Made by a program: the position numbers and the translations under genes | Source of the DNA: Armatimonadota bacterium | GTDB taxonomy: Bacteria > Armatimonadota > Fimbriimonadia > Fimbriimonadales > Fimbriimonadaceae | Direction of reading: 5' to 3' | DNA length: 64,000 nucleotides | Assembly (NCBI GenBank): GCA_018268315.1 | Contig: JAFDWU010000002.1 | Location: 267,638 to 331,637, forward strand | Part shown: positions 1-64,000 of the stretch, piece by piece | Layout: the number at the start of each line of letters is the position of its first letter | How positions within the stretch are numbered: position 1 is the stretch's first letter | The notes under the pieces: generated by a model | Databases searched by the model: none | Told to the model about the DNA's origin: nothing | What the model saw: only the letters and a program-made list of their open reading frames with translations

Positions 1-426
1 GACCTGATGACGGTGGCCAAGGGCATCGCGGGCGGCTTCCCCGCTGCCGCGCTGCTCGCGCCGGCAGAGTGGGCGGACGCCATCCCGAAGGGTCACCTTG
101 GCACGACGTTTGGTGCGGGGCCGATGGCCTGTGCGCTCATTTCGGCAACGTTGAAACAAGTTACGCCTGAACTCCTCGCCAATGTGCAGAGGCTTTCTAC
201 CAGAATGAAGGTTGAGGCGCCGGTTCTGAATGTGTCCGGTCGCGGCTTCCTGCTAGGACTCCACTGTAACAAGCCGGCGACGGAGGTGTTGACCGCACTG
301 CGCGAGCGCGGAATTCTTGCCGGCGATGCCAAGAACCCAAATGTCGTCAGGCTGCTGCCGCCGCTCATCCTCGATGACGCCGCCGTCGATCAACTCATTT
401 ACACGTTAAAGGAGATCCAGCCGTGA
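1..426 (+). CDS. argD: Acetylornithine aminotransferase, C-terminal part (cut by window edge)
   Basis: The reading frame is open from the first base, so the gene begins upstream and only about 141 C-terminal residues are present. The product is a class III PLP-dependent aminotransferase that makes N-acetylornithine from N-acetylglutamate semialdehyde and glutamate. The visible start holds the family motif around the PLP Schiff-base lysine (TVAKGIAGGFP, Lys codon at 19-21), followed by the H-x-T-TFGAGPMAC stretch typical of ArgD. It is the first visible gene of an arginine operon: its TGA overlaps the GTG of argF' (GTGA). It could equally use N-succinyl intermediates; the carbamoyltransferase that follows leaves this open. 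Confidence 0.9.
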   Translation, partial: DLMTVAKGIAGGFPAAALLAPAEWADAIPKGHLGTTFGAGPMACALISATLKQVTPELLANVQRLSTRMKVEAPVLNVSGRGFLLGLHCNKPATEVLTALRERGILAGDAKNPNVVRLLPPLILDDAAVDQLIYTLKEIQP

Positions 427-1418
427 AGCAATTCATCACGCTTGGCGAGATGCCGGTCGAAGAGATCGAACAGCTTTTACGCTTGGCAAAGCAGTTAGAA
501 GCGAGCCCGATCAATGAAAGCCTGAAGGGCAAAACGGTCGCACTACTGTTCATGAACCCATCGCTACGGACGCTTGCCAGCTTCCAAGCAGGCGTTGCCC
601 AGCTTGGTGGCAATGTATTCGTTATCCAACCTGGAGCGGGTTCGTGGAACCTGGAAGTAGAAGATGGCGCGGTGATGGACGGCGCGAGCCAAGAGCACAT
701 TCGCGATGCAATCCCCGTGCTCGGCGGCTACGCAGATGCCCTTGCCGTCCGGTGCTTTGCCGCGGGCAAAGACTTGGCGACGGACCTTACCGACGGCCTT
801 ATCCGTAAGATGGCGGCCATGAGTCCGGTTCCCTTTATCAATATGGAAAGCGCTGCTGCCCATCCCTGCCAGGCGCTCGCGGATTGGAAAACTCTTGACG
901 ACCTAGAAGCACCAAGAGCGGGCGGCAAATTCGTGCTCTCGTGGGCGTGGCATCCTCGCCCCCTGCCTTACGCGGTACCCATCAGCGCCGCGGAAATGGC
1001 GCTGCTCCGAGGGATGGACCTTACAATCAGCGCTCCAGAAGGCTTCGACTTGCCGCAGGAAACCATGCACCAGCTCGGCAAGCTCGGAAAGGTAACGGTC
1101 ACCCGCGACCCACTCGAAGCCACCGAAGGAGCGCATGCAATCTACGCCAAAAGCTGGTGCGCGCCTGCCTTTTACGGCAAGCCGGAAGAGGAAGCGGAAG
1201 CCCGTAAAGAGCTTAGACACTGGTGTGCAAATGAATCCTGGTTCGAAAACGCCGACCCAAGCGCGAGATTTATGCACTGTCTGCCGGTCCGGCGCAATGT
1301 CGAGGTAACGGACGATGTTATCGATGGCCCCCGCTCGGCAACCTTGCAGCAAGCGAAGAACCGCTTACACGTTCAAAAGGCGGTCATGGCCGCCATGTTG
1401 GGAGATGCAAGCCAATGA
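423..1418 (+). CDS. argF': N-acetylornithine (or N-succinylornithine) carbamoyltransferase
   Basis: 331 aa. It transfers the carbamoyl group of carbamoyl phosphate to an N-acylated ornithine, giving N-acylcitrulline in the alternative arginine route known from Xanthomonas and Bacteroides. The carbamoyl-phosphate motif is FMNPSLRT (43-50), then VMDG (85-88), HPCQ (147-150), WHPRPL (176-181), YAKSW (241-245) and HCLPVRRN (285-292). The residue that decides acyl specificity (Glu92 in Xanthomonas AOTCase, Pro90 in Bacteroides SOTCase) aligns with Gln90, so the substrate cannot be assigned. The regulatory carboxylated Lys302 of the Xanthomonas enzyme aligns with Glu294. The GTG start is supported by AAAGGAGAT at 406-414 and overlaps the argD stop; the end overlaps argB by ATGA. 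Confidence 0.92.
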   Translation: MKQFITLGEMPVEEIEQLLRLAKQLEASPINESLKGKTVALLFMNPSLRTLASFQAGVAQLGGNVFVIQPGAGSWNLEVEDGAVMDGASQEHIRDAIPVLGGYADALAVRCFAAGKDLATDLTDGLIRKMAAMSPVPFINMESAAAHPCQALADWKTLDDLEAPRAGGKFVLSWAWHPRPLPYAVPISAAEMALLRGMDLTISAPEGFDLPQETMHQLGKLGKVTVTRDPLEATEGAHAIYAKSWCAPAFYGKPEEEAEARKELRHWCANESWFENADPSARFMHCLPVRRNVEVTDDVIDGPRSATLQQAKNRLHVQKAVMAAMLGDASQ

Positions 1419-2305
1419 ATACACAAAGCTTTCTCGGCCTTAGAAAGGCGGTGCCCTACCTCCAGCTTTATCGGGGCCAAACGTTTGTTATCAAGCTTGG
1501 CGGCGAGGTGCTGCGACGGCACGACGACCTTGTGGCCGTCCTCGAGCAGATCGGTGTTCTTCACCAGCTTGGCATTAAAACCGTCATCGTGCACGGAGGC
1601 GGACCCCAAGCAAACGAGCTTGCCGCCCGCATGGGGGTTAAGTTTGAGTTCGTTGAAGGCAGACGAGTCACGAACGAGGAGATGATTCAGGTGCTGACCT
1701 ACACCCTAAACGGTGAGGCGCAGGCCACAATGCTCTCGGCTTGCCGCGAGCTGGGCCACCAAGCGGTCGGACTGAGCGGACTTGATGCCGGGCTCATCAT
1801 CGCGGAAAAACGAAAGCCCAAGAACGGGCTGGATTATGGCCAGGTCGGCGACGTGGTCACGGTGAACCCTGGCGTCATTCAACACCTGCTCGCCGACGGT
1901 TACCTGCCCATCGTAAGCCCGCTTTCAGCGGATGCAAAGGGCGGATTGCTGAACATCAATGCCGACAGCGCGGCGTGCGCCATCGCGGTAGCGCTTGGCG
2001 CGACCAAGCTGATCCTAGTGACCTCGGCGCCCGGCATCCTAAAAGACTTGAACGATCCTCTCAGCATCATCTCGCAGCTAGATTTGAAGCAGTTGAAGGC
2101 GCTGGAGCAGGAGGGGACCTTCGATGGTGGGATGCTTCCCAAGGCGGCTTCCATCGAATCTGCCTTGCGGGGCGGAGTGGGGCGCGTGCATGTCGTCGGC
2201 TTCACCAACCCAGACAGCTTGCTGCTGGAGGTGTTCACCAATGAGGGGTGCGGCACCCTCATCGTGCGAGAGGAAAAGGAGCTTCTGCCCTCGGAACATG
2301 CTTGA
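1415..2305 (+). CDS. argB: Acetylglutamate kinase
   Basis: 296 aa, the usual ArgB length. It phosphorylates N-acetylglutamate, the second step of arginine synthesis. The amino-acid-kinase fold is clear: VIKLGGEVL near residue 25, the glycine-rich HGGGPQ loop near 62-67, the substrate motif TLNGEAQA, GLSGLDAG near 120, NINADSAA near 180 and the C-terminal GGMLPKAASIESAL. The start ATG overlaps the argF' stop (ATGA) and the last 8 bases overlap the start of the deacetylase gene, so the operon is tightly coupled. Nothing unusual was seen in the active-site motifs. Confidence 0.95.
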   Translation: MNTQSFLGLRKAVPYLQLYRGQTFVIKLGGEVLRRHDDLVAVLEQIGVLHQLGIKTVIVHGGGPQANELAARMGVKFEFVEGRRVTNEEMIQVLTYTLNGEAQATMLSACRELGHQAVGLSGLDAGLIIAEKRKPKNGLDYGQVGDVVTVNPGVIQHLLADGYLPIVSPLSADAKGGLLNINADSAACAIAVALGATKLILVTSAPGILKDLNDPLSIISQLDLKQLKALEQEGTFDGGMLPKAASIESALRGGVGRVHVVGFTNPDSLLLEVFTNEGCGTLIVREEKELLPSEHA

Positions 2306-3356
2306 CGTTCTCCACCTGCATCGCGAGCTTGTCGGTATTCCGAGCGTTTCACGTTCGGAAGGGCCGATTATGGATTTCGTTCAAGCCGTGTTCGAGGGGT
2401 TGGGAATTTCGGTTGAACGGCTGGGAAATAACCTCATCGCAACCGCAGGCAAGGGCCCGAAGGTTCTATTCGATACCCACCTCGACACCGTGCCGATCAC
2501 CCACGCCTGGACCAGGGACCCCTTTCACGTCGAATCAGTTAACGGCAAGGTGTTTGGGCTGGGCAGCAACGACGCGAAGGCGAGCGCGGCGGCGATGATC
2601 GCCACCCTCGAGCGCGTCCACGTGGAGGGCGGACCCTGCGAACTGACGCTGATTCTGGCAAGCATGGAAGAGGTGAACGGCGAGGGCACCGAGCTCTGCT
2701 GGAAGCATCTTCAAGAGGCTGGCTATCAGCCGGTGGGCGTTGTGGTTGGCGAGCCGACCGAGCTGAATATCGGTGTATCGCAGAAGGGCCTGATGATCCT
2801 GCGGCTCATCGCGGAGGGCATGGCGTGCCACTCAGCGAACGCAGATCGCCTTGGCGCAAAGAACCCGGTATGGGACCTGGCAGAGAACATCACGAGATTA
2901 CGTGGCATCGACCTTGGCCCTGAGCATCCGTGCCTTGGCAAAACCACCCTCCAGCCAACGGTGTTGGAAGGCTCGAAAACCCACAATCAGGTTCCTTGTG
3001 AGGCGTCTTGCCTTCTAGATCTGCGCACAGTTCCTGGCCTCAGCCATGAAGAGCTTGCGGACCGTGTCGAGCAAGCGGTGTCTTGTAAGGTGGAGCGCAA
3101 GTCGCTGCGCCTACAGGCGGTCCAGTGTCCTCCGGAAGCCGCGATCGTCCAGGCAGCGCTCCGCGCGCGACCGGCGAGCGCCACGTTCGCGAGCCCCACG
3201 ATGTCGGACCAGGCGTTCTTTCACGGCCAGGATGCGATCAAGTGCGGTCCGGGCGTTTCAGCCAGGAGTCACACAGGCGACGAGTTCGTATTGGAAAGCG
3301 AGATTTTGGAGGCGGTGGACTTCTACTGGAATCTGCTTCAGGAGATGGCCAAATGA
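2298..3356 (+). CDS. argE: M20-family N-acyl-amino-acid deacetylase (acetylcitrulline/acetylornithine deacetylase)
   Basis: 352 aa with the ATG at 2298, which lies inside the end of argB; the frame is open further upstream but that part is argB read in another frame. A zinc hydrolase of the M20/DapE/ArgE family. Metal-ligand motifs are visible: DTHLDT (first His/Asp), SNDAKAS (bridging Asp), MEEVNGEGTE (catalytic Glu-Glu), GEPTE, and a late SHTGDEF (C-terminal His). Because the operon uses an N-acylornithine carbamoyltransferase, the natural substrate is probably N-acylcitrulline, as for Xanthomonas ArgE', rather than acetylornithine; this is inferred from context. The stop overlaps the argH start (ATGA). 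Confidence 0.88.
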   Translation: MLDVLHLHRELVGIPSVSRSEGPIMDFVQAVFEGLGISVERLGNNLIATAGKGPKVLFDTHLDTVPITHAWTRDPFHVESVNGKVFGLGSNDAKASAAAMIATLERVHVEGGPCELTLILASMEEVNGEGTELCWKHLQEAGYQPVGVVVGEPTELNIGVSQKGLMILRLIAEGMACHSANADRLGAKNPVWDLAENITRLRGIDLGPEHPCLGKTTLQPTVLEGSKTHNQVPCEASCLLDLRTVPGLSHEELADRVEQAVSCKVERKSLRLQAVQCPPEAAIVQAALRARPASATFASPTMSDQAFFHGQDAIKCGPGVSARSHTGDEFVLESEILEAVDFYWNLLQEMAK

Positions 3357-4525
3357 GGCTGTGGGATAAGGGGCTGCCGCTCGACCAGAAGATATTGGAA
3401 TTCACAGTGGGAAGCGACTACCTACTGGACCGCCGCCTTGTGCCTTACGACATTCTGGCGAGCAAGGCGCACGCCCGTATGCTGGGCGCTTGCGGCCACT
3501 TGGCTATAGCGGATGTGCAGGCTATTGTCGAGGCGCTGGATCAAGCGCAAAATGATTTCGATCAGGGCCTTTGGACAGTAGAGCTTGAGGATGAGGACGC
3601 TCACACTTCGCTTGAAAAACGGCTGGGGGAGCTCGGCGGCAAGGTCCACCTCGGCCGCTCGCGCAACGACCAAGTGCTTACCGCGCTAAGGCTGTATCTA
3701 AAAGATGTCATCCACGTGGTTGCCGTGCAAATCGAGCAGTGCCAAGCCGCGCTCGCCACGTTGGCTGATGAGCAGGGCGATATCGCTCTGCCTGGTTACA
3801 CGCACATGCAGCCAGCGATGCCGAGCTGCGTTCGGGACTGGGCGGCGGCTTTCAGCAGTGAGCTAGGGGATAGCTTGCAGGCATTGCAAGCACCGCTGAT
3901 CTTCCTGGACAAGAATCCGCTTGGCAGCGCCGCGGGATACGGCACACCTGGGCTGAACCTAGACCGTGAGCAAACCACCCATGAACTGGGCTTTCGCGAA
4001 ACCCATGAGCCAGTGACCGCGCCCCAGTTATCGCGCGGCAAGGGTGAGGCCAGCCTTGCGCTTGGGCTCTATCTGATCCTACAAGACCTCGGTCGCCTCG
4101 CGGCCGATCTCTGCCTTTACAACACCGCTGAATTCGGCTTCGTACGGCTGCCGGCGGAGTTCACGACCGGCTCCAGCATCATGCCGCAAAAGCGCAATCC
4201 CGACGTCTTCGAGCTTGTGCGCGGACACAGCGCGCAAAGCGTCGGCGAACTGAACGCGATCCTCGCGATAACCGCCAAGATGACGAGCGGCTACCACCGC
4301 GACCTTCAGCTTCTGAAGGAGCCTCTCTTCCGGCTCATCGACCGCACTTTGGCTTGTCTAGATACGATGGCTCACGCCGTGCCTCGCATCGAATTCATCC
4401 GCAAGCGAACGGAGGAAGCCAACGATCCCAGCATGCACGCGGCAGAAAAGGCTTTCCAGTTGGCGAAAGAGAGAAACATCTCCTTCCGCGAGGCCTATCG
4501 GCAGGTTGCCGACGAACTCCGATAG
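3353..4525 (+). CDS. argH: Argininosuccinate lyase
   Basis: 390 aa from the ATG at 3353, which overlaps the deacetylase stop. It splits argininosuccinate to arginine and fumarate, the last step of the pathway. The fumarase/aspartase superfamily signature GSSIMPQKRNPD is intact, and HLGRSRNDQV and PGYTHMQPAMP (catalytic His region) are present. The protein is shorter than the roughly 450-460 aa of many ArgH proteins, mainly at the C-terminus, as also seen in some Bacteroidetes-type enzymes. No argG is in the window; it may lie upstream of argD. A strong terminator hairpin follows at 4643-4672. Confidence 0.93.
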   Translation: MRLWDKGLPLDQKILEFTVGSDYLLDRRLVPYDILASKAHARMLGACGHLAIADVQAIVEALDQAQNDFDQGLWTVELEDEDAHTSLEKRLGELGGKVHLGRSRNDQVLTALRLYLKDVIHVVAVQIEQCQAALATLADEQGDIALPGYTHMQPAMPSCVRDWAAAFSSELGDSLQALQAPLIFLDKNPLGSAAGYGTPGLNLDREQTTHELGFRETHEPVTAPQLSRGKGEASLALGLYLILQDLGRLAADLCLYNTAEFGFVRLPAEFTTGSSIMPQKRNPDVFELVRGHSAQSVGELNAILAITAKMTSGYHRDLQLLKEPLFRLIDRTLACLDTMAHAVPRIEFIRKRTEEANDPSMHAAEKAFQLAKERNISFREAYRQVADELR

Positions 4526-4642
4526 ATTTTCACCTTGTCCATAGGAGGGTTTCCTGTCCGGCTTCCTACCAACTACTTCCGGCAACAACTGGAAGGAACT
4601 GCGCCCCGCGATCAAAGCGAGTGATAAAGTTACTGAATTGAC

Positions 4643-4672
4643 AAGGGGCTCTGGCGTCATCGAGAGCCCCTT
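4643..4672 (+). terminator. Terminator hairpin after the arg operon
   Basis: A perfect 10-bp stem (AAGGGGCTCT paired with AGAGCCCCTT) with a 10-nt loop lies 117 bases after argH. The tail is only moderately T-rich (CCTTGTT). The rest of the 337-base gap between argH and the next gene (4526-4862) shows no gene or convincing promoter; only a strong Shine-Dalgarno (GGAGGAG) directly before 4863. Confidence 0.75.
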
Positions 4673-4862
4673 CCTTGTTCATCAAGATTATTCGCCCCTT
4701 ACGATCCCTTTTGGCTCGACTGCGTATCAAGGTTCACGAGCCTATTCTGCTGGACACCGCAAGTAAAAATGCTTGTTCGCGGGTGAACATCTTTGTGTTT
4801 TGCCGCTGATGAGATTTAATAAGTGGTAATCGACATAGTGTTGCGTCGAATTTGGAGGAGAA

Positions 4863-5438
4863 ATGATTAAATCAGTCTCTATCGCGGCCCTCGCGCTCGC
4901 ATGTAGCAGTGCATTTGCTATCAGCGGATTGCGCCCGATCGGCGGCGACCTAACCCTTTCGGAGAGCATTACCGACCTGGGTGGAGGCTTCTACGATTAC
5001 AGCTACACCATGACTAACGTGTCCGCCGTGAATGCGGTCTGGTGGTGGGGTGTTTACAGTGCTACGACAGGAACTGGCGGCGGAGCTGGAAGCCTTGGTG
5101 GCTTTTACAATGGCGCGCCTACCGGCGACATGTTGGACCTTGGCGCCCCGAATGTGGCTTGGACCTATGCGGCTAGCATTTACGATCCGAGTATCGGCAT
5201 CGCAGTAGGCAGTTCCGGCACGATGGATTTCGTAGCCTTTGGCCTTGACACCAGCACAAAGGTGTTCTTCGCCGACGTTTGTTTCGAATGGGCGGGCGAT
5301 GGCTCGCTTGCCTTCAACCCGGACGGCACCCAGCAAGTGTCCTACTACGGAACAAGCACCGCAGTTCCCGAGCCTGCTTCCATGGCTGCTCTTGGCCTTG
5401 GAATCGCCGCGCTGATCCGACGTCGAAAGACTCGCTAA
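4863..5438 (+). CDS. PEP-CTERM-type exported protein
   Basis: 191 aa, hypothetical body. The N-terminus is a clear Sec signal peptide (Lys3, then about 13 hydrophobic residues, AFA cleavage near residue 19). The C-terminus is a PEP-CTERM-like sorting tail: VPEPASMAALGLGIAAL followed by RRRKTR. The middle is rich in Gly, Ala, Tyr and Trp without a recognisable domain (three consecutive Trp near 59-61). The start is fixed by GGAGGAG 5-6 nt upstream. Such tails are thought to direct processing by an exosortase-like enzyme and attachment or secretion; no exosortase is in the window. It is the first of five proteins here sharing this tail. Confidence 0.8.
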   Translation: MIKSVSIAALALACSSAFAISGLRPIGGDLTLSESITDLGGGFYDYSYTMTNVSAVNAVWWWGVYSATTGTGGGAGSLGGFYNGAPTGDMLDLGAPNVAWTYAASIYDPSIGIAVGSSGTMDFVAFGLDTSTKVFFADVCFEWAGDGSLAFNPDGTQQVSYYGTSTAVPEPASMAALGLGIAALIRRRKTR

Positions 5439-5460
5439 GCAAACGAAACCTTTCGGATGG

Positions 5461-5493
5461 ATGAGGGCTCTGGCAGATTGCTAGAGCCCTCAT
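5461..5493 (+). terminator. Rho-independent terminator
   Basis: Perfect 11-bp stem ATGAGGGCTCT / AGAGCCCTCAT with an 11-nt loop, followed by TGCTTTTG, 22 bases after the preceding PEP-CTERM gene. Confidence 0.8.
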
Positions 5494-5518
5494 TGCTTTT
5501 GCGCGTTTGGCACAAATC

Positions 5519-5652
5519 AAATCGCGCCCCTTCCGATACCGGAAGGAGCGCGAAAAGTCTCTTGTTTCAGAGAATGCTTAGGCCAGCTTGCGTCGCTTGC
5601 GAGCAAGAGCGGCAATGCCAAGACCGAGAGCGGCCATCGACGTCGGCTCTGG
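5519..5652. repeat. Direct repeat copy A: PEP-CTERM tail plus terminator
   Basis: About 134 bases that recur, with substitutions, at 6345-6479. The copy covers the terminator hairpin, the stop codon and the codons for the tail of the PEP-CTERM gene at 5578-6219. The conserved block stops where the two proteins become unrelated. Confidence 0.75.
5522..5553 (-). terminator. Terminator of the minus-strand PEP-CTERM gene
   Basis: Stem TCGCGC-x-CCTTCCG paired with CGGAAGG-x-GCGCGA around a short loop; on the minus strand it is followed by TTTGATTTG. It lies just downstream of the gene ending at 5578 and is copied, with changes in the loop, at 6349-6380. Confidence 0.7.
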
Positions 5653-6219
5653 TACTGCCGAAGCCGAACCGATTCGAACATTGTCCATAGCGGCTGCCTG
5701 GAAGGAGGCAACGAGGGCATCTTGCGCGGTGCCAAGATTTGCATAAACACCCACGTAGATGTCGGTCATGCCGGCAGCATCGTAGAAGCCGACCTGATCG
5801 CCCATAGCGGTGAAACCGGATGCTTCGCCTACAAGGCTAGCGCCATTATAGGCCCATACGTGGAAGTAGCAGTTAGGATCGCCGTTTAAGACGTATCCCG
5901 ATCCCATATTCCAATCGCATGCAGCGAATGAGCCGCCGCCTACAAGAGAGATGTGGTTAGCCCCGTTAGCGCCTCCATCCGGATAGAAAAAGTTACCGGA
6001 AAAGTTGGGGAACAAATACCATCCGGTAAAGGCATCCTTCGCAACCGTAACATTCATCCCATCTTCCGAATAAGCGGATAGGTCTTGCCCGGTCTGTACA
6101 TTGTCAAACGTAGCGATGTTCGAAACGGTGCCAACGGTCGATCCGACGACAAAGGTGGCACCAAGGCTTGAGCCCGCGAAACCAATTAAGCAAAAAGCAG
6201 CAATTCCAAATTTCCTCAT
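5578..6219 (-). CDS. PEP-CTERM-type exported protein
   Basis: 213 aa. Signal peptide (MRKFGIAAFCLIGFAGSSLG) and a C-terminal tail VPEPTSMAALGLGIAAL followed by ARKRRKLA. The body (TFVVGSTVGTVSNIATFDN, then a cluster of Gly/Asn/Ala-rich beta-like segments) resembles generic PEP-CTERM beta-sandwich proteins, but no family can be named from sight. Tail and terminator are nearly identical in DNA to those of the next minus-strand gene (5519-5652 versus 6345-6479), indicating a recent shared origin or exchange of the 3' end. Probably cell-surface or secreted. Confidence 0.78.
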   Translation of the reverse strand: MRKFGIAAFCLIGFAGSSLGATFVVGSTVGTVSNIATFDNVQTGQDLSAYSEDGMNVTVAKDAFTGWYLFPNFSGNFFYPDGGANGANHISLVGGGSFAACDWNMGSGYVLNGDPNCYFHVWAYNGASLVGEASGFTAMGDQVGFYDAAGMTDIYVGVYANLGTAQDALVASFQAAAMDNVRIGSASAVPEPTSMAALGLGIAALARKRRKLA

Positions 6220-6344
6220 AACACTTCAATGATACTGCAAGTTGGACTAGGTTCCGGAGAACGGTGTGACACTTAAAAGTACCTAACCGCAATTCTGGTG
6301 ATTTTGCTGGCTTTGTGCTTGCCAAGGATGTGCGAACTCAAAGC

Positions 6345-6479
6345 AAATCGCGCCCCTTCCCTTGACCGGGAAGGAGCGCGGCGAGTCTGTTGCTTAAGAG
6401 AGGCTTAGGCCAGCTTGCGTCGCTTGCGAGCAAGAGCGGCAATGCCAAGACCAAGAGCGGCCATCGAAGCTGGCTCTGG
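6345..6479. repeat. Direct repeat copy B: PEP-CTERM tail plus terminator
   Basis: Second copy of the block at 5519-5652, covering the terminator and the tail codons of the gene at 6405-7223. Confidence 0.75.
6349..6380 (-). terminator. Terminator of the minus-strand PEP-CTERM gene
   Basis: Stem CGCGC-x-CCTTCCC with GGGAAGG-x-GCGCG and a 6-nt loop; the minus strand continues ATTTGCTTTG. Located directly after the gene ending at 6405. Confidence 0.7.
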
Positions 6480-7223
6480 AACCGCGGCGTTGTTATCCGC
6501 ACCCTCAAAGATGTTTCGATACAGCAGGTACTGGTCTGCGCTCGTACCAGCCGACATGCCGTTCACGTCCATCAGGAAGAACATTTCGCCGCTACCTGCG
6601 CCGAGAGCGTTTCGCTTGAGCGCTGGTAGCACGCTGGTATAACCACCGCCTCCGTTCGCCGCAATGTTCATATCAGCAAGGCTGAACACACGGCTGTCGT
6701 TGATCGAAACAACGCCGCTTGCCCACTGACAATTGAAAGAGTTTACATCTCCGTTCGGGTGGTGAAGGTAGTAGTTCGATGGATCACCAAAGGTCACCTG
6801 GCCGTTGAAGGCAATGCCTCCGCTCGTGTCCTGGGTCATGTCCAGGCCGAGGTCTGCAAATAGGCTATTGCCCATCCCTGACCAGAGATAATTCTCAAGC
6901 TGGAAGATCACTCGACCGCCGCCCGCGTTGAAAGCGCTAAGCGCCGCCAACTGGCCGGACGTAAGAGGGTACTGGTTGCCGGTGTTCGTCAGCTGAAGGT
7001 AAACCGTATTGACACCAGACAAGCTGCCGGCCGTAACATCGCTGATCGCGTGAACGTTGTTGCCGTCATTAACTAAGTCCGCTTTGAACTGGGTTAAGTA
7101 GCCATCCAGCCCCAAAATGCCAAAGTCGCTGTTCTGTAGGTAAGCAATGTCCGTCCCTGCGAATGCCGACGAAACGATGGTGAGCGACAAGGCTGAAAAA
7201 GCCGCGCGAAATGCAATCTTCAT
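6405..7223 (-). CDS. PEP-CTERM-type exported protein
   Basis: 272 aa from the ATG at 7223; a TTG four codons upstream is in frame, but the GGAGAG ribosome-binding site overlaps it, so the ATG is preferred. Signal peptide MKIAFRAAFSALSLTIVSSAFAG, tail VPEPASMAALGLGIAAL plus ARKRRKLA. The N-terminal body (AYLQNSDFGILGL..., LVNDGNNVHAISDVTAGSL, GQLAALSAFNAGGGRVIFQLEN) has the look of a class I glutamine-amidotransferase-like or DUF4350-like Rossmann segment, where a membrane or surface protein reads out a flattened nucleotide-like fold; this is only a resemblance. Function unknown. Confidence 0.75.
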   Translation of the reverse strand: MKIAFRAAFSALSLTIVSSAFAGTDIAYLQNSDFGILGLDGYLTQFKADLVNDGNNVHAISDVTAGSLSGVNTVYLQLTNTGNQYPLTSGQLAALSAFNAGGGRVIFQLENYLWSGMGNSLFADLGLDMTQDTSGGIAFNGQVTFGDPSNYYLHHPNGDVNSFNCQWASGVVSINDSRVFSLADMNIAANGGGGYTSVLPALKRNALGAGSGEMFFLMDVNGMSAGTSADQYLLYRNIFEGADNNAAVPEPASMAALGLGIAALARKRRKLA

Positions 7224-7386
7224 AAGTCTCTCCAATGCAGCAGAACCACTTTGGTTCAGCTAACTCGACTATTTTATCGCATCTGTAGCAAAATGGAAGC
7301 AAGTCTTTTTACTAGTCGCGAATCCACGTTGTAAGGACCTCCGTCAGACACGTGCAGGAGGCAAACGTTTTCGCCAGAGCCAATGC

Positions 7387-7851
7387 TCACCCGTTAAGTC
7401 GCCAAATCGTGAAATTGAGAACTCCGGCAAAGCCCACCCACAACAGATAGGGGGCCAATAGCAGACCGGCGATTGGATCGATTTGCCAAAAGGCAACCAT
7501 CGTGGCCAAGATGGCAAGCCAGAACACCACGAGCTCCGCAAACGCAGGGCCAGGCTTGCGCATGCCAAAGAAGATGAATGACCAAAGCACGTTCAGCCCT
7601 AGCTGAACGAAGTAGAAGACAGGGGCAAGACCCGTGAGCCCAGACCGCTCCCACACCAGCCACGCCGCCACCGCCATCATGATGTAAAGCACGGTCCAAA
7701 CTGGACCGAAAACCCAACTAGGAGGATTCCATGCAGGCTTTTTCAAGCCTGCATACCATGTTGGAATCACCTTAGAGGTAGCGATGCCGCCCAGTGCCCC
7801 TGCCGCTATGGCAATCGTGATTGAAACAACAAGGGCAAGTCCAGACGACAT
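7387..7851 (-). CDS. tspO: TspO/MBR-family tryptophan-rich sensory protein
   Basis: 154 aa with five predicted membrane helices, the standard TspO size and topology. Typical motifs are seen: WYAGLKKPAWNPPSWVFGPVW, in which the KPxWxPP segment is diagnostic, ALNVLWSFIFF-like (LGLNVLWSFIFFGMRKPG) and PYLLWVGFAGVLNFTIWRLN at the end. TspO proteins bind tetrapyrroles and influence porphyrin or stress responses in the membrane. Its position between exported proteins gives no functional link, though heme-related genes lie about 11 kb away. It is transcribed in the same direction as, and 26 bases after, the DUF4440-like gene. Confidence 0.93.
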   Translation of the reverse strand: MSSGLALVVSITIAIAAGALGGIATSKVIPTWYAGLKKPAWNPPSWVFGPVWTVLYIMMAVAAWLVWERSGLTGLAPVFYFVQLGLNVLWSFIFFGMRKPGPAFAELVVFWLAILATMVAFWQIDPIAGLLLAPYLLWVGFAGVLNFTIWRLNG

Positions 7852-7877
7852 CTGCCCCTTCCTACGCCGATCGGCCT

Positions 7878-8360
7878 TTAGGGAAGGTCAGTGTTAAAGG
7901 TATCGACCACGCAAATCCACTTGCCGTGACGCTTCTTCCAGATTTCCAGGAACTTGCCGTGATCGGCGATGGTCTTGCCATGAGCATCCTTCATCGTAAG
8001 CTGGTACGTGCCGTAGCTATAAGCAATATCGTGCGATCGAGCCACTTCAACCTTCGTCGCCTTCCAGGAAACCGTCGACGTCGCGGCCGTTAGTGGCGCC
8101 CATGCGGGAGCGAAATCCTTCTTGTTCGTAATCGTGACTGCGTTTGGGAACAAGAGCACGGCGTCATCCGCATAGAACGCGATGGTCCCCTTCAGGTCAT
8201 GCGCGCCTGCCGTTTGCGACCACTTATCGTCCAAAGCAAGAATCGTTTGTTCATCGGTCATTCGAGCAGGTTTATGCTTCGCCTGAGCGAACAATGGGAC
8301 GATTGCAAGCAGTGCGGTGAGTGTGAAAACTGTCTTTAGCATCACACGCGTTTTTACCAT
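7878..8360 (-). CDS. Exported SnoaL/DUF4440-like (NTF2 fold) protein
   Basis: 160 aa. N-terminal signal peptide (hydrophobic LKTVFTLTALLAIVPLFAQA), then an NTF2-like domain: ILALDDKWSQTAGAHDLKGTIAFYADDAVLLFPN at the start and DHGKFLEIWKKRHGKWICVVDTFN at the end are the usual DUF4440/SnoaL-like signatures. These domains bind small molecules or act as accessory or catalytic units; no substrate can be given. The start could be the first Met or Met7. It lies upstream of tspO on the same strand and may be co-transcribed with it. Confidence 0.8.
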   Translation of the reverse strand: MVKTRVMLKTVFTLTALLAIVPLFAQAKHKPARMTDEQTILALDDKWSQTAGAHDLKGTIAFYADDAVLLFPNAVTITNKKDFAPAWAPLTAATSTVSWKATKVEVARSHDIAYSYGTYQLTMKDAHGKTIADHGKFLEIWKKRHGKWICVVDTFNTDLP

Positions 8361-8448
8361 GTTCTGCCATCGTATGCTCTAAAGGTTTAGCAATTTTAAG
8401 CGAAGGCCGTCACAGTAAGCGCGCCCGTAGACAACTCATGTTAATACC

Positions 8449-9261
8449 ATGATTAGTCTCAACCTTCGCTTAATCTCAGTTTCGCTCGCTGTCGCCTTTG
8501 CTTCCAGCCTCTTGGCAGTCGGCCCGACCAGCATGCTGTACGCAGTCAACGACCTGGAATTCGGCCCGAACACCGGGCTTGACCGTATCCAGGGCGCAAG
8601 CTATGCCAGCGGAAACACCGGCAACACCAACGATTACGCCATCGCCGTTTGGGGCGATGTTAGAACCTGTGGCTACTACAGCGGCGCCACCGGAAGCCGG
8701 TTCGACCTCAACGGCAACCCCCTTCCGGGCGGCCCTTACGCCAACACCTACGCCGCTGATCCGATCTACGACGGAACCTCGGACGGAACGTACAACTATG
8801 GAGTTGGTCGGTACGGGGGCGGCCTGTTTCGCTATGATCGCAACTGGCTTAACCCGACCACCCTGTGGGTGGACAACAACATGCCCGATCACAGCGGCAT
8901 TACCATGAATGTCTCTGATGGCAGCTTTTGGCTCAGCCAGTACGGCGGCATTGGGCTCATCGAACACTTTTCCGGTTCGGGAACGCTGCTAGGCTCCTTC
9001 GTTTCGGGCATCCGTGGCATCGTCGGCCTTGCCTACGATTCCGCCGATGGAACCCTTTGGATGAACAATGAGTTCGCGCCGGGTACGATCTACCAGTTCG
9101 ACCAGGTTGGCAATTTCCTTCAGCAAACCAGCTACGGAACGAACGGCGTGAAGATGTACGGCATGGAGTTCAACGAAGCAACAGTAACGCCGGAGCCAGC
9201 CACCATGGGCGCGCTCGCGCTTGGCGTTCTTGGAGTGCTCCGTCGCCGTCGCCGCAGCTAG
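8449..9261 (+). CDS. PEP-CTERM-type exported protein with repeated beta-propeller-like segments
   Basis: 270 aa. Signal peptide at the N-terminus and the tail TPEPATMGALALGVLGVL plus RRRRRS. The body contains stretches such as LYAVNDLEF, LWVDNNMPDHSG, GSFWLSQYG, GLAYDSADGTLWMNNEF and IYQFDQVGNFLQQTSY, which recall blades of a beta-propeller (YVTN/NHL-like) surface protein. No exact family is recognised. No good ribosome-binding site is seen before the ATG. The end overlaps the stop of the convergent GNAT gene by a few bases. Confidence 0.75.
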   Translation: MISLNLRLISVSLAVAFASSLLAVGPTSMLYAVNDLEFGPNTGLDRIQGASYASGNTGNTNDYAIAVWGDVRTCGYYSGATGSRFDLNGNPLPGGPYANTYAADPIYDGTSDGTYNYGVGRYGGGLFRYDRNWLNPTTLWVDNNMPDHSGITMNVSDGSFWLSQYGGIGLIEHFSGSGTLLGSFVSGIRGIVGLAYDSADGTLWMNNEFAPGTIYQFDQVGNFLQQTSYGTNGVKMYGMEFNEATVTPEPATMGALALGVLGVLRRRRRS

Positions 9262-10061
9262 GTAGATGCAGGAGCGCCGAACGTAAAGATATTCACTTCG
9301 GCGACATCATAGAACCCTAATCGCTTGTAAACGGGATGCCCCATCTGAGACGCCTGCAAGGTGCCGGTGCGGTATCCCTGTTTACGAGCTTCAATGAGCG
9401 GCAACGCGGTAACCGCCGCGCCAAGCCCCCTGCCCCGGAATTCGCTGACGGTGGCTACGCAGTAGATTCCTGCGATACCTCCATGGAAGAAGACCGCGCT
9501 GGTTGCTACCGCCTGATCATCAAGGAACGCCGTGTAATACAGAGCCACGTTGGGATCGAGGAGCCCGAATAGCTGGGCGACCTCCAGCGGCAAGCCATAA
9601 CCCGCCGCAAGCGCGCCTTGCCAAATTTCTAGATCTTCTTGGCTTTCAACGATCCTTAGTTCCATGCCCTCGGGCGTCGATGGATGCGGCATGGTTGTCA
9701 GGTCGATCATCATGGCCGGCAACGCAGCGGGCTCGGACCAACCCTTTTGTAACAACAATTCGCCCAGGTTTGTCGGCTTCGTATTCGGTCCAACCCACCA
9801 GAAGGCAGGCGCGCCGGATTGCTTGAGCCTTGCGGTGACATCCTCGATATAGGACTCGGCGTTCGGGACGTCGTTTCCGAACACCATGTTGCCAAACGGG
9901 TTCATCACCCCGCTCAGCATTTCTCGAACTCCCCCCTTCCGGCGGAATGTCGGTTGGCTCGAAAGAGCCACATCCAGCGCAATCTCGTAATGATCCTGAG
10001 CCGCCTGAATCAGCGATTTGGGAGTGAAGTCTTGCAGGCTCGGGAAGTCGGACGTCGTCAT
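9258..10061 (-). CDS. GNAT-family N-acetyltransferase
   Basis: 267 aa. The C-terminal half carries the GNAT acetyl-CoA motif A: GIYCVATVSEFRGRGLGAAV, where R-G-x-G-x-A binds the pyrophosphate, followed by EARKQGYRTGTLQAS and the usual GFYDVAEVNIF end. The N-terminal 120 residues are a less conserved extension, so a double-GNAT fold is possible. The substrate is unknown. Convergent with the upstream PEP-CTERM gene. Confidence 0.88.
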   Translation of the reverse strand: MTTSDFPSLQDFTPKSLIQAAQDHYEIALDVALSSQPTFRRKGGVREMLSGVMNPFGNMVFGNDVPNAESYIEDVTARLKQSGAPAFWWVGPNTKPTNLGELLLQKGWSEPAALPAMMIDLTTMPHPSTPEGMELRIVESQEDLEIWQGALAAGYGLPLEVAQLFGLLDPNVALYYTAFLDDQAVATSAVFFHGGIAGIYCVATVSEFRGRGLGAAVTALPLIEARKQGYRTGTLQASQMGHPVYKRLGFYDVAEVNIFTFGAPAST

Positions 10062-10145
10062 GCGCGGAAGTTAACCTGAAATCTTGCGCCTTAGCCGGTA
10101 GTTAACCGGGCAAAATGCGGGAGGCACAGTGGAACGAATCCAGTA

Positions 10146-10232
10146 ATGGAGACTCTCGCCACCATTCTGGACATCGTCGTAAGCGGCGCGATCTTCTTTG
10201 CCCTACGGTGGGCGAAAAGCCTGCGCCAGTAA
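10146..10232 (+). CDS. Possible 28-aa single-helix membrane protein
   Basis: A short frame (METLATILDIVVSGAIFFAL followed by RWAKSLRQ) with one predicted membrane helix flanked by an acidic N-terminus and a basic C-terminus, as in many small membrane proteins. No convincing Shine-Dalgarno precedes it, and GGGAGG lies about 20 bases upstream. Function unknown; it may be chance. Confidence 0.3.
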   Translation: METLATILDIVVSGAIFFALRWAKSLRQ

Positions 10233-10241
10233 GCGGTCAGC

Positions 10242-10421
10242 TTAGACCCGCGCAGGAACTTCCGAGGTGGTCGGATCGATGATCGTCCGAACCTCGTTCA
10301 CCGCATTCGCAGGAAATCCGCCCATGGCCACGTGCTTGCGGCGCTGCGAGATGCCCTGAAGGTCGGCGGCGCTGAGGTTCCCTGCGCCCGGGATTTCACG
10401 TTCAATAACAAGTTTCGGCAT
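10242..10421 (-). pseudogene. DUF4242-like gene with internal deletion
   Basis: A 59-codon frame. Its N-terminus (MPKLVIEREIPGAGNLSAAD, then LQGISQ) and C-terminus (GGFPANAVNEVRTIIDPTTS) match, from memory of the family, the two ends of DUF4242 (nickel-binding-type) proteins, which are about 90 aa long. The middle of about 30-40 residues, containing the usual W-V-x-SY-V-x-DKIYC-x-Y segment, is missing, with the frame kept. It is too short for most ORF filters. No clear ribosome-binding site. It may be a decayed gene, or a minimal functional variant. The rest of the 10062-10597 gap holds no other gene. Confidence 0.6.
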
Positions 10422-10597
10422 GCCCTCATTACAAGCAGAGCACCCGCATCTGTGCCGGTTTCCCGCCGAACCCGGAAATTTCTCCTTGTCCGTGACATTC
10501 CCCTCAAGGGAAACGATCAGAAGGCACGCCCATGCTCGTCGTCTTTTACAACTTGCTTTGAAAGTTTGGGGACCCTTTGCCCCAAGGAGAATTGAAA

Positions 10598-12304
10598 ATG
10601 ACCCTTCGCTTCAGATTGTTAGTCCTGATTGGACTTCTGGCGTTCATCATCGGATGCGGTGGTGGCGGCACAAGCTCCGGTGGTGGCGCTTCAGGCCCAA
10701 TGACCAGCCTGTATATCACCGATGACATCAGCTCAGCCTATAGTTCCGTCTGGGTGACGGTCAAGAAGATCAGCCTCGATAACGCGGCTGGCAAGTCGGT
10801 CGTCGCGTACAACGACAGCACAGGAACCCAGCTCGACCTCCGCAGCCTGCACGATAACAGTGGATCGCTGTTCGCGCTGATTGCAACCGCCAGCCTGCCT
10901 TCCGATACCTACACCAAGGTTCATATCTTTGTGGATCAGCACGTGAGCCTGCTGCCAACGGGCCAGCAGAACGCCATCTCCGCAACCATCGCGGGCGCCG
11001 ACGCCAATGGGCTGGTTGACGTCAACTTTGCAATCCATCAGGACCTCTCCGGCAAGGGCTTTGTTATCGACTTTCCGCTGGATCAATGGGTGTTGAGCGG
11101 CGGCGTGTTGACGCCGGTCGCGCGATCCGGCGACTCCTCGACACTGGGAGACGAGCATCGTCATGTCAAAACCGAGTGGCGCGGCACTGTATCCGGGCTT
11201 TCGGGAGCAGTGCCTAACCAGACCTTTACGCTGACCACAAAGGGCGGGAATAGCATCACCATTCAAACATCCAGCGCAACGGCGGTGTTCAACAACAATG
11301 GCAGCGCGAACCCCAGCCTCGCCAACGGTCAGAAAGTGAATGTGCGCGGTCTTGCCGACCCCGCAACCAACGTCATCAACGCCGATGTTGTGCGCATCCT
11401 CGTGGTCGATGACGACGACAATCCGCGCGCCTTCGGCCCGCCGACCAACGTTGTGCCGCCATCGGGCGATAGCCTTGCCGGCACGTTCGACGTAACCATC
11501 AACAATTGCCACGGCTTCCTGCCGAACGGGGCGGTGGTCCACATCGCAACCGATGCCAACACCAAGTTCTTCACCTGGTTTGGGCGATCGCTTGGCGCGG
11601 CGGACTTCTACGCCACACTCTCAACTGCAGCGGCGGTAGAGGTTGTGGGAACCTATGATGCCAATTCAAACACCATAACTGCCTCCTATGCCCGCGACAT
11701 CGTTCCTGGCGACAAGGCGGATGCAAAGGCAAAGGGTGTGCCGTCAAATCCCGATTCGGTGGCGGGAACCTTCGACCTTAAAGTTGATGAAGCCGATGGC
11801 ATGTACGTGGATGCCGACAAGCACCCAACCATCCATGTCGTGCTCCTGCCCGATGCCGAGTTGCTAGACCAGAACTATAACTCGGTGGACCAGAGCACCT
11901 TCTTCACAGACCTTCAATCCGTGATTACGAACAACCAGGAAGTGCAAGTGGTGGGCACCTACAATGCCGACACCAAGACCCTTTCGGTTAGCCACGCGAA
12001 GATCGATAAGGAAAACTCGGATGATGGCGTTCGCGCCCTCGTCTCTGGCCCGGCAGGCAGCATTGATACCGTCGGCAAGTCGCTGGTGATCACCGCCACC
12101 CATTGGCAGGACATCAATCTGACAAGCGGGCAGCCGGTCACGGTTCATTGGGATCAGAACACCGTGTTCAAGGATTCCCATATGAACGTGATCACCGTCG
12201 ACCAGTTCGTCACCTTGGCCGCAAGCGGCCCCGTGATCGTGGTTGGGCAAATTCAGCCTGACGGCAGCATCAACGCGATCAAGCTAATGGCCCTCGGTCA
12301 CTAG
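10598..12304 (+). CDS. Lipoprotein with DUF4382 and DUF5666-like repeats
   Basis: 568 aa from the ATG at 10598, chosen because AAGGAGA lies at 10584-10590 and the protein then begins with a lipoprotein signal (LLVLIGLLAFIIGC, Cys at about 20) and a Gly/Ser linker. An N-terminal DUF4382 domain (SLYITDDISSAYSSVWVTVK to about residue 150) is followed by at least three or four repeated beta-rich units of 60-80 aa (for example GQKVNVRGLADPATNVINAD, VVGTYDANSNTITASYARDI, VVGTYNADTKTLSVSHAKID) that match the DUF5666 style. Likely anchored in a membrane and exposed to the periplasm or surface. Binding partner unknown. A small stem TTGGGG/CCCCAA sits just before the Shine-Dalgarno. Confidence 0.82.
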   Translation: MTLRFRLLVLIGLLAFIIGCGGGGTSSGGGASGPMTSLYITDDISSAYSSVWVTVKKISLDNAAGKSVVAYNDSTGTQLDLRSLHDNSGSLFALIATASLPSDTYTKVHIFVDQHVSLLPTGQQNAISATIAGADANGLVDVNFAIHQDLSGKGFVIDFPLDQWVLSGGVLTPVARSGDSSTLGDEHRHVKTEWRGTVSGLSGAVPNQTFTLTTKGGNSITIQTSSATAVFNNNGSANPSLANGQKVNVRGLADPATNVINADVVRILVVDDDDNPRAFGPPTNVVPPSGDSLAGTFDVTINNCHGFLPNGAVVHIATDANTKFFTWFGRSLGAADFYATLSTAAAVEVVGTYDANSNTITASYARDIVPGDKADAKAKGVPSNPDSVAGTFDLKVDEADGMYVDADKHPTIHVVLLPDAELLDQNYNSVDQSTFFTDLQSVITNNQEVQVVGTYNADTKTLSVSHAKIDKENSDDGVRALVSGPAGSIDTVGKSLVITATHWQDINLTSGQPVTVHWDQNTVFKDSHMNVITVDQFVTLAASGPVIVVGQIQPDGSINAIKLMALGH

Positions 12305-12896
12305 CAAAACCTGAGCGCGCGTGAGGAACGTCCTCACGCGCGCCCTCTCCGCCCTCCGGACCTTGAGATATCTTGCTCACCGAGCCATCTCGATTGCAGA
12401 CATACCCATCGCGCTGATCTTTCCACAGCCCCACTGCAATTCGGAACCTAAAGTAGACGTCAAGTCTCTTCCATCCAGCTTTACAGATTGCAATAGGCAG
12501 TGCGGAAGAGACGGTCCCCAACCCAAAGCCGTAGAGGATCATGGGAAAGTTGACGTTGCGGCTTTGGGGAACAAGGATGCTCACAGCATTAAGGGCCAGA
12601 GTGAAGACCATATAGGGCCCAAGAGGCGCAACGGAGCGAGCAAGAACCATAAGTCTTCGCCGGAGCCAAAAGAGAGTCAAGAATGTGCGGGGCAGCAAGT
12701 AAATGAGTCCAAGCAACGCCTCTCCGCCCACGAACCGACCAAAGGCGCAGGCGGCGGCAAATACCAAAGCATCGTTCCAGCCGCTCCGGATTAGAACGTA
12801 GACTGCCGCCCCACAGCAAAACAGGAATAGCACGTTTGAGGCGGCAACACCAGACTTATCGAGTGGTGGGTAGCTATCTTCTTCCACGCCTCTCAA
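12279..12896 (-). CDS. Membrane protein of unknown function
   Basis: 205 aa. Four or five hydrophobic segments (for example NVLFLFCCGAAVYVLI, ALVFAAACAFGRFVGG, GLIYLLPRTFLTLFW, YMVFTLALNAVSILV, MILYGFGLGTVSSALPI) with charged loops between, so an inner-membrane protein is likely. No family recognised. The C-terminal tail of about 40 residues is rich in Gly, Glu, Arg and Ser and is encoded across a perfect 13-bp hairpin, so the real protein may end earlier if the 3' end is degraded. A frame on the opposite strand covers the same DNA but has no protein-like composition. It is convergent with the preceding lipoprotein gene. Confidence 0.6.
   Translation of the reverse strand: MRGVEEDSYPPLDKSGVAASNVLFLFCCGAAVYVLIRSGWNDALVFAAACAFGRFVGGEALLGLIYLLPRTFLTLFWLRRRLMVLARSVAPLGPYMVFTLALNAVSILVPQSRNVNFPMILYGFGLGTVSSALPIAICKAGWKRLDVYFRFRIAVGLWKDQRDGYVCNRDGSVSKISQGPEGGEGAREDVPHARSGFASDRGPLA
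12315..12343 (+). terminator. Perfect 13-bp hairpin, probable terminator
   Basis: GCGCGCGTGAGGA and TCCTCACGCGCGC separated by 3 nt, 10 bases after the lipoprotein stop. No T-run follows on either strand. It lies inside the last codons of the minus-strand membrane protein gene, so it may act on both convergent transcripts. Confidence 0.6.
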
Positions 12897-12954
12897 TGGT
12901 ACTACACCAATAATCTGAATCGGCGAATTCGCTTCGCCGTCGGCACATTATCCG

Positions 12955-12960
12955 TATACT
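12955..12960 (+). promoter_or_regulatory. -10 element (TATACT) for a leaderless start
   Basis: TATACT lies 6 nt before the ATG at 12967, and no Shine-Dalgarno is present, so transcription would start at or next to the ATG. The -35 match is weak (TTCGCC at 12933-12938). Confidence 0.5.
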
Positions 12961-12966
12961 GTTCCC

Positions 12967-15603
12967 ATGCTGCCCGCGGGAACTGTAACCTTCCTTTTCA
13001 CGGATATCGAGGGAAGTACCGCCCGGTGGGAAGCCAATTCCGAGCGGATGAGCGCGGCGCTTGCCGATCACAACAAGGTCTTCGAGCGGATCGCCGCTGA
13101 ATACTCTGGCGCGATTTTCAAGACGGTTGGCGATGCTTACTGCATCGCATTCAGCAGCGCGGAAGATGCTGCTTCCGCAGCCATTGCCGCCCAGGAGAAT
13201 CTTGCAAGATCGCCGGATCCGCTTTTGGTTCGGATGGCTCTCCACACGGCCTCTATACACCCAACCGGCGACGATTACTTCGGCCCGCCGCTGAACCGTG
13301 TGGCGCGAATTCTCTCCGCTGCCAATGGCGGCCAGATTGTGATGAGCGATGCCACCAAAGGGCTTCTCCCATCCAAATTTGCAGTCAAGAGCCTGGGGGC
13401 CCACGCCTTGAAGGACCTCCTGGAGCCGGCGAATCTGTGGCAACTCGGATCGGGCAACTTCGGGGAGTTGCGGGGCATGGCTTCCATCCGTAACAACCTG
13501 CCACTTCAGACCACCTCATTTGTGGGTCGCACCGAAGAGATGGAGCAGCTTCAAGGCTTTCTGGAAAAGTCTCGCCTCATAACGCTTACCGGAACAGGCG
13601 GCACTGGCAAGTCTCGACTTGCTCTTCAATTTGCAGCGGAGAACATGGAGCGATTTCCCGACGGCGTCTGGTTCTGCGAACTCGCTCCCCTGCCAGAACG
13701 CGAAGATGTCCTGAGAGCCATTGTTGCCGCAGTGGGAGCCCCCGACGTCATCGGGACCTTGCAAGACAGGCTCGTGATGTACCTCTCCGGCAAGCGCAGC
13801 CTCGTCATCTTGGATAACTGCGAGCACGTTCTGGACGCTGCCTCCAAAGTTGCTGAGAGCCTCATTCTTAGCTGCCCGCTGATCACCATCGTCGCTACTA
13901 GCCGCGAGCCGCTAGGGGCGCGGGGCGAAGTCCCCTTCCGCGTGCCTTCCCTGCCCTCGCCCGATCCATCGCGAAGGCTCAGCCTTGACGACCTTGATCG
14001 CTTCGGTTCGACTGCTCTTTTCGTTGACCGCCTCTCCATCGCCGCCCCTTCTTATGAGCTGCAGCCCCAGGAGGCGGGCACCATCGCCCACATTTGCAAC
14101 CGGCTGGATGGCATTCCATTAGCGATTGAGCTTGCCGCCGCCCGAGGGCGAGCAATGAGCCTTGAGCATATCGAAAAGCGGCTTGATGATCGCTTTAGGC
14201 TGCTGACCGGTGGGAGCCGTAACGCTCTCTCCCGCCAGCAAACACTACGAGCGCTCATCGACTGGTCAGTTCAGCTTCTCGACGAGCAGGAGCGCCGCTT
14301 CTTCGTCACCCTCTCGGTATTCGGCGGAGGCTGGAATCTCGACGCCGCCGAGGCCGTTTGCACCGATGAAGCCGCGGGCACTGAAGAGTGGCAAGTGCTG
14401 GACCTGCTGACCGCCCTCGTCGACAAGTCCCTTGTCGTATATGAGCGATCCAGTGACCGTTACCGCATGCTGGAAAGCGTTCGGCAGTACGCCCTGGAGC
14501 GGCTTGAGCAAACCGACATGACGATAGCGCTGAGAGACCGCCATGCCGAGCATTTTCTCAAGCTCGCCGCGCCATTGGTTGGCAAGCACACAACTGAAAG
14601 CTCTGTTGCCGCGCACCGCAAGTTTGCCAATGACTACGAGAATTTCCGAACCGCGGTTGAATGGGTAGCCGGGCAGGAAGGCGGGCGGCAAACGGCGATT
14701 CAGGCTCTCAGTGCCGCCTCTCAGGGCTTCCACTCTCTCGGCCGCCCGGACGAGTTCGTCCGCATGATGAAACCGCTGCTGGAAGATCCGGACGAATTAG
14801 ACCCGGAGACTCTTTCCTACGCAAGGCTGACTCTGACGATCTGCAAAACGCTGACCGGGGACCCTCAGGGGCTTGAAGACGCACTCGCGGCGCGAGACCA
14901 ATTCGACAAACTCGATCCCGAATGGCGTGCTCGGTGGCGCATCGCAATTGGCCACGCGCTTTTCATGGCGGGCCGATATGAAGAGGACATTGAATTTGTC
15001 CGTGCAGGAATCCGGATTGAAGGCGAAGCGGAGCGCACGCCGTGGTTCCACTACCTATATATGCATGAGGGCAACAGCCTTGCCGCCCTTCGCAGATTTG
15101 ACGAGGCGCTGACTGCCTACCGAGCCTGCATCGCGGGTCTGGGAGGAATTGGCGACGAGCGCGGGTGCGTGGCGGGGCTCTCAAACATGGTAACGGTTCA
15201 CACCGTGAGGGGCAGCTTAAGGGATGCAATCGAAGCGAGTCTGGAACTCAACCGCAGGTCAACCTCAAACGGCATCTACCCAGCTGCTCGCGGACATCTC
15301 CTGATGGCCTTCGGTCACCTTGCGCTTGACCTGGGAGAGTATGAAGTTGCGGCGATGCTGGCTGGTGGCGGCTTCGGAATGCGAGAAGCATCCGGCGTAG
15401 CCGCGGACCCAGTTGACCGAATGATGGAGGACTGCACCAAAGAGCGGCTAAGCGCGGTCATTCCAGCAAAGGAATTGGAGGAGTGGTTAGAGCGGGGCCG
15501 TCGAACCGATTGGGAGCCGTGGTTCGTCGCCCTGGTTCCGGTGACGATGGACGAAATCTACACAGAGCCAGTCCAGATTCCGAACCGAAACCTCATCCGA
15601 TAG
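12967..15603 (+). CDS. Class III nucleotide cyclase fused to a STAND-type ATPase and TPR-like repeats
   Basis: 878 aa. Residues 1-165: class III adenylate/guanylate cyclase homology domain, with metal-binding Asp13 in FTDIEGS and Asp56 in KTVGDAY, and a GPPLNRVARIL helix near 105. About 185-480: STAND/NB-ARC-like ATPase, with P-loop LTGTGGTGKS (near 204-214), Walker B-type LVILDNCEHV (near 278) and a SREPLGARGE motif. About 480-878: helical TPR-like repeats. This order matches a common family of multidomain signalling proteins annotated as cyclase/LuxR-type ATPases, but no HTH is seen at the C-terminus. It probably makes cAMP or cGMP under control of the ATPase sensor; the ligand is unknown. 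It overlaps the convergent SRPBCC gene by 11 bases. Confidence 0.88.
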   Translation: MLPAGTVTFLFTDIEGSTARWEANSERMSAALADHNKVFERIAAEYSGAIFKTVGDAYCIAFSSAEDAASAAIAAQENLARSPDPLLVRMALHTASIHPTGDDYFGPPLNRVARILSAANGGQIVMSDATKGLLPSKFAVKSLGAHALKDLLEPANLWQLGSGNFGELRGMASIRNNLPLQTTSFVGRTEEMEQLQGFLEKSRLITLTGTGGTGKSRLALQFAAENMERFPDGVWFCELAPLPEREDVLRAIVAAVGAPDVIGTLQDRLVMYLSGKRSLVILDNCEHVLDAASKVAESLILSCPLITIVATSREPLGARGEVPFRVPSLPSPDPSRRLSLDDLDRFGSTALFVDRLSIAAPSYELQPQEAGTIAHICNRLDGIPLAIELAAARGRAMSLEHIEKRLDDRFRLLTGGSRNALSRQQTLRALIDWSVQLLDEQERRFFVTLSVFGGGWNLDAAEAVCTDEAAGTEEWQVLDLLTALVDKSLVVYERSSDRYRMLESVRQYALERLEQTDMTIALRDRHAEHFLKLAAPLVGKHTTESSVAAHRKFANDYENFRTAVEWVAGQEGGRQTAIQALSAASQGFHSLGRPDEFVRMMKPLLEDPDELDPETLSYARLTLTICKTLTGDPQGLEDALAARDQFDKLDPEWRARWRIAIGHALFMAGRYEEDIEFVRAGIRIEGEAERTPWFHYLYMHEGNSLAALRRFDEALTAYRACIAGLGGIGDERGCVAGLSNMVTVHTVRGSLRDAIEASLELNRRSTSNGIYPAARGHLLMAFGHLALDLGEYEVAAMLAGGGFGMREASGVAADPVDRMMEDCTKERLSAVIPAKELEEWLERGRRTDWEPWFVALVPVTMDEIYTEPVQIPNRNLIR

Positions 15604-16066
15604 GTTGTTTGGTAGGCAGCAGATCCTTGATCACCTTCTCACGGTAAGCAAAGATTGCCTTTACTTTAGGGCGAACTATCAGAGGGCTAATTATGCGGTC
15701 AAGCGGTCCAAAGCCGATCGCATAGTTCACCTCGTCGGTCATACGCACGCCTTCTTTCACGGCCTCGAAGTGATGCTGGTGATGCCACATCTTGTAGGGC
15801 CCCGCGCGCTGCTCATCGACAAAGAATCTGCCTTCCTCAACATGTTTGATTTCGGTAATCCATGTCACAGGAATTCCGAGCAGGGGCCGAACGGTATACC
15901 GAATGATGAGCCCCGAATAGACATGATCGGGCAGTTCACTTTGGATCGCAAAGCCCATCTCCGGTGGAGTAATCCGCGCCAGATTGCGCGGATCTGAAAA
16001 GAACGCCCAGGCAGTGTCGATATCCGTGTTCAGAACCTGCTCGAACTTAAGCGTCTCAACTCTCAC
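15593..16066 (-). CDS. SRPBCC (START/polyketide cyclase-like) family protein
   Basis: 157 aa with a GTG start. The pattern VETLKFEQVLNTDIDTAWAF, FSDPRNLARITPPEMGF and a later KMWHHQHHFEAVKEGVRMTD plus EVNYAIGFGPLDRI is typical of the cyclase/dehydrase-type SRPBCC ligand-binding proteins (CoxG/ligand-binding SRPBCC group). It folds as a helix-grip domain with a hydrophobic pocket; the ligand is unknown. Upstream, a -10-like TAGAAT lies 6 nt before the start codon, suggesting a leaderless mRNA. It is convergent with the cyclase gene. Confidence 0.85.
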   Translation of the reverse strand: MRVETLKFEQVLNTDIDTAWAFFSDPRNLARITPPEMGFAIQSELPDHVYSGLIIRYTVRPLLGIPVTWITEIKHVEEGRFFVDEQRAGPYKMWHHQHHFEAVKEGVRMTDEVNYAIGFGPLDRIISPLIVRPKVKAIFAYREKVIKDLLPTKQPIG

Positions 16067-16072
16067 TTCAGG

Positions 16073-16078
16073 ATTCTA
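16073..16078 (-). promoter_or_regulatory. -10 element (TAGAAT) 6 nt before a start codon
   Basis: On the minus strand TAGAAT is followed by 6 nt and then the GTG at 16066. This spacing would put the transcription start on the start codon. Confidence 0.45.
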
Positions 16079-16187
16079 CGGCGCTTCTCGTTCATGCATT
16101 TCCTCTTGGTAGCAGGAAGGTGGATCACAGGCGACTCTAAGTTCGTATACTAAACCATCGTCCGAGACATCCGGGGGAAGCAAGAAC

Positions 16188-17384
16188 GTGTCGGCGCCTG
16201 TTACTAAGAAGCATTTTCTTAACGATCCGAAGCGGCTAAGTACGCTTGAACGCCTGGACCTACTGAGTCCAACCCCCAGCGACGCCCTTAACCGCCTCAC
16301 GCGCCTGGCAGCCGCGCTCATGCAAGCGCCAATCGCCATGGTCAGCATTGTTGACGACCACCGCCAGTTCTATAAAAGCGTGGTGGGCCTGCCAGACGTT
16401 ATCGAGGCGCCCCTCTCTCACTCTTTCTGCCAGCACGTCGTGACTTCCGGCGAGCCACTCATCGTCAGCGATTCCCGCCTGAACGACATCACAAAAGACA
16501 ACCTCGCCATCCGCGATCTTCAAGTAATCGCGTATGCCGGCATGCCGATGATCTCGTCCGACGGTCAATCACTAGGCTCGTTCTGCGTCTTAGATCATAA
16601 GCCAAGGCAATGGACTGCGACGGAGCTTGGCATCCTGGAGGACCTGAGGGGCGCGGCGATGGTGGAAATTGAACTGCGCGAAGTTACCGCCCAACTTGGG
16701 GCTGAACAGGCCTTTCGTGACGGACTCACGAGCCTCCTGGTCCACGATTTCAAGACCCCGCTCACCTCCATCCTGGTGGCAGCGGAAACCGCCCAGGAAG
16801 ACCCCGGTTCGGTCGGCGAGATGCTCTCAATCATCTCCTCGAACGCGCAGAGAATGCAGGTCCTCACGAACGACCTCCTTGATGTTTCGCGCTTCGAGCA
16901 TGGTGAGATACGGATAAACGCCGTGCAGTTTGACTTCGCCAAACTCGTGACCGAGGCGATTCGGGACGTAACCCCAATCGCAAAGGAAGTCGAAGTGAGA
17001 ATTGAGGCGCGCATTCCTGTAGAGCTCCCGATGGTCAAAGGCGACCGGGTCCTCATTAGCCGCTTGCTGACGAACCTGCTTTCAAACGCGCTGCGCTACA
17101 CCACCCGGGGGACGGACGTGACCGTCGTTGCGGAACAAGTTGGCGATCGCATCAAGTGCTCCGTTATCGATAACGGGCCGGGCATCCCCACAGAGATGAC
17201 GGAAACGATCTTCGCCAAATACGGAAGGGTGGAAGGCGCCAAACAGAATTATCAGGCTCCGAGCACCGGACTTGGGCTCACCTTCTGCAAGATGTGCGTC
17301 AACGCTCACGGAGGCGAGATAGGCGTTGACAGCGAATTGGGCCGTGGCAGCACCTTCTGGTTCACCTTGCCAACCGTCCGGTAG
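16188..17384 (+). CDS. GAF-domain sensor histidine kinase
   Basis: 398 aa, GTG start preceded by GGGGGAAG. Residues 30-160: GAF domain (VSIVDDHRQFYKSVVGLP, AGMPMISSDGQSLGSFCVLD). About 175-240: HisKA dimerisation domain with the phospho-acceptor His186 in LLVHDFKTPLTSIL. About 280-395: HATPase_c with N-box LLSNALRYT, G1 box VIDNGPGIP, and G2-type STGLGLTFCKMCVNAHGG. No membrane helix, so it is a cytosolic sensor. No response regulator gene is adjacent, so its partner lies elsewhere. GAF ligand unknown. Confidence 0.92.
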   Translation: MSAPVTKKHFLNDPKRLSTLERLDLLSPTPSDALNRLTRLAAALMQAPIAMVSIVDDHRQFYKSVVGLPDVIEAPLSHSFCQHVVTSGEPLIVSDSRLNDITKDNLAIRDLQVIAYAGMPMISSDGQSLGSFCVLDHKPRQWTATELGILEDLRGAAMVEIELREVTAQLGAEQAFRDGLTSLLVHDFKTPLTSILVAAETAQEDPGSVGEMLSIISSNAQRMQVLTNDLLDVSRFEHGEIRINAVQFDFAKLVTEAIRDVTPIAKEVEVRIEARIPVELPMVKGDRVLISRLLTNLLSNALRYTTRGTDVTVVAEQVGDRIKCSVIDNGPGIPTEMTETIFAKYGRVEGAKQNYQAPSTGLGLTFCKMCVNAHGGEIGVDSELGRGSTFWFTLPTVR

Positions 17385-17459
17385 CCCCAAAAAGCGTTGG
17401 TTTGGGGTGAAAAAGCATGTCATTGCGTCTCCACTCCCGACAGGTAAACCCTGAAATAG

Positions 17460-18875
17460 ATGAACTATCCCCGAATTATCCAGGGCGGAATGGGCGTTGC
17501 CGTTTCTGCATGGCCCCTCGCAAATGCAGTCGCAAAGCGAGGTCAGCTAGGGGTAATTAGCGGCACCGGGCTCGATACTATCCTGACTCGCCGCTTGCAG
17601 CTTGGCGATATCGGCGGGCATATGAAGGAAGCGCTAGCCCATTTTCCAGTGCCGGAAATGGCGGAGCGCATTTGGGATCACTACTATATTGAAGGTGGCA
17701 AAGCCCATGATGCCCCCTTCAAATCAAAGCCTCTGCCCGCCGTCAAATCGGGCAAAGCGCTCATTGAGCTAACCGTCGTTGCTAATTTTGTTGAGGTGTG
17801 GCTCGCAAAGCGCGGGCATACCGGTCTGGTTGGCATCAACTTGCTTGAAAAGATTCAACTACCGACCGTTCCTTCTCTCTTTGGCGCAATGCTTGCCGAC
17901 GTCGACTTTGTGCTGATGGGGGCGGGTATTCCGCGCGCTATCCCGCGTGTGCTCGATGATTTGGCTTCAGGCAATCCAACCGAACTGATGATCGACGTTA
18001 CCGGCGGTGAGCCGGTGGCGACGCACTTCGATCCAAAGCCTTTCATGGTGCGAGAGTTGAAACGGCCAAAGTTCCTTGCGATCGTTTCATCGGCTTCCCT
18101 CGCGACGATTCTTGCGCGCAAAGTCACGCCTCCGGCCGATGGTTTCGTTGTCGAAGGCCCCACTGCCGGCGGTCATAATGCGCCACCCCGCGGCCCCCTT
18201 CAGCTAAGCGAGCGCGGAGAACCCATATACGGCGAGCGAGACCAACCGGATTACGAGAAGTTCCGGGAACTTGGCCTCCCCTTCTGGCTCGCTGGATCAT
18301 ACGGCACTCATGAGCGACTTAAAGAGGCATTGACGGTAGGCGCTCAAGGCATACAGGTAGGCACTGCGTTTGCCTTCTGCGAAGAGTCCGGCATTACCCC
18401 TGATATTAAGGCGCAAGTCATCCAGCGCAGCCTCGAGCACCACGCAAAGGTATTCACCGATCCCGTCGCTTCCCCAACCGGTTTTCCTTTTAAGGTGGTG
18501 GATATCCCCGGGTCTACGTCCGACCCCGTAGTAGTTGAAAATAGAAAGCGAGTCTGCGACCTTGGTTACCTCCGAGAAACGTATCAGACACCCGATGGCA
18601 AGATCGGTTACCGCTGCCCCGGAGAAGACGTTGACGATTATCTTCGCAAAGGTGGCGATATAGAGGCGACCAAGGGTCGGATCTGCATCTGCAATGGCCT
18701 CATGGCCACCGTGGGCATGGGACAGGTACGCGAGGGGGTCCATGAGCCGGTTCTGGTGACCGCCGGCGACGACGTCGCAAATGTATGTCGCTACCTTAAG
18801 CCCGGGCAATCAACTTACTCGGCAGACGATGTGCTTGACCTCCTTCTGGGCGCAACGCTGGCTACCTCTCATTAG
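17460..18875 (+). CDS. Nitronate monooxygenase (2-nitropropane dioxygenase)-family flavoenzyme
   Basis: 471 aa, a TIM-barrel FMN enzyme of the nitronate monooxygenase group. Seen: IIQGGMGVAVSAWPLANAVAK at the N-terminus (first beta strand and FMN loop), VEGPTAGGHNAPPRGPL (the GGH loop), FWLAGSYGTHERLKEALTVG, then AQGIQVGTAFAFCEESG (C-terminal phosphate-binding part). At about 50 aa longer than many members, it has a Cys-rich C-terminal segment (KGRICICNGLMATVG) resembling the larger members of the family that occur in gene clusters. Substrate unknown; nitronates, or enoyl reduction as in PfaD, are options. A terminator hairpin follows at 18892-18922. Confidence 0.82.
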   Translation: MNYPRIIQGGMGVAVSAWPLANAVAKRGQLGVISGTGLDTILTRRLQLGDIGGHMKEALAHFPVPEMAERIWDHYYIEGGKAHDAPFKSKPLPAVKSGKALIELTVVANFVEVWLAKRGHTGLVGINLLEKIQLPTVPSLFGAMLADVDFVLMGAGIPRAIPRVLDDLASGNPTELMIDVTGGEPVATHFDPKPFMVRELKRPKFLAIVSSASLATILARKVTPPADGFVVEGPTAGGHNAPPRGPLQLSERGEPIYGERDQPDYEKFRELGLPFWLAGSYGTHERLKEALTVGAQGIQVGTAFAFCEESGITPDIKAQVIQRSLEHHAKVFTDPVASPTGFPFKVVDIPGSTSDPVVVENRKRVCDLGYLRETYQTPDGKIGYRCPGEDVDDYLRKGGDIEATKGRICICNGLMATVGMGQVREGVHEPVLVTAGDDVANVCRYLKPGQSTYSADDVLDLLLGATLATSH

Positions 18876-18891
18876 CTTCACTCCGAGCTTC

Positions 18892-18922
18892 GGTTGAATC
18901 GGATCATGTCTCAACCTTTTTT
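18892..18922 (+). terminator. Terminator hairpin with T-run
   Basis: GGTTGA ... TCAACC (6 bp, 13-nt loop) followed directly by TTTTTT, 17 bases after the nitronate monooxygenase-like gene. Confidence 0.6.
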
Positions 18923-19013
18923 GCTTTTTCTTTTCCAAGCTATTTCTCTTACAAGATGGATGCATTTGGGTGTAATGGTTTCCCACGTCATGTGTGTCAA
19001 GGATCATTAAATC

Positions 19014-19044
19014 TTGCAATTCCAGCCGACCATTGCGATAGAAT
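19014..19044 (+). promoter_or_regulatory. Candidate promoter of the cytochrome-porin operon
   Basis: TTGCAA (19014-19019) and TAGAAT (19039-19044) are 19 nt apart, and the decaheme gene starts 16 nt later. The spacing is longer than the optimum, so this is weak evidence. Confidence 0.35.
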
Positions 19045-19059
19045 CTCCGCATTGGTGCA

Positions 19060-20073
19060 ATGAAGATGACCACAAATAGCATCTTTACAGTTTTCGGGAT
19101 CGCAGCTCTCCTCTACGGAGTAGCGCACTCGAGCGAAATGAGCGCCCCACCCATAAAGCCGCACGCAGCAGCTGACCTGTTTGCCCGCGCTCATCCAGAC
19201 GATTTCACCGGCGACAAATCTTGTGCAGAGTGCCACCCAAGCACCGTGAACGAGTTTGCCGCATCGCCCCATGCCGCATTTATGCAAGACCCGAAACTTC
19301 CGGTCGAGCAGCGCGGTTGCGAAGGGTGCCATGGCCCAGGCAAGATCCATCAGGCGGATAAGGATGCCCAAGTTATCTCCTTTACGAAGATGACTCCGGC
19401 TGAATCCAATGCCGCCTGTCTGCGATGCCACGCTCAAACGATGAGCGAAAGCCACTGGAAGCGAACGGAACACGCTCGCGCCGGTCTGGCTTGCGTTACT
19501 TGCCACCAGATCCATCCGAGCGATGAAAAGACGCGCGAGCCGAACGCTCCGAATAAGGGCGACGTGACCGACGCCAAGACGAATTTCTTCGTCGCGCGCA
19601 GATCGCCAAAGGCAATGCTCAAGTCAGAGGAAGCGCAGCTTTGCGCGCAGTGCCACGCAACCCAGGCTGCGGAATTCAAGCAAGCATTCCATCACCCAGT
19701 GCCGGAAGGCCGAGTGGTGTGCAGTGATTGCCATACTCCGCACCCGAGTAAGGACTCAAAGGTCCGCGCAGGCGTGACTTATAAAGAGAAATGCGTGACG
19801 TGCCACAACGAGAAGGCCGGACCGTTCGTGTTCGAACACGACCCGGTGGCCGGATCAAGCGGTACCGGATGTCTTGAGTGCCATCGACCGCACGGCGCAA
19901 ACAATCCTATGCTCCTCGTGGCGACAACACGTGGGCTCTGCGGACAATGCCACACCGATAAGTTGGCATCATCCCACCACCCAGGCCAGACCTGCTGGTC
20001 GGCGGGCTGCCACGTCTCAACCCACGGCAGCAACATCAACCCAGACTTCCTAGATCAGTCAGGAGGACGATAA
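19060..20073 (+). CDS. Periplasmic decaheme c-type cytochrome (MtrA/DmsE-like)
   Basis: 337 aa, the size of Shewanella MtrA. N-terminal signal-type hydrophobic segment (about residues 8-22). Nine CXXCH heme sites: starts at 55, 87, 120, 145, 195, 221, 245, 271, 294, and a tenth of unusual CX4CH form (CWSAGCH, 312-318). Several further His residues sit where distal ligands are needed. Such cytochromes sit in the periplasmic mouth of an outer-membrane barrel and pass electrons through it. The next gene starts on the last base of the stop (TAATG) and encodes a probable barrel, followed by an octaheme lipoprotein, so this is the A subunit of a porin-cytochrome conduit. Direction of electron flow and final partner unknown. 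Confidence 0.9.
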   Translation: MKMTTNSIFTVFGIAALLYGVAHSSEMSAPPIKPHAAADLFARAHPDDFTGDKSCAECHPSTVNEFAASPHAAFMQDPKLPVEQRGCEGCHGPGKIHQADKDAQVISFTKMTPAESNAACLRCHAQTMSESHWKRTEHARAGLACVTCHQIHPSDEKTREPNAPNKGDVTDAKTNFFVARRSPKAMLKSEEAQLCAQCHATQAAEFKQAFHHPVPEGRVVCSDCHTPHPSKDSKVRAGVTYKEKCVTCHNEKAGPFVFEHDPVAGSSGTGCLECHRPHGANNPMLLVATTRGLCGQCHTDKLASSHHPGQTCWSAGCHVSTHGSNINPDFLDQSGGR

Positions 20074-21761
20074 TGCGAGTCTTCTCCAATCGTTTTCTGC
20101 CTCTAACGGCCCTCTTGCTAGTCTTTAGCAGCGCTCTCGCCCAGGACGATACGAAACCTGCCGACCCGGCTAAAGATGCAAAGGAGACGCCGCAGGCAAC
20201 CGAACCGGCCAAAGATGCAAAAGAAGCTAAAGACACTAAAGAGGCTTCTGAAGAGCCAAAGCTCCTCTGGAACAGCATCACCTTTGGTCTGAATAGCTTC
20301 CGATACTCCGGCTCGGACCGCAGGCTTCAGCAGTATGCGAAGCTGGACGGCCCACCGACGCTCAGCGAGCTAGTCATCGGAATGCCAGCGCGAACAATGT
20401 CTCCATTTGTACGCGCGGTGCTTCGCGGGAACCCCGGGCAGGACCGAGTTGGCGAACTCTACATGGCCTTCCCAAGCCTCCATGCAATCGTGAAGGCGGA
20501 AGGATCGACCTCGGACTACAACAACACGGCGTGGGAACCGACCAAGACAAGTCTTGACGACGTTGCCAAGATCTACTGGGAGCAGACTCTTGGGCCAACC
20601 ACCGGCGGATTCGTGATGTGGCGACGGGATATCCAGGACGAGAACTTCGTTCCGCCCTTCCCCTCAAACCGAATTGTTACCTCGACATACGCGGCGAGCA
20701 TCGAGAACCGGAATAAGTCCGGCAGTATGGGCGCATCGTTTATCGAAAGTCGCCTAAATGACGAAAGCGGCGCGCTACCAACCACCGCTCGGCATACCGG
20801 CAACTTTGAAGCAACGATGCAATCTGGTGCGCTAGATTTGCGCGCAACTGCTTCTTATACGAAGATTCAACAGCGCGCGCAGGGTGATACGGGTATCGGA
20901 TCACTTGGGTTCTCCGGCGTATTTGACCTCAACGAGCTGTCTTCTCTTGAAATTGACGCTTGCGGAGTTCACTACAGCTTAGGCGACGTCACGCAAAGCG
21001 CGTACCTCAAACAGGACACCAGCTTTGGCGCCCGCTACACCACTTTCTGGGAAGAAGGAAGCCTCAATGTAGGATTCCATCATCGAGAAGTGCAGCGTAT
21101 GCGCCAGGATCACTCGTACGTTGACGTTCCCAAATGGAACACGTACGATTTTCGCCTTAAGCAACGCCTTAGCCCGACATGGCGCCTCACCGTCCGCGGA
21201 ACGTGGGACCGAGCTCTCGCTCTCGCGACATACCAAACGGACGACCCAAGGCAGCTCGCCTGGGACGACAGGGCCATGCTGACGGCGAAGCTGGAAGGTG
21301 GAACGCCAAGCCTGGTTTCCTACCTCTCCTACACCTATCGACTTCGACAAAACTTCGGAAGAAACGTGTCCATTGGTTGGAATAATTTCACCCTTGGCGC
21401 GAGCAAAGACATCAGCCCCAAGCTGTCCGTATTTGCCGAAGGCTCGCAAGATACGTTTGCGATTGGAGATGATCCGCTTAACACGGCTGATCCATTGGGG
21501 GCATATTTCCCGAAGTCCGTATCGCTAACAACCGGAGCAACGTTCGTGCGCTCGCCGCGTGAAAGTTTCTCGGGGGTGATGCAGTATTTCCTGACTGACA
21601 ACTGGGTGGGCAACCAAGTAACGCTGAGCTATCGGCGCAGCCTGAGTGCAGCAAACAGTTTCGACGTAAGTTTAGCGCCTTGGAGGATGTCCGACCGGCT
21701 TTACGGCCTGACGGGTTACGACGCGACGCTGTTTTCGCTTCGATTTACAACGAAATTCTGA
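20073..21761 (+). CDS. Outer-membrane beta-barrel porin of the cytochrome conduit (MtrB/PioB-like)
   Basis: 562 aa. Signal peptide (LTALLLVFSSALA, cleavage near 23), then an Ala/Lys/Glu-rich linker (about residues 30-63) with a repeated PAKDAKE unit. Residues from about 64 onward alternate hydrophobic and polar residues in beta-strand fashion with aromatic girdles, and the protein ends in RFTTKF with the terminal Phe preferred by BAM for outer-membrane barrels. MtrB is larger (about 700 aa), so this is a shorter barrel, and homology to MtrB is inferred from gene order rather than from a visible motif. The Shewanella CXXC near the mature N-terminus is absent. Translationally coupled to the decaheme gene (TAATG). 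Confidence 0.75.
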   Translation: MRVFSNRFLPLTALLLVFSSALAQDDTKPADPAKDAKETPQATEPAKDAKEAKDTKEASEEPKLLWNSITFGLNSFRYSGSDRRLQQYAKLDGPPTLSELVIGMPARTMSPFVRAVLRGNPGQDRVGELYMAFPSLHAIVKAEGSTSDYNNTAWEPTKTSLDDVAKIYWEQTLGPTTGGFVMWRRDIQDENFVPPFPSNRIVTSTYAASIENRNKSGSMGASFIESRLNDESGALPTTARHTGNFEATMQSGALDLRATASYTKIQQRAQGDTGIGSLGFSGVFDLNELSSLEIDACGVHYSLGDVTQSAYLKQDTSFGARYTTFWEEGSLNVGFHHREVQRMRQDHSYVDVPKWNTYDFRLKQRLSPTWRLTVRGTWDRALALATYQTDDPRQLAWDDRAMLTAKLEGGTPSLVSYLSYTYRLRQNFGRNVSIGWNNFTLGASKDISPKLSVFAEGSQDTFAIGDDPLNTADPLGAYFPKSVSLTTGATFVRSPRESFSGVMQYFLTDNWVGNQVTLSYRRSLSAANSFDVSLAPWRMSDRLYGLTGYDATLFSLRFTTKF

Positions 21762-21783
21762 ATTCAATAAAGGACTTATCGAC

Positions 21784-23325
21784 ATGAAAATGAGGACAAC
21801 AATGAGAAAGCGATGGCTCTTGACACTTATTGCAGCGGTGCCTGCGGCCGCAGCAATTCTCACCTTGGAAAGCTGCGGCGGCGTTGGAGGGCCGACCGGA
21901 CCCGGTGGGGGAGGAGGAGGCGGTACGTCTTCAACCTTCCTAGCACTGCTTTCCCCTGCTCAGCAAGCTGCAACCTATGTAGGTGTGGCTAAATGCGCTG
22001 AGTGCCACTCGACAGACTCCGCCAAGGTTCACGGCGGGGCGAAGCTGGCCAGCTACAAGGGCAGCGTAGCTAACCCCAAGCTGTCAATTATCGACCAGTG
22101 GAAGCAGACCATGCACTACCAGAAGGGTGTGACCTGCGAGAACTGCCACGGGCCGGGAAGTCTGCATGTTGCAGATCCGACAAACAAGGACAAGGTTCTA
22201 ACCTACGCCCATGATTTTGCCGATGCAACCCAGGCGCCTTCGAATCCCGAAGGAATCACCTCTCCGACGGTGTGCGCTCAGTGCCACGGCCCAACAGTTG
22301 ACCAGTGGAAATTCGCGAAGCACTCGCTTCTGCTGACCACTCCAGTTGACGAGGCGATAACAAATCCGGCGACCTACGGTCGTGCGAGCCGATGCATCGC
22401 TTGCCACAGCGGTCTCTTCAGGACTCAAATCTATGAAGAAGGCGACATCAATGCGATCAGTGATGCCGATATCTCGAAAATCGCAAGCAATACGTTGCAC
22501 AAAGTTCCCTACGTGGCAACCTGTACAACGTGTCATGATGCGCACTCGGTTACCGGCAACCTGACGGCATCTGGACAGGAAGCTCAACTCTATCATCCGG
22601 TTGCCAACTTCGACCCGACCAACGTTGGCCCAGGTCAGACGCCTGATACGTTCACGCACTTCAACCAGATTTGTGCCCAGTGCCATAACGGTCGCGGCAC
22701 CGATCCGGGCGATGCCAAGCTGAACACAAGCACCGCGCGACCGGGAATGCACTATAGCAATCAGTACAACATGCTGATGGGCGTAGGCGCAGTCGACAAC
22801 GGCAACAAGGGAGAAGTCACTCACGGTTCGACCGCTGGACAATGCTCGCAATGCCACATGGCAGGCGGAAACCACTCGTTCGTAGTCAGCTACGAAGGAT
22901 GCGCTCCGTGCCACAGCATTCCTGTTGCAGCCGCTAAGGTAGATACCGTACAGGCTCAAACTCTCAACCGACTGCTCCAGCTCAGGGCTGATCTCAGTTC
23001 CTGGTCGCAGGCAATCTTGCACGATCCGGATCTGTGGGACTACACGTCCTTCATCACCGCGCTCGGCAAGACTCCTCCTAACCAGAGCCTGATCCCGATC
23101 GGCGTGAAGCGAGCTCGCTACAACTACTACTTCATCGTGAACTGCGGAGACTACGGAGTCCACAACTACAAGTATGTTGACAACCTGCTCACGATCGCTG
23201 AGAACAACATCCCGGGACACGCACAGGCCCAGGGTAAAGACTACAACGGTCTGACAACCGCTCAGAAGAAGGCTATCATTGAAGCCGATCGAGCCAAGTC
23301 AAAGAATGACCCGGGAGTGGAGTAA
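21784..23325 (+). CDS. Surface octaheme c-type cytochrome lipoprotein
   Basis: 513 aa. A lipoprotein signal with Cys31 (TLESC) followed by a long Gly-rich linker, then eight CXXCH heme sites starting at 71, 118, 164, 204, 247, 297, 354 and 373. The last 130 residues are heme-free, helical, and contain the GVHNYKY segment with a helix after it, as in other multiheme cytochromes of the pentaheme/octaheme group. As the third gene after a decaheme cytochrome and a barrel, it is the likely outer-face electron carrier, taking the place of MtrC/OmcA though unrelated in length (MtrC has ten hemes). AAGGA lies about 9 nt before the start. Electron acceptor unknown. Confidence 0.88.
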   Translation: MKMRTTMRKRWLLTLIAAVPAAAAILTLESCGGVGGPTGPGGGGGGGTSSTFLALLSPAQQAATYVGVAKCAECHSTDSAKVHGGAKLASYKGSVANPKLSIIDQWKQTMHYQKGVTCENCHGPGSLHVADPTNKDKVLTYAHDFADATQAPSNPEGITSPTVCAQCHGPTVDQWKFAKHSLLLTTPVDEAITNPATYGRASRCIACHSGLFRTQIYEEGDINAISDADISKIASNTLHKVPYVATCTTCHDAHSVTGNLTASGQEAQLYHPVANFDPTNVGPGQTPDTFTHFNQICAQCHNGRGTDPGDAKLNTSTARPGMHYSNQYNMLMGVGAVDNGNKGEVTHGSTAGQCSQCHMAGGNHSFVVSYEGCAPCHSIPVAAAKVDTVQAQTLNRLLQLRADLSSWSQAILHDPDLWDYTSFITALGKTPPNQSLIPIGVKRARYNYYFIVNCGDYGVHNYKYVDNLLTIAENNIPGHAQAQGKDYNGLTTAQKKAIIEADRAKSKNDPGVE

Positions 23326-23348
23326 GTTGCTCCTTCCCAACAACCAAT

Positions 23349-23375
23349 ACCGGCAGGCAAAAAAAGCCTGCCGGT
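23349..23375 (+). terminator. Perfect 10-bp hairpin between octaheme gene and ccmF
   Basis: ACCGGCAGGC, a loop of seven A, then GCCTGCCGGT. No T-run follows (TGACCTCG). It may be an RNA-stabilising or partially terminating hairpin that limits ccmF expression relative to the cytochrome genes. Confidence 0.55.
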
Positions 23376-23401
23376 TGACCTCGGGGGGCGTCTAACTTCT
23401 T

Positions 23402-25780
23402 ATGGAACGAATGACGCCCCCCGCCTGGTCTTTATGGGTCGGTGATCTCGGCCGCTCATCAATCATCTTTGTCGCCGGGCTGTTCCTGGCGGTAACCCTC
23501 GCCCTAATCTTCTCGAAGAACAACGAAAAGCTACAGCGCTGGTGCTGGCGAGGTTTTGCCCTAGGATGCGTTGGCATCCTTTTCTCTTTTGTTTGCCTCG
23601 CTATTCTCTTTGCCAACAATCGCTTTGAATACGAATACATTTGGGGCCACGGCGACCTCAAGAACGCAATCCAATACCGAATCGCGGGAATCTGGTCTGG
23701 CCAGCAAGGCAGTTTCCTGCTGTGGGCCTCTGCATCCGCCGTTTTTGGGCTCTTGACCTCTTACCGGATGGCGCAGTATCGCCGCTGGTTTACCGTCGCT
23801 TACGGAACGTTCCTTGGCAGCCTTGCAGGAATGCTGGTAGCCGAATCTCCCTTTAAGCTCAACTTAGTGGATGGGCAGCCGATCGTTCCTCTCGACGGCG
23901 CCGGCCTCGCCCCTTCCCTTCAGAACTATTGGGTAACGATCCACCCGCCGACGATTTTCCTCGGATTCGGATCGCTTACCGTGCTATTTGCCGCGGCATT
24001 TGCGGCGCTAACCATCCGCGATTACACGGGTTGGGTCAAGATTATTCGCCCTTGGGCGATCCTCTCAACCGGTCTCGTTGGCCTTGGCCTATGTATGGGC
24101 GGCCTGTGGGCTTACGAAACGCTTGGCTGGGGCGGCTTCTGGATGTGGGATCCCGTTGAGAACGTCAGCTTCATTCCTTGGTGCTTCGTAGCTGCGTTCG
24201 TTCATGGCCTCATCGTTCAAGTTTCGCGCGGCAAGTGGCTGATGGGCAACTTGCTGATGGGCGCGCTGCCATTCATCACCTTCGTGTACGGCACGTTCCT
24301 GACTCGCTCTGGATTCCTCGCCGACAGCAGCGTCCACAGCTTCGCGGAGATGGACCACAGCGCTCTCAAGCTCCTGATTGGCCTCATGGCGGTTTCCACC
24401 CTCGGTTTCCTCGGACTCTGGTTCACCCGAATGTTCCAGTTCCGCGCTCAAACGCCGGATCGAGAAGAGTCGGGACTCAGCCGTGAGGGCTTCTACCGTT
24501 TTGGCATTCTGATGCTTTCAATGCTTGGCATGATGGCGCTAATCGGCATGAGCGTTCCGCTCATCATGGCGCTGGAAGGACGAAAGCCGAAGGTCGTTGA
24601 GGAAGGCCTCTACCATCTGGTTCTGCCTTATCTCTTCGTTCCCCTCATGCTTGGCATGACCATCGCCCCATTCGTCTCCTGGCGCGGTATGCGCTTCCGC
24701 GATGTGCTTGGCAAGCTTCACACGCCGTTCACTTTCGCAATCGCCTTTACGGGCGTAGCGCTGCTGCTCATCGTCCGCACTTCGTTTGGCAAACTCATTG
24801 ATCTTGCTCCGGTAATCAATCTGCCGGGCGGGAACAAGATGGACGGCAAGGTATGGATGCTGGTCCTTGCCTTCATCTGTATCTTCGCGATCTGCGCAAA
24901 CTTGGTCCGTCTTTACGAAAGCCGAAAGCAGATTAAGCTCGGCGCAGGCGCGTTCCTAGCCCACATCGGGGTTGCGATTCTCATGGCTGGCCTAATCCTC
25001 TCGCGCGGCTACGAGCGCCAGGGCGATGCCGTTGCAATGGGACAGCATCCCGCCCAAATTCTGGACTACCGTGTTCAGTATCAGGGCCTGACCTCGACAA
25101 TGGATGATCGCGAAAACCGAGCGAAGTTCACGATTACCGATACCACTGGCAAGCAGATATTCACCGCGATGCCGAGCGTTTACAAGGTTGTCCTTCCCGA
25201 TGGCCAAGAAAACGTGATGGTTTGGCCATATATCCACCGGACCGTGTTTAACGACATCTACGTATCTATCCGACCGCCGGAGCGAATGCAAACAGACCCG
25301 TTCTCGCTGGCGCCCGGCGAGACAAAAGACTTTGGCAAGTTCTCCCTCACCTATCTATCCATGGTACGCAAGGGCGAACCTGGGCAGCCGGGAACCATGT
25401 TTGGCGCCCAGCTTCGAGTAGATCAGCCCGGTGCTAAGAGCCGCACGATCACTCCGATGATGGAGCTTGGCGGTGGCGGCCCGGTTCCTCACCCGGCAAG
25501 ATTGGATGACGTTGAGGTTGTAATGGATGGCATGAATGCAGCCGACAGATCGGTAACCTTAAAGCTGCAAACGGATGATCTCGTGTTTCCAATTCAGATT
25601 TTCCATAAGCCGTTCACAAGCTTTGTATGGTTTGGAGCAGCGCTCATGGCGATTGCCGCCGGAATGTCTGCTCTCTATCGAAGGCCAGCCGTCGTAGACG
25701 AGCCGGTCGTCAGATTAGAGGAGACTTCGACGGAAATTGACGAGGCCGATCCAGAAATAGCAACTAAGGAGGTTATTTAA
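23402..25780 (+). CDS. ccmF: Cytochrome c-type biogenesis protein CcmF (heme lyase subunit)
   Basis: 792 aa, many membrane helices. The WWD domain is at about 243-260 (GWGGFWMWDPVENVSFIPW; the usual second Trp is Phe here). NYWVTIHPPTIFLGFGSL (176-193) and ILSTGLVGLGLCMGGLWAYE before it are standard CcmF parts, and FVYGTFLTRSGFLADSSVHSFA is the periplasmic His loop. The C-terminal 250 residues form a periplasmic domain. CcmF moves heme from holo-CcmE to apocytochromes. It follows the octaheme gene and has its own region between. The next gene, a monoheme cytochrome, starts after two bases. Confidence 0.95.
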   Translation: MERMTPPAWSLWVGDLGRSSIIFVAGLFLAVTLALIFSKNNEKLQRWCWRGFALGCVGILFSFVCLAILFANNRFEYEYIWGHGDLKNAIQYRIAGIWSGQQGSFLLWASASAVFGLLTSYRMAQYRRWFTVAYGTFLGSLAGMLVAESPFKLNLVDGQPIVPLDGAGLAPSLQNYWVTIHPPTIFLGFGSLTVLFAAAFAALTIRDYTGWVKIIRPWAILSTGLVGLGLCMGGLWAYETLGWGGFWMWDPVENVSFIPWCFVAAFVHGLIVQVSRGKWLMGNLLMGALPFITFVYGTFLTRSGFLADSSVHSFAEMDHSALKLLIGLMAVSTLGFLGLWFTRMFQFRAQTPDREESGLSREGFYRFGILMLSMLGMMALIGMSVPLIMALEGRKPKVVEEGLYHLVLPYLFVPLMLGMTIAPFVSWRGMRFRDVLGKLHTPFTFAIAFTGVALLLIVRTSFGKLIDLAPVINLPGGNKMDGKVWMLVLAFICIFAICANLVRLYESRKQIKLGAGAFLAHIGVAILMAGLILSRGYERQGDAVAMGQHPAQILDYRVQYQGLTSTMDDRENRAKFTITDTTGKQIFTAMPSVYKVVLPDGQENVMVWPYIHRTVFNDIYVSIRPPERMQTDPFSLAPGETKDFGKFSLTYLSMVRKGEPGQPGTMFGAQLRVDQPGAKSRTITPMMELGGGGPVPHPARLDDVEVVMDGMNAADRSVTLKLQTDDLVFPIQIFHKPFTSFVWFGAALMAIAAGMSALYRRPAVVDEPVVRLEETSTEIDEADPEIATKEVI

Positions 25781-25782
25781 CA

Positions 25783-26109
25783 ATGAAACGACTGTCAATG
25801 ATAGTGATCTTGTGTAGCATTGCCGTCATCGCTGACGCGCTACCAAAGTTCAGCGCGACGTTTAAGGAGCACTACAAGGTAGCTAAGGGCAGCAACCTTG
25901 ACAAGGCTGGATGCATGCTGTGCCACACAAGCCCGAAGGGCAAGGCGTTAAACGCTTATGGCACTGATCTTAAGGCTCAGCTAAAAGCTGCCGGCTCCAA
26001 GAAGCTCAGCAGCGACATGCTTGTGAAGGTAGAGCCGATGGACTCTACGAAGACCGGCATGACGAATGGCCAGAAGATCAAGAAGGATATTAACCCTGGC
26101 ATCAAATAA
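25783..26109 (+). CDS. Small exported monoheme c-type cytochrome
   Basis: 108 aa. Signal peptide (LSMIVILCSIAVIADA), then one CMLCH heme site at 44-48. The rest is Lys-rich with few hydrophobic residues, so a small soluble periplasmic cytochrome is likely. AAGGAGG directly precedes the ATG, 2 bases after ccmF, so it is co-transcribed with ccmF. The heme motif sits in the pattern ...F..HYKVAKGSNLDKAGCMLC, and the same pattern (and heme position) recurs in the N-terminus of the convergent membrane fusion protein at 26180-26968. No family name recognised. Confidence 0.82.
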   Translation: MKRLSMIVILCSIAVIADALPKFSATFKEHYKVAKGSNLDKAGCMLCHTSPKGKALNAYGTDLKAQLKAAGSKKLSSDMLVKVEPMDSTKTGMTNGQKIKKDINPGIK

Positions 26110-26131
26110 GACTGGAAACTCCTAACCAATC

Positions 26132-26163
26132 GAGCCTCTCCTCAATCCCTGGGGGAGAGGCTC
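26132..26163. terminator. Bidirectional terminator between convergent cytochrome genes
   Basis: 10-bp stem GAGCCTCTCC / GGAGAGGCTC with a 12-nt loop; the plus strand continues TCTTCGTTTTTG. It lies between the stop of the monoheme gene and the stop of the convergent membrane fusion gene. Confidence 0.75.
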
Positions 26164-26179
26164 TCTTCGTTTTTGTTTA

Positions 26180-26968
26180 CTAGTCGCCGTAAACGAAGCT
26201 GCCGCCAACGTGCCCGGCCCATGCAATTACGACGAAAGCGACCGCTGCAAGCACGTAATAGATCACCCGCTGGGCCGGTTTCATCTCGTCATGCTTGTGC
26301 ACTCGCACTGCCACCATGACCCACATAAGCACGGTGACAAAGATTGCCGCAAGCGAGTGCTTATAGATGATTCCCTTCCAAGGAACCTTAAGGAGCACAA
26401 GAGCCGCAAAGCCGGAGGCCAAGCCCCCTAAAGCGGTGAGAGCGGCGGCGGCAAGGTTGTACCAACCAGCATAGAGCAGCGTCTTCTGCTTGCGCACCAT
26501 GCCGACGAAATCCAAGGCAAGACCGGTAATCAAGAGCGCAATCGGAAAGTGGACAATCGCCGGGTGGAAGGCATTCTTGCCAAACACCTGACTCCACCAG
26601 CTCTTATGCGGCGGAGGTGTCTCTGGAGCGCTGTTAGCTGCAGTTGAAACGCCGGGAGGAAGGTCCTTCTTGATGTGATCGAGGTTGGAACTGCCATCGT
26701 TTGTTGCAGAGAGCGTTTCCACGGATGCGAGTACTCCCTCATCCATGTTCTCCTTCCCTAATTCGGCAAGCTTGCCCTTTAGCTGGCGGCCATAGGGGTT
26801 CAGCGAGTAGTCCTCCTCGGAGACATGGCAGATTGCGCATGACAGCGTTCCGAGCTTCGAGGAATCCTTGACGGAATACTTCTTTTGGAAGATGTCCAGG
26901 AATTCGGGCTTAGCCAAACAAGATGCTCCAAGCGCTAGGGCCAAAGCCGTCATCGAGAATCGCCTCAT
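26180..26968 (-). CDS. Monoheme cytochrome domain fused to DUF2231-like membrane domain
   Basis: 262 aa. Signal-like N-terminus, then a monoheme domain with CAICH at 44-48, at exactly the same position and in the same setting (PEF...F...YSVKDSSKLG) as the neighbouring small cytochrome. A Pro-rich linker (SAPETPPPHKSWW) follows, then four membrane helices starting with FHPAIVHFPIALLITGLALD, the HP-x3-HFPIAL signature of DUF2231 proteins. It ends GGSFVYGD. The combination looks like a membrane-anchored electron-transfer protein that could link a quinol or other membrane carrier to periplasmic cytochromes; this is inference. Confidence 0.75.
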   Translation of the reverse strand: MRRFSMTALALALGASCLAKPEFLDIFQKKYSVKDSSKLGTLSCAICHVSEEDYSLNPYGRQLKGKLAELGKENMDEGVLASVETLSATNDGSSNLDHIKKDLPPGVSTAANSAPETPPPHKSWWSQVFGKNAFHPAIVHFPIALLITGLALDFVGMVRKQKTLLYAGWYNLAAAALTALGGLASGFAALVLLKVPWKGIIYKHSLAAIFVTVLMWVMVAVRVHKHDEMKPAQRVIYYVLAAVAFVVIAWAGHVGGSFVYGD

Positions 26969-27103
26969 GGTAGTTGTCCTCCCGCTCCGCTTGCAGCGGA
27001 TGAGTTACCGACTTTACCCCCCAGTCGGCCAAAACCGACAAGTATTTCATGTCACACGGAACGCGCAAAGTAAAGGCTGAATCCGTGTATGCTAAAAGTT
27101 GAA

Positions 27104-27262
27104 ATGAATCCAACGATGCTCGTCCTGGCAGTTCCGCCTCTCATCGTGTGGGCCGTGCTGTACCTCAGCCTAAACCGAGTTCAGACAAAGCTGAACGAGC
27201 TAGAGGCGAATATCAACCACACAGCAGGTTCTATGGCCTCCAAGCCGGAATCTACGAAGTAA
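27104..27262 (+). CDS. ccmD: CcmD-like small membrane protein
   Basis: 52 aa: one membrane helix (MLVLAVPPLIVWAVLYLSLN) followed by a charged amphipathic helix (RVQTKLNELEANI) and a polar tail, the standard CcmD layout. CcmD stabilises CcmE and helps release holo-CcmE from CcmC. It lies 12 bases before ccmE. The start is uncertain: an in-frame ATG at 27089 would add five residues, but a TATGCT -10-like hexamer at 27088-27093 would put the transcription start close to the ATG at 27104. Too short for standard ORF filters. Confidence 0.75.
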   Translation: MNPTMLVLAVPPLIVWAVLYLSLNRVQTKLNELEANINHTAGSMASKPESTK

Positions 27263-27274
27263 AATACAGTTGTT

Positions 27275-27646
27275 ATGACGAAAGGTGCTCTAATCTCCAC
27301 GATTCTTGGCATCGGCGCAGCCGCTGGCCTATGCACCGTGTTTGTAAAGGTTTCTTCCCCCTACGTGACGGTAGCGGATGCCCAGAAGGGTGGCAGCGAT
27401 GTTCACGTGATGGGCAAGGTTGTTGACCACACGCTCCAGCAGGGTGCGCGTGAAGCGAAATTCACCATCACCGATGAAAGCGGCCAGATGCCGGTGATTT
27501 ACACGGGCCCGCCCCTCACCTCGCTTGCATCAGCTCCTAAGGTGGTCGTCATCGGCTCTTATGAGCAAGGCGTCTTCCACTCTGACAAGATGCTTGTGAA
27601 GTGTCCGTCCAAATACGAAGCGCAAAAGGGCGGCGGCGGAGCCTAG
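27275..27646 (+). CDS. ccmE: Cytochrome c biogenesis heme chaperone CcmE, CxxxY type
   Basis: 123 aa. N-terminal membrane anchor (LISTILGIGAAAGLCTVF), then a beta-barrel OB-like domain (VHVMGKVVDHTL ... AKFTITDESGQMPVIYTG PPL). The heme-binding site near the C-terminus reads VKCPSKYEAQ: Cys110 and Tyr114 form CXXXY, in place of the HXXXY motif of Escherichia coli CcmE (His130). CXXXY CcmE is known from Desulfovibrio and archaeal Ccm systems that lack CcmG and CcmH. The barrel is shorter than the usual 150-160 aa. It stands 12 bases after ccmD. Together with ccmABC at 43981-45927 it completes most of a Ccm system. Confidence 0.9.
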   Translation: MTKGALISTILGIGAAAGLCTVFVKVSSPYVTVADAQKGGSDVHVMGKVVDHTLQQGAREAKFTITDESGQMPVIYTGPPLTSLASAPKVVVIGSYEQGVFHSDKMLVKCPSKYEAQKGGGGA

Positions 27647-27741
27647 TCGGCAAGTTTTCACCCATTCTTCAGGTTCGCGAAGAAAAAACTAGAAAAACTT
27701 TCTGATTTGCTCTAAAGAAGGAGCTTTGGCCTGCCGATTGA

Positions 27742-27747
27742 TACAAT
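27742..27747 (+). promoter_or_regulatory. -10 hexamer TACAAT before the riboswitch
   Basis: GATACAAT at 27740-27747, with no good -35 element at 16-18 nt. The same TGATACAATAG string occurs before the metalloprotease gene (34220-34230). Confidence 0.4.
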
Positions 27748-27759
27748 AGGACTCAAAAG

Positions 27760-27860
27760 GTCCATACAGGGCAGAAAAAGGCACGGTGAGGGCGACCTTA
27801 CACACGCAAAGCCTAAGGGTCTCGTGAGAATCGAGAAAGCCGGGTTACCTGTCTGAAATA
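27760..27860 (+). ncRNA. c-di-GMP-I (GEMM) riboswitch
   Basis: The region holds the hallmark blocks in the right order: ACAGGGCA (27766), a P2-type stem GTGAGG/CCTTAC (near 27785-27801) capped by a GCGA GNRA tetraloop, ACGCAAAGCC (27804-27813), a P3-type stem TCTCG/CGAGA, and AAAGCCGGGTTACC (27836-27849). The outer stem ACAGG (27766-27770) pairs with CCTGT (27848-27852). The flgM-like ATG follows 27 nt after the last stem base, so ligand binding would control that gene. Binding was not shown; the call rests on matching conserved blocks from memory of the family. Confidence 0.85.
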
Positions 27861-27878
27861 GCTGGAGAACGGAATCAC

Positions 27879-28145
27879 ATGCGCATTTCAGACGAACAAC
27901 TTAAGAAGGTTCTTGATCAAACAGGAATCAGCAATCAGCTTCAAGAAATTGAAGTGGACCTCGCTCAACGTGAGCAAGATCGACCCCTTATCCGCCAGGT
28001 CACCAAAGATGTGATCAACATGCCAGATCGCGAAGAACTGGTTGCCGAGCTTAAACGGCGTGTAGAAGCTGGCGAATACAATCCTACTGGCGAAGAGATT
28101 GCCGACATCATGATCCGCCGAAACATCGCCGATCGGATGCAATAG
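27879..28145 (+). CDS. flgM: FlgM-like anti-sigma-28 factor
   Basis: 88 aa. The C-terminal half, DREELVAELKRRVEAGEYNPTGEEIADIMIRRNIADRM, split here into EELVAELKRRVEAGEYN and GEEIADIMIRRNIADRMQ, matches the FlgM pattern (helix, G-x-Y-x-V/P, E-x-I-A-x-x-I). FlgM holds sigma-28 until the hook-basal body is finished and is then exported through the flagellum. The N-terminal half is charged and lacks a known pattern. It follows a c-di-GMP-I riboswitch, so its level should follow c-di-GMP. No flagellar gene is next to it. A strong terminator follows. Confidence 0.78.
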   Translation: MRISDEQLKKVLDQTGISNQLQEIEVDLAQREQDRPLIRQVTKDVINMPDREELVAELKRRVEAGEYNPTGEEIADIMIRRNIADRMQ

Positions 28146-28179
28146 AACTGCATTAAATTCGGCCAGGAGCACCTCAAAG

Positions 28180-28209
28180 AATTGCGAGCGTTAAAAACCG
28201 CTCGCAATT
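28180..28209 (+). terminator. Rho-independent terminator after flgM
   Basis: 11-bp stem AATTGCGAGCG / CGCTCGCAATT with an 8-nt loop, followed by a T-rich tract (TTTTTATTTTTTTG). Confidence 0.92.
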
Positions 28210-28275
28210 TTTTATTTTTTTGATTTTTGGGAACAAAAAATCGAACTAGCCCGGTAACAACTTTCAGAGGGTGCT

Positions 28276-28297
28276 GAATTGCAAGAAAATGCAATTC
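28276..28297 (+). promoter_or_regulatory. Perfect 8-bp inverted repeat before the MarR gene
   Basis: GAATTGCA, 6 nt, TGCAATTC, 14 nt before the ATG at 28311. Its position and symmetry fit an autoregulatory operator of the MarR protein, but it could also be a leader hairpin. Confidence 0.5.
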
Positions 28298-28310
28298 CGA
28301 AGAACGCCCC

Positions 28311-28811
28311 ATGGCTAGCGAGATCAACAATGAAAACAAACCTAAACCGTACTCAAGTGGGGCAAGCATGAATCCAGAGAGTCGAGAAGAGGTGGTGAAG
28401 GAGATCCAAGGAATCCTTCCGATGTTCTCAAAGCTCGTCCTAAACGATCCGGATGATCCGGCCGAGATACTGTCTCCCGGGCAATTGCGCCTAGTCCGCT
28501 TCGTGATGGCTCAGAATTGCACCATTACGGAAATTGCGAGAGCGCTTAAGATGACGGTGAGCGCCGCGACGCAGGCCGTAAACCGACTTGAAGACCTTGG
28601 CATACTTGAGAAGGTCGTGGGGATTGGAGACCGCCGACGGCGGCATGTAAGACTGTCCAAATGCGGACGAGAGATGATGCGAGCCACTAGCCCCTCAAAG
28701 CAGGCTGCACTCGCCCTTGCAGGACTGCGTGAAGACGAAATCCGCCAGTTATCGAACCTGATCCGCAAGACGGTAGATGGGAATGAGAGTAGCGGCCGCC
28801 GACCGGCCTAA
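28311..28811 (+). CDS. MarR-family transcriptional regulator
   Basis: 166 aa. Residues about 60-120 form the winged helix: AQNCTITEIARALKMTVSAATQAVNRLEDLGILEKVV (helix-turn-helix), then GIGDRRRRHVRLSKCGREMM (wing with the D-R-R-R-x-x-x-x-L pattern). N- and C-terminal helices for dimerisation flank it. Start uncertain: the ATG at 28311 has no ribosome-binding site, and Met20 (28368) is possible. An inverted repeat just upstream (28276-28297) may be its own operator. Ligand and targets unknown. Confidence 0.85.
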   Translation: MASEINNENKPKPYSSGASMNPESREEVVKEIQGILPMFSKLVLNDPDDPAEILSPGQLRLVRFVMAQNCTITEIARALKMTVSAATQAVNRLEDLGILEKVVGIGDRRRRHVRLSKCGREMMRATSPSKQAALALAGLREDEIRQLSNLIRKTVDGNESSGRRPA

Positions 28812-28814
28812 GCC

Positions 28815-29150
28815 CTAGGCGAAACCGAGCTCACTCACAAGTTCGGAAGCAGAAACCGTGTACTTGGGCATTTGCGCAAGAAACGTCTCTTCAACGACTC
28901 CGACGTAGTAGAAGCCGTTCTCATCCTTCGGGGACTCGTGCCAATCGTACAGATAACCCGCAATAAGGCTTTCGTCGGTTAGGGCTGTTTCGAGCTTGTG
29001 CTTTGGCACCCAAATCTCTTGGATGATCGGATAGAAATCAGAGGGCATCGGGGGCTGCATGAACCGATAGTCATCGGTTACGTCCACTACTTTCAATTTG
29101 GCGAAGTTATAGTCCCACAGATTCCCGCAGATTTCTCCCACTAGGCGCAC
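28815..29150 (-). CDS. Hypothetical protein
   Basis: 111 aa, acidic, no signal peptide or membrane helix. Segments such as VGEICGNLWDYNFAKLKVVD, VDVTDDYRFMQPPMPSDFY and YVGVVEETFLAQMPKYTVS read like a compact globular domain, and coding-like composition is good. No family is recognised. It is convergent with the MarR gene, with a gap of 3 bases. Confidence 0.65.
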   Translation of the reverse strand: MRLVGEICGNLWDYNFAKLKVVDVTDDYRFMQPPMPSDFYPIIQEIWVPKHKLETALTDESLIAGYLYDWHESPKDENGFYYVGVVEETFLAQMPKYTVSASELVSELGFA

Positions 29151-29190
29151 ACTCCTTGGCTCTAGTGACGGGCGTGGATTCCGATTAGCC

Positions 29191-30033
29191 TCAGGGCCTA
29201 CGCAGGGATTTGAGCAGATTCAGGTTTCGCACATGGCCCTCGGGCGCGTCGGGAGTCTCCAAGACAATGGGAATCTGCTCGAATCGAGGGTCGTTTACGA
29301 GCCTCTCAAACGCCTGGATGCCAATTTCGCCCTTCCCAATGTGCTCGTGACGATCCACCCGACTGCGAAACGGCTTCTTGCTGTCGTTGCAGTGGATGGC
29401 CTTCAAATATTTGATGCCGATAATTCGATCGAACGCCGCCCAGGTTGCATCGTACGCATCATCGGTTCGAAGATCGTATCCAGCGACGAAGATGTGGCAA
29501 GTGTCAAGGCAAACCCCAAAACGCGCATCACCTTTTAGCGCCTCAATCAGGAATGCAAGGTGCTCAAAACGGTAGTTCAGTGAGCTGCCTTGTCCTGCCG
29601 TCGTCTCGCCAAGAAGAGTTACTGATCCGTCTGTGTCGGCTAGGATTTCCTTGATGCCTTCCGCCATGACCTTCAGGGCGGCTTCCTCGGTCTCGTATCC
29701 CTTCCATGCCCCAAGGTGAGACACCACGAGAGGGATACCGTACTGCGCGCATCTTCCCATCTCGGCTTTTAGGCCGTTGATCGCTCTTTGCCTAAGCTCT
29801 GGTTCCCGCTCGCAGATATTGATCAGATAGCTGTCGTGGCTTATCACGGGCTGGAGACCCGATGCATCGGCTAGCTTTCGAAATTCGGTGGCAGCCTCGG
29901 GGTCGACCGGCTTTGCCGCCCACTGGCGCGGACTGCTTGTGAAAACTTGAAGGGCCGTGCACCCGATATCAAGACCGCTTTGCAGAGTTTTGGCAAGGCT
30001 TCCCGCAGACGGCATATGCGCGCCGAGCTTCAT
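29191..30033 (-). CDS. nfo: Endonuclease IV (AP endonuclease)
   Basis: 280 aa from Met at 30033, preferred over an upstream in-frame Met because KLGAHMPSAGSL is the conserved N-terminus of the family. It cuts DNA 5' of abasic sites in base excision repair and is a trinuclear-zinc TIM barrel. The metal-ligand motifs are seen: SHDSYLINI, VVSHLGAWKG, LLGETTAGQGSSLN, CLDTCHIFVAGYD and KAIHCNDSKKPFRSRVDRHEHIGKG with the final LETP. Full length (about 280 aa) and intact. The ribosome-binding site is weak. Confidence 0.95.
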   Translation of the reverse strand: MKLGAHMPSAGSLAKTLQSGLDIGCTALQVFTSSPRQWAAKPVDPEAATEFRKLADASGLQPVISHDSYLINICEREPELRQRAINGLKAEMGRCAQYGIPLVVSHLGAWKGYETEEAALKVMAEGIKEILADTDGSVTLLGETTAGQGSSLNYRFEHLAFLIEALKGDARFGVCLDTCHIFVAGYDLRTDDAYDATWAAFDRIIGIKYLKAIHCNDSKKPFRSRVDRHEHIGKGEIGIQAFERLVNDPRFEQIPIVLETPDAPEGHVRNLNLLKSLRRP

Positions 30034-30280
30034 GGCAGACACACCAGGGAGATTACCGCTCAGGCGAAAATGCGGCTGCCGCGAGGAGGGCATTCATTCT
30101 GGAAATTGCCTGAATTTGAAAAGACAAGGCGAATGCGCGATTACTTCACGGAACCATCCGAAGACCGACGGCGGCAATTTATTCGTTACCGAAATAACAT
30201 TTGCGCCCGAATTTCTTGAAAATAGACCGCAATGTTGCCTGGTTTCCGATAATTATGCCTGCATTGGTAATGCAGCCGAA

Positions 30281-30394
30281 TACAATAACTCCCAAGAAGA
30301 TACTGTTCTTCATCGACTTAAGTGTCTGTCTCGTAAGAAAAGCTATTTCTTCACATCCAATCCGGGCCGCGCATTAGTGCGGCTCTCTTTTTTT
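30281..30394 (+). ncRNA. Candidate small RNA with intrinsic terminator
   Basis: Between endonuclease IV and the prepilin gene, a TACAAT (30281-30286) could serve as -10, followed by a series of short hairpins (GAAGA/TCTTC; CTTA/TAAG; AAGAAA/TTTCTT) and a terminator on the plus strand: GCCGCGC, ATTA, GTGCGGC, with seven T at 30388-30394. No open reading frame on the plus strand is convincing here, so the transcript would be about 100 nt and noncoding. The remaining gap (30034-30280) shows nothing recognisable. Confidence 0.35.
30366..30394 (+). terminator. Plus-strand intrinsic terminator
   Basis: GCCGCGC / GTGCGGC stem, ATTA loop, then TCTCTTTTTTT. No upstream annotated plus-strand gene explains it. 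Confidence 0.65.
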
Positions 30395-30410
30395 GCCTTC
30401 GGTAGCAAAG

Positions 30411-30439
30411 AAAAAGACCGCCCATTTCACTGAGCGGCC
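30411..30439 (-). terminator. Terminator of the prepilin-like gene
   Basis: On the minus strand GGCCGCTC, 8 nt, GGGCGGTC (two G-U pairs), then TTTTTC, 28 bases after the stop at 30467. Confidence 0.75.
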
Positions 30440-30466
30440 AATGTAATTCAGAGGTGAAAATTTGGC

Positions 30467-31522
30467 TTAGTTGCCGACTTGTACCGGGTTACCGGTCGCT
30501 GCGCACAGAACGTCCTTGCCGCCCTGGTTGTACGCCTTGTCACCCCACATGAAGTTATCGCACTTCAAGGTGTTTTCAAAGGCCATTGCCTTGGCGTGGC
30601 TATCAGCGAAGATAAACACATCCTGCGTCTTGCTCGAGTAGCGACCAGAGTTCGCGTAAACGATATGGGGGACGGTGCCGCCCGGATGGGTCGTTGCATT
30701 GTAGGTTGGCTGAAGCGCAAAGATCGCCTTTGCAGCTGCCGGCGACATCGCAAAGATGGAGCCAGTGATCTGATTGCTCACGTCATAGGCAAGCGTCCCA
30801 TTCGCATCGATCGCGTAAGCATCGGTCGGGCGGTGGGACTTGTTGGTGGTGCCGCCAGGGCCGGTGCCGTTCACCGCGTCAGCATAGTTGCTGAAATCAG
30901 TGATCGCAATGGTTCCCGCCGGGCTGTTCATGGACGTAGCGGCAACAACGTTCTGCGCTTGTCCAATCTGAACGCCTCCGATGTAACCGCGAGGTCGGGG
31001 CATGATTGCCTCGTTCACCGTGTAGCTGATTCGGTGAGCTTGGGTGTCCTGGGTTCCATCAACGCCTCCATTCGGATTAGCGCCGTAGACCGCCGCATTC
31101 GTGAACGAGATGGCGCCGTTATTGACGCCGTAGCCTTCGTTATTGGAGGCTGTGTTGAAGTTGGTCGGAGCAAGACCGCCGGTCGGATCCATCGGCGAAA
31201 CGAACATCTTCTCGCTCTTTACGTACGGGAGGATGACGCCGGACCAGTGGTTGATGCCGGTTGCATCGAGATTGGTCGGAGCGGCGCAGTTGTTGTTCGT
31301 TCCACAAGGATTACGATAGGTGTAAGCCGGCATGAACGTATCGTCTGCGTCGTTCAGATACATGTTGAGGGCAAGACCAATTTCTTTGGCCTGCGAAAGG
31401 GCGGTGGTCTTCTTTGCCTGCTCCTTAGCTTGGGCGAAAACCGGGAAAAGGATGGCGGCCAAAATGGCTATGATTGCAATGACAACAAGAAGCTCGATGA
31501 GCGTAAAGGCATATCTCTTCAT
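30467..31522 (-). CDS. Prepilin-type (type IV pilin/T2SS pseudopilin) protein
   Basis: 351 aa. The N-terminus is a class III signal: short basic leader, then FTLIELLVVIAIIAILAAIL with Glu5 after the cleavage site, followed by FPVFAQAKEQAKKTTALSQA, a continuation typical of Armatimonadota and some Planctomycete-type prepilin proteins (DUF1559-like). The large globular part holds several Gly/Asn-rich stretches and ends near a Cys-containing region (DVLCAATGNPVQVGN). Processed by a prepilin peptidase and probably assembled at the inner membrane. Good GGAG ribosome-binding site (GGAGAATCA) before the ATG. A 348-codon frame on the opposite strand is a shadow. Confidence 0.88.
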   Translation of the reverse strand: MKRYAFTLIELLVVIAIIAILAAILFPVFAQAKEQAKKTTALSQAKEIGLALNMYLNDADDTFMPAYTYRNPCGTNNNCAAPTNLDATGINHWSGVILPYVKSEKMFVSPMDPTGGLAPTNFNTASNNEGYGVNNGAISFTNAAVYGANPNGGVDGTQDTQAHRISYTVNEAIMPRPRGYIGGVQIGQAQNVVAATSMNSPAGTIAITDFSNYADAVNGTGPGGTTNKSHRPTDAYAIDANGTLAYDVSNQITGSIFAMSPAAAKAIFALQPTYNATTHPGGTVPHIVYANSGRYSSKTQDVFIFADSHAKAMAFENTLKCDNFMWGDKAYNQGGKDVLCAATGNPVQVGN

Positions 31523-31621
31523 TGATTCTCCTGGAACAGTAACGTCTCCAGGCGAGATGATCTAATTGGCGTGTTAAGGGCGCGTTTACGACATGTTAAG
31601 GCCCCTTTAAGGGCGCATTTG

Positions 31622-31975
31622 TCACTCGCAAGGGGAAAGCGGCCGCTGTTCCAGCCGTTTCTGAAGTGATGCTAGGTCCTTAGATAGCTGGGGATCCCAC
31701 TCGACGTTAACCGCGAATTCGTCGAACAAGGCGTCAATGAGCGGTCTTGCCCTATCAGAGATTCGATAGAACATCCACTTCGTACCCTTGCGCTTATCTA
31801 GCACCCCGGCCTTCGCCAAGATCGAGACATGGTCTCGAATCGTGTTCTGGGGAACGTCGGGAAAAGCGCCGAAAAGCTCGCAAAGGCATAACTCATCGCG
31901 CCGTACGCAGAATGTAATGCGCGCGCGTAGCGGGTGGCTCAAGGCTGATCCTAACCCAACGATGTCTTCGAGCAT
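31622..31975 (-). CDS. ArsR-family transcriptional regulator
   Basis: 117 aa. Winged helix: ALSHPLRARITFCVRRDELCLCELFGAFPDVPQNTIRDHVSILAKAGVLDKRKGTKWMFYRIS, given here in parts as ALSHPLRARITF, ELCLCELF, NTIRDHVSILAKAGVLD and KGTKWMFYRIS. The ELCLCEL segment is the place of the ELCVCDLC metal/thiol-sensing loop in ArsR, with Cys residues available. Possible metal or arsenite sensor, but no transporter or reductase for these is adjacent. AAGGAT precedes the start. A 14-base near-direct repeat lies downstream (31574, 31607). Confidence 0.85.
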   Translation of the reverse strand: MLEDIVGLGSALSHPLRARITFCVRRDELCLCELFGAFPDVPQNTIRDHVSILAKAGVLDKRKGTKWMFYRISDRARPLIDALFDEFAVNVEWDPQLSKDLASLQKRLEQRPLSPCE

Positions 31976-32020
31976 ATCCTTCTGGCTTACCTCATACGTC
32001 GGCGTACCCGAGTTAAGGAT

Positions 32021-33277
32021 TCACTCATACTCTTCCGGCTCGATCGGCTTGGGTTCTTTGTAAGACGCCGCATAGAAAACGTTTTCAAATCGCTCCGTCC
32101 CGACCGCTAGGCTCAGCCGTTCGCGATAGAATTTCAGCCCCGCCTGACCCATCGCCTCTCGCTCCTCTCGGGGCATCTTATACAGGGTCCGCACCGCATC
32201 GGCAATGCTCGCGGCGTCCTCAGGCTCACAGGTCAGTCCGGCGCCTGCGTGCTCCACGAGAGTTGCCGAGTCGCCCCTCACCGCCATCAAAATCGGCCGA
32301 CCGACCGCCATGTAGGCCTGCGTTTTGGAGGGCAGCGTGATCTCGAAGAGCGGGTCATCCTTCAGATGTACGAGCAACACATCCGCCATTGCGAGCACGG
32401 TCCCGATCTCAGAAAACGGCCGTCGGGGAAGGAAGATTACATTCTCGATGTGCTTTTCCCTTGTGAACGCCTTTAGTCGCTCGACCTCCACGCCGCCGCC
32501 CACAAACACGAACTGCACCGCAGGAAGCTCCTCGTGAAGCCACATTGCAGCGTAAAGAACCGCTTCGAGCGCCTGCGCCTTCCCCATCGTGCCCGCAAAC
32601 ACCACGTTGAAGCACCCCCGCATCGCAGGCTCGGCTTCCGCAGCTATTGCGCGGTCTACGATCTTGATTTGATCCTCGTCGCACCAGTTGTAGATCACGC
32701 TGACCTTTTCTTGCGGCACCCTACGCTCGACTAGCGCGCGCTTAAACCCGGGCGAGAGCACTGTGATGTGCTTAGCCTGCTTGTAAACCAAGTTGCACCA
32801 CCAACTCACGGCCCTAAATATCCACTTGCTGCCCACCATCCCGGTGGCCTCAAGGGTCTCTGGCCATAGGTCTTGGATGTCGTACACAAACGGAATGCGT
32901 CGGAACCACTTGAGCGCAAGCGCCCCCGCTGCCACGGTTGCGGGCGGGTGGTAGACGTAAACGACGTCGGCTTGCCGCACCAGCCACGGGGCCATGAAGA
33001 AGAGCGACATGGCGAAGCTGATGTAGTTGAGGATGCGCTTCTTGCCCGATTGATCATGGCTGGGAAATAGCGGCAGCCGGATGACCCGCGCGCCTTCCAT
33101 GTTCTCGATCTGAAGGAATTTGACTTTGTAGCCTGGGTAGAGCTTGCCGCCGGGGTAGTTCGGGAATCCGGTAAGCACCTGCACCGAGTGGCCCCGCTTG
33201 ATGAGTTCGCGGGCAAACGGCAAGCCTTTGAATATCGGTTCGGGCTCGAACCACTGGCTGATGATAATTATTCGCAT
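32021..33277 (-). CDS. Glycosyltransferase family 4 (WbuB-like)
   Basis: 418 aa, GT-B fold. The N-terminal half has MRIIIISQWFEPEPIFKG and the FPNYPGGKLYPGYK loop that is typical of the WbuB/colanic-acid-type family; the C-terminal half has VVFAGTMGKAQALEAVLYAA (nucleotide-sugar donor domain), FVGGGVEVERLKAF and SKTQAYMAVGRPILM with the E-x7-E-like acid region. It probably adds a sugar to an envelope polysaccharide intermediate. It stands alone in this window, with a short intergenic region before the divergent enoyl-CoA hydratase. Confidence 0.88.
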   Translation of the reverse strand: MRIIIISQWFEPEPIFKGLPFARELIKRGHSVQVLTGFPNYPGGKLYPGYKVKFLQIENMEGARVIRLPLFPSHDQSGKKRILNYISFAMSLFFMAPWLVRQADVVYVYHPPATVAAGALALKWFRRIPFVYDIQDLWPETLEATGMVGSKWIFRAVSWWCNLVYKQAKHITVLSPGFKRALVERRVPQEKVSVIYNWCDEDQIKIVDRAIAAEAEPAMRGCFNVVFAGTMGKAQALEAVLYAAMWLHEELPAVQFVFVGGGVEVERLKAFTREKHIENVIFLPRRPFSEIGTVLAMADVLLVHLKDDPLFEITLPSKTQAYMAVGRPILMAVRGDSATLVEHAGAGLTCEPEDAASIADAVRTLYKMPREEREAMGQAGLKFYRERLSLAVGTERFENVFYAASYKEPKPIEPEEYE

Positions 33278-33379
33278 CCGTGCGGCCCTAGTTTACGGCT
33301 TTTGGGCGATGAGGCTGGCGTTGCAGCCTACACTGGGACGATTCCGTAAGAACTTTGTTCCAATCCTGAGCGAATTAGC

Positions 33380-33385
33380 TAATCT
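33380..33385 (+). promoter_or_regulatory. -10 element (TAATCT) 6 nt before the enoyl-CoA hydratase start
   Basis: TAATCT, 6 nt, ATG at 33392, with no Shine-Dalgarno; TTGTTC at 33355-33360 is 19 nt upstream. Confidence 0.45.
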
Positions 33386-33391
33386 AAGACC

Positions 33392-34156
33392 ATGTCGAGC
33401 CTCATACTCTCGAGCCGCGAAGGCGGCGTTGCCACCATCACTCTCAATCGCCCCGAACGGCGCAACGCCCTCACCGCCGAGATGCTAGAGCAGCTGCTGG
33501 CCGCCCTCGACAGCGCCACCCAAGACGCATCCTGCCGCGCCATTATCCTGCGTGGAGCGAAGGACGACTTCTCCACCGGCTTCGACCTCACAGAGGGGCA
33601 GGACCTCAGCTTTTCCCTCAAGCACGGGGAGCTGCTGGTCAAGGCGCAGCTAACGATCGCAGAAGCCAGCCAAGTCGTCATCGCCGCCGTTCATGGGTAC
33701 GTTCTTGCCGGCGGCGGCGCCATCACTGCGTCTTGCGATTTCGCCATCGCCGCCGCAAGCGCCAAGTTTGGATATCCGGTGCTTAAGGTTGGCATCGTTC
33801 CCACCCCGGGCATGCCGTTCCTGCGGCATGAACTTAAAGACCGCGATTTCCGCGCCCTCGCCCTAAGCGGGGAGTTGTGGGACGCTCAAAGGGCCCTGCA
33901 AGCGGGCCTGGTGAACAGCGTTTTTCCGACCATGGAGGAAGCTCTTGCAGAAGCGCATCGGCTTGCTGGCCTGATCGTTGCCTCGAGCCCATCCGCGGTT
34001 AAGGCAACCAAGTCATTTGCGGCCCACCTATCTCGGGGCACGCTTCGGGAGGAAATGGCTGAATCCCTGCGGGTCTATCAGGAAGTTCGAAAGGGACCTG
34101 AAGCCACGGAGGGCCTGAAAGCCTTTGCGGAGAAGCGCGCGCCTAACTGGGCCTAA
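33392..34156 (+). CDS. Enoyl-CoA hydratase/isomerase-family protein
   Basis: 254 aa, crotonase fold. Motifs: ATITLNRPERRNALTAEML at the N-terminus, DDFSTGFDLTEG for the first oxyanion loop, VHGYVLAGGGAITASCDFAIAAASAKFGYP for the second oxyanion/trimer region, and the C-terminal FAEKRAPNW. Acts on acyl-CoA substrates, for example hydrating enoyl-CoA. The position of the usual catalytic Glu cannot be fixed with certainty, so it could be a hydratase or an isomerase. A -10-like element lies 6 nt before the start (leaderless). Confidence 0.87.
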   Translation: MSSLILSSREGGVATITLNRPERRNALTAEMLEQLLAALDSATQDASCRAIILRGAKDDFSTGFDLTEGQDLSFSLKHGELLVKAQLTIAEASQVVIAAVHGYVLAGGGAITASCDFAIAAASAKFGYPVLKVGIVPTPGMPFLRHELKDRDFRALALSGELWDAQRALQAGLVNSVFPTMEEALAEAHRLAGLIVASSPSAVKATKSFAAHLSRGTLREEMAESLRVYQEVRKGPEATEGLKAFAEKRAPNWA

Positions 34157-34210
34157 CTCCAATCCGCCAGGTATTTGTACGGGATTGCTGGTGAAGGTTT
34201 AGTTAACTCA

Positions 34211-34240
34211 TGTATCGGCTGATACAATAGACACTATTGT
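34211..34240 (+). promoter_or_regulatory. Two overlapping inverted repeats on the -10 region
   Basis: TGTATC-GGCT-GATACA (34211-34226) and ACAATAG-ACA-CTATTGT (34224-34240) overlap by three bases and cover a TACAAT -10 at 34223-34228. They are mutually exclusive as RNA/DNA structures and could be operators. The gene starts at 34275. Confidence 0.5.
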
Positions 34241-34274
34241 TTGAACCTGCTTTGAGGCACAGGAGCTTCCTAAT

Positions 34275-35201
34275 ATGCATTTGAAAAACTTGAAATTCCT
34301 TTCTTTGTCGCTTTTGTCCCTTGGGGCGGCCCTTGCCCGTGCAAACATCACGATCAACCCGATCTTTGATGGCAGCATCACCGGTGACGCGCAGGCAGCT
34401 GCAATCGAAGGCGTAATCAACACCGCCATCGCCCAGTACGAAGCCAACCTGAAGGACAACATCAGCGTCAGCATCTACTTCTTCAACATGACCAGTGGCT
34501 TGGGTCAGAGCAGCACGTACACCATTAACGTGGGCTATCAGGACCTGCGCAGCCACTTCGCTGCGGACGCTACTTCTGGCGACGACACAACCGCGCTTGC
34601 ACACCTGCCGAACCAGGTGAACGACCCGGTTACCGGCGGCAACGGCGGCGTGGACATCGCTACAGCGCAAGCACGCGCGATGGGTTACAACGCCCCTGAA
34701 GCGATTGACAGCTATGTTGGCCTCAACGTCAGCCTCTGCAACTTGGTCCACACCGGTGGCGACCCCACCAAGGCTGACCTCCAAGCGGTTGCTGAGCACG
34801 AAATCGATGAGGCTCTTGGCGGCGGCGGAACCGGCTCTAACCTTGGCTACGCGAACAACCCGGCAATGCTGGACCTGTTCCGATATGACGGCAACGGCAA
34901 TCGCTCGTTCAATCAGGATCCTACTCAGCACGCTTACTTTTCGATCGATGGCACCAACGCGATTGACGAATTCAATCAGTTCGGCTACATCGGCGGAGAC
35001 TATGCAGACTGGATCAAGCACACCGCTAATCCGGAAGTACAGGATTGGCGAGCTACCCGCGGCTCTCACCCAGACCTCGGCCCGTCTGAGTGGCGAATGC
35101 TGGATGTTAGCGGCTACGACCTCGCGGTAACCCCGGAGCCGACTTCGATGGCTGCTCTCGGCCTCGGCGTCGCAGCGCTCCTTCGCAAGCGCCGCAAGTA
35201 A
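34275..35201 (+). CDS. PEP-CTERM metalloprotease-like exported protein (NF038122-type)
   Basis: 308 aa. N-terminal signal (LKFLSLSLLSLGAALARA); C-terminal tail TPEPTSMAALGLGVAALLRKRRK. A zinc-protease type motif AEHEIDEALGG (HExxEALG) lies at about 175-185, and the body matches the NF038122 family of PEP-CTERM metalloproteases in its style (IDSYVGLNVSLCNLVHTGGDP, then HEIDEAL). Two overlapping inverted repeats sit on its promoter region, so it may be specifically regulated. Probably cell-surface or secreted. Confidence 0.82.
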   Translation: MHLKNLKFLSLSLLSLGAALARANITINPIFDGSITGDAQAAAIEGVINTAIAQYEANLKDNISVSIYFFNMTSGLGQSSTYTINVGYQDLRSHFAADATSGDDTTALAHLPNQVNDPVTGGNGGVDIATAQARAMGYNAPEAIDSYVGLNVSLCNLVHTGGDPTKADLQAVAEHEIDEALGGGGTGSNLGYANNPAMLDLFRYDGNGNRSFNQDPTQHAYFSIDGTNAIDEFNQFGYIGGDYADWIKHTANPEVQDWRATRGSHPDLGPSEWRMLDVSGYDLAVTPEPTSMAALGLGVAALLRKRRK

Positions 35202-35221
35202 GCCAACGGCAAAACAAGTGG

Positions 35222-35260
35222 AAAGCCCCGTTTGACTCCTGGACGAGTCGGGCGGGGTTT
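35222..35260 (+). terminator. Two-part terminator
   Basis: AAAGCCCCG / CGGGGTTT outer stem (35222-35230, 35253-35260) with an inner GACTC / GAGTC stem (35234-35238, 35245-35249) and TTTCTTTCGTT after it. Follows the metalloprotease gene. Confidence 0.85.
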
Positions 35261-35266
35261 CTTTCG

Positions 35267-35968
35267 TTACTCTGCCAGCGCCCAGTCGATGATGGCTCGG
35301 GCATGAATAGCGGTGGTGTCGAAGAGCGGGATGGGTGAATCCTCTGGGCTCACGAGCATCCCAATCTCCGTGCAGCCAAGGATTATGCCTTGCGCGCCTT
35401 TATGGGCCAGATCTTTCATGATTCGGCGGTATTCGTTCCGTGAAGACTCAATCACTTTGCCAAGAACAAGCTCTTCGAAAATGACTCGGTGGACAATCCC
35501 GCGGTCGGCATCTTCCGGCGTCATCACCTCGAGCCCATGCTTGGCGAGGCGGCCGCTGTAGAAATCCTGCTCCATCACAAACCGAGTGCCTAGCAGCCCA
35601 ACCCGCGTGAACCCCGCAGCCTGAATTGCCGCCCCGGTGACGTCCACGATGTGAAGAAAAGGCACGTCGATCGAGGCTTCGATCTCCGCCGCAACACGGT
35701 GAACACTGTTCGAACATAGTACGACGCAATCCGCGCCGGCAGCCTCCAAGGTTCCCGCCGCCCCACTAAGCACTTCTGCAATGCGCTGCCACTTATCAAG
35801 GCGCATGCACTCCTCGATCTCCGCGAAATCAACGTTGTAAAGCAGCAACCGCGACGAGTGCAGCCCACCCAGCCGCGCCTTAACGCCTTCGTTTATCAGG
35901 CGGTAGTACGGGACAGTCGATTCCCAGCTCATGCCGCCAATCAGGCCAATCGTCTTCACGCCTAACAC
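35267..35968 (-). CDS. Aspartate/glutamate racemase family protein
   Basis: 233 aa. Asp/Glu racemase (YgeA-type): IGLIGGMSWESTVPYYRLIN at the N-terminus, VVLCSNSVHRVA around the first catalytic Cys (the common CTNTMH is CSNSVH here), and IILGCTEIGMLV with the second Cys. Racemises Asp or a related amino acid through a two-Cys mechanism without a cofactor. Convergent with the metalloprotease gene behind a terminator. An ATG or GTG start within a few codons is possible. Confidence 0.88.
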   Translation of the reverse strand: MLGVKTIGLIGGMSWESTVPYYRLINEGVKARLGGLHSSRLLLYNVDFAEIEECMRLDKWQRIAEVLSGAAGTLEAAGADCVVLCSNSVHRVAAEIEASIDVPFLHIVDVTGAAIQAAGFTRVGLLGTRFVMEQDFYSGRLAKHGLEVMTPEDADRGIVHRVIFEELVLGKVIESSRNEYRRIMKDLAHKGAQGIILGCTEIGMLVSPEDSPIPLFDTTAIHARAIIDWALAE

Positions 35969-36003
35969 TTACCCGTCTTTTGCCGAACGACCGAACTGTA
36001 TTC

Positions 36004-38406
36004 TCAGAAGGTGAAGTTGGCTGATAGCAATATCCGCCGGCCCTCTTGGAATCTCGTGCCGCTAAATGCCGACTGGAAATTGATCACTTTTCGGGAGTCG
36101 AACAGATTCGTCACATCAAGCCCAATGCTGCCATGCCCCCAAAGCGTTTGATTGCTGGTCGCCATCCTTAAGTCGACCTGCGAGCGGGGCGTGCGGTTAA
36201 TCGACGGCGGCACGATGCTGCTGGCAAGCCCACTTCCGAACGTATAAGTGAACGCCGCCGTTGCCCCGTTCTTCCAGGTGTGGGCAATGCCCGCACCGAT
36301 GGTGTCTCGCTGGTCATGGTCGTTAAACTCCGGCGCTGGCGCGCCAGTGTTATCGAAGCCGCCTGGCTTGGCGGCAGAGTGGGACAGGTTGAGGTATCCA
36401 TCAAAGCCCTTCATTGCCGCAACGTCATACGAGACTTCCAGCCCGTGAACTGCGCCTTCGTCAAAATTCACGCCCGAATAGAGCCCAATCTGGCTACCCG
36501 GGATGAGCAGCCCGACATCGACCTGATCCTGAATCTTCTTATAATAGTAGGCCACCGTCAAGCTTTGCCCTCGACCAAGCTTCGTGTCCAAACTCAGGTC
36601 GTATTGTGAGACCTTCTCGGGCTTCAGCCCAACACCAACCAAAGCGCCCTGCGCGAGCGGCGGCGTGTTGAACAGCTTGTCGTACGAAGCCTTCAGCGTC
36701 GATCGGCCATTTAGCCGGTATTGAAGGTTGACCCGGGGCGAGAGCAAAGTGGCGTCAACCGCTCCAGCTTGTAGCGATTCGGTTTGGTGATAGGTATCAA
36801 GCCGCAATCCGTAGTTCGCGCTAAAGCGGCCAGTCGAGAATGTGTCCTGCGCGTAAAGCGCCGAGTAACGACTTGAACGGTTCACTGCAAGGGTTGGGGT
36901 TACGTTTGAAGTAGCGACGTAGACCGGATTGCCGTTCACGTCCTTCGCGCCGGTGGCGTGGCCAGCCGGGGCAAGCCCGGGATCGATTGCGGCGAGCTCA
37001 TCCAAAGCGAGCTGGCTGTCGGGCGTGATTTGATACGATTCATTCCCGCTCTGCTGATCCAGTGTAAAACCAACCTTCCAGCGATGGGCCTGCGCCCTGC
37101 CGGAGTACGACCCCACCCACTGCACGTGATGGGCGTTTCGGCGAGAGGTCGGATTGAATTCAATGCTATTGTCGACCGGAAGGTTAAGCAAGTCCACCGC
37201 CGGATTAGAGTTATCAACATCCTGCCCCGAGTGAAGGAAGGTAACTGCAAGCTGAAGCTGGCTTCCATTGCCAACGTCGTGCTGCCAATTCAGAGTGCTG
37301 AAGGTCGTGACCTCGGTTACGCGGATATCCATTCCCGCGTCCTGCTGAGATTTCAACACGAGTGGCCCTGCGCCGAGCAGGTTGGGATCCATGGCATCTG
37401 GGCGCGTGCCGTCCGCATTCCGCAGACCCTGGAAGCCGTATCCTTCGCCTGCCGAGGCGTATTGCTCGCCCAGCCCTGTCCGATTGCCCACCTGAAACCC
37501 ATCCGGCGAGTGGCTAACGGTGACCGTCAAGCGATCTCTCGGCGTCGCCCGATAGCCCAGCTTCATGAAGGCAGACTGCGTGTACCCCTGGTTATGCGCT
37601 GCCTGACGGTCCGGCTGGGATGGCTCTTGAAAGCTGTTGGAGGCGGTCGTGGCCAGGTTCAGCACCATGTTCCACTTATTGCCGATTGGGCCGGCGACGG
37701 TGACGGTGTTATTCAACGTGCCGTAGCTGCCGCCCTGCACCGTCCCCTCCGTGCTGTTCTTCCTGGCAGGGACCGTGGTTACGTTTAGCACCGCCGCCGT
37801 TTGGCCACCAAATTCGGGGGCGAACCCGCCGGTCAGGAGTTCCAGCGTTTCAATCGTCGATGGCACAATCACGGAGCCAGAGCGGCCCGAGAGCGTATCC
37901 GGCAAAGGCACGCCATCGGTCACGTAGGTGATGTCCGTATGGGCGCCGCGAACGTGCTGCTGACCGGCAGAGTCTTCGGTTACGCCCGGCTGACCCTTGG
38001 TTAGAGCCCGTGTGTCGCCGGAGGTGGTGTTCACAAACTTTGATATTTCGCTCTTATCGCGCACGGTGCCAACCGCAGTTGGCTGGGCGCTTCGCTTAAG
38101 CCTGGTGGCGGTTACCCGCACCTTGATTTCCGTTATTGGCGGCTCTTGCGCTAGGAGCTTGGTCGAATTGGGTTTTAGCACCACGCTCTCGCCAACCGCC
38201 TTCACAACCTTCATCAGCTTCAAGTCGACTGCGGGCGTCCAGCCATCTTTGCCGGTTCTTAATAGCAGTTGTCGTCCGGCGACATCCTGAACCGTGACCT
38301 CGCCCGCAACATGCGTTCCGTCCTGCCCGGCCACCGCAAAGCGTACGGTGCGGGCGAAGCCCGCAGTGGCGACCAAGGCAAGCGCCAGTGTCAAAAGTGA
38401 TCTCAT
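36004..38406 (-). CDS. TonB-dependent outer-membrane receptor
   Basis: 800 aa. Signal peptide (SLLTLALALVATAGFA), then a roughly 75-residue N-terminal extension that looks like a small carboxypeptidase-regulatory-like domain (VAGEVTVQDVAGRQLLLRTG), a plug domain from about 90 (ITEIKVRVTA near the TonB-box area, and GVTEDSAGQQHVRGAHTDITYVTDGVPLPD split as VRGAHTDITYVTDGVPLPD), then the barrel ending RILLSANFTF. It is the last gene of an operon exbB-exbD-tonB-receptor, so its own energising motor is encoded beside it. The substrate is unknown; the CsoR-type operator upstream of exbB suggests copper or sulfur-related control. Start overlaps tonB stop (ATGA). Confidence 0.9.
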   Translation of the reverse strand: MRSLLTLALALVATAGFARTVRFAVAGQDGTHVAGEVTVQDVAGRQLLLRTGKDGWTPAVDLKLMKVVKAVGESVVLKPNSTKLLAQEPPITEIKVRVTATRLKRSAQPTAVGTVRDKSEISKFVNTTSGDTRALTKGQPGVTEDSAGQQHVRGAHTDITYVTDGVPLPDTLSGRSGSVIVPSTIETLELLTGGFAPEFGGQTAAVLNVTTVPARKNSTEGTVQGGSYGTLNNTVTVAGPIGNKWNMVLNLATTASNSFQEPSQPDRQAAHNQGYTQSAFMKLGYRATPRDRLTVTVSHSPDGFQVGNRTGLGEQYASAGEGYGFQGLRNADGTRPDAMDPNLLGAGPLVLKSQQDAGMDIRVTEVTTFSTLNWQHDVGNGSQLQLAVTFLHSGQDVDNSNPAVDLLNLPVDNSIEFNPTSRRNAHHVQWVGSYSGRAQAHRWKVGFTLDQQSGNESYQITPDSQLALDELAAIDPGLAPAGHATGAKDVNGNPVYVATSNVTPTLAVNRSSRYSALYAQDTFSTGRFSANYGLRLDTYHQTESLQAGAVDATLLSPRVNLQYRLNGRSTLKASYDKLFNTPPLAQGALVGVGLKPEKVSQYDLSLDTKLGRGQSLTVAYYYKKIQDQVDVGLLIPGSQIGLYSGVNFDEGAVHGLEVSYDVAAMKGFDGYLNLSHSAAKPGGFDNTGAPAPEFNDHDQRDTIGAGIAHTWKNGATAAFTYTFGSGLASSIVPPSINRTPRSQVDLRMATSNQTLWGHGSIGLDVTNLFDSRKVINFQSAFSGTRFQEGRRILLSANFTF

Positions 38407-39164
38407 CCGCCCTCCACTCGAAACTCAATCGTTAGCCGGACCTTGCCGGGAACCGGTTGTCCATCGCGGGTGGCCGGTTGGAATCGCCACTTCTTGGCCG
38501 CTTCCAGGGCTAGGCGATCTAATTCAAAGATGCCGGTCGATTGCGCGACCTTCACATCTGTCGGAACCCCATCTGCGCCCACTTCAAACTCGGCAACGAA
38601 ATCTTTGGAAAGGTCCTCCGCGCGGTAGTCATCAGGAATAACCGGCAAGGGCTGGGCAATCGGCTTCGCCCCGGCGAAGACCGGCACGTGCGGCGTAGCC
38701 GTTGGCTCCGTCGGCGCGGGCTTCTCAACATCAGCTTTTGGAGCGGGCTTCACCGCTTCCGGCTGAGGCTGAGGTTGCGGCATAGCTGGCGTAGGTTCCT
38801 TCGTAGTTGGGACCACACCGGCTTTGCCGGTTCCGCTCTCGACCGCGGCCGGACCGTCTCCACTGGCGCTATCGGGCGCGGCATCGCTGGTCACGACCTT
38901 CGGCGCGTTCAGATTCGCACCGCCGCGGTGGGCCACGGACTTAGCAGCAGATTTCTTTGGCGGAGCGGGCTTCTCTTTCGGCTTTTCCTTCTGCTCTTCC
39001 GGCGCGGAAGTCAGCATGACCACGCTCACCTTGTTGGCGGCATCTTGAAGCTTCTGAAAAGCCCCGAAGTGGGCAAGAATTGGTAAAGCGATGACGTGCA
39101 GGCCAACGGAGATCGCAATGATGCGACCAAGCAGCGGATTCTTCTTTCGCCTGCGTCTGCTCAT
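38403..39164 (-). CDS. tonB: TonB energy transducer
   Basis: 253 aa. A single N-terminal membrane helix (LGRIIAISVGLHVIALPILAHF), then a long Pro/Lys/Glu-rich periplasmic linker (about residues 55-170) and a C-terminal TonB domain (VGADGVPTDVKVAQSTGIFE, then LDRLALEAAKKWRFQPA). The domain order and motifs are standard. It couples the proton motive force from ExbBD to the receptor encoded directly downstream. Many copies of such linkers occur in AP-rich DNA; the ATGA overlap with the receptor gene indicates coupling. Confidence 0.92.
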   Translation of the reverse strand: MSRRRRKKNPLLGRIIAISVGLHVIALPILAHFGAFQKLQDAANKVSVVMLTSAPEEQKEKPKEKPAPPKKSAAKSVAHRGGANLNAPKVVTSDAAPDSASGDGPAAVESGTGKAGVVPTTKEPTPAMPQPQPQPEAVKPAPKADVEKPAPTEPTATPHVPVFAGAKPIAQPLPVIPDDYRAEDLSKDFVAEFEVGADGVPTDVKVAQSTGIFELDRLALEAAKKWRFQPATRDGQPVPGKVRLTIEFRVEGG

Positions 39165-39167
39165 GCC

Positions 39168-39590
39168 CTAGCCCTTCGAGGTCGCGAACGCGAACTGGGT
39201 GATGCCCGCCTTGCGCGCCTCATCCATCACGGCGATCACAAGGCCGTGCGGCACCGCGGCATCGGCGTTCACGGTCACCACGTTCCTGCTGCTGACGCCT
39301 AGTCCTTCCAGCTTTGCCTCAAGCTGGCCGACCGCCAAAGGCGCGGTGTTCAAAAACACCCGCTGGTTCTTTGTGATCGTTATCGTCAAGGTCTGCATAT
39401 TGGTGTCCTTGCCGCTTGCCGCCTTGGGCAGGGTGACGGGGATGCCGTTCTGGACCGCCATCGCCAGCGAAGCGACCATGAAGAAGAAAAGCAGGAACAT
39501 CATCACGTCGATCATCGGGATCACGATGATCTCCGGCTCCTCAACATGGCGGCGCTTGCCCAGCGCCACTCGGCGGCGCATCGAAGCCAT
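39168..39590 (-). CDS. exbD: ExbD/TolR-family biopolymer transport protein
   Basis: 140 aa. One membrane helix near the N-terminus, PEIIVIPMIDVMMFLLFFFMV, in which the conserved Asp (PMIDVM) sits in the proton path, and a periplasmic domain with the ExbD signature (VNADAAVPHGLVIAVMDEAR, then GITQFAFATSKG). Forms a complex with the ExbB-like protein encoded upstream and TonB downstream. Three bases separate it from exbB and from tonB. Confidence 0.92.
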   Translation of the reverse strand: MASMRRRVALGKRRHVEEPEIIVIPMIDVMMFLLFFFMVASLAMAVQNGIPVTLPKAASGKDTNMQTLTITITKNQRVFLNTAPLAVGQLEAKLEGLGVSSRNVVTVNADAAVPHGLVIAVMDEARKAGITQFAFATSKG

Positions 39591-39593
39591 GGG

Positions 39594-40211
39594 TTAGTCC
39601 ACCCTCCCGCTAACGTAATTCACAAACTCAGCGCCGTAATACTCGAGGTCGTCCATCGTCTTCTTGCCCAAGTTCGCGAAATAGTTGTGGACGAGGAAGC
39701 CGATGATCGCGACGGTGATGCCGGACGCGGTGCTCACCAGCGCCTCGCTGATGCCGCCGAGAATCTGGGTGGGGTTGGAAAGGCCCGCTGCGCTTGCGAC
39801 TCTGAACGAGGCAATCATGCCGAAGATCGTGCCCAGCAGCCCGAGCAGCGGGGCGATGTTGACAATGGTCTTCACGACCGGCAGATTTGCCTCCAGGTTC
39901 GGGATTTCGCTTGCCGCTTCGAACTCAAGCGCCATCTCGATGGCGTCCGGTTCGCGGGCGCTGTTTCGCAAGCCGCGGGCGAACATCATGCCAAGAATTC
40001 CCTGCTTTTCGCAGGCTTCAATGGCCCTCGTGGGATCGCCGCCCGGCTTATAAAGCTCCTTGATCTCGTCCAGCAAGTCGTCGCCATCTGTTGTGAGCTT
40101 CCGGAAGGTGATCGCCCGCTCCAAGGTAAGCGAGATCAGGATGATCGAGCAAAGGATGAGCGGGTACATCATGACCCCGCCGTTGTGGATAAATTCGAGT
40201 ACTTGGTTCAA
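39594..40211 (-). CDS. exbB: ExbB/TolQ/MotA-family proton channel protein
   Basis: 205 aa, TTG start with GGAG 11 nt upstream. Three membrane helices: one near residues 10-28 (GGVMMYPLILCSIILISL), and two more in the C-terminal half (VVKTIVNIAPLLGLLGTIFG and ALVSTASGITVAIIGFLVHN) with the conserved T-A-x-G-x-x-V-A. It is the first gene of the exbB-exbD-tonB-receptor operon, and the promoter with a CsoR-type operator lies 20 bases upstream. Confidence 0.92.
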   Translation of the reverse strand: MNQVLEFIHNGGVMMYPLILCSIILISLTLERAITFRKLTTDGDDLLDEIKELYKPGGDPTRAIEACEKQGILGMMFARGLRNSAREPDAIEMALEFEAASEIPNLEANLPVVKTIVNIAPLLGLLGTIFGMIASFRVASAAGLSNPTQILGGISEALVSTASGITVAIIGFLVHNYFANLGKKTMDDLEYYGAEFVNYVSGRVD

Positions 40212-40230
40212 TGCTGCTGCTCCGCCAAGA

Positions 40231-40259
40231 TATATACCCTAAGGGGGTATACGTATCAA
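40231..40259 (-). promoter_or_regulatory. Promoter of exbBD-tonB-receptor operon
   Basis: On the minus strand TTGATA (-35, 40259-40254) and TATATA (-10, 40236-40231) are separated by exactly 17 nt. The transcription start would be near 40224, giving a leader of about 13 nt with GGAG before the exbB TTG. The spacer carries the CsoR-type operator. Confidence 0.7.
40233..40251. promoter_or_regulatory. CsoR-family operator-like inverted repeat
   Basis: TATACCC-TAAGG-GGGTATA: perfect 7-bp arms, with the CsoR/CstR-type pattern (TACCC ... GGGGGTA) known for copper- and persulfide-sensing repressors. It sits between -35 and -10 of the exbB promoter, where a bound repressor would block polymerase. 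No csoR gene is in the window. Confidence 0.7.
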
Positions 40260-40312
40260 TAGGACCTACCGCATTTCATTTCTTTCAAAACTTAGCGCAT
40301 ACTTTTAGAACC

Positions 40313-42112
40313 ATGTCGGCCAGCGCTTTTCTTGTCACCACCCTTGCATCCTCCTTGCTGATGGGGGCAACCCAGAGCAGCCCCAGTGATTGGCTAGCGC
40401 CTAAGTACGCCGCCGTGCAGGGGCAAATCGAGGGTTCAAAGCTGGATAAGGACACAAAAGCGCAGCTAACCGGTCTGCTGGAGCGCGCCCGAGGAGAGAC
40501 AAAAGCGGGGCGAAACTATTACGCGCTCAAGGTCCTGTCTTATTCCATCACCAACCTGAGGGCGATGGCCTATCCCGGCACGCAAGGCACAGCCGCCAAA
40601 GAACGGGATGCCTACGACAAGGCGTTCGCCGCTTACGCCCCCAAACTCCAAGCCGAGATGGAGAAGCCTTACGCCGACTTACCGCTCGCCCAGTTGGGGC
40701 TTGCCCAGCGATCTCGCAACAAGGCAAAGCCGTTCTTCGACGCCGGTCAGCCTTACGGCTACGAGGCTGGCTTGGAAGCAGGACTCTCCTATCTCGGCCT
40801 TGCCGACGGGCTGCTGGAGTACGCGAATTGGTGCGCTGAATCCCCCTTCCAGACTCCGGAAGCGAACTATGGCCTCCGCTCGGTCGAGCCCGAGCTTGCC
40901 GAGCTTGATAGCAAAGTGCTGAGTGAGTTCGACAAATCCACTGCTGCCCAGCGCGGCGACTTCATTCCCATCAACGATGCGATGAAGGAGGGCCACGAAC
41001 TGAACGAGCGCGGCTGGTACGCCGGGGCAATCGTCGCCTATCTAGACGCTGAATTCCTCTTCGCTCATCGTACGCCCGCAACTGCGACCCGGGAGGTTCT
41101 TGAAGCAAACCTTGAGAAAGAGAAGTTGGAGATCGCCAAGCTTCCCGGCGACAACACGATTGGCCAGATGTATGTGGAAGCTGCCGAATCGTACTTAGCC
41201 GGCGGCCCAGCCCGCCTAGGAGACGCCCAAGCGATCATCACTGACATCCTTCCCCGCTACCGCGCGATTCTGACGACCAAGCCCGCGATGCCGGTCTCCG
41301 CCAAGGAGCAAGGCGCGAAGATCACGGTGACTCTGGTGCGATGGCCATACACCTGCAGCCTTTCCGACCCCGCGAGCCTGCTTGCGCGCAACGTGGTCCG
41401 CCAGTTCCCGCACGACGTGCAGTTCGTCAGCGAAGACCTCACCCACTCTGAGCTTGCCAAACGCTACAACCTCACCGAGTATCCCGCGCTGTTCGTGAAC
41501 GACGTGCTGGTTGCCCAGCCAAGCGACTTCACCACCTTCTGGGCGGAGAAGCGAAGCGGCAAATACGTTCCTTTCGACAAGAAGGAGAACCAGGACAAGT
41601 TCATGGCCGACGTGAGCGAGGTCATCAACATGTTCCGCAAGGGCGATGCGAACGCCGCCGCGAAGCTTGGCGAGACTCCGGCCGTCGCCGCGAAAGCCAC
41701 CCTCTTCCCGGATGTCCAGCTTACGGATCTAAGCGGCAAGCCGGTAAACGCTGAAACGCTGAAGGGTAGGGCGGTAATTGTGGAGTGCTGGGCGCCCTGG
41801 TGCCCGCCCTGCCGCGAGACGCTTGCCTGGCTTGAGGGCGTGATAAAGAAGCAGGGCGATAAGCTTGCCGTCGTCGGCCTAGCGGTGATGTGCAAGGAAA
41901 GCGAAGTGCGCGAGTATCTGGCGCAAAAACCAAGCCACGCGATCATCGCGATGGGTTCAGCGGAGGTGCAGGCCAAGTTCGGCTCCTTCGTCTCAATCCC
42001 GCAGATGTTCATCTATGACGGCAACGGTCGGCTGGTGCAGTCGCTGGTCGGCGCCTCGCCTGATAACCACGCGAAGGTTGAAGCGACGCTGAAGCAGCTA
42101 CTAGGGCGCTAA
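40313..42112 (+). CDS. Thioredoxin-fold protein with TlpA/ResA-type C-terminal domain
   Basis: 599 aa from the ATG at 40313 (an upstream frame exists but starts before the promoter region). Residues 1-25 look like a signal peptide. About 40-340: helical, Ala/Glu-rich domain of unknown type. About 355-420: a degenerate thioredoxin-like region (VTLVRWPYTCSLSDPASLLA, then TEYPALFVND). About 470-599: a TlpA/ResA-like thioredoxin domain with the active site CWAPWCPPCRETL (CPPC) and the cis-Pro in FVSIPQMFIYDG. It probably reduces or oxidises disulfides outside the cytoplasm. Given the Ccm genes nearby and the missing CcmG, it is a candidate apocytochrome reductant, though equally a general oxidoreductase. 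It is divergent from exbB across the CsoR-type operator. Confidence 0.85.
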   Translation: MSASAFLVTTLASSLLMGATQSSPSDWLAPKYAAVQGQIEGSKLDKDTKAQLTGLLERARGETKAGRNYYALKVLSYSITNLRAMAYPGTQGTAAKERDAYDKAFAAYAPKLQAEMEKPYADLPLAQLGLAQRSRNKAKPFFDAGQPYGYEAGLEAGLSYLGLADGLLEYANWCAESPFQTPEANYGLRSVEPELAELDSKVLSEFDKSTAAQRGDFIPINDAMKEGHELNERGWYAGAIVAYLDAEFLFAHRTPATATREVLEANLEKEKLEIAKLPGDNTIGQMYVEAAESYLAGGPARLGDAQAIITDILPRYRAILTTKPAMPVSAKEQGAKITVTLVRWPYTCSLSDPASLLARNVVRQFPHDVQFVSEDLTHSELAKRYNLTEYPALFVNDVLVAQPSDFTTFWAEKRSGKYVPFDKKENQDKFMADVSEVINMFRKGDANAAAKLGETPAVAAKATLFPDVQLTDLSGKPVNAETLKGRAVIVECWAPWCPPCRETLAWLEGVIKKQGDKLAVVGLAVMCKESEVREYLAQKPSHAIIAMGSAEVQAKFGSFVSIPQMFIYDGNGRLVQSLVGASPDNHAKVEATLKQLLGR

Positions 42113-43854
42113 GCCGAGGGCCCGGGTCTCGGATTGGGTTCCTCAGGAGGCGTCTTAGTCTTCCGGGTGTAGGCGTATCCCACCGCCAGCAGCACAGCGC
42201 CGAGCGCCATGAGGACGAGCACTTTGAAGCCTGTCTCCAAGCCGCTCATATCCACCATCACGACCCGCAAAGTCGTCGCCCCGAACAACCCAAACGCGCA
42301 CAGCCGCAGGTTCTGCTGCTTGAACACAGCCCCTGCCACAAGCACAAGCGTAGCAAGCGCGGTCCACGAAAGGCTGATAGCGTAGACGCCGCCCACCGTC
42401 AAGTTGGTAGCCAAGCTGGTCCACAGGAACCAGATGGGCAGAAGGTAGAAGAGGGCGAGGTTCTTGAGAGACGGCGAGAGCGCCTTGGTGGCCAATGTGC
42501 TCGTCATCGAAACCATTCCCGCCGCGATCAGCAGCGAGACGAGGGCGGAATCATGCACGAAGTCATCAGCCTGTCCCATCGCCCAAAGGCAGGCCCACAT
42601 GAAGCTAACCGCCGCCATGCCAAGAAGGTACGGCGGAAAGGCAAAGCAAGCCAGAATCGCGAACACCAAGCATTCGACGCCGTACTCCACCACCGGGACC
42701 GGATACTTGTAACACGCCGGCACCAGAAAGGCTACTGCGGCCAGCGCCGTCCCAAAACCGACTCCGAACACCGCCTTGCGCTTTGACGCATACAGCACCA
42801 AGCTCATCGCCGCGCAGAAGGCCGAAATGAACCACGGCTGTTCCGGACGATAAGCGAGGAGGCTATGAATAATCACCAGCGAGCCAAACCCGAGGCTGGC
42901 GTTGTAATTCTCCTCGCTTGCGAACAAGACGGCGGCAGCGCAAACAACACCATCGGCGATCATCGCCCAAGCGCCAACAACATCATTGTCAGCCCATGGG
43001 AAGGCGTAGTACGTTGTCAGCGCTGTGACCCAAATGCCGAGAGTGAAGACCTCGCGACGAGAGCGGATTACGACCGCCGCACCGGTGACCAGGAAAATGA
43101 AATGGAGGATAAGGCCGAAATTCACCGCGCCATCGTGGTACGGCATAGTGGAGGAAAGGAAGCCGCCGATGACGCCAAGCGTGCCCACCCCGCTCCACTT
43201 TCGCCTGAAGCAGATCGCCATCATCAGCGCGCTGACGGCGGTGGTCAGGCCCACAAGCGCGGGTCCGCCGTATAGGTTGTATTCAAACTTGCCGCCGATG
43301 AAGGTGGCGTAAAGCCCCGCGCATCCGATGCCGGTTACAAGTTCATCGAAGCGCTCCCGCATCTCCTTCAGCGCCAAGCCGAGACCGATGAGCGCGACGC
43401 TGCCAAGGACCTCCAACCCGAAGATCATCTGCTTGGTGATGACACCGCTCGAGTAACCCCAAGCGACCAGGAACACCGTGCCAATCACCATCATCGCCGC
43501 GCCAACTTTTGGCAGCAGCTTCGCGCCAATCAGATACTCGGCGCTGTCGTTGTCGGATTTGGTGCGGGGCTTCGAACCCGGGAAGCTGGGGAACTGCGCG
43601 CTTGATGGAGGCTTGGCTACTTCCTCTTCAACGAACGCAGCGGGTGCTGGCTCAGCCATCGGTTCGGGTGGCGCGGTGACGGGTTTAACCAGAATTGGCG
43701 GCGGCGGGGGCGGCTGAGAGCTCTCTCGGATTGGCCCCTTTATCTGGTTGGCTCGCGCAACCTTAACGGCGAGGGCGAGTTCGGCCATGTGGGCCTCTAT
43801 CCGCTCCAGGTGGGTCGTAATTTCGTCAAGCCTACGTTCTATGTAATCTGGCAT
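42109..43854 (-). CDS. DUF2339 multi-pass membrane protein
   Basis: 581 aa. An N-terminal coiled-coil (about 1-35, ERRLDEITTHLERIEAHMAEL), a Pro-rich linker (QPPPPPPILVKPVTAPPEPM), then about 16 hydrophobic segments, ending in a DUF2339-like block (LRLCAFGLFGATTLRVVMVD, then LETGFKVLVLMALGAVLLAVGYAY). DUF2339 proteins are large membrane proteins of unknown function. The start is a standard ATG; the frame's first residues are acceptable. Convergent with the thioredoxin-fold gene by 4 bases. Confidence 0.8.
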   Translation of the reverse strand: MPDYIERRLDEITTHLERIEAHMAELALAVKVARANQIKGPIRESSQPPPPPPILVKPVTAPPEPMAEPAPAAFVEEEVAKPPSSAQFPSFPGSKPRTKSDNDSAEYLIGAKLLPKVGAAMMVIGTVFLVAWGYSSGVITKQMIFGLEVLGSVALIGLGLALKEMRERFDELVTGIGCAGLYATFIGGKFEYNLYGGPALVGLTTAVSALMMAICFRRKWSGVGTLGVIGGFLSSTMPYHDGAVNFGLILHFIFLVTGAAVVIRSRREVFTLGIWVTALTTYYAFPWADNDVVGAWAMIADGVVCAAAVLFASEENYNASLGFGSLVIIHSLLAYRPEQPWFISAFCAAMSLVLYASKRKAVFGVGFGTALAAVAFLVPACYKYPVPVVEYGVECLVFAILACFAFPPYLLGMAAVSFMWACLWAMGQADDFVHDSALVSLLIAAGMVSMTSTLATKALSPSLKNLALFYLLPIWFLWTSLATNLTVGGVYAISLSWTALATLVLVAGAVFKQQNLRLCAFGLFGATTLRVVMVDMSGLETGFKVLVLMALGAVLLAVGYAYTRKTKTPPEEPNPRPGPSA

Positions 43855-43980
43855 TAAAGTTGCCTACAGCTTGGAAGACGAGATTCGGTTCCAAGACAGT
43901 TCCAGCTTATGCATTCCTGCAATGAGTGCGTAGGCCCAGAATTGGGGACAACGGCCCGGGAAGACCGAATTCAAATGAAG

Positions 43981-44697
43981 CTAATTCTCGGTTGCCTGCC
44001 GCTCAACTCGATACGAAGTTGTAGCGCCAGCGCCCGCTTCGCTCATTCCATCAAGGTCCTTCGCCTTTCGGGCCAAAAGCCCTGCGCGCACGTTCATGTT
44101 GTAGATCCAGAACGAGATGATGAGCAGCATGGCGAACAGCGGCAGAATCACCATCCAGTACTCGCCGGAGAACTTGCCACCCTGAACAGTGTCGCTGGGG
44201 TGAAGACTCTTATCCGCAACCTGCGGCAGCCGCGGGAACACCGCGATAAAGAAGAAATTGGGCAACACCGAAATCGTTGCATAGGCGCACGCGGCGCGAG
44301 CACGAAGCTGCTCGTCGTCGAACGCCATCCGAACGGCGAAGTATCCCGCCAGCAGAAAGAGCACGATCAGGAACGAGGTCTGGCGAGGGTCCCAGTGCCA
44401 CCAGGCGCCCCACTGGGCCTTGGAGAAAAGCATGCCTGAAAGCATTGTTGCGATGCCCAAGCTAAGGGCAAGGTCGCTAGATGCATGGCATCTCAGCTCC
44501 CACAGCCAATTCTTTGTGCGCAAATACTGCAAGCCCGCGATCGCGGAAACGATGCAGAAAATCGTGGTGGCAAACGCAGCCGGAAGATGGAAGAAGATGA
44601 TGCGGGCGAGTTCAGGCTCCGCAAATCCCTTGGCGGGAGGCGCAGTGAAGGACATAACCGTGAGCACTGCGACGAGAACGAACAGAATGTATTTCAA
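43981..44697 (-). CDS. ccmC: Heme export/CcmC protein (WWD domain)
   Basis: 238 aa with six membrane helices. The WWD heme-handling motif is intact at about 96-110: WGAWWHWDPRQTSFL. N-terminal block FAEPELARIIFFHLPAAFAT and C-terminal YWMVILPLFAMLLII are as in CcmC. CcmC presents heme to CcmE. It is the last gene of ccmA-ccmB-ccmC, overlapping ccmB by 4 bases. CcmD and CcmE are about 16 kb away on the opposite strand, so the Ccm genes are in two loci here. Confidence 0.92.
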   Translation of the reverse strand: MKYILFVLVAVLTVMSFTAPPAKGFAEPELARIIFFHLPAAFATTIFCIVSAIAGLQYLRTKNWLWELRCHASSDLALSLGIATMLSGMLFSKAQWGAWWHWDPRQTSFLIVLFLLAGYFAVRMAFDDEQLRARAACAYATISVLPNFFFIAVFPRLPQVADKSLHPSDTVQGGKFSGEYWMVILPLFAMLLIISFWIYNMNVRAGLLARKAKDLDGMSEAGAGATTSYRVERQATEN

Positions 44698-45371
44698 GAA
44701 TCCTTCCAGATTGCCGCGAACACGTGCGGTCCTAAAGAGACAACGAGCAGAGTATACGCCCAGATTCCGACACAGGTAAAGAACCCATTTCCAAGGTCAC
44801 CAACACCGAATGCCGCCCGGGTAGCGCCTGCGCCAAGGGCTACCAGCGGAATCAGTTGCGGCAACGCTACCACTCCCGCCAACGCGCTGCGGCTGTTCCC
44901 ACGCGAAACGATGGCAGAGGAGAGGGTCACGATCTCGGCAAGGCATCCGCAGCCGCCCACCAGCGAAGTCACCAGCAGTAGCGGGCTCTTTACGTCCAGG
45001 CTAGACGTGACCACAAATAGGAGGGTGACGAGGAAGGCGGTGACCGTCATCACCAGAAACGCGAAGATCATCTTGCCCCAGTAGACCGAGTAGGGCCGCG
45101 CCCAAAGACGCAAAAGGTCACCGGTGCCATTCTCATCCTCGGCTACAAACGCCCGGTTCAGCGAGCCAACGCCTGCGAATAGCAGCGCCGCCCACAACAT
45201 GCCCGCGGCACCCTCGCCGGTTAGCGTACGCCCGTAGAACGCAAAGGACATCACGAACACCGTAGTAAGGCTTAACAGCAAACCGCTATAAAGCCCGCTC
45301 CGATTTCGGAACTCGCATTGGAGTTCCTTGCGGACCATCGCCCGAATTTCAGAGTCCCAGGTTGATTTCAT
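44694..45371 (-). CDS. ccmB: Heme exporter protein CcmB
   Basis: 225 aa from the ATG at 45371; a TTG three codons upstream is less likely because AAGGAG stands too close to it. Six hydrophobic segments and typical motifs: VRKELQCEFRNRSGLYSGLLLS at the N-terminus, NRAFVAEDENGTGDLLRLWA, then YSVYWGKMIFAFLVMTVTAF and VALPQLIPLVALGAGAT. CcmB is the membrane part of the CcmAB transporter that drives release of holo-CcmE from CcmC. It overlaps ccmA by 23 bases. Confidence 0.9.
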   Translation of the reverse strand: MKSTWDSEIRAMVRKELQCEFRNRSGLYSGLLLSLTTVFVMSFAFYGRTLTGEGAAGMLWAALLFAGVGSLNRAFVAEDENGTGDLLRLWARPYSVYWGKMIFAFLVMTVTAFLVTLLFVVTSSLDVKSPLLLVTSLVGGCGCLAEIVTLSSAIVSRGNSRSALAGVVALPQLIPLVALGAGATRAAFGVGDLGNGFFTCVGIWAYTLLVVSLGPHVFAAIWKDS

Positions 45372-45927
45372 GCGTAGCAAGACTCCTTTCTCGGCGGTCG
45401 TTCGTGGCGAGGATCAACGCGGTCGTCGCACGTCGGCTATCGACCACCCGCTTAAACATCGTTTGGCCGGTGGCGTCAAGTCCGGCGGTAGGCTCATCAA
45501 GCAGCAGAACCGAGACGGGGCACTGGATGGCCATCGCAAGCTTCAGGCGGGCGCGCATTCCCGACGAGAGATTGCCTCCCGCGGTGCTTGCGGCATATCC
45601 AAGCTCAACTTCCTCGAGAAGCTGTTTGTTGTCGCACTCCACTCCGCGCAGGTCCGCGGCAAGCTGAAGGTGTTCTAGCACCGTGAGGACGGGATAGACC
45701 GGCTGATCCAGCGCGGCATACCCAAGGGAGGTTCGAGGGTCGCCCACCACTCGACGACTACCCTCGGTAGGCGGCAGCAGACCGGCAAGAATCTTCAGCA
45801 GGGTGCTTTTGCCGGAGCCGTTGCGGCCAACGACGACTAGGCACTCGCCGGTCGTAACCTGGAATTCAACGTTTCGAAAAAGCCATCGATCCCCATAGCG
45901 CTTTCCGAGGCCGCTGCAGGCGATCAT
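45349..45927 (-). CDS. ccmA: Heme exporter ATP-binding protein CcmA
   Basis: 192 aa. ABC ATPase: Walker A GRNGSGKST (34-42), Q-loop LDQPVYPVLTV-type, signature LSSGMRARLKLA and Walker B VLLLDEPTAGLD. The position of the usual H-loop His reads ALILATNDRRE, with Asn, so ATP hydrolysis may be weak or the alignment may shift. It pairs with CcmB. A -10-like TATACT lies 7 nt upstream of the ATG, with no Shine-Dalgarno (leaderless). It is the first gene of ccmABC. Confidence 0.9.
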   Translation of the reverse strand: MIACSGLGKRYGDRWLFRNVEFQVTTGECLVVVGRNGSGKSTLLKILAGLLPPTEGSRRVVGDPRTSLGYAALDQPVYPVLTVLEHLQLAADLRGVECDNKQLLEEVELGYAASTAGGNLSSGMRARLKLAMAIQCPVSVLLLDEPTAGLDATGQTMFKRVVDSRRATTALILATNDRRERSLATHEINLGL

Positions 45928-45934
45928 TGGCGCT

Positions 45935-45940
45935 AGTATA
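45935..45940 (-). promoter_or_regulatory. -10 element (TATACT) before ccmA
   Basis: TATACT on the minus strand, 7 nt before the ATG; no Shine-Dalgarno and only a weak -35. Suggests a leaderless ccmABC mRNA. Confidence 0.45.
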
Positions 45941-45955
45941 CGTTCTGCCCGCGCT

Positions 45956-46726
45956 TTAGCGACCTAATAACCAAATGCGGAAATCAGTAGGCAACCCGTT
46001 TGTGAATGAAAAGCGGAGCGTCTTACCCATAGCGGTTGCCCCTTTCAATGAGCAAACCACGGTTCCCGCCGGGAAGCGAGCCCAGCTTTGACTGTTCTCC
46101 GGGGCTCCTGGAGTATCCAACTTATGTTGATCGAATGGCTGCACATCGCCATCAAAGAGTACGGAATCAAAGCTGACGGTTACTGTTGAACGCATGGGCG
46201 GCGCTGCCCAGCCTTCGTAATTAGCCTCGTAACGCATCGTCATGATCGCGGCACCAGAAAGCGCATTCGCCTGGCCCATCCGAACGTGGTAATTCGCATT
46301 AATGCGGTGGGTTCCCTTGCTTAAGCTGATTTGCCGCACATGCAGACTGCTTGCCTTGCTTTGTGACATGAGCGCAGTAGAGACATCGACACCGTCCACG
46401 CTTAGATGGAAGAATTCTAAGCCCTCATAAACCGGCCTCTTCCTATCCACTGCCTCAGCGGCATCAATCGAATCCATGAAGCGAGATTCCTCATCGCCAA
46501 TGCCGCGATCGGGGAATCCGATTTTTATTTGCGTCGCGGTTGGCGCCTGGATTACGTACGTGCAGTCATACACGCCGTCGTTGTCCCGCATGTCCAAGCG
46601 CACCTGCTCGCTGGTAATGCGCACTGACTTGGGGCCGCTGAGTAAGCGAGGAGCGCCTCCGCTAATTACAAACCCGGCGTCCGTCGCACGATGCGCCAGC
46701 ATCAGGATTGTTAAGAGTCTCATCAT
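45956..46726 (-). CDS. Exported protein of unknown function
   Basis: 256 aa from Met at 46726 (Met at 46723 is adjacent); the frame extends upstream but the hydrophobic MRLLTILMLAHRATDAGF then makes a signal peptide, which supports this start. The body (SVRITSEQVRLDMRDNDGVY, CTYVIQAPTATQIKIGFPDR, HRINANYHVRMGQANA) is beta-rich and recalls DUF4424-type secreted proteins, but this is only a resemblance. Divergent from the methyltransferase gene with a 46-base spacer. Confidence 0.65.
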   Translation of the reverse strand: MMRLLTILMLAHRATDAGFVISGGAPRLLSGPKSVRITSEQVRLDMRDNDGVYDCTYVIQAPTATQIKIGFPDRGIGDEESRFMDSIDAAEAVDRKRPVYEGLEFFHLSVDGVDVSTALMSQSKASSLHVRQISLSKGTHRINANYHVRMGQANALSGAAIMTMRYEANYEGWAAPPMRSTVTVSFDSVLFDGDVQPFDQHKLDTPGAPENSQSWARFPAGTVVCSLKGATAMGKTLRFSFTNGLPTDFRIWLLGR

Positions 46727-46772
46727 AAGGGAAGAATTTAGACGGTTTAAAAGCGTAAGAACAACCCCCAAA

Positions 46773-47477
46773 ATGCCACTTTCTTCGACGCGGTACCTCA
46801 ATCCGAACCCGGCCCAGGTTCAGGGAGCGGTTTCGATTCCCTTTGAGGAATTACCGTTGCGCATGCACGAACTGCCCGATCCCTCTGTGGAAATTCTAGT
46901 GGTTCCGGGCCCAGATGCCGAGGCAACACTCGCGTTTCTGTGCGCGCGAAAGCGCACTTGCCGTATTGCCGCGCCCGACGCCGGTCCGGCGGGCGGATTG
47001 CGGCTATGGTCGCCCAATCCGTGGCTGGAGACCCTGTCGCTTGCCGGTAGTATTTTGGATGTCGGCTGCGGAACCGGGCGCAACGCCGTGCATTTGGCCG
47101 ACTTGGGTCTCCAGGTCACCGCCTTCGACCGCCTTCCTGACGCCGTAGAGCGCGGTCGCGTCCTAGAGCGGCGCTATCACCAGGGCGAGCCGAAGATCAA
47201 GTGGGTAAGGGCAAGCTACGCAACATTTGAAACCGAAAAGCCGTTCGATGCGATGGTTTGCCTCATGTCCATCCCGTACCCACTGGCCATACACGCCAGG
47301 AAATGGCTAAGAGAGGGTGGACTCGTAGTGGCGCAAAGCTATTCCCAAGCTCACCGGGCAAGCACGGGTAAACCCAAAGACGAGCGACTGGTGTTGCGAC
47401 GAGATGACGTGGAGGGTCTGCACATAGAAAGCTGGGAGGAAGACGCGCACTACGCGCGCCTCATCGCCCGGCTTTAG
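46773..47477 (+). CDS. SAM-dependent methyltransferase with rhodanese-like N-terminus
   Basis: 234 aa from the ATG at 46773, the first Met after the divergent promoter region; the longer upstream frame is a shadow of the exported protein gene. Residues 10-70 (VSIPFEELPLRMHELPDPSV, then ILVVPGPDAEATLAFLCAR) read as a rhodanese-like fold without its Cys loop. Residues 88-180 form a class I methyltransferase: ILDVGCGTGRNAVHLADLGL (motif I) and VTAFDR (motif II). Substrate unknown. Convergent overlap of 4 bases with the TPR gene. Confidence 0.8.
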   Translation: MPLSSTRYLNPNPAQVQGAVSIPFEELPLRMHELPDPSVEILVVPGPDAEATLAFLCARKRTCRIAAPDAGPAGGLRLWSPNPWLETLSLAGSILDVGCGTGRNAVHLADLGLQVTAFDRLPDAVERGRVLERRYHQGEPKIKWVRASYATFETEKPFDAMVCLMSIPYPLAIHARKWLREGGLVVAQSYSQAHRASTGKPKDERLVLRRDDVEGLHIESWEEDAHYARLIARL

Positions 47478-48016
47478 CTCGGGATGCCGACCGCGCCTGC
47501 GGCGCGCGCTTGAGGCAGATCGGGCATCAACACGAAACCGCGATCAAGACATGCCCGCTCAGGATCGATTGCATAGCCCGCCACAAAAGCAGGATCTTCC
47601 GCAAGCAAATCGCTAAGCAGCGCCTTCTGCCACTCCTGAAGCTCGGCAAGCGCGCTAAGCGCCCTCTCACGATCCGGCCCATGGCCGAAATCAACCGCTC
47701 TCTTGAAGCAAGAAGCCGCTTCACCTAACCTGCCAAGTGACTGGAGGGCCGCGCCCTTCATCAGGTGGTAGCCCGGCTCATAAGGGTTGGCGACAATCAG
47801 GCAATCAAGGGTTGGGAGCAAATCGTCCAGCTGCGAGGTCTGCCACAAAATGCGGGCCATTAGCTCCAGCGCGCCAAGATGGGCGTGGTCGTACCTCAGA
47901 ATCTGCCGACCCAGTTTGGAAGCCTCGCGGTATTGGCCAAATGCGGCCAATCGCTCTGCCTCCGACATTAATTTGCCGATTCGCTGTCGGCGTCGGGTTT
48001 CTTTCTCAATTTTCAT
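47474..48016 (-). CDS. TPR-repeat protein
   Basis: 180 aa with a basic N-terminal helix (EKETRRRQRIGKLMSEAERL) and at least three tetratricopeptide-like helix pairs: AAFGQYREASKLGRQILRYD, LWQTSQLDDLLPTLDCLIVA and LQSLGRLGEAASCFKRAVDF. No signal peptide, so probably cytosolic. Acts by protein-protein contacts; the partner is unknown. Convergent with the methyltransferase gene and upstream of the GAF membrane protein on the same strand. Confidence 0.78.
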   Translation of the reverse strand: MKIEKETRRRQRIGKLMSEAERLAAFGQYREASKLGRQILRYDHAHLGALELMARILWQTSQLDDLLPTLDCLIVANPYEPGYHLMKGAALQSLGRLGEAASCFKRAVDFGHGPDRERALSALAELQEWQKALLSDLLAEDPAFVAGYAIDPERACLDRGFVLMPDLPQARAAGAVGIPS

Positions 48017-48074
48017 ACAGATACTCGCCTCGTGCTAGCTTAACAAAGATTTGATATCGAAGGGACGCGCAAAA

Positions 48075-50060
48075 CTACTTGAGCGCACTTTCTTCGCCTA
48101 ATTTCTCGTATATCTCCTGATGTTTTTCGACGGTTTCGGCCGTCTCGTCGTGAATCTCTGGCGCCTCAGCGCCAAGTTTGGACACCTTTGCCCTCAGGCC
48201 AAGCGGGATTCGCTGGGTGCCATCCGGCGTGTAAAGCGATATCAGGCTCGCGGTTGCGGCCGCCTCGTTGGCCCATGCTCTCGCCCTGGCCTCACCGATG
48301 CGGGGGATGTAGACCAGGAAGCCGCCTTCTTGTCTACGACAGATTGCTGCGCCCGCAGGCAATCCGCTACGCATCTTGATTGCCAGCTTTCGCATAGCAT
48401 TCAGCAGCGCAGGCTTGCCGTAGTAGGCTTCGAGGTGCTCTCGGCGGATCGGGTCGAGGGTAATGAGGAAGCCCTTGCCCTTGCGAATTCGGTTTGCGAA
48501 CTCGGTTTGGGTCATGATTCCGGCGTCTTCCTCGGTGTTATTCTTAATTCGATCAAGCGCTCGGCCAAATTCGCCGGCAGCGATTCGTAGCGTTTCAAGG
48601 GCGCGTGCCTCTAGGCCGCCGCCAATGCGCGTAGCCAAGGTCATAAAACCGTAGAAACCGTTCGCCGTCTCAATCGGCACCAAGCAGTAGGAGCCGACGC
48701 GCCGTAACAAGGCTTCTTTGCCCGCACAGCGGATATCGCCCGCGGTCACGAAGATCGCAAGCTCAGGGCGTCCGGCTTTGGTCCAGCCTACAAGGCCAGG
48801 GCCATCGCCGAAGCTCATGGCATCGATAAGCCTAAGGTTCTCTCCAGCGGAGGCAAGGCACATCAGGTCCTCGCCATCCACCAGGTAGATCGCAGCGTTA
48901 TCCGCGTTAGTGGATTCTTTAAGGTCTGCGGCGAGCCGGGCGGCAAGCGTCGATTCGGTGGTCGCGCCGGACGTGACGGTAGTCAATTCGTAAAGCAACT
49001 CGCCTTCGCGGGCGCGGCGCTCCAGGGCATTTCGGCGCTGCCAGTCGCCAACTAGGCGGCCAAGGCCAGGCGTCAAGTGCTCAATCTCGGAGGCAAACTT
49101 ATCGAGCTTCTGCCCGTCCTCATCGGCGAAGTTGATCACGCCCACTAAGCGTCCGCGGTCTACAAGCGGGAAACTGATCTGCTTTCTGGCATCGTCTCGC
49201 GCCATCAGCTTCTTGATCGCGCCGGTAAGAGCGTGGGCGATGGAGGCTACGCTGGTGCGAAGATCAATTTGGGTAGCCAGATGCAGAATCGCCGGGTTGG
49301 CTTCGTTGGCCATCCCTTCTGCTTTCAGCATTGACTCGGCCTCAACAACGGTGAACAGCCTTACCGTCTCGACGTTGAACACCTTCCTAATTCGCTCAGC
49401 GACGAAGTCGCCATATTCGCTCGGCGCGCTGGAACGCAGTTCCTCAAGTAGCGAAGCGTAGCGGTTGCCCTTATACTTTCGCTCAAGCACGTTGTAGTCG
49501 TCCTTCAACTGGCGGAAGTTCTCCCGCAAGTCAAGAAACTCGTCCATGGGGGCTCCCACTTCTTCAGTCAACACCAGGGCGGGGGCAATTGGCATCGGCT
49601 GGTTGTGGTCGTACCGAGCAGGCTTGGGAGTTGGGAAGAGGATGGCGATCGTGAGCACGCCTGCCATCTGGATAAGCAGGATCGGACTCGGGATAGGGTC
49701 GCCGTAGAAAATCGAGTGGGCCAAGCACATGCCGGCGACCGCAAGCGGGGCGATTAACACCGGCTGTGCGCCACGCCGCTTGGTAGCAATGGCGAGAGGG
49801 ATGATGCAGAGGAAACCAAAGTTGCGGAGAGCCTGGAACGAGGCGAGGGCCATCGAAATTGCCACCGAATCGAAGGCGGCCATGTAACCGGCAACGCCGG
49901 TGTTGCGATAGCCGCGCTCATCCATCTTGTACTGGACGAACCCAAGTACAGAGACTGCAAGCGCGATTGGCCACGCCGCGCTCATCTGCGGCACGTCAAA
50001 CAGACCTGCCGAGAAGATCAAAAGCGAGGAAATCAACAGCCTAATTCCGAACTCAACCAT
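48075..50060 (-). CDS. Membrane protein with two GAF domains and a degenerate GGDEF domain
   Basis: 661 aa. Residues 1-150 hold five hydrophobic segments, then a coiled-coil linker (about 175-200). Two GAF-like domains follow: about 205-350 (FNVETVRLFTVVEAESMLKA, FPLVDRGRLVGVINFADED) and 365-510 (LKESTNADNAAIYLVDGED, YCLVPIETANGFYGFMTLA). The C-terminal part, about 520-620, has a GGDEF-like topology (MTQTEFANRIRKGKGFLITL, GKPALLNAMRKLAIKMRSGL, then RRQEGGFLVYIP), but the active-site G-G-D/E-E-F reads QEGGF, so it is unlikely to make c-di-GMP. It may bind nucleotides or act as a receptor. A TAAAGT -10-like hexamer lies 8 nt before the ATG. Confidence 0.78.
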   Translation of the reverse strand: MVEFGIRLLISSLLIFSAGLFDVPQMSAAWPIALAVSVLGFVQYKMDERGYRNTGVAGYMAAFDSVAISMALASFQALRNFGFLCIIPLAIATKRRGAQPVLIAPLAVAGMCLAHSIFYGDPIPSPILLIQMAGVLTIAILFPTPKPARYDHNQPMPIAPALVLTEEVGAPMDEFLDLRENFRQLKDDYNVLERKYKGNRYASLLEELRSSAPSEYGDFVAERIRKVFNVETVRLFTVVEAESMLKAEGMANEANPAILHLATQIDLRTSVASIAHALTGAIKKLMARDDARKQISFPLVDRGRLVGVINFADEDGQKLDKFASEIEHLTPGLGRLVGDWQRRNALERRAREGELLYELTTVTSGATTESTLAARLAADLKESTNADNAAIYLVDGEDLMCLASAGENLRLIDAMSFGDGPGLVGWTKAGRPELAIFVTAGDIRCAGKEALLRRVGSYCLVPIETANGFYGFMTLATRIGGGLEARALETLRIAAGEFGRALDRIKNNTEEDAGIMTQTEFANRIRKGKGFLITLDPIRREHLEAYYGKPALLNAMRKLAIKMRSGLPAGAAICRRQEGGFLVYIPRIGEARARAWANEAAATASLISLYTPDGTQRIPLGLRAKVSKLGAEAPEIHDETAETVEKHQEIYEKLGEESALK

Positions 50061-50171
50061 AAAGTGTTACTTTAGGTTTCGGCGCGATTTCCCGGTAGGG
50101 TTAGGGGGAAATGAACCCAAACCGGTAATTGTGCTTGGGTTTTGGCGGACGGTTGAAGGAACCTACTTTGG

Positions 50172-50822
50172 CTATTCTTCGACCACGCAGCCGTCTTCGA
50201 TTCTAAGAATTCTGTCTGCTCCTTCGAGCATCGAAGGATCGTGGGTCACCATCACGAGCGAACCCTCGCCGCGATGCTGATTCAGGAGCTTCACCACCTG
50301 CACGCCGTTGGCGTGGTCCAGCGAGGCGGTTGGCTCATCGGCGAAGATCACCTTGGGATGGCCGATCAACGCCCGCGCCACGCATACGCGCTGCCTTTCG
50401 CCGCCGCTAAGCTCGTGGGGAAGGCGGTCGAGCTTGTCTCCCAGATGCAAATGCTCAAGCAGCTTGGCAGCCGCATCTCTATCGGTTGGCCCGGAAAAGG
50501 CAAGCGCAACATTTTCCAAAGCCGTGAGATAACCCAGCAGGAACGGCTGCTGGAAGATGAAACCGAATATCTTGAGGCGCAGGCGACTGCGATCCTCATC
50601 GCTCATCCGGCCGATGCTCTGGCCATCGACCACGATGGAGCCAGACGTTGCCGATTTGAGGCCACTGAGAAGATACAGGAGCGAAGACTTGCCCGAGCCG
50701 CTGGGGCCAAGGATGCCGAGAAACTCGTTGGGATGCACCTCAACATTCGCATCCCGGCAAGCGTAAACCGTCTTGCCATGATCGTTGTAGGTCAGCGACG
50801 CCCCGCGCGCTTGGATGATCAA
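50172..50822 (-). CDS. ABC transporter ATP-binding protein (LolD/MacB type)
   Basis: 216 aa. Walker A GPSGSGKSSLL (41-51), Q-loop FIFQQPFLL, signature LSGGERQRVCVARAL, Walker B VIFADEPTASLDH and H-loop VMVTHDPSM. The sequence belongs to the MacB/LolD/FtsE group of ATPases that work with four-helix FtsX-type permeases rather than with importers. Overlaps the permease gene by 4 bases. Substrate unknown. Confidence 0.93.
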   Translation of the reverse strand: MIIQARGASLTYNDHGKTVYACRDANVEVHPNEFLGILGPSGSGKSSLLYLLSGLKSATSGSIVVDGQSIGRMSDEDRSRLRLKIFGFIFQQPFLLGYLTALENVALAFSGPTDRDAAAKLLEHLHLGDKLDRLPHELSGGERQRVCVARALIGHPKVIFADEPTASLDHANGVQVVKLLNQHRGEGSLVMVTHDPSMLEGADRILRIEDGCVVEE

Positions 50823-52030
50823 ACGAGCCTCCGCTCGACGACGCTGACGGGGTCAAATCGCTTGAATCTCTGTTTTACGGTGGCGATCGCAACCAGGAGA
50901 ATTGCAAATGGTATTGGAATCGTGTAGGCGTACGCCATCCGGTCAAATACGTCGAGCGCGAAGGCGTTCGGGTCCATCAGGATTCGCTTTAATATATTTA
51001 GCAATACATAGGAAGCCATCAACCCAAAGATCCAGCCGAGCGCCATGACGGCGGTGGTTTCCCCGATGACGCGATAGATGAGCTGCTTCTTGGTGTATCC
51101 AAGCGCCTGCAAGAGACCAAACTCGACGATTCTCTGCGACTGATGGATGTTAATGAGCATTCCCATCATGATTGTGATGACCATCACCAATATCGCCACT
51201 ACCGCATCCAGAATCTTATATAGTATGTGAAACATTTGGGTAGTGTCGCGGTCAAGCTGCTCATATGTGAACACGCCAGCGCGGTCTCCCTTAAACGCCT
51301 TATCCGCCCAGAGGTCAAGCTTGTGCTGCTGTTTTAGGTCAGGGGCAAAGGCGAGCACAACGTCCAGAGGCGGAAAGTGGTTTTCGCGCACATACTCCAC
51401 ATCGGTGAACATCATCCAACGATCTGAGTGCAGGATGCCCACCACTTTAACATTGTGAGGCGAGTAGCCATCATCCTTATCCGGACCCAGCAAGGTTGAG
51501 CCGATTTTCAAATTGAGATTTCGGGCGACCGGCTCCGAGATAACCGCTTCAGCGGCTCCATCGTCCGGCAGCCGTCCCGACCATGACGTGATGCCCTGCC
51601 GCTTCAGGATGTACATCATGTCATCCTTTTCAAGTCCGACCACGGTAAAGGGCCACTTGCCGACGATGCTGTGGACCACCGTGCTAACCACACGGCACAG
51701 GATGATTCGGTCCAGTTTAACCGGAGCTTCCTCGTTCAGCTTTTGAACGATGCGAGGAGTCTGGGTGGGATCGCCGCGTGGCCCGACCACCAGCGATTCT
51801 TCCGTATAGCGATAGATCGTGCGAATGGAGAGCGGGATGGAGTTCATCAGCGCGACGATTGAGCAGATGAGCATCGCTGCAAGCATGATCACCGCCACCA
51901 GGGGGACCGTCTTCCCCGCGTTGCGGGAAAGGTAGGTGCGAGTTCCGAGCGGGCCGCTCCTCAAGAACCTCTCCGATACCTTAAGAACACTTCTTGATCC
52001 ACCCGATGAACTTCCAGAAGATCGTAGCAC
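50819..52030 (-). CDS. FtsX-like ABC transporter permease
   Basis: 403 aa, GTG start at 52030 inside the end of the RibD-like gene, giving translational coupling; a shorter start near residue 23 is possible. Four membrane segments: one near 45-65 (VPLVAVIMLAAMLICSIVAL), then a large periplasmic domain of about 200 aa, then three near 275-395 (ILDAVVAILVMVITIMMGML, TTAVMALGWIFGLMASYVLL, AYTIPIPFAILLVAIATV). This is the MacB/LolC/FtsX layout, with the extracytoplasmic domain between helices 1 and 2. It pairs with the ATPase encoded directly downstream. Confidence 0.85.
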   Translation of the reverse strand: MLRSSGSSSGGSRSVLKVSERFLRSGPLGTRTYLSRNAGKTVPLVAVIMLAAMLICSIVALMNSIPLSIRTIYRYTEESLVVGPRGDPTQTPRIVQKLNEEAPVKLDRIILCRVVSTVVHSIVGKWPFTVVGLEKDDMMYILKRQGITSWSGRLPDDGAAEAVISEPVARNLNLKIGSTLLGPDKDDGYSPHNVKVVGILHSDRWMMFTDVEYVRENHFPPLDVVLAFAPDLKQQHKLDLWADKAFKGDRAGVFTYEQLDRDTTQMFHILYKILDAVVAILVMVITIMMGMLINIHQSQRIVEFGLLQALGYTKKQLIYRVIGETTAVMALGWIFGLMASYVLLNILKRILMDPNAFALDVFDRMAYAYTIPIPFAILLVAIATVKQRFKRFDPVSVVERRLV

Positions 52031-52626
52031 TTCATCTCGTTCCTGGGTAGCGGCTCACCGCCCGCATAGGTGTTTACATCCCGCCCCAACTTCACTTTAG
52101 GGGCGATGGTGAGGAACAGCTCATCGACGAGGTCCTTTCGAATAACCTCTGCGTTGACTTCGCTTCCCCCAAGCACCATCAACCGCTCGACCGCATAGTC
52201 CTGGCGCAGGCGCTGCATCAGCAAAGCCCAATCAAGTCGCGGTCTCCCGCTTTCCAAGAGTTCAAACTCGCTGACACCTGATACTTGCGTGCCCGCCGGA
52301 GCGGCCACGATCAAGCCACGCGAAGTAAAGCCGATACCTCCGCGTAACTTGCCGGACCGGGTAACCACCACCCGCTTCTTGACGGGCGGATCCCAAGTTG
52401 GAGCAACGCCGCGAAGCGTCTGCGCGCCAATAAGAACCGCGTCGCAGCACGAGGTCAGGTGGCGCAAAATAAGGTGGTCGAACTTGCTACCAAGGTCGAC
52501 CACGTCTTCTTCATTCGTTCCGGAAACCGTCTTACCGTCAATCGTCGCCACCATGTTCATCAGCACATAGGGCCGATCGGGCGGCGCGGCGGGGAACTCA
52601 AGCTGGTTGTAAATTTCTGGCTTCAA
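51961..52626 (-). CDS. RibD C-terminal (dihydrofolate reductase-like) family protein
   Basis: 221 aa. A stand-alone RibD reductase-type domain: PYVLMNMVATIDGKTVSGTN at the N-terminus (NADPH/substrate start), VLIGAQTLRGVAP, and VERLMVLGGSEVNAEVIRKDLVDELFLTIAPK near the C-terminus, given here in pieces as RLMVLGGSEVNAEV and LVDELFLTIAPK. Members reduce the ribosylaminopyrimidine intermediate of riboflavin synthesis or act as other reductases; without a fused deaminase domain the role here is open. ribBA lies about 9 kb away. Confidence 0.85.
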   Translation of the reverse strand: MKPEIYNQLEFPAAPPDRPYVLMNMVATIDGKTVSGTNEEDVVDLGSKFDHLILRHLTSCCDAVLIGAQTLRGVAPTWDPPVKKRVVVTRSGKLRGGIGFTSRGLIVAAPAGTQVSGVSEFELLESGRPRLDWALLMQRLRQDYAVERLMVLGGSEVNAEVIRKDLVDELFLTIAPKVKLGRDVNTYAGGEPLPRNEMKCYDLLEVHRVDQEVFLRYRRGS

Positions 52627-53209
52627 TAATTGCTTTCCGTAAAACGCTGGTTGGCTGCTCAGCTAATCGCTGGTCGCCGATAAAGAAGGTTGGAAGGTTA
52701 TATATCCCCTTGGAATACGCCTCATCGTCAAACTTCACGACGCGATCCGCGTATCGATTTTCCTCGATGGCCGCTTTAAGACCTTCAATATCTTCGATCA
52801 AACCCTCGGCTAGCGCAACAATGACTTCGACCTGATTTACTTCCTGACCTTCGCGGTAATACGCCTCGTAAACGCGCTCGATGAATTCATTTCCCACTCC
52901 GGCATCGTACGCAAACTCAAACGCATGAACGATGTTATTCGTGCGCATCAAGCGGGGACGCTGAACCTGGGGCCACTCAACGCCTGAGGCTTCGAGCGCA
53001 AACTCAAACCGCGTCGGAGTTTTCGGTTTGTTGGCTGGCGGCGCAGGCGGTGGAGTCGATGCCTTCTCCCACTCAAGCTCTAGAGGCATCATCTCGTATC
53101 CCACCCAACGGAAATCGACATCGGGGAACTCCATCTTCAACTGCCGAATCTGGAAGATAGCAATCCAACAAAAACCACAAGTAACGTCGTGGGCAACTTT
53201 AATTTCCAT
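52598..53209 (-). CDS. DsbA-family thiol oxidoreductase (FrnE-like)
   Basis: 203 aa, no signal peptide, so probably cytosolic. The N-terminal strand carries the redox motif VTCGFCWIAIF (CGFC), the middle is a helical insertion, and the cis-Pro loop is NLPTFFIGD, all in the DsbA/FrnE pattern. FrnE-like proteins act in dithiol-disulfide exchange or as isomerases. It overlaps the RibD-like gene by 29 bases and may be co-transcribed with it. Confidence 0.87.
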   Translation of the reverse strand: MEIKVAHDVTCGFCWIAIFQIRQLKMEFPDVDFRWVGYEMMPLELEWEKASTPPPAPPANKPKTPTRFEFALEASGVEWPQVQRPRLMRTNNIVHAFEFAYDAGVGNEFIERVYEAYYREGQEVNQVEVIVALAEGLIEDIEGLKAAIEENRYADRVVKFDDEAYSKGIYNLPTFFIGDQRLAEQPTSVLRKAIIEARNLQPA

Positions 53210-53220
53210 ACGCCCTCTTC

Positions 53221-54186
53221 CTACGTCCTTGCCCGCCTCGTTGAATCCACATTTTCAATCGCTTGCAATACAATTTTAAGAGAGTCAAGCCCGTCTTGCC
53301 CTGTAACGGCAAGCTCCGTCTCGCCAAGGATGGCAGCGACAAAGTGGTCGATCATCTTCTCGTCCAGGTTTGCGCCAACGCCAATCTGCTGATGCCCGGC
53401 CGCGAAAGCCTCCACGTTCTCCGCAAAAAGGTCTATTTCAACGAGGCCCTTTTCGCCGAAAACCCGCAGGTTCACATCGCCCCAAGTGGGATGGCTGGCC
53501 GGGTAGCTCCAGCTTGAATCCAATGTAACCGCCATCCCGCTTGGATAAGCCATCGAAAGTATGGCGGTATCTTCCCAATCTTGTCCGTGCATGTTGTTGC
53601 CGGCCTGCGCGCAGACGGTGACGGGAGCTTCTCCAAATAGATCCAGGAGCAGGTCGGCAACGTGAACCACATGGTCAATCATCGCCCCCCCTCCTGAAAG
53701 CTCCTTTTTAACAAACCAGCCAAACGGGCACTTGCCGCGGTTTGTGGCCGCAATGGCTTGCACCTTGCCAAGCTTCCCTTCGGCGATCATGCCCTTTAGA
53801 TGCTGATAGGCAGGCGAAAAGCGACACGGGAACGCGGTCATCAGCAATCGTTCCGCAGCCTTGGCGGCTTCGATCATCCTTGCGCCCGAATCGATGGTGG
53901 TGGCGAGAGGCTTTTCGCACATCACATGCTTGCCAGCCGCAAACGCGGCAACCGCATGCGCCTCATGGCGCGCGTTTTCGCTCGTGATGATCACCGCATC
54001 GCTGTGTGCAAACAGCTCATCAAGAGTGCTGAGCTGCTTATAGCCGTGAATCTCGCGAAAGGTGGCGGCGCTCTCCGGCAAATCGCACCAAAAGCCGCTG
54101 CATTGTGCGCGCGGGTGATTCTTCAGGACATCTGCGTAGCTGTTGACGTGGAGATGGGCGGTTGAAACAATGCCGATCCTGACCAC
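53221..54186 (-). CDS. Gfo/Idh/MocA-family NAD(P)-dependent oxidoreductase
   Basis: 321 aa, GTG start at 54186. N-terminal Rossmann domain with GIVSTAHLHVNSYADVLKNH and the family motif VMCEKPLATTID (E-K-P at 95-97, contact for the cofactor and catalytic Lys). The C-terminal half is the usual beta-sheet dimer domain. The substrate (a sugar or inositol derivative) is unknown. A -10-like TAGAAT lies 6 nt before the GTG and overlaps the tsaE stop codon. Confidence 0.85.
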   Translation of the reverse strand: MVRIGIVSTAHLHVNSYADVLKNHPRAQCSGFWCDLPESAATFREIHGYKQLSTLDELFAHSDAVIITSENARHEAHAVAAFAAGKHVMCEKPLATTIDSGARMIEAAKAAERLLMTAFPCRFSPAYQHLKGMIAEGKLGKVQAIAATNRGKCPFGWFVKKELSGGGAMIDHVVHVADLLLDLFGEAPVTVCAQAGNNMHGQDWEDTAILSMAYPSGMAVTLDSSWSYPASHPTWGDVNLRVFGEKGLVEIDLFAENVEAFAAGHQQIGVGANLDEKMIDHFVAAILGETELAVTGQDGLDSLKIVLQAIENVDSTRRART

Positions 54187-54192
54187 GCGGAA

Positions 54193-54198
54193 ATTCTA
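54193..54198 (-). promoter_or_regulatory. -10 element (TAGAAT) before the Gfo/Idh gene
   Basis: TAGAAT on the minus strand, 6 nt before the GTG at 54186; it includes the TAG stop codon of tsaE. Confidence 0.4.
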
Positions 54199-54594
54199 CC
54201 GACTTGGCTCTTCCAGCGTTACCGTTCGCGCGTCACCATCGAATTCAAACCGCATTTTCCAGCAGGCTTCGAGCGGCCTGGACCTGAACCGTTCCGGCCA
54301 CTCAATGATGCTAAGGTGGTCCGGCAAGAAATCCTCCAGACCCAGCGAAGCGCTCTCCTTCACGCGGTACAGGTCTGCGTGGAGCACCGGCGGCGTGGTT
54401 GCGAAGACCTGCATCAGGTTGAAAGTTGGCGAGCGCACCTCGCCCTCATAGCCCAACGCATGAAGAACTCCGCGAACAAAGGTGGTTTTCCCTGCGCCGA
54501 GATCACCGTAAAGGAGGATAACGTCCCCTGCTTTCCATTTCGGAAGCAGCTTCGCGCCAAGGGCCAGCATTGCCGCCTCGTCGGCGACTCTCAC
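54196..54594 (-). CDS. tsaE: tRNA threonylcarbamoyladenosine biosynthesis ATPase TsaE
   Basis: 132 aa. Small P-loop ATPase: VILLYGDLGAGKTTFVRGVL (Walker A GDLGAGKT, about 28-36), VRSPTFNLMQ and HADLYRV, which are diagnostic of TsaE. With TsaB, TsaC and TsaD it makes t6A37 in tRNAs that read ANN codons. It follows pspA on the same strand (overlapping by 4 bases) and is probably co-transcribed with it. Confidence 0.93.
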   Translation of the reverse strand: MRVADEAAMLALGAKLLPKWKAGDVILLYGDLGAGKTTFVRGVLHALGYEGEVRSPTFNLMQVFATTPPVLHADLYRVKESASLGLEDFLPDHLSIIEWPERFRSRPLEACWKMRFEFDGDARTVTLEEPSR

Positions 54595-55424
54595 GAACCT
54601 TTCAGGCGTTTCTCAAGTTCGTCAAGCTGACGATCTGCCTCAGCCATCTGCTCCGGCGTAGCGGGCGGAGTTCCAGCCGCGCCTTCCGGAGTCTTCGTCT
54701 CTCCGCCAAGCTCAATGTGCTGATCGAGACCGGCATCAAGTGCGGGAGCAGTTGCGGAAGTGCCCATTCCAAGTTTGGATTCCAACATCTGCAAATCCTG
54801 CTCTGCCTTCATATCCATCGCGGAATCCTGGAGCTGCATCACCTTGCCCTGAAGGCTGCCTGCCATAAGCTCCTGCCTTGCGGCGGCCTCGCTCTGCATG
54901 TTCTGAATCTTCTCTTTGGCAACGCCAAAGGAGGACTCGTACTGGTTCTCGAAAGTGAGCCCCTCAAGAGCCTTGGAAATCGAATTCTGAATCTGTGCTT
55001 GCTGCCACTGAGCCTTCATTGCAAGCGCCTCGGCAGTCTTCTTGCGGACTTCCTCTTCCTGTAGCTTGATCGCGGCCTTCACCTGCTCGACGGCTTGCGT
55101 GGCTTGCTCGTAGGAGCTTTGCAGCGTGGCGACGGTGGAATCGTTGCTGGCCTTTTCGCGCATAAATTGGAGCGCCAGCTCCCGCTTGTCCTGCTTCAGC
55201 GCAGCGGTTGCCTGGCTCTCAAGCATCTCGGATTTCTTCTTGGCCTCGTCCAGCATCATGATCAACCGGTTCTTCTGGGTGATCGCCTGGACCGCCTTTT
55301 CGCGATTGGCAACAAGCGCGTTCTGCATGTCGCGGCGAGCCTGATCCAGCATCATGTCCGGCTGCTCGACGTTATCCATTGCGCGGTTAAATAGCGCTCG
55401 AACCCAGTTGAAAAATCTCTTCAT
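54591..55424 (-). CDS. pspA: PspA/IM30-family membrane-stress protein
   Basis: 277 aa from Met at 55424 (KRFFNWVRALFNRAMDNVEQ), preferred over an upstream frame that lacks the family's amphipathic N-terminus. The whole protein is helical and Gln/Glu/Lys/Ala-rich, with PspA/IM30 motifs (FNRAMDNVEQPDMMLDQARRDM and ENQYESSFGVAKEKI), split here. These proteins form ESCRT-III-like rods or rings that support damaged inner membranes. A Pro-rich C-terminal extension (residues about 225-265) is added. Confidence 0.85.
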   Translation of the reverse strand: MKRFFNWVRALFNRAMDNVEQPDMMLDQARRDMQNALVANREKAVQAITQKNRLIMMLDEAKKKSEMLESQATAALKQDKRELALQFMREKASNDSTVATLQSSYEQATQAVEQVKAAIKLQEEEVRKKTAEALAMKAQWQQAQIQNSISKALEGLTFENQYESSFGVAKEKIQNMQSEAAARQELMAGSLQGKVMQLQDSAMDMKAEQDLQMLESKLGMGTSATAPALDAGLDQHIELGGETKTPEGAAGTPPATPEQMAEADRQLDELEKRLKGS

Positions 55425-55599
55425 GCTCTTATTCGCGGACGGCTGGCCTGCTCGGTTTGCCTCGCACGCACTATTATAGGCGTTTCCGCCCAATTCTGAC
55501 GATGTACGGCGTTTCCTAGGACCAATTCCTAGCAAGTTCAGCGTAAAAAGAGATACAACTCGGGTAAGAACGCGTTGCGGCCACCGGGCCAAAGGTCAC

Positions 55600-56694
55600 A
55601 TGTTTCAAGAGCCAATTTCATCCACCTACACCGACCTGACCGAAGAACAAACGCGAGACCGCATTCGAGGGCTGAAAAAAGAGCTGGGCGACAAGGTGGT
55701 AATCCTGGGCCACCACTACCAGCGAGACGAAATCATCGAGCACGCCGATTACCGTGGCGATAGCTACAAGCTTGCGAAGGACGCCGCCAGCCACCCAAGC
55801 GCCGAATTCATCGTCTTCTGCGGCGTTCACTTCATGGCTGAGAGCGCCGACATCCTCACGCCGGAAACTCAGAAGGTAATCCTGCCAAATCTTGCCGCCG
55901 GATGCTCGATGGCGGATATGGCAAACAACTTCCAGGTGCGCAGCGCATGGAAACAGCTTGGTGAGACACTGGGGGCGATTGAGGGCAAGATCATTCCTGT
56001 CACTTACATCAACTCGGCCGCCAACCTAAAGGCGTTCGTGGGCGAGCATGGAGGCACCGTTTGCACTTCCACCAACGCGCCGAAGGCGGTGAAGTGGGCG
56101 CTGGAAAAGGGCGAGAAGGTTCTGTTTTTCCCCGACCAGCACCTGGGCCGCAACACTTGCGCGAATTTGGGCATTGATCCAGAAACGGAAATGGCGCTCT
56201 GGGATCCGTTCAAGCCGCTTGGCGGCAACACGCCAGAGAAGCTGGCTCAGTCGAAGGCGATTCTTTGGAAGGGGCACTGCTCCGTGCATCAGCGCTTTAC
56301 CGTCGACCAAATTCGCAAGGCCCGCGAGGAACATCCAGGAATCAAGATTCTTGTCCATCCGGAGTGCCCAATCGAGGTGGTAAGGGAAAGCGACCTCTTT
56401 GGATCAACCGAGTACATCATCAACCAGGTGAAAGCAGCGCCGGCGGGCAGCGTGTGGGGAATTGGGACCGAAATCAACTTGGTTAGCCGCCTTGCCAAAG
56501 AGCATCCGGAGCAGACCATCGTGTGCCTGGACCCGCAGATTTGCCCCTGTTCTACTATGTACCGAATTCACCCAAGCTACTTGCTCTGGTCACTCGATAG
56601 AATCGCAGCCGGGGAGCCAGCCAACATCATCGAGGTTCCGCAGGCAATCAAGGAGCCCGCGTTGGTCGCTCTGAAGCAAATGCTGGAGCTTTAA
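55600..56694 (+). CDS. nadA: Quinolinate synthase NadA
   Basis: 364 aa, standard length. Condenses iminoaspartate with dihydroxyacetone phosphate to give quinolinate, using a [4Fe-4S] cluster. Motifs: VVILGHHYQRDEIIE (36-50), FCGVHFMAESADIL, LAAGCSMADMANNF with Cys102, CTSTNAPKAV, FPDQHLGRNTCANLG, HPECPIEV and DPQICPCSTMYRIHPSYL with the C-terminal Cys ligands. Start by AAAGGTC ribosome-binding site. No nadB or nadC is adjacent. Divergent from pspA. Confidence 0.95.
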   Translation: MFQEPISSTYTDLTEEQTRDRIRGLKKELGDKVVILGHHYQRDEIIEHADYRGDSYKLAKDAASHPSAEFIVFCGVHFMAESADILTPETQKVILPNLAAGCSMADMANNFQVRSAWKQLGETLGAIEGKIIPVTYINSAANLKAFVGEHGGTVCTSTNAPKAVKWALEKGEKVLFFPDQHLGRNTCANLGIDPETEMALWDPFKPLGGNTPEKLAQSKAILWKGHCSVHQRFTVDQIRKAREEHPGIKILVHPECPIEVVRESDLFGSTEYIINQVKAAPAGSVWGIGTEINLVSRLAKEHPEQTIVCLDPQICPCSTMYRIHPSYLLWSLDRIAAGEPANIIEVPQAIKEPALVALKQMLEL

Positions 56695-58997
56695 GCGCCG
56701 AACAGCTCTTTTAAGGCTTCCGAAAACGTGTCAACGGGAACAAGCTTCAGTTCGCTAAGCACCTCGGCGGGCATCTTCTTCAGTTCATCCGCATTCAGGC
56801 TAGGGATGATGACCCGCTTGATACCACATCGCTGAGCCGCGAAGAGCTTCTCGCGAAGGCCGCCGATCGCCAGCACTTTGCCGCGAAGCGTAATCTCGCC
56901 GGTAACCGCCACATTCGGTGGAATAGGCTTCTCATGCAAAGCTGAATACAGAGCGAGCGCCATTGCAAGCCCCGCGCTCGGGCCATCCTTCGGAATGCCG
57001 CCTTCCGGCACGTGGAGATGAATATCTTTGAGGATCGCCGCGCCTTCTCGAAGCTCAACCGCGGTAAGGGCCGCTTCACCCGACTCGCGCATGACGTTGC
57101 CGAGATAGCCGGTAAGCCGCAAACGCCGTTCGGGGCCACTAGGCGGGAGCGTTCCCACCTCGATTTCGATCACATCGCCGCCCTGATCAGTAACGACCAG
57201 ACCCTTGATGACGCCAACCTGTCCATCTTTCTTGATGACCGGATCGACAAAGACCGGAGGGCCAAGAAGCTCAACCACGTCGCTGGCAGAGACGGTTGCC
57301 GGCACCTTCTTCCCTTCTGCCTTGCTGCGGGCCAAGCGCCTGATAACCGCGTCAAGCTGACGCCGAAGCTGACGAACACCCGATTCCCGCGTGTACTGGG
57401 CAACCAACTGCTCCTCAGCATCGGGCTTAAATTTGATCTCGTCCGGCTTGAAGCCGTGGTCCTTCAGCGATGCTGGCAGCAGGAATCGCTCCAGAATCTG
57501 AATCCGGTCGTGCTGCGAGAAGCCGGGGAAATCGATTATCTCAAGGCGATCTCTGAGCGCAGGCGAAAGCGTGTAAAGGACATTTGCGGTCGCCACAAAG
57601 ATCACCTGCGAAAGATCAACTGGAACGTCGAGGTAATGGTCAACGAAACCGTCGTTTTGCTCTGGATCAAGCGCCTCAAGCAGTGCGCTCATGGGGTCTC
57701 CGCGCAGGTCGTTGGAGAGCTTGTCGATTTCGTCCAGCAGGATGACAGGATTCATGGACTCGGCCTGAATCAGTGCGTTCACGATCCGGCCCGGCATCGC
57801 GCCAACATAGGTTCTTCGGTGGCCTCTTATCTCGGCTTCATCGCGCACTCCGCCAAGGGCAACACGGACAAAGGATCTTCCAAGCGATTCAGCCACGGAA
57901 ATTGCAAAAGTCGTCTTGCCAACGCCCGGAGGACCCACAAGGCACAGCGCCGCGCCTTTTCGGTCGTCGCGCAGTTTCTGCACGGCAAGGAAGTCGAGGA
58001 TTCGCTCCTTCACATCTTGAAGGCCGTAGTGGTTCGCCTCAAGAATCTTGGATGCCCCCGCCAAATCGAACTTGTCTTCGCTGAATTTGCCCCACGGCAC
58101 CGCCAGCAGCGTCTCCAAATAGTTTCGATGAACGAGCGCTTCTGGCACCGCATTGGCACGCGCTAGCCGGTTCAGTTCGGATTTAGCGCGGTGCGCGGCC
58201 TCTTCGGGCATCGCGCTGCTCTCAACGGCGTTTTGCAGAGCGGTGTAATCGTCGTATGCGCCGCCCAGCTCGCCTTGGATCACCTTAAGCTGCTCTCGAA
58301 GGTAATACTCGCGCTGCGAGTTGCCCAGCGTTTGCTCAACCCGGTCCTTGATTCCCGCGCCGAGCAACAACACCTGCTCCTCTCGCTTCAGCAAGTCATA
58401 AGCCTTCTTCAGTCGCTCGAAAGGATCGACGGTCTGAAGCAACTCTTGCTTTGCGCTTGAGCGCACGGGAAGATGGTGGCCGACCGCGTCGGCAAGTCGG
58501 CCTCCGCCTGAAACCTGAAACACTGACGTAAGCGTCTCAGCGGGGATATTCGCGCCTAGCTCAACGAGAGACTGGAAAGATTGAGTGACGAGGCGCATCA
58601 GCGCCTCCTGCTCGGGCGAATCTTCGCCTAAGGGCTCTTCGAGGTCCGTGTAGTCTGCCCACAATAGACCCTGCTTCGACTCAACGGCGGCCGCCTTCGC
58701 CCGGTTTAAGCCACGCACGACAATGCGCAGTCCGCCATCCGGCATTGGTAAAGCCTGGAGCACTTCGCTGATGACCCCAAAGGCTTCTAAATCTTTTGGC
58801 TTGGGTTCCTCGCCGCCCGTCTCGCGTTGAAGCGTCACGAAAAGGAGTCGTTCTCCGCTCATCGCACGGCGCACCGCGCGCAGTGATGTCTCGCGCACGA
58901 CGTGGACGGTGTTTACTTGCCCCGGAAAGTGGACGGCATCGCGAATTGCGAGCGCCGGCGCTCGGGATGAGACCTTGGATGTCGGGGAAATTGCCAT
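56691..58997 (-). CDS. lon: ATP-dependent Lon protease
   Basis: 768 aa. N-terminal substrate-binding domain to about 200 (AIRDAVHFPGQVNTVHVV, ESKQGLLWADYTDLEE), coiled coils to about 300 (QREYYLREQLKVIQGELG), AAA+ module with Walker A GPPGVGKTTF (355-364) and Walker B VILLDEIDKL (418-427), and a C-terminal protease domain with catalytic Ser674 (PKDGPSAGLA) and Lys717 (GLREKLFAA). All motifs are intact. Degrades misfolded and regulatory proteins in the cytoplasm. Upstream a TAATAAG is 13 nt before the ATG. Convergent with nadA by 4 bases. Confidence 0.96.
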   Translation of the reverse strand: MAISPTSKVSSRAPALAIRDAVHFPGQVNTVHVVRETSLRAVRRAMSGERLLFVTLQRETGGEEPKPKDLEAFGVISEVLQALPMPDGGLRIVVRGLNRAKAAAVESKQGLLWADYTDLEEPLGEDSPEQEALMRLVTQSFQSLVELGANIPAETLTSVFQVSGGGRLADAVGHHLPVRSSAKQELLQTVDPFERLKKAYDLLKREEQVLLLGAGIKDRVEQTLGNSQREYYLREQLKVIQGELGGAYDDYTALQNAVESSAMPEEAAHRAKSELNRLARANAVPEALVHRNYLETLLAVPWGKFSEDKFDLAGASKILEANHYGLQDVKERILDFLAVQKLRDDRKGAALCLVGPPGVGKTTFAISVAESLGRSFVRVALGGVRDEAEIRGHRRTYVGAMPGRIVNALIQAESMNPVILLDEIDKLSNDLRGDPMSALLEALDPEQNDGFVDHYLDVPVDLSQVIFVATANVLYTLSPALRDRLEIIDFPGFSQHDRIQILERFLLPASLKDHGFKPDEIKFKPDAEEQLVAQYTRESGVRQLRRQLDAVIRRLARSKAEGKKVPATVSASDVVELLGPPVFVDPVIKKDGQVGVIKGLVVTDQGGDVIEIEVGTLPPSGPERRLRLTGYLGNVMRESGEAALTAVELREGAAILKDIHLHVPEGGIPKDGPSAGLAMALALYSALHEKPIPPNVAVTGEITLRGKVLAIGGLREKLFAAQRCGIKRVIIPSLNADELKKMPAEVLSELKLVPVDTFSEALKELFGA

Positions 58998-59029
58998 CGA
59001 TCAGTTCTTATTATCGGAGGACGGCCAAG

Positions 59030-59569
59030 TTATATAGGTTCGCTTTTCAGCAACTGCCTAAATTGGGTTAACGTCTCGTCGCTGCTGAACACCTGCTTGT
59101 AGGCGACGTCAATGAGATCGAAGATTTCCATGAGGGATTCCAAGCGTGTTCGCATGATCGCAACCTGCTCGGTCTTTTCATTGGGAAGCTTGGAAATGAC
59201 TTCCTTTATCGCGTCCATAGTGGGATCAATTTCGCGGCGCTTGCGCTCTCGCACTACTCGGACGAACATTTGCCACGGGTCAGCTTCGCTGATGTAAAGG
59301 TCTTTGCGATCTCCCGGCCTGCGCCACCGGCGCACAATTCCCCAATCGAGCAGTTCTCGCAGGTTCATGCTGGCGTTGCCACGGCTGATACCCAACCGAA
59401 GGATGATGTCGTTCACATCCATCGGGCGCCCGGTTATGAATAGCAGTGCGTGTATCTGGGCCATCGTTCGGTTGATGCCCCAACTTGAACTCATCCGCTC
59501 CCATTCCAGGATGAATAAGTCCTCCGCCCGCTCCAGCGCGGCCACGTCCTGATGCGTCCGGTCCTTCAC
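59030..59569 (-). CDS. GbsR/MarR-like winged-helix transcriptional regulator
   Basis: 179 aa. N-terminal helices, then a winged helix near 50-105: TGRPMDVNDIILRLGISRGNASMNLRELLDWGIVRRW (given as NDIILRLGISRGNASMNL and RELLDWGIVRRW) with the wing GDRKDLYI. The long C-terminal helix pair is like that of GbsR-type regulators of osmoprotectant genes. Ligand and targets unknown. GGAGGTC precedes the start. Confidence 0.82.
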   Translation of the reverse strand: MKDRTHQDVAALERAEDLFILEWERMSSSWGINRTMAQIHALLFITGRPMDVNDIILRLGISRGNASMNLRELLDWGIVRRWRRPGDRKDLYISEADPWQMFVRVVRERKRREIDPTMDAIKEVISKLPNEKTEQVAIMRTRLESLMEIFDLIDVAYKQVFSSDETLTQFRQLLKSEPI

Positions 59570-59683
59570 TCGACCTCCATGTTACGCCGAAATTTCCTCA
59601 CTACTTTCATTTAGCGGGATAAAGAATTCCATGCTGTCAGCCATACAATTACAAAGGTATATCTTTAATGCAAGAGTATTGTC

Positions 59684-60265
59684 ATGTCTTTTGCTAACTT
59701 TGTTCAGCGGCGAGCGCGGATTCAGCGCCAGCGAGATGCAAAAAACTTCTCGGGATGGATCCGCCGGATTACGAAGAACCAGATTGTTCTGGAATTCGTT
59801 GACCAGCCCCAACTAGCTCGATCCGACGTAGTTCTCGTTGAGGTACACGGCGACGACGGGTGCGCATCGTTCACCGCAATTATTCTTGAAACTAAGGGCA
59901 ACTTCGTCATATTGTCGCTGCTGGACCGCTTCAAAGTGCTATCGCAAAGCGAAGCGCCGCGAATAAAGGTGGAGGGCGTCCTGGGAACGATCAGGTTCGC
60001 CGGGCAAGAACATCCAATTGCAGTTCGCGACGTTTCTGCAAAGGGAATAGGGATTACCACGCAGGTTGTGGTGCCCCACGGGTCCACGGTTGAACTCGAA
60101 ATCAGCGCAAACAAGCTGCACTTGATGCTGCAAGGCACTATCAAATATTGCCGATCCCTCAAGGAAGGAGCCGGTTTCCGGTGCGGAATCATCGTCGACT
60201 CAAGCGGACGGATCGATAGCGCGCGGTGGGATTCCTTCCGAAAGTCGTTCACAAATGCTGCTTAA
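59684..60265 (+). CDS. PilZ-like domain protein 1 (tandem paralogue)
   Basis: 193 aa. The C-terminal half has a PilZ-like layout: PRIKVEGVLGTIRFAG, then EHPIAVRDVSAKGIGITT, where D-V-S-x-K-G is the second PilZ motif, and YCRSLKEGAGFRCGIIV. The R-x-x-x-R of the first motif is incomplete: only one Arg (PRIKV), so c-di-GMP binding is uncertain. The N-terminal half (VQRRARIQRQRDAKNFSGWIR, ITKNQIVLEFV) is repeated in the next gene. Likely a receptor or degenerate regulator. Confidence 0.75.
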   Translation: MSFANFVQRRARIQRQRDAKNFSGWIRRITKNQIVLEFVDQPQLARSDVVLVEVHGDDGCASFTAIILETKGNFVILSLLDRFKVLSQSEAPRIKVEGVLGTIRFAGQEHPIAVRDVSAKGIGITTQVVVPHGSTVELEISANKLHLMLQGTIKYCRSLKEGAGFRCGIIVDSSGRIDSARWDSFRKSFTNAA

Positions 60266-60349
60266 GCATAGTCAGGCTAAACGGCCATTAAGATACGGTT
60301 CCGTAAGCCCGACAATTCTTTTTGAACCTGTCAGGCGAACTCAGAATCT

Positions 60350-60931
60350 ATGTCTTTTGCGAATTTTGTCCAGCGGCGCGCGCGCGTTCAACGCCATCGG
60401 GATGCGAAGAACTTTTCCGGCTGGATTCGTCAGATCACTCAAAACCAAGTAGTTCTTGAATTCACGCAGGTCCCCGAGCTTGCTCACGGCGAAACCGTTC
60501 TCGTCGAAATTCATGGCGATGACGGCTGCGCCTCCTTCAAGGCTAGCGTTGCAGAGACGAAGAGCAACTTCGCAGTTCTGCGCGTGATTGATCGCTTCAA
60601 AGTCTTTACTGCCAACGAGTCGCCGAGAATCAAGGTTGAAGGCATCCAAGGCAAGCTAACCATCGATGGACAAGAACATCCGATCACGGTGGGCGATGTT
60701 TCCGAAAAGGGGCTGGGCGTTATTGCGCCGGTTGCATTGACTCAGGGTTCAAAAGTTGAGCTTGAAATCAATACCGGCAAGCAAACGCTTAGCGTCACCG
60801 GCTCGGTGCGGTATTGCCGCCAGCTAAAGGACAGCGGCAACTATCGGTGCGGACTCATTGTGAGCTCAAGCGGGCGACTGGACAGCGCGCGCTGGGATAC
60901 CTTCCGAAAATCGTTTAGTAACGCAGCCTAG
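60350..60931 (+). CDS. PilZ-like domain protein 2 (tandem paralogue)
   Basis: 193 aa, same length as the preceding gene and similar along the whole sequence (FANFVQRRARVQRHRDAKNF, NESPRIKVEGIQGKLTIDG, ITVGDVSEKGLGVIA, FRKSFSNAA). The two genes are a tandem duplication with an 84-base spacer. Again D-V-S-x-K-G is kept while the first RxxxR motif is not complete. The paralogues may have divided roles, for example different binding partners. Confidence 0.75.
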   Translation: MSFANFVQRRARVQRHRDAKNFSGWIRQITQNQVVLEFTQVPELAHGETVLVEIHGDDGCASFKASVAETKSNFAVLRVIDRFKVFTANESPRIKVEGIQGKLTIDGQEHPITVGDVSEKGLGVIAPVALTQGSKVELEINTGKQTLSVTGSVRYCRQLKDSGNYRCGLIVSSSGRLDSARWDTFRKSFSNAA

Positions 60932-60933
60932 CT

Positions 60934-61185
60934 TTACTTTTCGCTGGAAAGCTTGCGGCCAATCTCCGCATTCTTTTCAATAAAGCTCTTCCAGTTGGCC
61001 GGCACATCGGTGTCCACGAAAATCGCAGTTACCGGGCATTCCGGTTCGCACAGACCGCAGTCGATGCATTCGTCGGGGTTGATATAGACCATGTCTCCAC
61101 CATCGTAAATGCACTCGACTGGGCATACCTGCATGCACGACTTATCTTTAACTCCAACACACGGCTCGGTGACAACGTAAGGCAC
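60934..61185 (-). CDS. 7Fe ferredoxin
   Basis: 83 aa from a GTG at 61185 that gives the family start VPYVVTEPCVG; the longer upstream frame is not needed. Two cluster motifs: CVGVKDKSCMQVCPVECI (the spaced pattern of a [3Fe-4S] or [4Fe-4S] site with the shortened first motif) and CIDCGLCEPECPV (a [4Fe-4S] site), the layout of 7Fe ferredoxins such as those of Azotobacter and Mycobacterium. It carries electrons in the cytoplasm. GGAG lies about 14 nt upstream of the GTG, inside the spacer after the hypothetical gene. Confidence 0.88.
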   Translation of the reverse strand: MPYVVTEPCVGVKDKSCMQVCPVECIYDGGDMVYINPDECIDCGLCEPECPVTAIFVDTDVPANWKSFIEKNAEIGRKLSSEK

Positions 61186-61219
61186 TGTTCTTCGATCAAC
61201 TCCTGAGGGCTGAGGGTAC

Positions 61220-61453
61220 CTAAACGTGGGCGACTGCCGCGCGGACTGCTGCCTCGCGAACAAGCCACCAGGCGGCGGGGACCGGATATCCCTCGCGAAC
61301 GAGATCCATCAGCACCGCCGCATAATTCTCGTTGCACGCGTTGATGGCTTGGGTTACTTCGATGACGAGCAAATCGAGAGCCACGCCGGTCGGCAACAGC
61401 GCTGCCGTATCGGCTGGAATCTTCACAAAAAAGCGGGGCTCCTCCCAATCCAT
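61220..61453 (-). CDS. Small hypothetical protein
   Basis: 77 aa, acidic-to-neutral, helical (GVALDLLVIEVTQAINACNE, VREAAVRAAVAHV). No signal peptide or membrane helix. No family recognised. It lies 34 bases upstream of the ferredoxin gene on the same strand and may be co-transcribed with it. Start Met is the only one in the frame. Confidence 0.5.
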   Translation of the reverse strand: MDWEEPRFFVKIPADTAALLPTGVALDLLVIEVTQAINACNENYAAVLMDLVREGYPVPAAWWLVREAAVRAAVAHV

Positions 61454-61500
61454 TCAGCGTTAGTATAGCAAAGCTCGGCGCACACCCCAAGTCCAGGGCG

Positions 61501-61506
61501 TAGAAT
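61501..61506 (+). promoter_or_regulatory. -10 element (TAGAAT) before ribBA
   Basis: TAGAAT with 8 nt to the ATG at 61515, and no Shine-Dalgarno. Consistent with leaderless or near-leaderless transcription. Confidence 0.4.
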
Positions 61507-61514
61507 GGTTCGAT

Positions 61515-62714
61515 ATGGCTTTTGCATCAATTCCTGAGGCGCTCGCCGCGCTTCAGGCTGGCGAGATGATCGTCGTGGTCGACGATCCCGATCGAGAGAA
61601 TGAGGGGGACCTCATCATGGCCGGCGAAAAGTGCACCGCCGAGGCTATGAACTTCATGATCGTCGAGGGGCGCGGCGTGCCTTTTATTCCGACGACCGCC
61701 GAGCGGCTACAGGAACTTGGCATTCCGATGATGACGAAGCAGAACACTGCTCGCCTTGGCACCGCCATGGCGGAGACGGTCGACGCCCTGCACGGGACGA
61801 CAACTGGCGTGAGCGCCTTTGATCGTAATGCAACGGTGCACGTATTTGTCGATCCCAACGCAAAGCCCACCGACCTCGGCCGCCCCGGCCACGTAATCCC
61901 GCTTCGGGCGGAGAAGGGCGGGGTGCTGCGCCGAGCTGGCCACACAGAGGCAGCCGTTGACCTATGCCTTCTTTCAGGGTTGAAGCCTGTGGCCGTAGGA
62001 TGCGAAATTTTGAACGCGGACGGCACGATGATGAGACTTGATGGCTTAACCGCTTACGCAGAAAAGCACAACCTCAAGCTCATCACCATTGCGGATCTGA
62101 TTGCCTATCGGCGCAAAACTGAGAAGCTGATCACGCGCGTGGCAGGGCCTATCGACTTCCCCACCAAATTCGGTCACTTCCAGCTTTATGCCTACGAAAC
62201 CAGCGTTGAGCCGCACCCGTACGTTGCCATCGTTAAAGGCGATGTGAACACCCCCAAGCCGGTCCTTGGCCGAATTCACTCAAGTTGCCTAACCGGCGAT
62301 TTGCTGGGATCATTGCGCTGCGACTGCGGCGATCAGCTTGAGATGGCTCTCCAGATGATTGAAGAGGAGGGCTTGGGAGTTGTGCTCTACATTGCCCAAG
62401 AAGGGCGCGGAATCGGGCTTGTGAACAAGCTGAAGGCGTATGAGTTGCAAGACCAGGGACTCGATACCGTCGAGGCCAACCATGCTTTGGGCTTCAAGGC
62501 TGACCTTCGCGATTACGGCCTTGGCGCGCAGGTTCTCGCCGATCTGGGGGTTCGCAAGCTACGGCTCATGACTAACAACCCGAAGAAGATCGCGGGTCTT
62601 ACCGGTCACGGGCTTGAGATCGTGGAGAACGTCCCGATCATCGCGCCGGCGAACGCAAAGCGTGAGCGCTACATGCAGACGAAGAAAGAGAAGATGGGCC
62701 ACTTGATCAACTGA
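61515..62714 (+). CDS. ribBA: Bifunctional RibBA (3,4-dihydroxy-2-butanone 4-phosphate synthase / GTP cyclohydrolase II)
   Basis: 399 aa. Residues 1-200: DHBP synthase, with DDPDRENEGDLI (23-34) holding the acidic metal and catalytic residues, GVPF, TTTGVSAFDRN and the RAGHTEAAVDL motif. Residues 205-399: GTP cyclohydrolase II with zinc-binding Cys258, Cys269 and Cys271 (SSCLTGDLLGSLRCDCGD), EEGLGVVLYIAQEGRGIGL and DLRDYGLGAQVL-type region. Both entry reactions of riboflavin synthesis are encoded, with all key residues seen. No FMN riboswitch is visible upstream. Confidence 0.96.
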   Translation: MAFASIPEALAALQAGEMIVVVDDPDRENEGDLIMAGEKCTAEAMNFMIVEGRGVPFIPTTAERLQELGIPMMTKQNTARLGTAMAETVDALHGTTTGVSAFDRNATVHVFVDPNAKPTDLGRPGHVIPLRAEKGGVLRRAGHTEAAVDLCLLSGLKPVAVGCEILNADGTMMRLDGLTAYAEKHNLKLITIADLIAYRRKTEKLITRVAGPIDFPTKFGHFQLYAYETSVEPHPYVAIVKGDVNTPKPVLGRIHSSCLTGDLLGSLRCDCGDQLEMALQMIEEEGLGVVLYIAQEGRGIGLVNKLKAYELQDQGLDTVEANHALGFKADLRDYGLGAQVLADLGVRKLRLMTNNPKKIAGLTGHGLEIVENVPIIAPANAKRERYMQTKKEKMGHLIN

Positions 62715-62715
62715 T

Positions 62716-64000
62716 CTAGGCGCGCCTCAAATTCTTCAGGCTCTCTTTGAAGGGTGTGCTGTTTTGCTCGCTGACTCGTAGGACAAGAAAAATTGCGATT
62801 AGCCGAACAAGCAGCACAATGCCAAAGAGCACTTTGTAGGCGGTAACGGCGTCGACCATGCCCCGAAACGACTGAAGTAGGAACGCCCCGCCAAGAGGCG
62901 CAAGCCCCACCATCATCGATTGTAGAGTTTGGCTTGTTCCGAGGTAAGTCCTCACCCGATCCTTCGGAGCGATCGCTAGCACCAGGTTCATTTGGCAAAG
63001 ATTCGCGCCACAGTAAGCGAACCCCGCAAACGTGTGAAAGATCGCGAGGATCAAGAAATTCCAACTGTCGCGGCCCGGGAAACAGAACAGCCAAGGTGAT
63101 CCCGACGCGATCAATGAGCATCCCGCCAGCACCAAACCCGGGCGACTTCCAAAACGATCGTTAAACCTGCCCCAGAACGGCGTCGACAGCACCGTCGACG
63201 CCGAAATAATGAGCATGAAGATAGAGAGAGTCGACAACGATAAGTGCAGCGATTCCAGTGCAAAAGCGCCGTAAAACGGCGCCGCTAGGTTCTGCCCTAT
63301 GAGCGTTATCGCGAGGAAAAGCAAGGTGCGCCGATAGTTCGGGTCGAGAAGCGGTTGCCTCATCTCGGAAAGCACCATGCGACCGGAAGTCGGCTTTGGC
63401 TCATGAGGCACGTCGCGCGTCAGCAGATAGAAAAGCTGGCTGATAAACGCGCAGATCACTCCGACCAGGAAGATCCATTGCAGCCCCACATTGGCCTGCC
63501 CCCGCCGCTGATAGTAATCGAAGGCAAAAGCAGCCAGCATCGCGATCGGAGCCGGGAAGGCAATGAGGATTGCGTTTCGGCGTGAGAAATAATAGCCGCG
63601 TGCGCTTGCGGGGACAAGGTCGGCGAGCCAGTTCGTGTAGGTTGCGTTGCCGATGTTGACGGCCGCCGTGCCTACCGTAAGGCAAGCCAGAGAAATCAGC
63701 AATCGATTCGGCGCGCTTGCCCAAACCACCGGCATGAAGATCAGGGGGATATAAAGCAGCCGCCAAAGGAGCGCGCCTGGCATCACGAAGAGCTTGGGGC
63801 TCCGAAACCGAAGGCTGATGACCGAGCCGGGAAACTGAAGAATTCCGGTGACGGTCGGAATCGCAACAAAGAGCCCGAGCCAAACATCGTTGCCACCTAG
63901 ATTTTTAACAAACGAAATCAGAAAGGTGCCGGTGAACAAGGCAAGAAAGGTGGTTGCGAACATGCCGTCCAGGTTCGCCATGCGAAGCGCTTTTAGGCGT
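62716..64000 (-). CDS. Major facilitator superfamily transporter (N-terminus near or beyond window edge)
   Basis: At least 421 aa with 12 membrane segments. Motif-A-like loops occur as FRSPKLFVMPGALLWRL after helix 2 and RFNDRFGSRPGLVLAG after helix 8; the segment NWLADLVPASARGYYFSRRN is the charged inner loop seen in a group of uncharacterised MFS proteins. The ATG at 63981 is possible, but the frame stays open to 64000 (RLKALRMANLDGMF reads as coding), so the true start probably lies outside. Substrate unknown. Convergent with ribBA by 1 base. Confidence 0.85.
   Translation of the reverse strand, partial: RLKALRMANLDGMFATTFLALFTGTFLISFVKNLGGNDVWLGLFVAIPTVTGILQFPGSVISLRFRSPKLFVMPGALLWRLLYIPLIFMPVVWASAPNRLLISLACLTVGTAAVNIGNATYTNWLADLVPASARGYYFSRRNAILIAFPAPIAMLAAFAFDYYQRRGQANVGLQWIFLVGVICAFISQLFYLLTRDVPHEPKPTSGRMVLSEMRQPLLDPNYRRTLLFLAITLIGQNLAAPFYGAFALESLHLSLSTLSIFMLIISASTVLSTPFWGRFNDRFGSRPGLVLAGCSLIASGSPWLFCFPGRDSWNFLILAIFHTFAGFAYCGANLCQMNLVLAIAPKDRVRTYLGTSQTLQSMMVGLAPLGGAFLLQSFRGMVDAVTAYKVLFGIVLLVRLIAIFLVLRVSEQNSTPFKESLKNLRRA

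Follow-up and report, generated by a model that had tools for sequence, protein, structure and literature searches.

Three adjoining genes in an Armatimonadota genome very probably encode an electron conduit across the outer membrane, in which an MtrAB-type core is combined with a different surface partner. The genes, designated A, B, and C (Table 1), are located in a 64,000-nucleotide stretch of DNA (the window) from a Fimbriimonadaceae genome of 2.8 Mb in nine contigs. An earlier note, made from the letters of the window, had described three coupled genes with the layout of a porin–cytochrome conduit. The open reading frames have the coordinates given there and all lie on the + strand; A and B share a single base (TAATG), preceded by an AGGAGG site, and 22 bases separate B from C. 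The conduit layout in Armatimonadota is likewise upheld, with an MtrA-family A and an MtrB-like B.

Table 1. Features of the conduit locus and its downstream neighbors (positions in the window).
Feature	Position	Strand	Description	Evidence or linkage
A	19060..20073	+	decaheme MtrA/DmsE-family periplasmic cytochrome, 337 aa	TIGR03508, 6r2q_A, heme motifs, conserved His
Tenth heme site of A	19993..20013	+	CWSAGCH (CX4CH)	aligned with MtrA heme A10
B	20073..21761	+	predicted outer-membrane barrel, MtrB-like fold, 562 aa, outside known sequence families	AF2, Foldseek, VIA
C	21784..23325	+	octaheme lipoprotein, OmhA/OcwA-NrfA-MccA superfamily, 513 aa	heme motifs, profile, fold
Lipobox of C	21865..21876	+	LESC, lipidated Cys 31	Cys and next Gly invariant in 22 relatives
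CcmF/NrfE-type heme lyase	23402..25780	+		PF16327, PF01578; linked in 14/24 loci
Small protein	25783-26109	+	one heme motif	linked to operon in 14 loci
Small protein	26180-26968	-	one heme motif, DUF2231 membrane domain	linked to operon in 14 loci
CcmE-type heme chaperone	27275..27646	+		PF03100 1.6e-15; linked in 7 loci

Cytochrome A scores 198.6 bits against TIGR03508 (the DmsE decaheme family), above the curated cut-off of 192.2, and matches the MtrA chain of the solved Mtr complex (6r2q_A) at 3e-31; both results support the conduit. (The PDB text for 6r2q_A carries the label cystathionine beta-synthase.) The sequence contains nine CXXCH motifs and one CX4CH, that is, ten heme sites, so the description of A as a decaheme cytochrome stands, except that its tenth motif is not CXXCH. 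Among 41 aligned A proteins, the ten heme-attachment histidines and eleven others are conserved, enough for ten bis-His hemes. Judged by its sequence, that is, by both the family score and the number of heme sites, A is a decaheme cytochrome of the DmsE/MtrA family. The CX4CH motif is found in 44/45 A proteins of the clade and sets A apart from MtrA and from the complete canonical decahemes of Armatimonadota, which have ten CXXCH motifs. It is the tenth heme that MtrA presents to its surface partner (PMC7198977); the unusual motif is therefore located where the partner differs, and the two changes may be causally tied. In one divergent locus (L088, genome G177, family f5), the tenth motif is CWNCH, a CXXCH, and this might mark the ancestral state.

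Barrel B lacks heme motifs and ends in ...RFTTKF, in agreement with the outer-membrane-type barrel ending in Phe that had been proposed. Its sequence, however, is unlike that of MtrB or PioB: B has no match up to E 1 in Pfam and NCBIfam, including PF11854 (MtrB_PioB) and TIGR03509; a PF11854 search across the phylum does not retrieve the B loci; neither phmmer nor profiles against the PDB detect kinship with MtrB; and hhalign of B with canonical MtrB from the phylum gives a probability of 2.7%. As a positive control, canonical Armatimonadota MtrB reaches 6r2q_B at 2e-17. B also has short loops and no CXXC.

The fold gives a different answer. An AlphaFold2 model of B, built from an alignment of 23 family members, has a pLDDT of 81.7 and contains 26 strands; a short helix connects strand 1 to strand 2, and strands 2–4 are short. 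The published MtrB barrel likewise consists of 26 strands; its strand 1–2 loop contains a small helix, and its first four strands are short (PMC7198977). With this model, Foldseek places 6r2q_B first (1.2e-12; runner-up 9e-9), and VIA gives Shewanella MtrB (6r2q_B) a Z of 25.4 at 3.1 A over 487 residues (runner-up Z 16.7). Thus, on the evidence of the model, B is MtrB by fold and a new family by sequence. The barrel had been called short; this is correct for its 562 residues, but the predicted number of strands is not smaller than in MtrB. The strand number, the helix after strand 1, and the lead of MtrB over the other solved barrels all support the conduit, and the clear structural match over the full length of B counts against a general porin.

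Lipoprotein C contains eight CXXCH motifs and a lipobox, as the earlier note had it, and a lipobox is present in every relative examined (LQSC, LEGC, and similar variants). The suggestion that C is the equivalent of MtrC/OmcA with eight hemes in place of ten is not supported. In profile searches of the PDB, C matches 6qvm (2e-16) and OcwA (6i5b; 1e-14), followed by MccA and NrfA; 6qvm is an S-layer cytochrome with 11 hemes from Carboxydothermus ferrireducens, which we take to be OmhA. The fold model of C is weak (pLDDT 61.7); using it, Foldseek ranks two OcwA chains first (3.8e-4), and VIA ranks 6qvm (Z 10.1) and then OcwA (Z 9.4). No MtrC/OmcA structure appears when C is searched by profile against the PDB (E <= 1) or in its Foldseek and VIA lists, which derive from the weak model; such absences are no proof.

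Among the family searches that the earlier note had proposed, that for DmsE/MtrA (TIGR03508) is positive, and those for MtrB/PioB (PF11854, TIGR03509) and OmcA/MtrC (TIGR03507) are negative: TIGR03507 fails to match C of the window at E 1 or below and matches 1/22 C relatives weakly. PF22113, a model of the MtrC/MtrF heme domain, passes its cut-off on the window's C (39.5 vs 30 bits); short heme-rich models cross-match widely. By family model and heme count, C falls outside the OmcA/MtrC family (TIGR03507 fails; eight hemes rather than ten), and by heme count it falls outside OcwA proper (eight hemes rather than nine). Profile and fold, the latter from the weak model, agree that C is a member of the OmhA/OcwA-NrfA-MccA superfamily. 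Its nearest solved kin in both comparisons, OmhA (6QVM; 11 hemes) and OcwA (Thermincola potens, 6I5B; nine hemes), are cell-surface multiheme cytochromes of Gram-positive iron reducers; that C is a lipoprotein related to these surface reductases also supports the conduit.

The superfamily of C includes enzymes of the nitrogen and sulfur cycles, so A and B might feed C as a surface enzyme for a soluble substrate (e.g., nitrite or hydroxylamine). Such an arrangement would resemble Shewanella DmsEFAB, in which a decaheme–barrel pair feeds a terminal oxidoreductase on the cell surface; in that system, however, the terminal partner is a molybdoenzyme, whereas here it is a multiheme lipoprotein. OcwA slowly reduces nitrite and turns over hydroxylamine (PMC6703420). 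We nevertheless regard an enzymatic C as improbable: the lipid Cys and the eight heme sites are invariant in the aligned C proteins (22/22), as are eight further His and no more, and CXXCK is found in none of these 22. With one spare invariant His for each heme, no open heme is apparent; C may thus have no counterpart of the two high-spin hemes of OcwA, which have no distal ligand. Judged from its sequence, C is more probably an electron relay in which every heme is six-coordinate than a catalytic enzyme, and such a relay fits the conduit.

The three genes are linked across the phylum. B is present in 63 and C in 61 of 291 Armatimonadota genomes, and the two occur together in 57 (13.2 expected); they are adjacent in 55 of these, the matches in the other two being on separate contigs. 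A is directly upstream of B wherever the contig extends, with few exceptions. The named carriers are Fimbriimonadaceae and other Armatimonadota. Because the gene order recurs phylum-wide and B and C co-occur far above expectation, chance is excluded as the source of the layout. This bears on the reading in which there is no conduit and an unrelated porin lies by accident between two cytochromes of the periplasm, A and C. The profile of B does match general porins weakly and bacterial lipoproteins may face the periplasm, but it is MtrB, and not a general porin, that fits B end to end, and the genes are linked in many families; we consider this reading very improbable. The two outcomes named in the earlier note as speaking against a conduit, no predicted barrel for B or no barrel partner in relatives, did not appear.

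In a tree of the concatenated A, B, and C sequences, nine families require 8 label changes, the minimum possible, with the placement of two long branches (f5 and f24) unsure. Since the tree tracks the taxonomic families, the system appears to be ancient and to have been passed on mostly by vertical descent within Armatimonadota; this family-consistent descent, together with the conserved linkage, is a further argument for the conduit. A plasmid search found one distant MtrA only, and a DNA pattern search with a double heme motif gave no match. Outside the phylum, distribution was assessed by one pattern-based scan, in which all loci look Armatimonadota; wider occurrence is possible. One record titled Methanoregulaceae archaeon (L032, JADZEW010000016.1) carries a Fimbriimonadaceae-type operon nearly identical to that of L031 and is probably a mislabelled bin.

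In the proposed conduit, quinol would be oxidized at the inner membrane, and the electrons would pass to the first hemes of A. A, inserted in the predicted 26-strand barrel B like MtrA in MtrB, would carry them to lipid-anchored C; C, located on the outer face, would deliver them to an extracellular acceptor that may be a mineral, a humic substance, or a redox protein of another cell. An aerobic heterotroph would gain in this way an electron sink under oxygen shortage. The genome encodes a haem-copper oxidase, and a search of it for RuBisCO found none; these features favor outward flow, which we consider probable, and, together with candidate quinol dehydrogenases, are in accord with a conduit.

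The same conduit might be run inward, as for Mto/Pio, with Fe(II), a cathode, or a partner cell as the electron donor. The MtrAB homologues PioAB and MtoAB, for which inward operation is known or proposed, form no separate clade (PMC8805035), and in liposomes multiheme conduits can run in either direction (PMC7198977). However, RuBisCO is absent from the genome (other carbon-fixation routes being outside that search), and the nearest solved kin of C are surface cytochromes of iron reduction. Furthermore, C is kept in nearly all of the loci, whereas Mto/Pio systems are usually without a surface cytochrome. Inward flow is, in our judgment, unlikely.

Several genes could supply the remaining functions of an outward conduit. 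The CcmF/NrfE-type lyase downstream of C could serve heme attachment. Elsewhere in the genome (C4, L065:5783-10152), a set encoding NrfD, an FeS protein, and a tetraheme protein lies beside, and divergent from, a NapC-like hexaheme; from their sequences, the hexaheme or the tetraheme–FeS–NrfD set could be the quinol dehydrogenase. In several relatives, a CbcL-like protein that combines six hemes with a cytochrome b561 domain is encoded near the operon (L031:8211-10196, L032:15784-17757, L042:15847-17691, and L052:5359-7338) and is a candidate inner-membrane quinone partner; it is absent from the window's own genome, and this rules it out as an obligate partner. The genome also encodes four secretins, two with three N domains each, so a type II-like export route for C is conceivable. 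Several points count against a conduit: B and MtrB show no detectable relation in sequence, the fold of C is weakly modelled, the quinol dehydrogenase candidate is unlinked to the operon, and the CbcL-like protein of relatives is missing from the genome.

Compared with known systems, the locus shares with Shewanella MtrCAB (6R2Q), MtoAB, and PioAB a DmsE/MtrA decaheme and adjoining genes and, with the MtrCAB barrel, the 26 strands (predicted for B) and the helix after strand 1; it departs from the Mtr systems in its surface cytochrome, which has eight hemes and belongs to a different superfamily. Clustered mtrCAB has been surveyed and was reported from Proteobacteria, Acidobacteria, and Gemmatimonadetes only (PMC8805035). 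For Armatimonadota, the papers searched contain a single precedent, MtoAB-like genes in a MAG (Katase MAG mg024) of another class, UBA5829 (PMC9671151). Other families of the phylum carry a separate canonical MtrAB-type pair, a PF11854 barrel with an adjoining decaheme (L054-L058; genomes G217, G220, G060, G226, and G229), and the UBA5829 pair is probably this one. The canonical pairs and these MtoAB-like genes share with our locus the decaheme, a large barrel, and the phylum; unlike B, the L054 barrel matches PF11854 at 4e-103 and 6r2q_B at 2e-17 by sequence. Armatimonadota therefore have two kinds of conduit. The MtrA family of A was known; what is new is the predicted MtrB fold of a barrel from an unrecognized sequence family, together with the surface partner from the OmhA/OcwA side.

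If the conduit is real, it has been overlooked in much of a phylum from hot springs, lakes, and anammox reactors. Sequence models of MtrB miss B, so similar barrels may hide elsewhere, and the pairing of an MtrAB-type core with a surface reductase of Gram-positive type suggests that such cores can exchange their surface partners. OmhA and OcwA are found in monoderm hosts, which have no outer membrane, whereas C is a lipoprotein encoded beside a barrel. Armatimonadota might have kept an ancient arrangement of diderm Bacillati ancestors, a conduit capped by an OmhA/OcwA-type reductase, from which monoderm Bacillota lost the outer membrane and the barrel and retained the reductase; we regard this scenario as improbable. 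The pairing seen at the locus offers a way to test how extracellular respiration evolved as the outer membrane was lost.

Membrane-embedded multiheme cytochromes of unassigned function have been described in Armatimonadota from hot springs (PMC11788075). For HRBIN16, multiheme cytochromes but no MtrAB-type conduit are reported in the passages of PMC9671151 consulted here; the HRBIN16 lineage carries the A-B-C operon (L049). Loci of this type (lineage f19; L043, L044, L048, L049, and L050) encode an additional octaheme lipoprotein, with a YGCGG lipobox, between B and C.

Follow-up and report, generated by a model that had tools for sequence, protein, structure and literature searches.

A putative CsoR-type operator conserved at an exbBD-tonB-receptor operon of the Fimbriimonadaceae

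The exbB operon and its upstream region

The window, the whole 64-kb stretch of DNA that was analysed, carries on its minus strand an operon whose products were assigned by Pfam as ExbB, ExbD, TonB and a TonB-dependent receptor, in agreement with the initial annotation. The genes and elements at the locus are the following:

36004..38406, minus strand: TonB-dependent receptor, 800 aa (PF00593, E 2.9e-24)
38403..39164, minus strand: tonB (PF03544, E 3.8e-14; TIGR01352 above cut-off)
39168..39590, minus strand: exbD-like subunit (PF02472, E 1.6e-31)
39594..40211, minus strand: exbB-like proton channel subunit (PF01618, E 5.6e-29), with a TTG start and GGAG upstream
40231..40259, minus strand: proposed promoter TTGATA-N17-TATATA of weak consensus, with the operator inside
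40233..40251, no strand assigned: palindrome TATACCC-TAAGG-GGGTATA with core TAC-N9-GTA, a putative CsoR type 2 operator by sequence and conservation
40313..42112, plus strand: TlpA/ResA-like thioredoxin-fold protein, a divergent neighbour (profile matches)

On the minus strand TTGATA (40259-40254) and TATATA (40236-40231) are spaced by exactly 17 nt and enclose the palindrome, just as the initial annotation wrote them, and the last four bases of the palindrome overlap the -10 hexamer. The two hexamers are not listed by a consensus promoter scanner, which demands a final T at the position where TATATA has A, and among relatives the first hexamer (-35) is kept only loosely; judged from the sequence, they are a reasonable but weak promoter call. 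The resemblance to a CsoR-type operator, also proposed earlier, is borne out by the TAC-N9-GTA core of type 2 operators: TAC-CCTAAGGGG-GTA is found at 40235-40249, an inverted repeat flanking G/C tracts, and as in type 2 operators the site overlaps the promoter of the presumably regulated operon, weak as the hexamers are, and is conserved there.

At up to three mismatches the perfect copy is the single match to the palindrome in the window, against 0.52 expected, and it is also the sole perfect copy in the 2.8-Mb genome, where about 0.01 would be expected from a uniform-base estimate. A search of the genome for further copies gave 20 places with three or fewer mismatches, against 64 for a reversed control pattern. 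The other 19 are thus at or below background, save one good site located upstream of a merC gene.

Residue counts show that the receptor has no Cys, and it can therefore have no CxxxM site of the OprC type. It matches none of the NCBIfam receptor models, so that neither mark of the copper receptors OprC and NosA, the CxxxM site in the plug and the NCBIfam copper-receptor model, is present, and the receptor, which the initial annotation proposed to inspect for a copper or sulfur-compound ligand, gives no copper signature. The predicted structure has a mean pLDDT of 53, and a profile search against solved structures gave only marginal matches in the plug region, to YncD and a PQQ transporter, with no clue to the substrate. 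A wider conserved neighbourhood that could name the substrate was considered and rejected, only the four-gene unit being generally conserved in relatives. Control of the divergent thioredoxin-fold gene by the operator was likewise dropped because in relatives this gene is not beside the operon and because its own promoter would lie outside the palindrome; it probably falls outside the regulated unit. Near this gene, at 43981-45927 on the minus strand, the window contains genes that resemble ccmA, ccmB and ccmC of cytochrome c maturation.

Distribution of the operator and of CsoR in the family

Ten other genomes of the Fimbriimonadaceae encode an orthologue of the receptor, 51-59% identical, and in every one its gene follows exbB-exbD-tonB. 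With a site defined by at most two mismatches to ATACCC-N5-GGGTAT, 9 of the 11 orthologous operons carry the operator near the start of exbB, about 20-95 bp upstream, where about 0.03 would be expected (background-based p about 8e-22, from a rate of 20 reversed-control matches in 685 kb). The absence of the palindrome at orthologous operons, which would have counted against the proposal, is thus not what is seen. When the merC site of the window genome is aligned with the nine exbB sites, TACCC and GGTA are invariant, and the right half-site continues into TATA-like sequence in most of the sites. The remaining two operons, in G010 and G035, show degenerate remnants, and G035 has no csoR; the operon of G044 has a site with two mismatches, yet no csoR was found in this 93%-complete assembly. 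The same operon is found in Chthonomonadales, and the operator is absent from the three orthologues there with a readable region upstream of exbB, so the wiring of the operator to exbB appears specific to the Fimbriimonadaceae. G001 and G006 also have palindromes upstream of receptor operons that are paralogous (L084:8514 and 8547; L085:6168).

The palindrome also precedes csoR-copA operons in genomes of the family, the classical autoregulated target of CsoR. With a spacer of either N4 or N5 allowed, 22 of the 24 copA-linked csoR genes are preceded by the motif (16 N4 and 6 N5), and several csoR genes of the other type have an N5 site. Over 85 genomes there are 35 exact N5 palindromes, against 4 for the reversed control, and the four that belong to csoR-less genomes are located within genes or at an unrelated gene. 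Since the motif stands before both csoR-copA operons and merC genes of the family, CsoR is the likely binder on this sequence evidence.

An unrooted tree of the CsoR proteins of the family, with a very long branch for one sequence from G018, divides them by a branch with 100/100 support into two sides, 13 of the proteins being encoded adjacent to copA and 21 not. A csoR gene, whose absence would have spoken against CsoR control, was found in the window genome: its single CsoR (PF02583, 87.7-88 bits against a cut-off of 22.8) belongs to the group not linked to copA, here called CsoR2, and is encoded at G000:C1:304.3 kb, directly behind an isocitrate/isopropylmalate-dehydrogenase-like gene named by eye from its sequence. 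It is away from the exbB operon, and no operator of its own was seen. The cultured F. ginsengisoli Gsoil 348 (G007) possesses both CsoRs as well as the three promoters; its csoR2 and exbB are transcribed away from each other, and the operator is located in the region that separates the two genes. Taken together, the csoR gene, the orthologous exbB sites and the motif at csoR-copA operons support the CsoR-type control that had been suggested for the operon.

Aligned with solved CsoRs, the closest of which are copper CsoRs, the protein of the window genome shows RYC...STH...ESC, that is, the Tyr before the first Cys and the Cys-His-Cys ligands of Cu(I), and these positions are kept in both CsoR types except in a degenerate G018 copy. 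Persulfide sensors of the CstR kind have two Cys and no copper His ligand; the His is present in all aligned CsoR2 proteins except the same degenerate paralogue. The nickel-cobalt sensors RcnR and InrS have a conserved N-terminal His ligand, and no conserved His was found at the N-terminus of the aligned CsoR2 proteins. The G018 paralogue (L076:12995-13252), which has lost all three copper-ligand positions, is encoded inside a second exbBD-tonB-receptor cluster with its own upstream palindrome ATACCCCCGCAAGGTAT, and is possibly a sensor of another signal. The same genome (L017 / L076:15312-18389) has a csoR2 that faces away from the gene of a second TonB-dependent receptor, which is more distant, and the near-palindrome ATACACTACGGGGGTAG is located between the two.

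The second good site of the window genome, TACCCCCAGGGGGTA, precedes a MerC-family gene at a distance of 20 bp. Of the 30 merC loci that were fetched from the family, 12 show a site just upstream, 11 of these in genomes typed as CsoR2, which are all the CsoR2-typed genomes of the fetched sample, and one in an untyped genome (G003); for the 18 loci with no site, the genome lacks csoR in 10 cases and has the copA-linked type in 8. Fisher's test on this split gives about 1e-8 by hand (a split of 13 and 17 was computed as 8e-9), a figure that overstates independence because the genomes are related. Additional merC genes with a site exist beyond the 30 loci. A perfect operator, ATACCCCCATAGGGTAT, was also observed in G011 (L015:1501-1882) before a gene for a MerT-family membrane protein. 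Control of copper efflux (copA/copZ), a usual but not defining feature of CsoR, is not seen for the protein of the window genome: no operator is located upstream of its copA, and 16 copA-like loci of 11 other genomes showed no N5 site. Copper export should therefore be outside the regulon of the window genome, which makes copper less certain as the physiological signal.

The operators of csoR-copA in the family are often ATACCC-N4-GGGTAT, and those of merC and exbB have N5 (L142, L144, L145, L187, L190, L191, L194). In G007, G012 and G022, which have both CsoR types and readable sites, the csoR-copA operator is N4 and the CsoR2 sites are N5. By sequence, this one-base difference in the spacer could keep the two repressors apart, a partition that rests on three genomes while copA-linked CsoRs elsewhere use N5.

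Proposed regulation and alternative explanations

Comparison established the presence and conservation of the site, its association with csoR and the set of promoters that carry it. We propose, with a probability of roughly 0.7, that the palindrome is an operator of CsoR2 and that Cu(I) releases this repressor, switching on the exbB operon and merC; repression, Cu(I) as inducer and the direction of the response are taken from what is known of the protein family. When no inducer is present, CsoR2 tetramers would bind TAC-N9-GTA across the spacer and the -10 box and keep RNA polymerase off the exbB promoter, and at the second site CsoR2 would likewise block the gene for the merC-type membrane protein. 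Binding of Cu(I) to the Cys-His-Cys site would free CsoR2 from both sites and both units would be expressed, so that rising cytosolic copper would bring forth an outer-membrane receptor and the TonB-ExbBD motor dedicated to it, together with an inner-membrane protein that handles metal. The initial annotation left the choice between copper and persulfide open; copper is now the likelier signal and persulfide the less likely, since the regulator keeps the Tyr-Cys...His...Cys site, and judged from the sequences it is probably copper rather than iron that switches the TonB operon on. A repressor released by Cu(I) implies that the TonB system is on in copper excess, and an importer switched on by copper excess is physiologically odd. 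The imported substrate may be a copper ligand, or some other nutrient that is in demand under copper stress.

The same operator and CsoR2 could respond to an inducer other than copper, either another soft metal (mercury, silver or nickel) or a thiol-reactive signal, which would switch on both MerC and the TonB operon. The co-regulated genes are of the MerC family, and in one genome of the MerT family, and do not include copA, and CsoR2 forms a group separate from the copA-linked CsoR; this reading is nevertheless unlikely in view of the full Y-C-H-C copper site of CsoR2, the copper CsoRs among its closest solved relatives, and, from the alignment and knowledge of the family, a CsoR2 that neither has the conserved N-terminal His of RcnR and InrS nor has lost the His as CstR has. 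The receptor, for its part, might under CsoR2 control be a common receptor for iron or siderophores, its induction by copper serving to offset the damage that copper does to iron metabolism. This is compatible with the proposed copper-released CsoR2 operator and fits a receptor with no Cys and no NCBIfam match as well as the general knowledge that copper stress raises the demand for iron, but the sole conserved control site that was found is of the CsoR type, and we consider such a receptor somewhat unlikely.

That the site belongs to some other regulator with a similar GGGTA palindrome would explain the recognisable site at the G044 operon, in a genome with no csoR detected; it is quite improbable, given that the motif goes along with csoR in the genomes of the family and marks csoR-copA operons as well as several csoR2 genes, and that the csoR-less G035 has only a degenerate site. 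Least credible, to the point of being negligible, is a chance palindrome in an AT-rich promoter: within one genome weak matches are indeed at background, but nine operons keep the palindrome in the same position.

If the operator of CsoR2 is read as proposed, a broader picture may be drawn, which we offer tentatively and at somewhat less than even odds. CsoR2 would run a copper-induced, two-part envelope regulon, consisting of the MerC-type protein and a private TonB system, apart from csoR-copA and with the operators separated by N5 versus N4. Such a copper-induced TonB system might serve to scavenge a copper ligand, to remove copper or to replace another nutrient.

Relation to known systems

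CsoR is known for its role in copper efflux. The operator and regulator described here are of a known kind, and the type of target was not found reported: no account of CsoR controlling a TonB system or MerC was found in the literature searched. Little is known of copper traffic across the outer membrane, and the proposed regulon supplies a testable function for a receptor family and a MerC family. It also provides an example from nature in which two paralogous repressors may be distinguished by operator spacing, in the Fimbriimonadaceae, a little-studied family of soil and water, and in Armatimonadota, a phylum with little regulatory biology.

Among the sulfur-responsive regulators, CstR and TTHA1953 (PMC10318464) share with the present case the CsoR protein family and operators based on TAC and GTA, but the TTHA1953 motif, TACNNTACNNNNGTANNGTA, has no G-tract, unlike the window site. 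A close likeness is to the type 2 operators of CsoR in S. lividans (csoR, copZA1 and copZA2), with consensus ATATACCCCTNAGGGGTATAT, which have the TAC-N9-GTA core and the G-tracts in common with the window site; the csoR-4375 site, AATACCCCTGGTGGGTATATAT, is nearly identical to it, and in the TAC/GTA core, which is essential, swapping any of the three bases abolished binding (PMC3902906). The CsoR proteins of S. lividans and of the window genome both have the Cys-His-Cys copper site. The targets differ, being csoR and the copper efflux genes copZA in S. lividans, and here the exbBD-tonB-receptor operon and merC, with copA devoid of a site.

NikR-controlled uptake is shut off, not switched on, by its metal. 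Nickel-regulated exbBD-tonB-receptor clusters of Proteobacteria (mentioned in PMC4284471) are dedicated Ton clusters under metal-responsive control, as is proposed here, and differ in the metal and in the regulator family. Copper-importing TonB-dependent receptors, under copper-linked control like that proposed here, are OprC of P. aeruginosa, whose CxxxM site is absent from the Cys-less receptor of the window, and CrtA of B. pertussis, some crtA loci being accompanied by exbBD-tonB (PMC12914433). The crtA gene is repressed by copper excess via the upstream ORF CruR (PMC12914433), whereas the CsoR site at the exbB operon predicts the opposite response, induction by copper.
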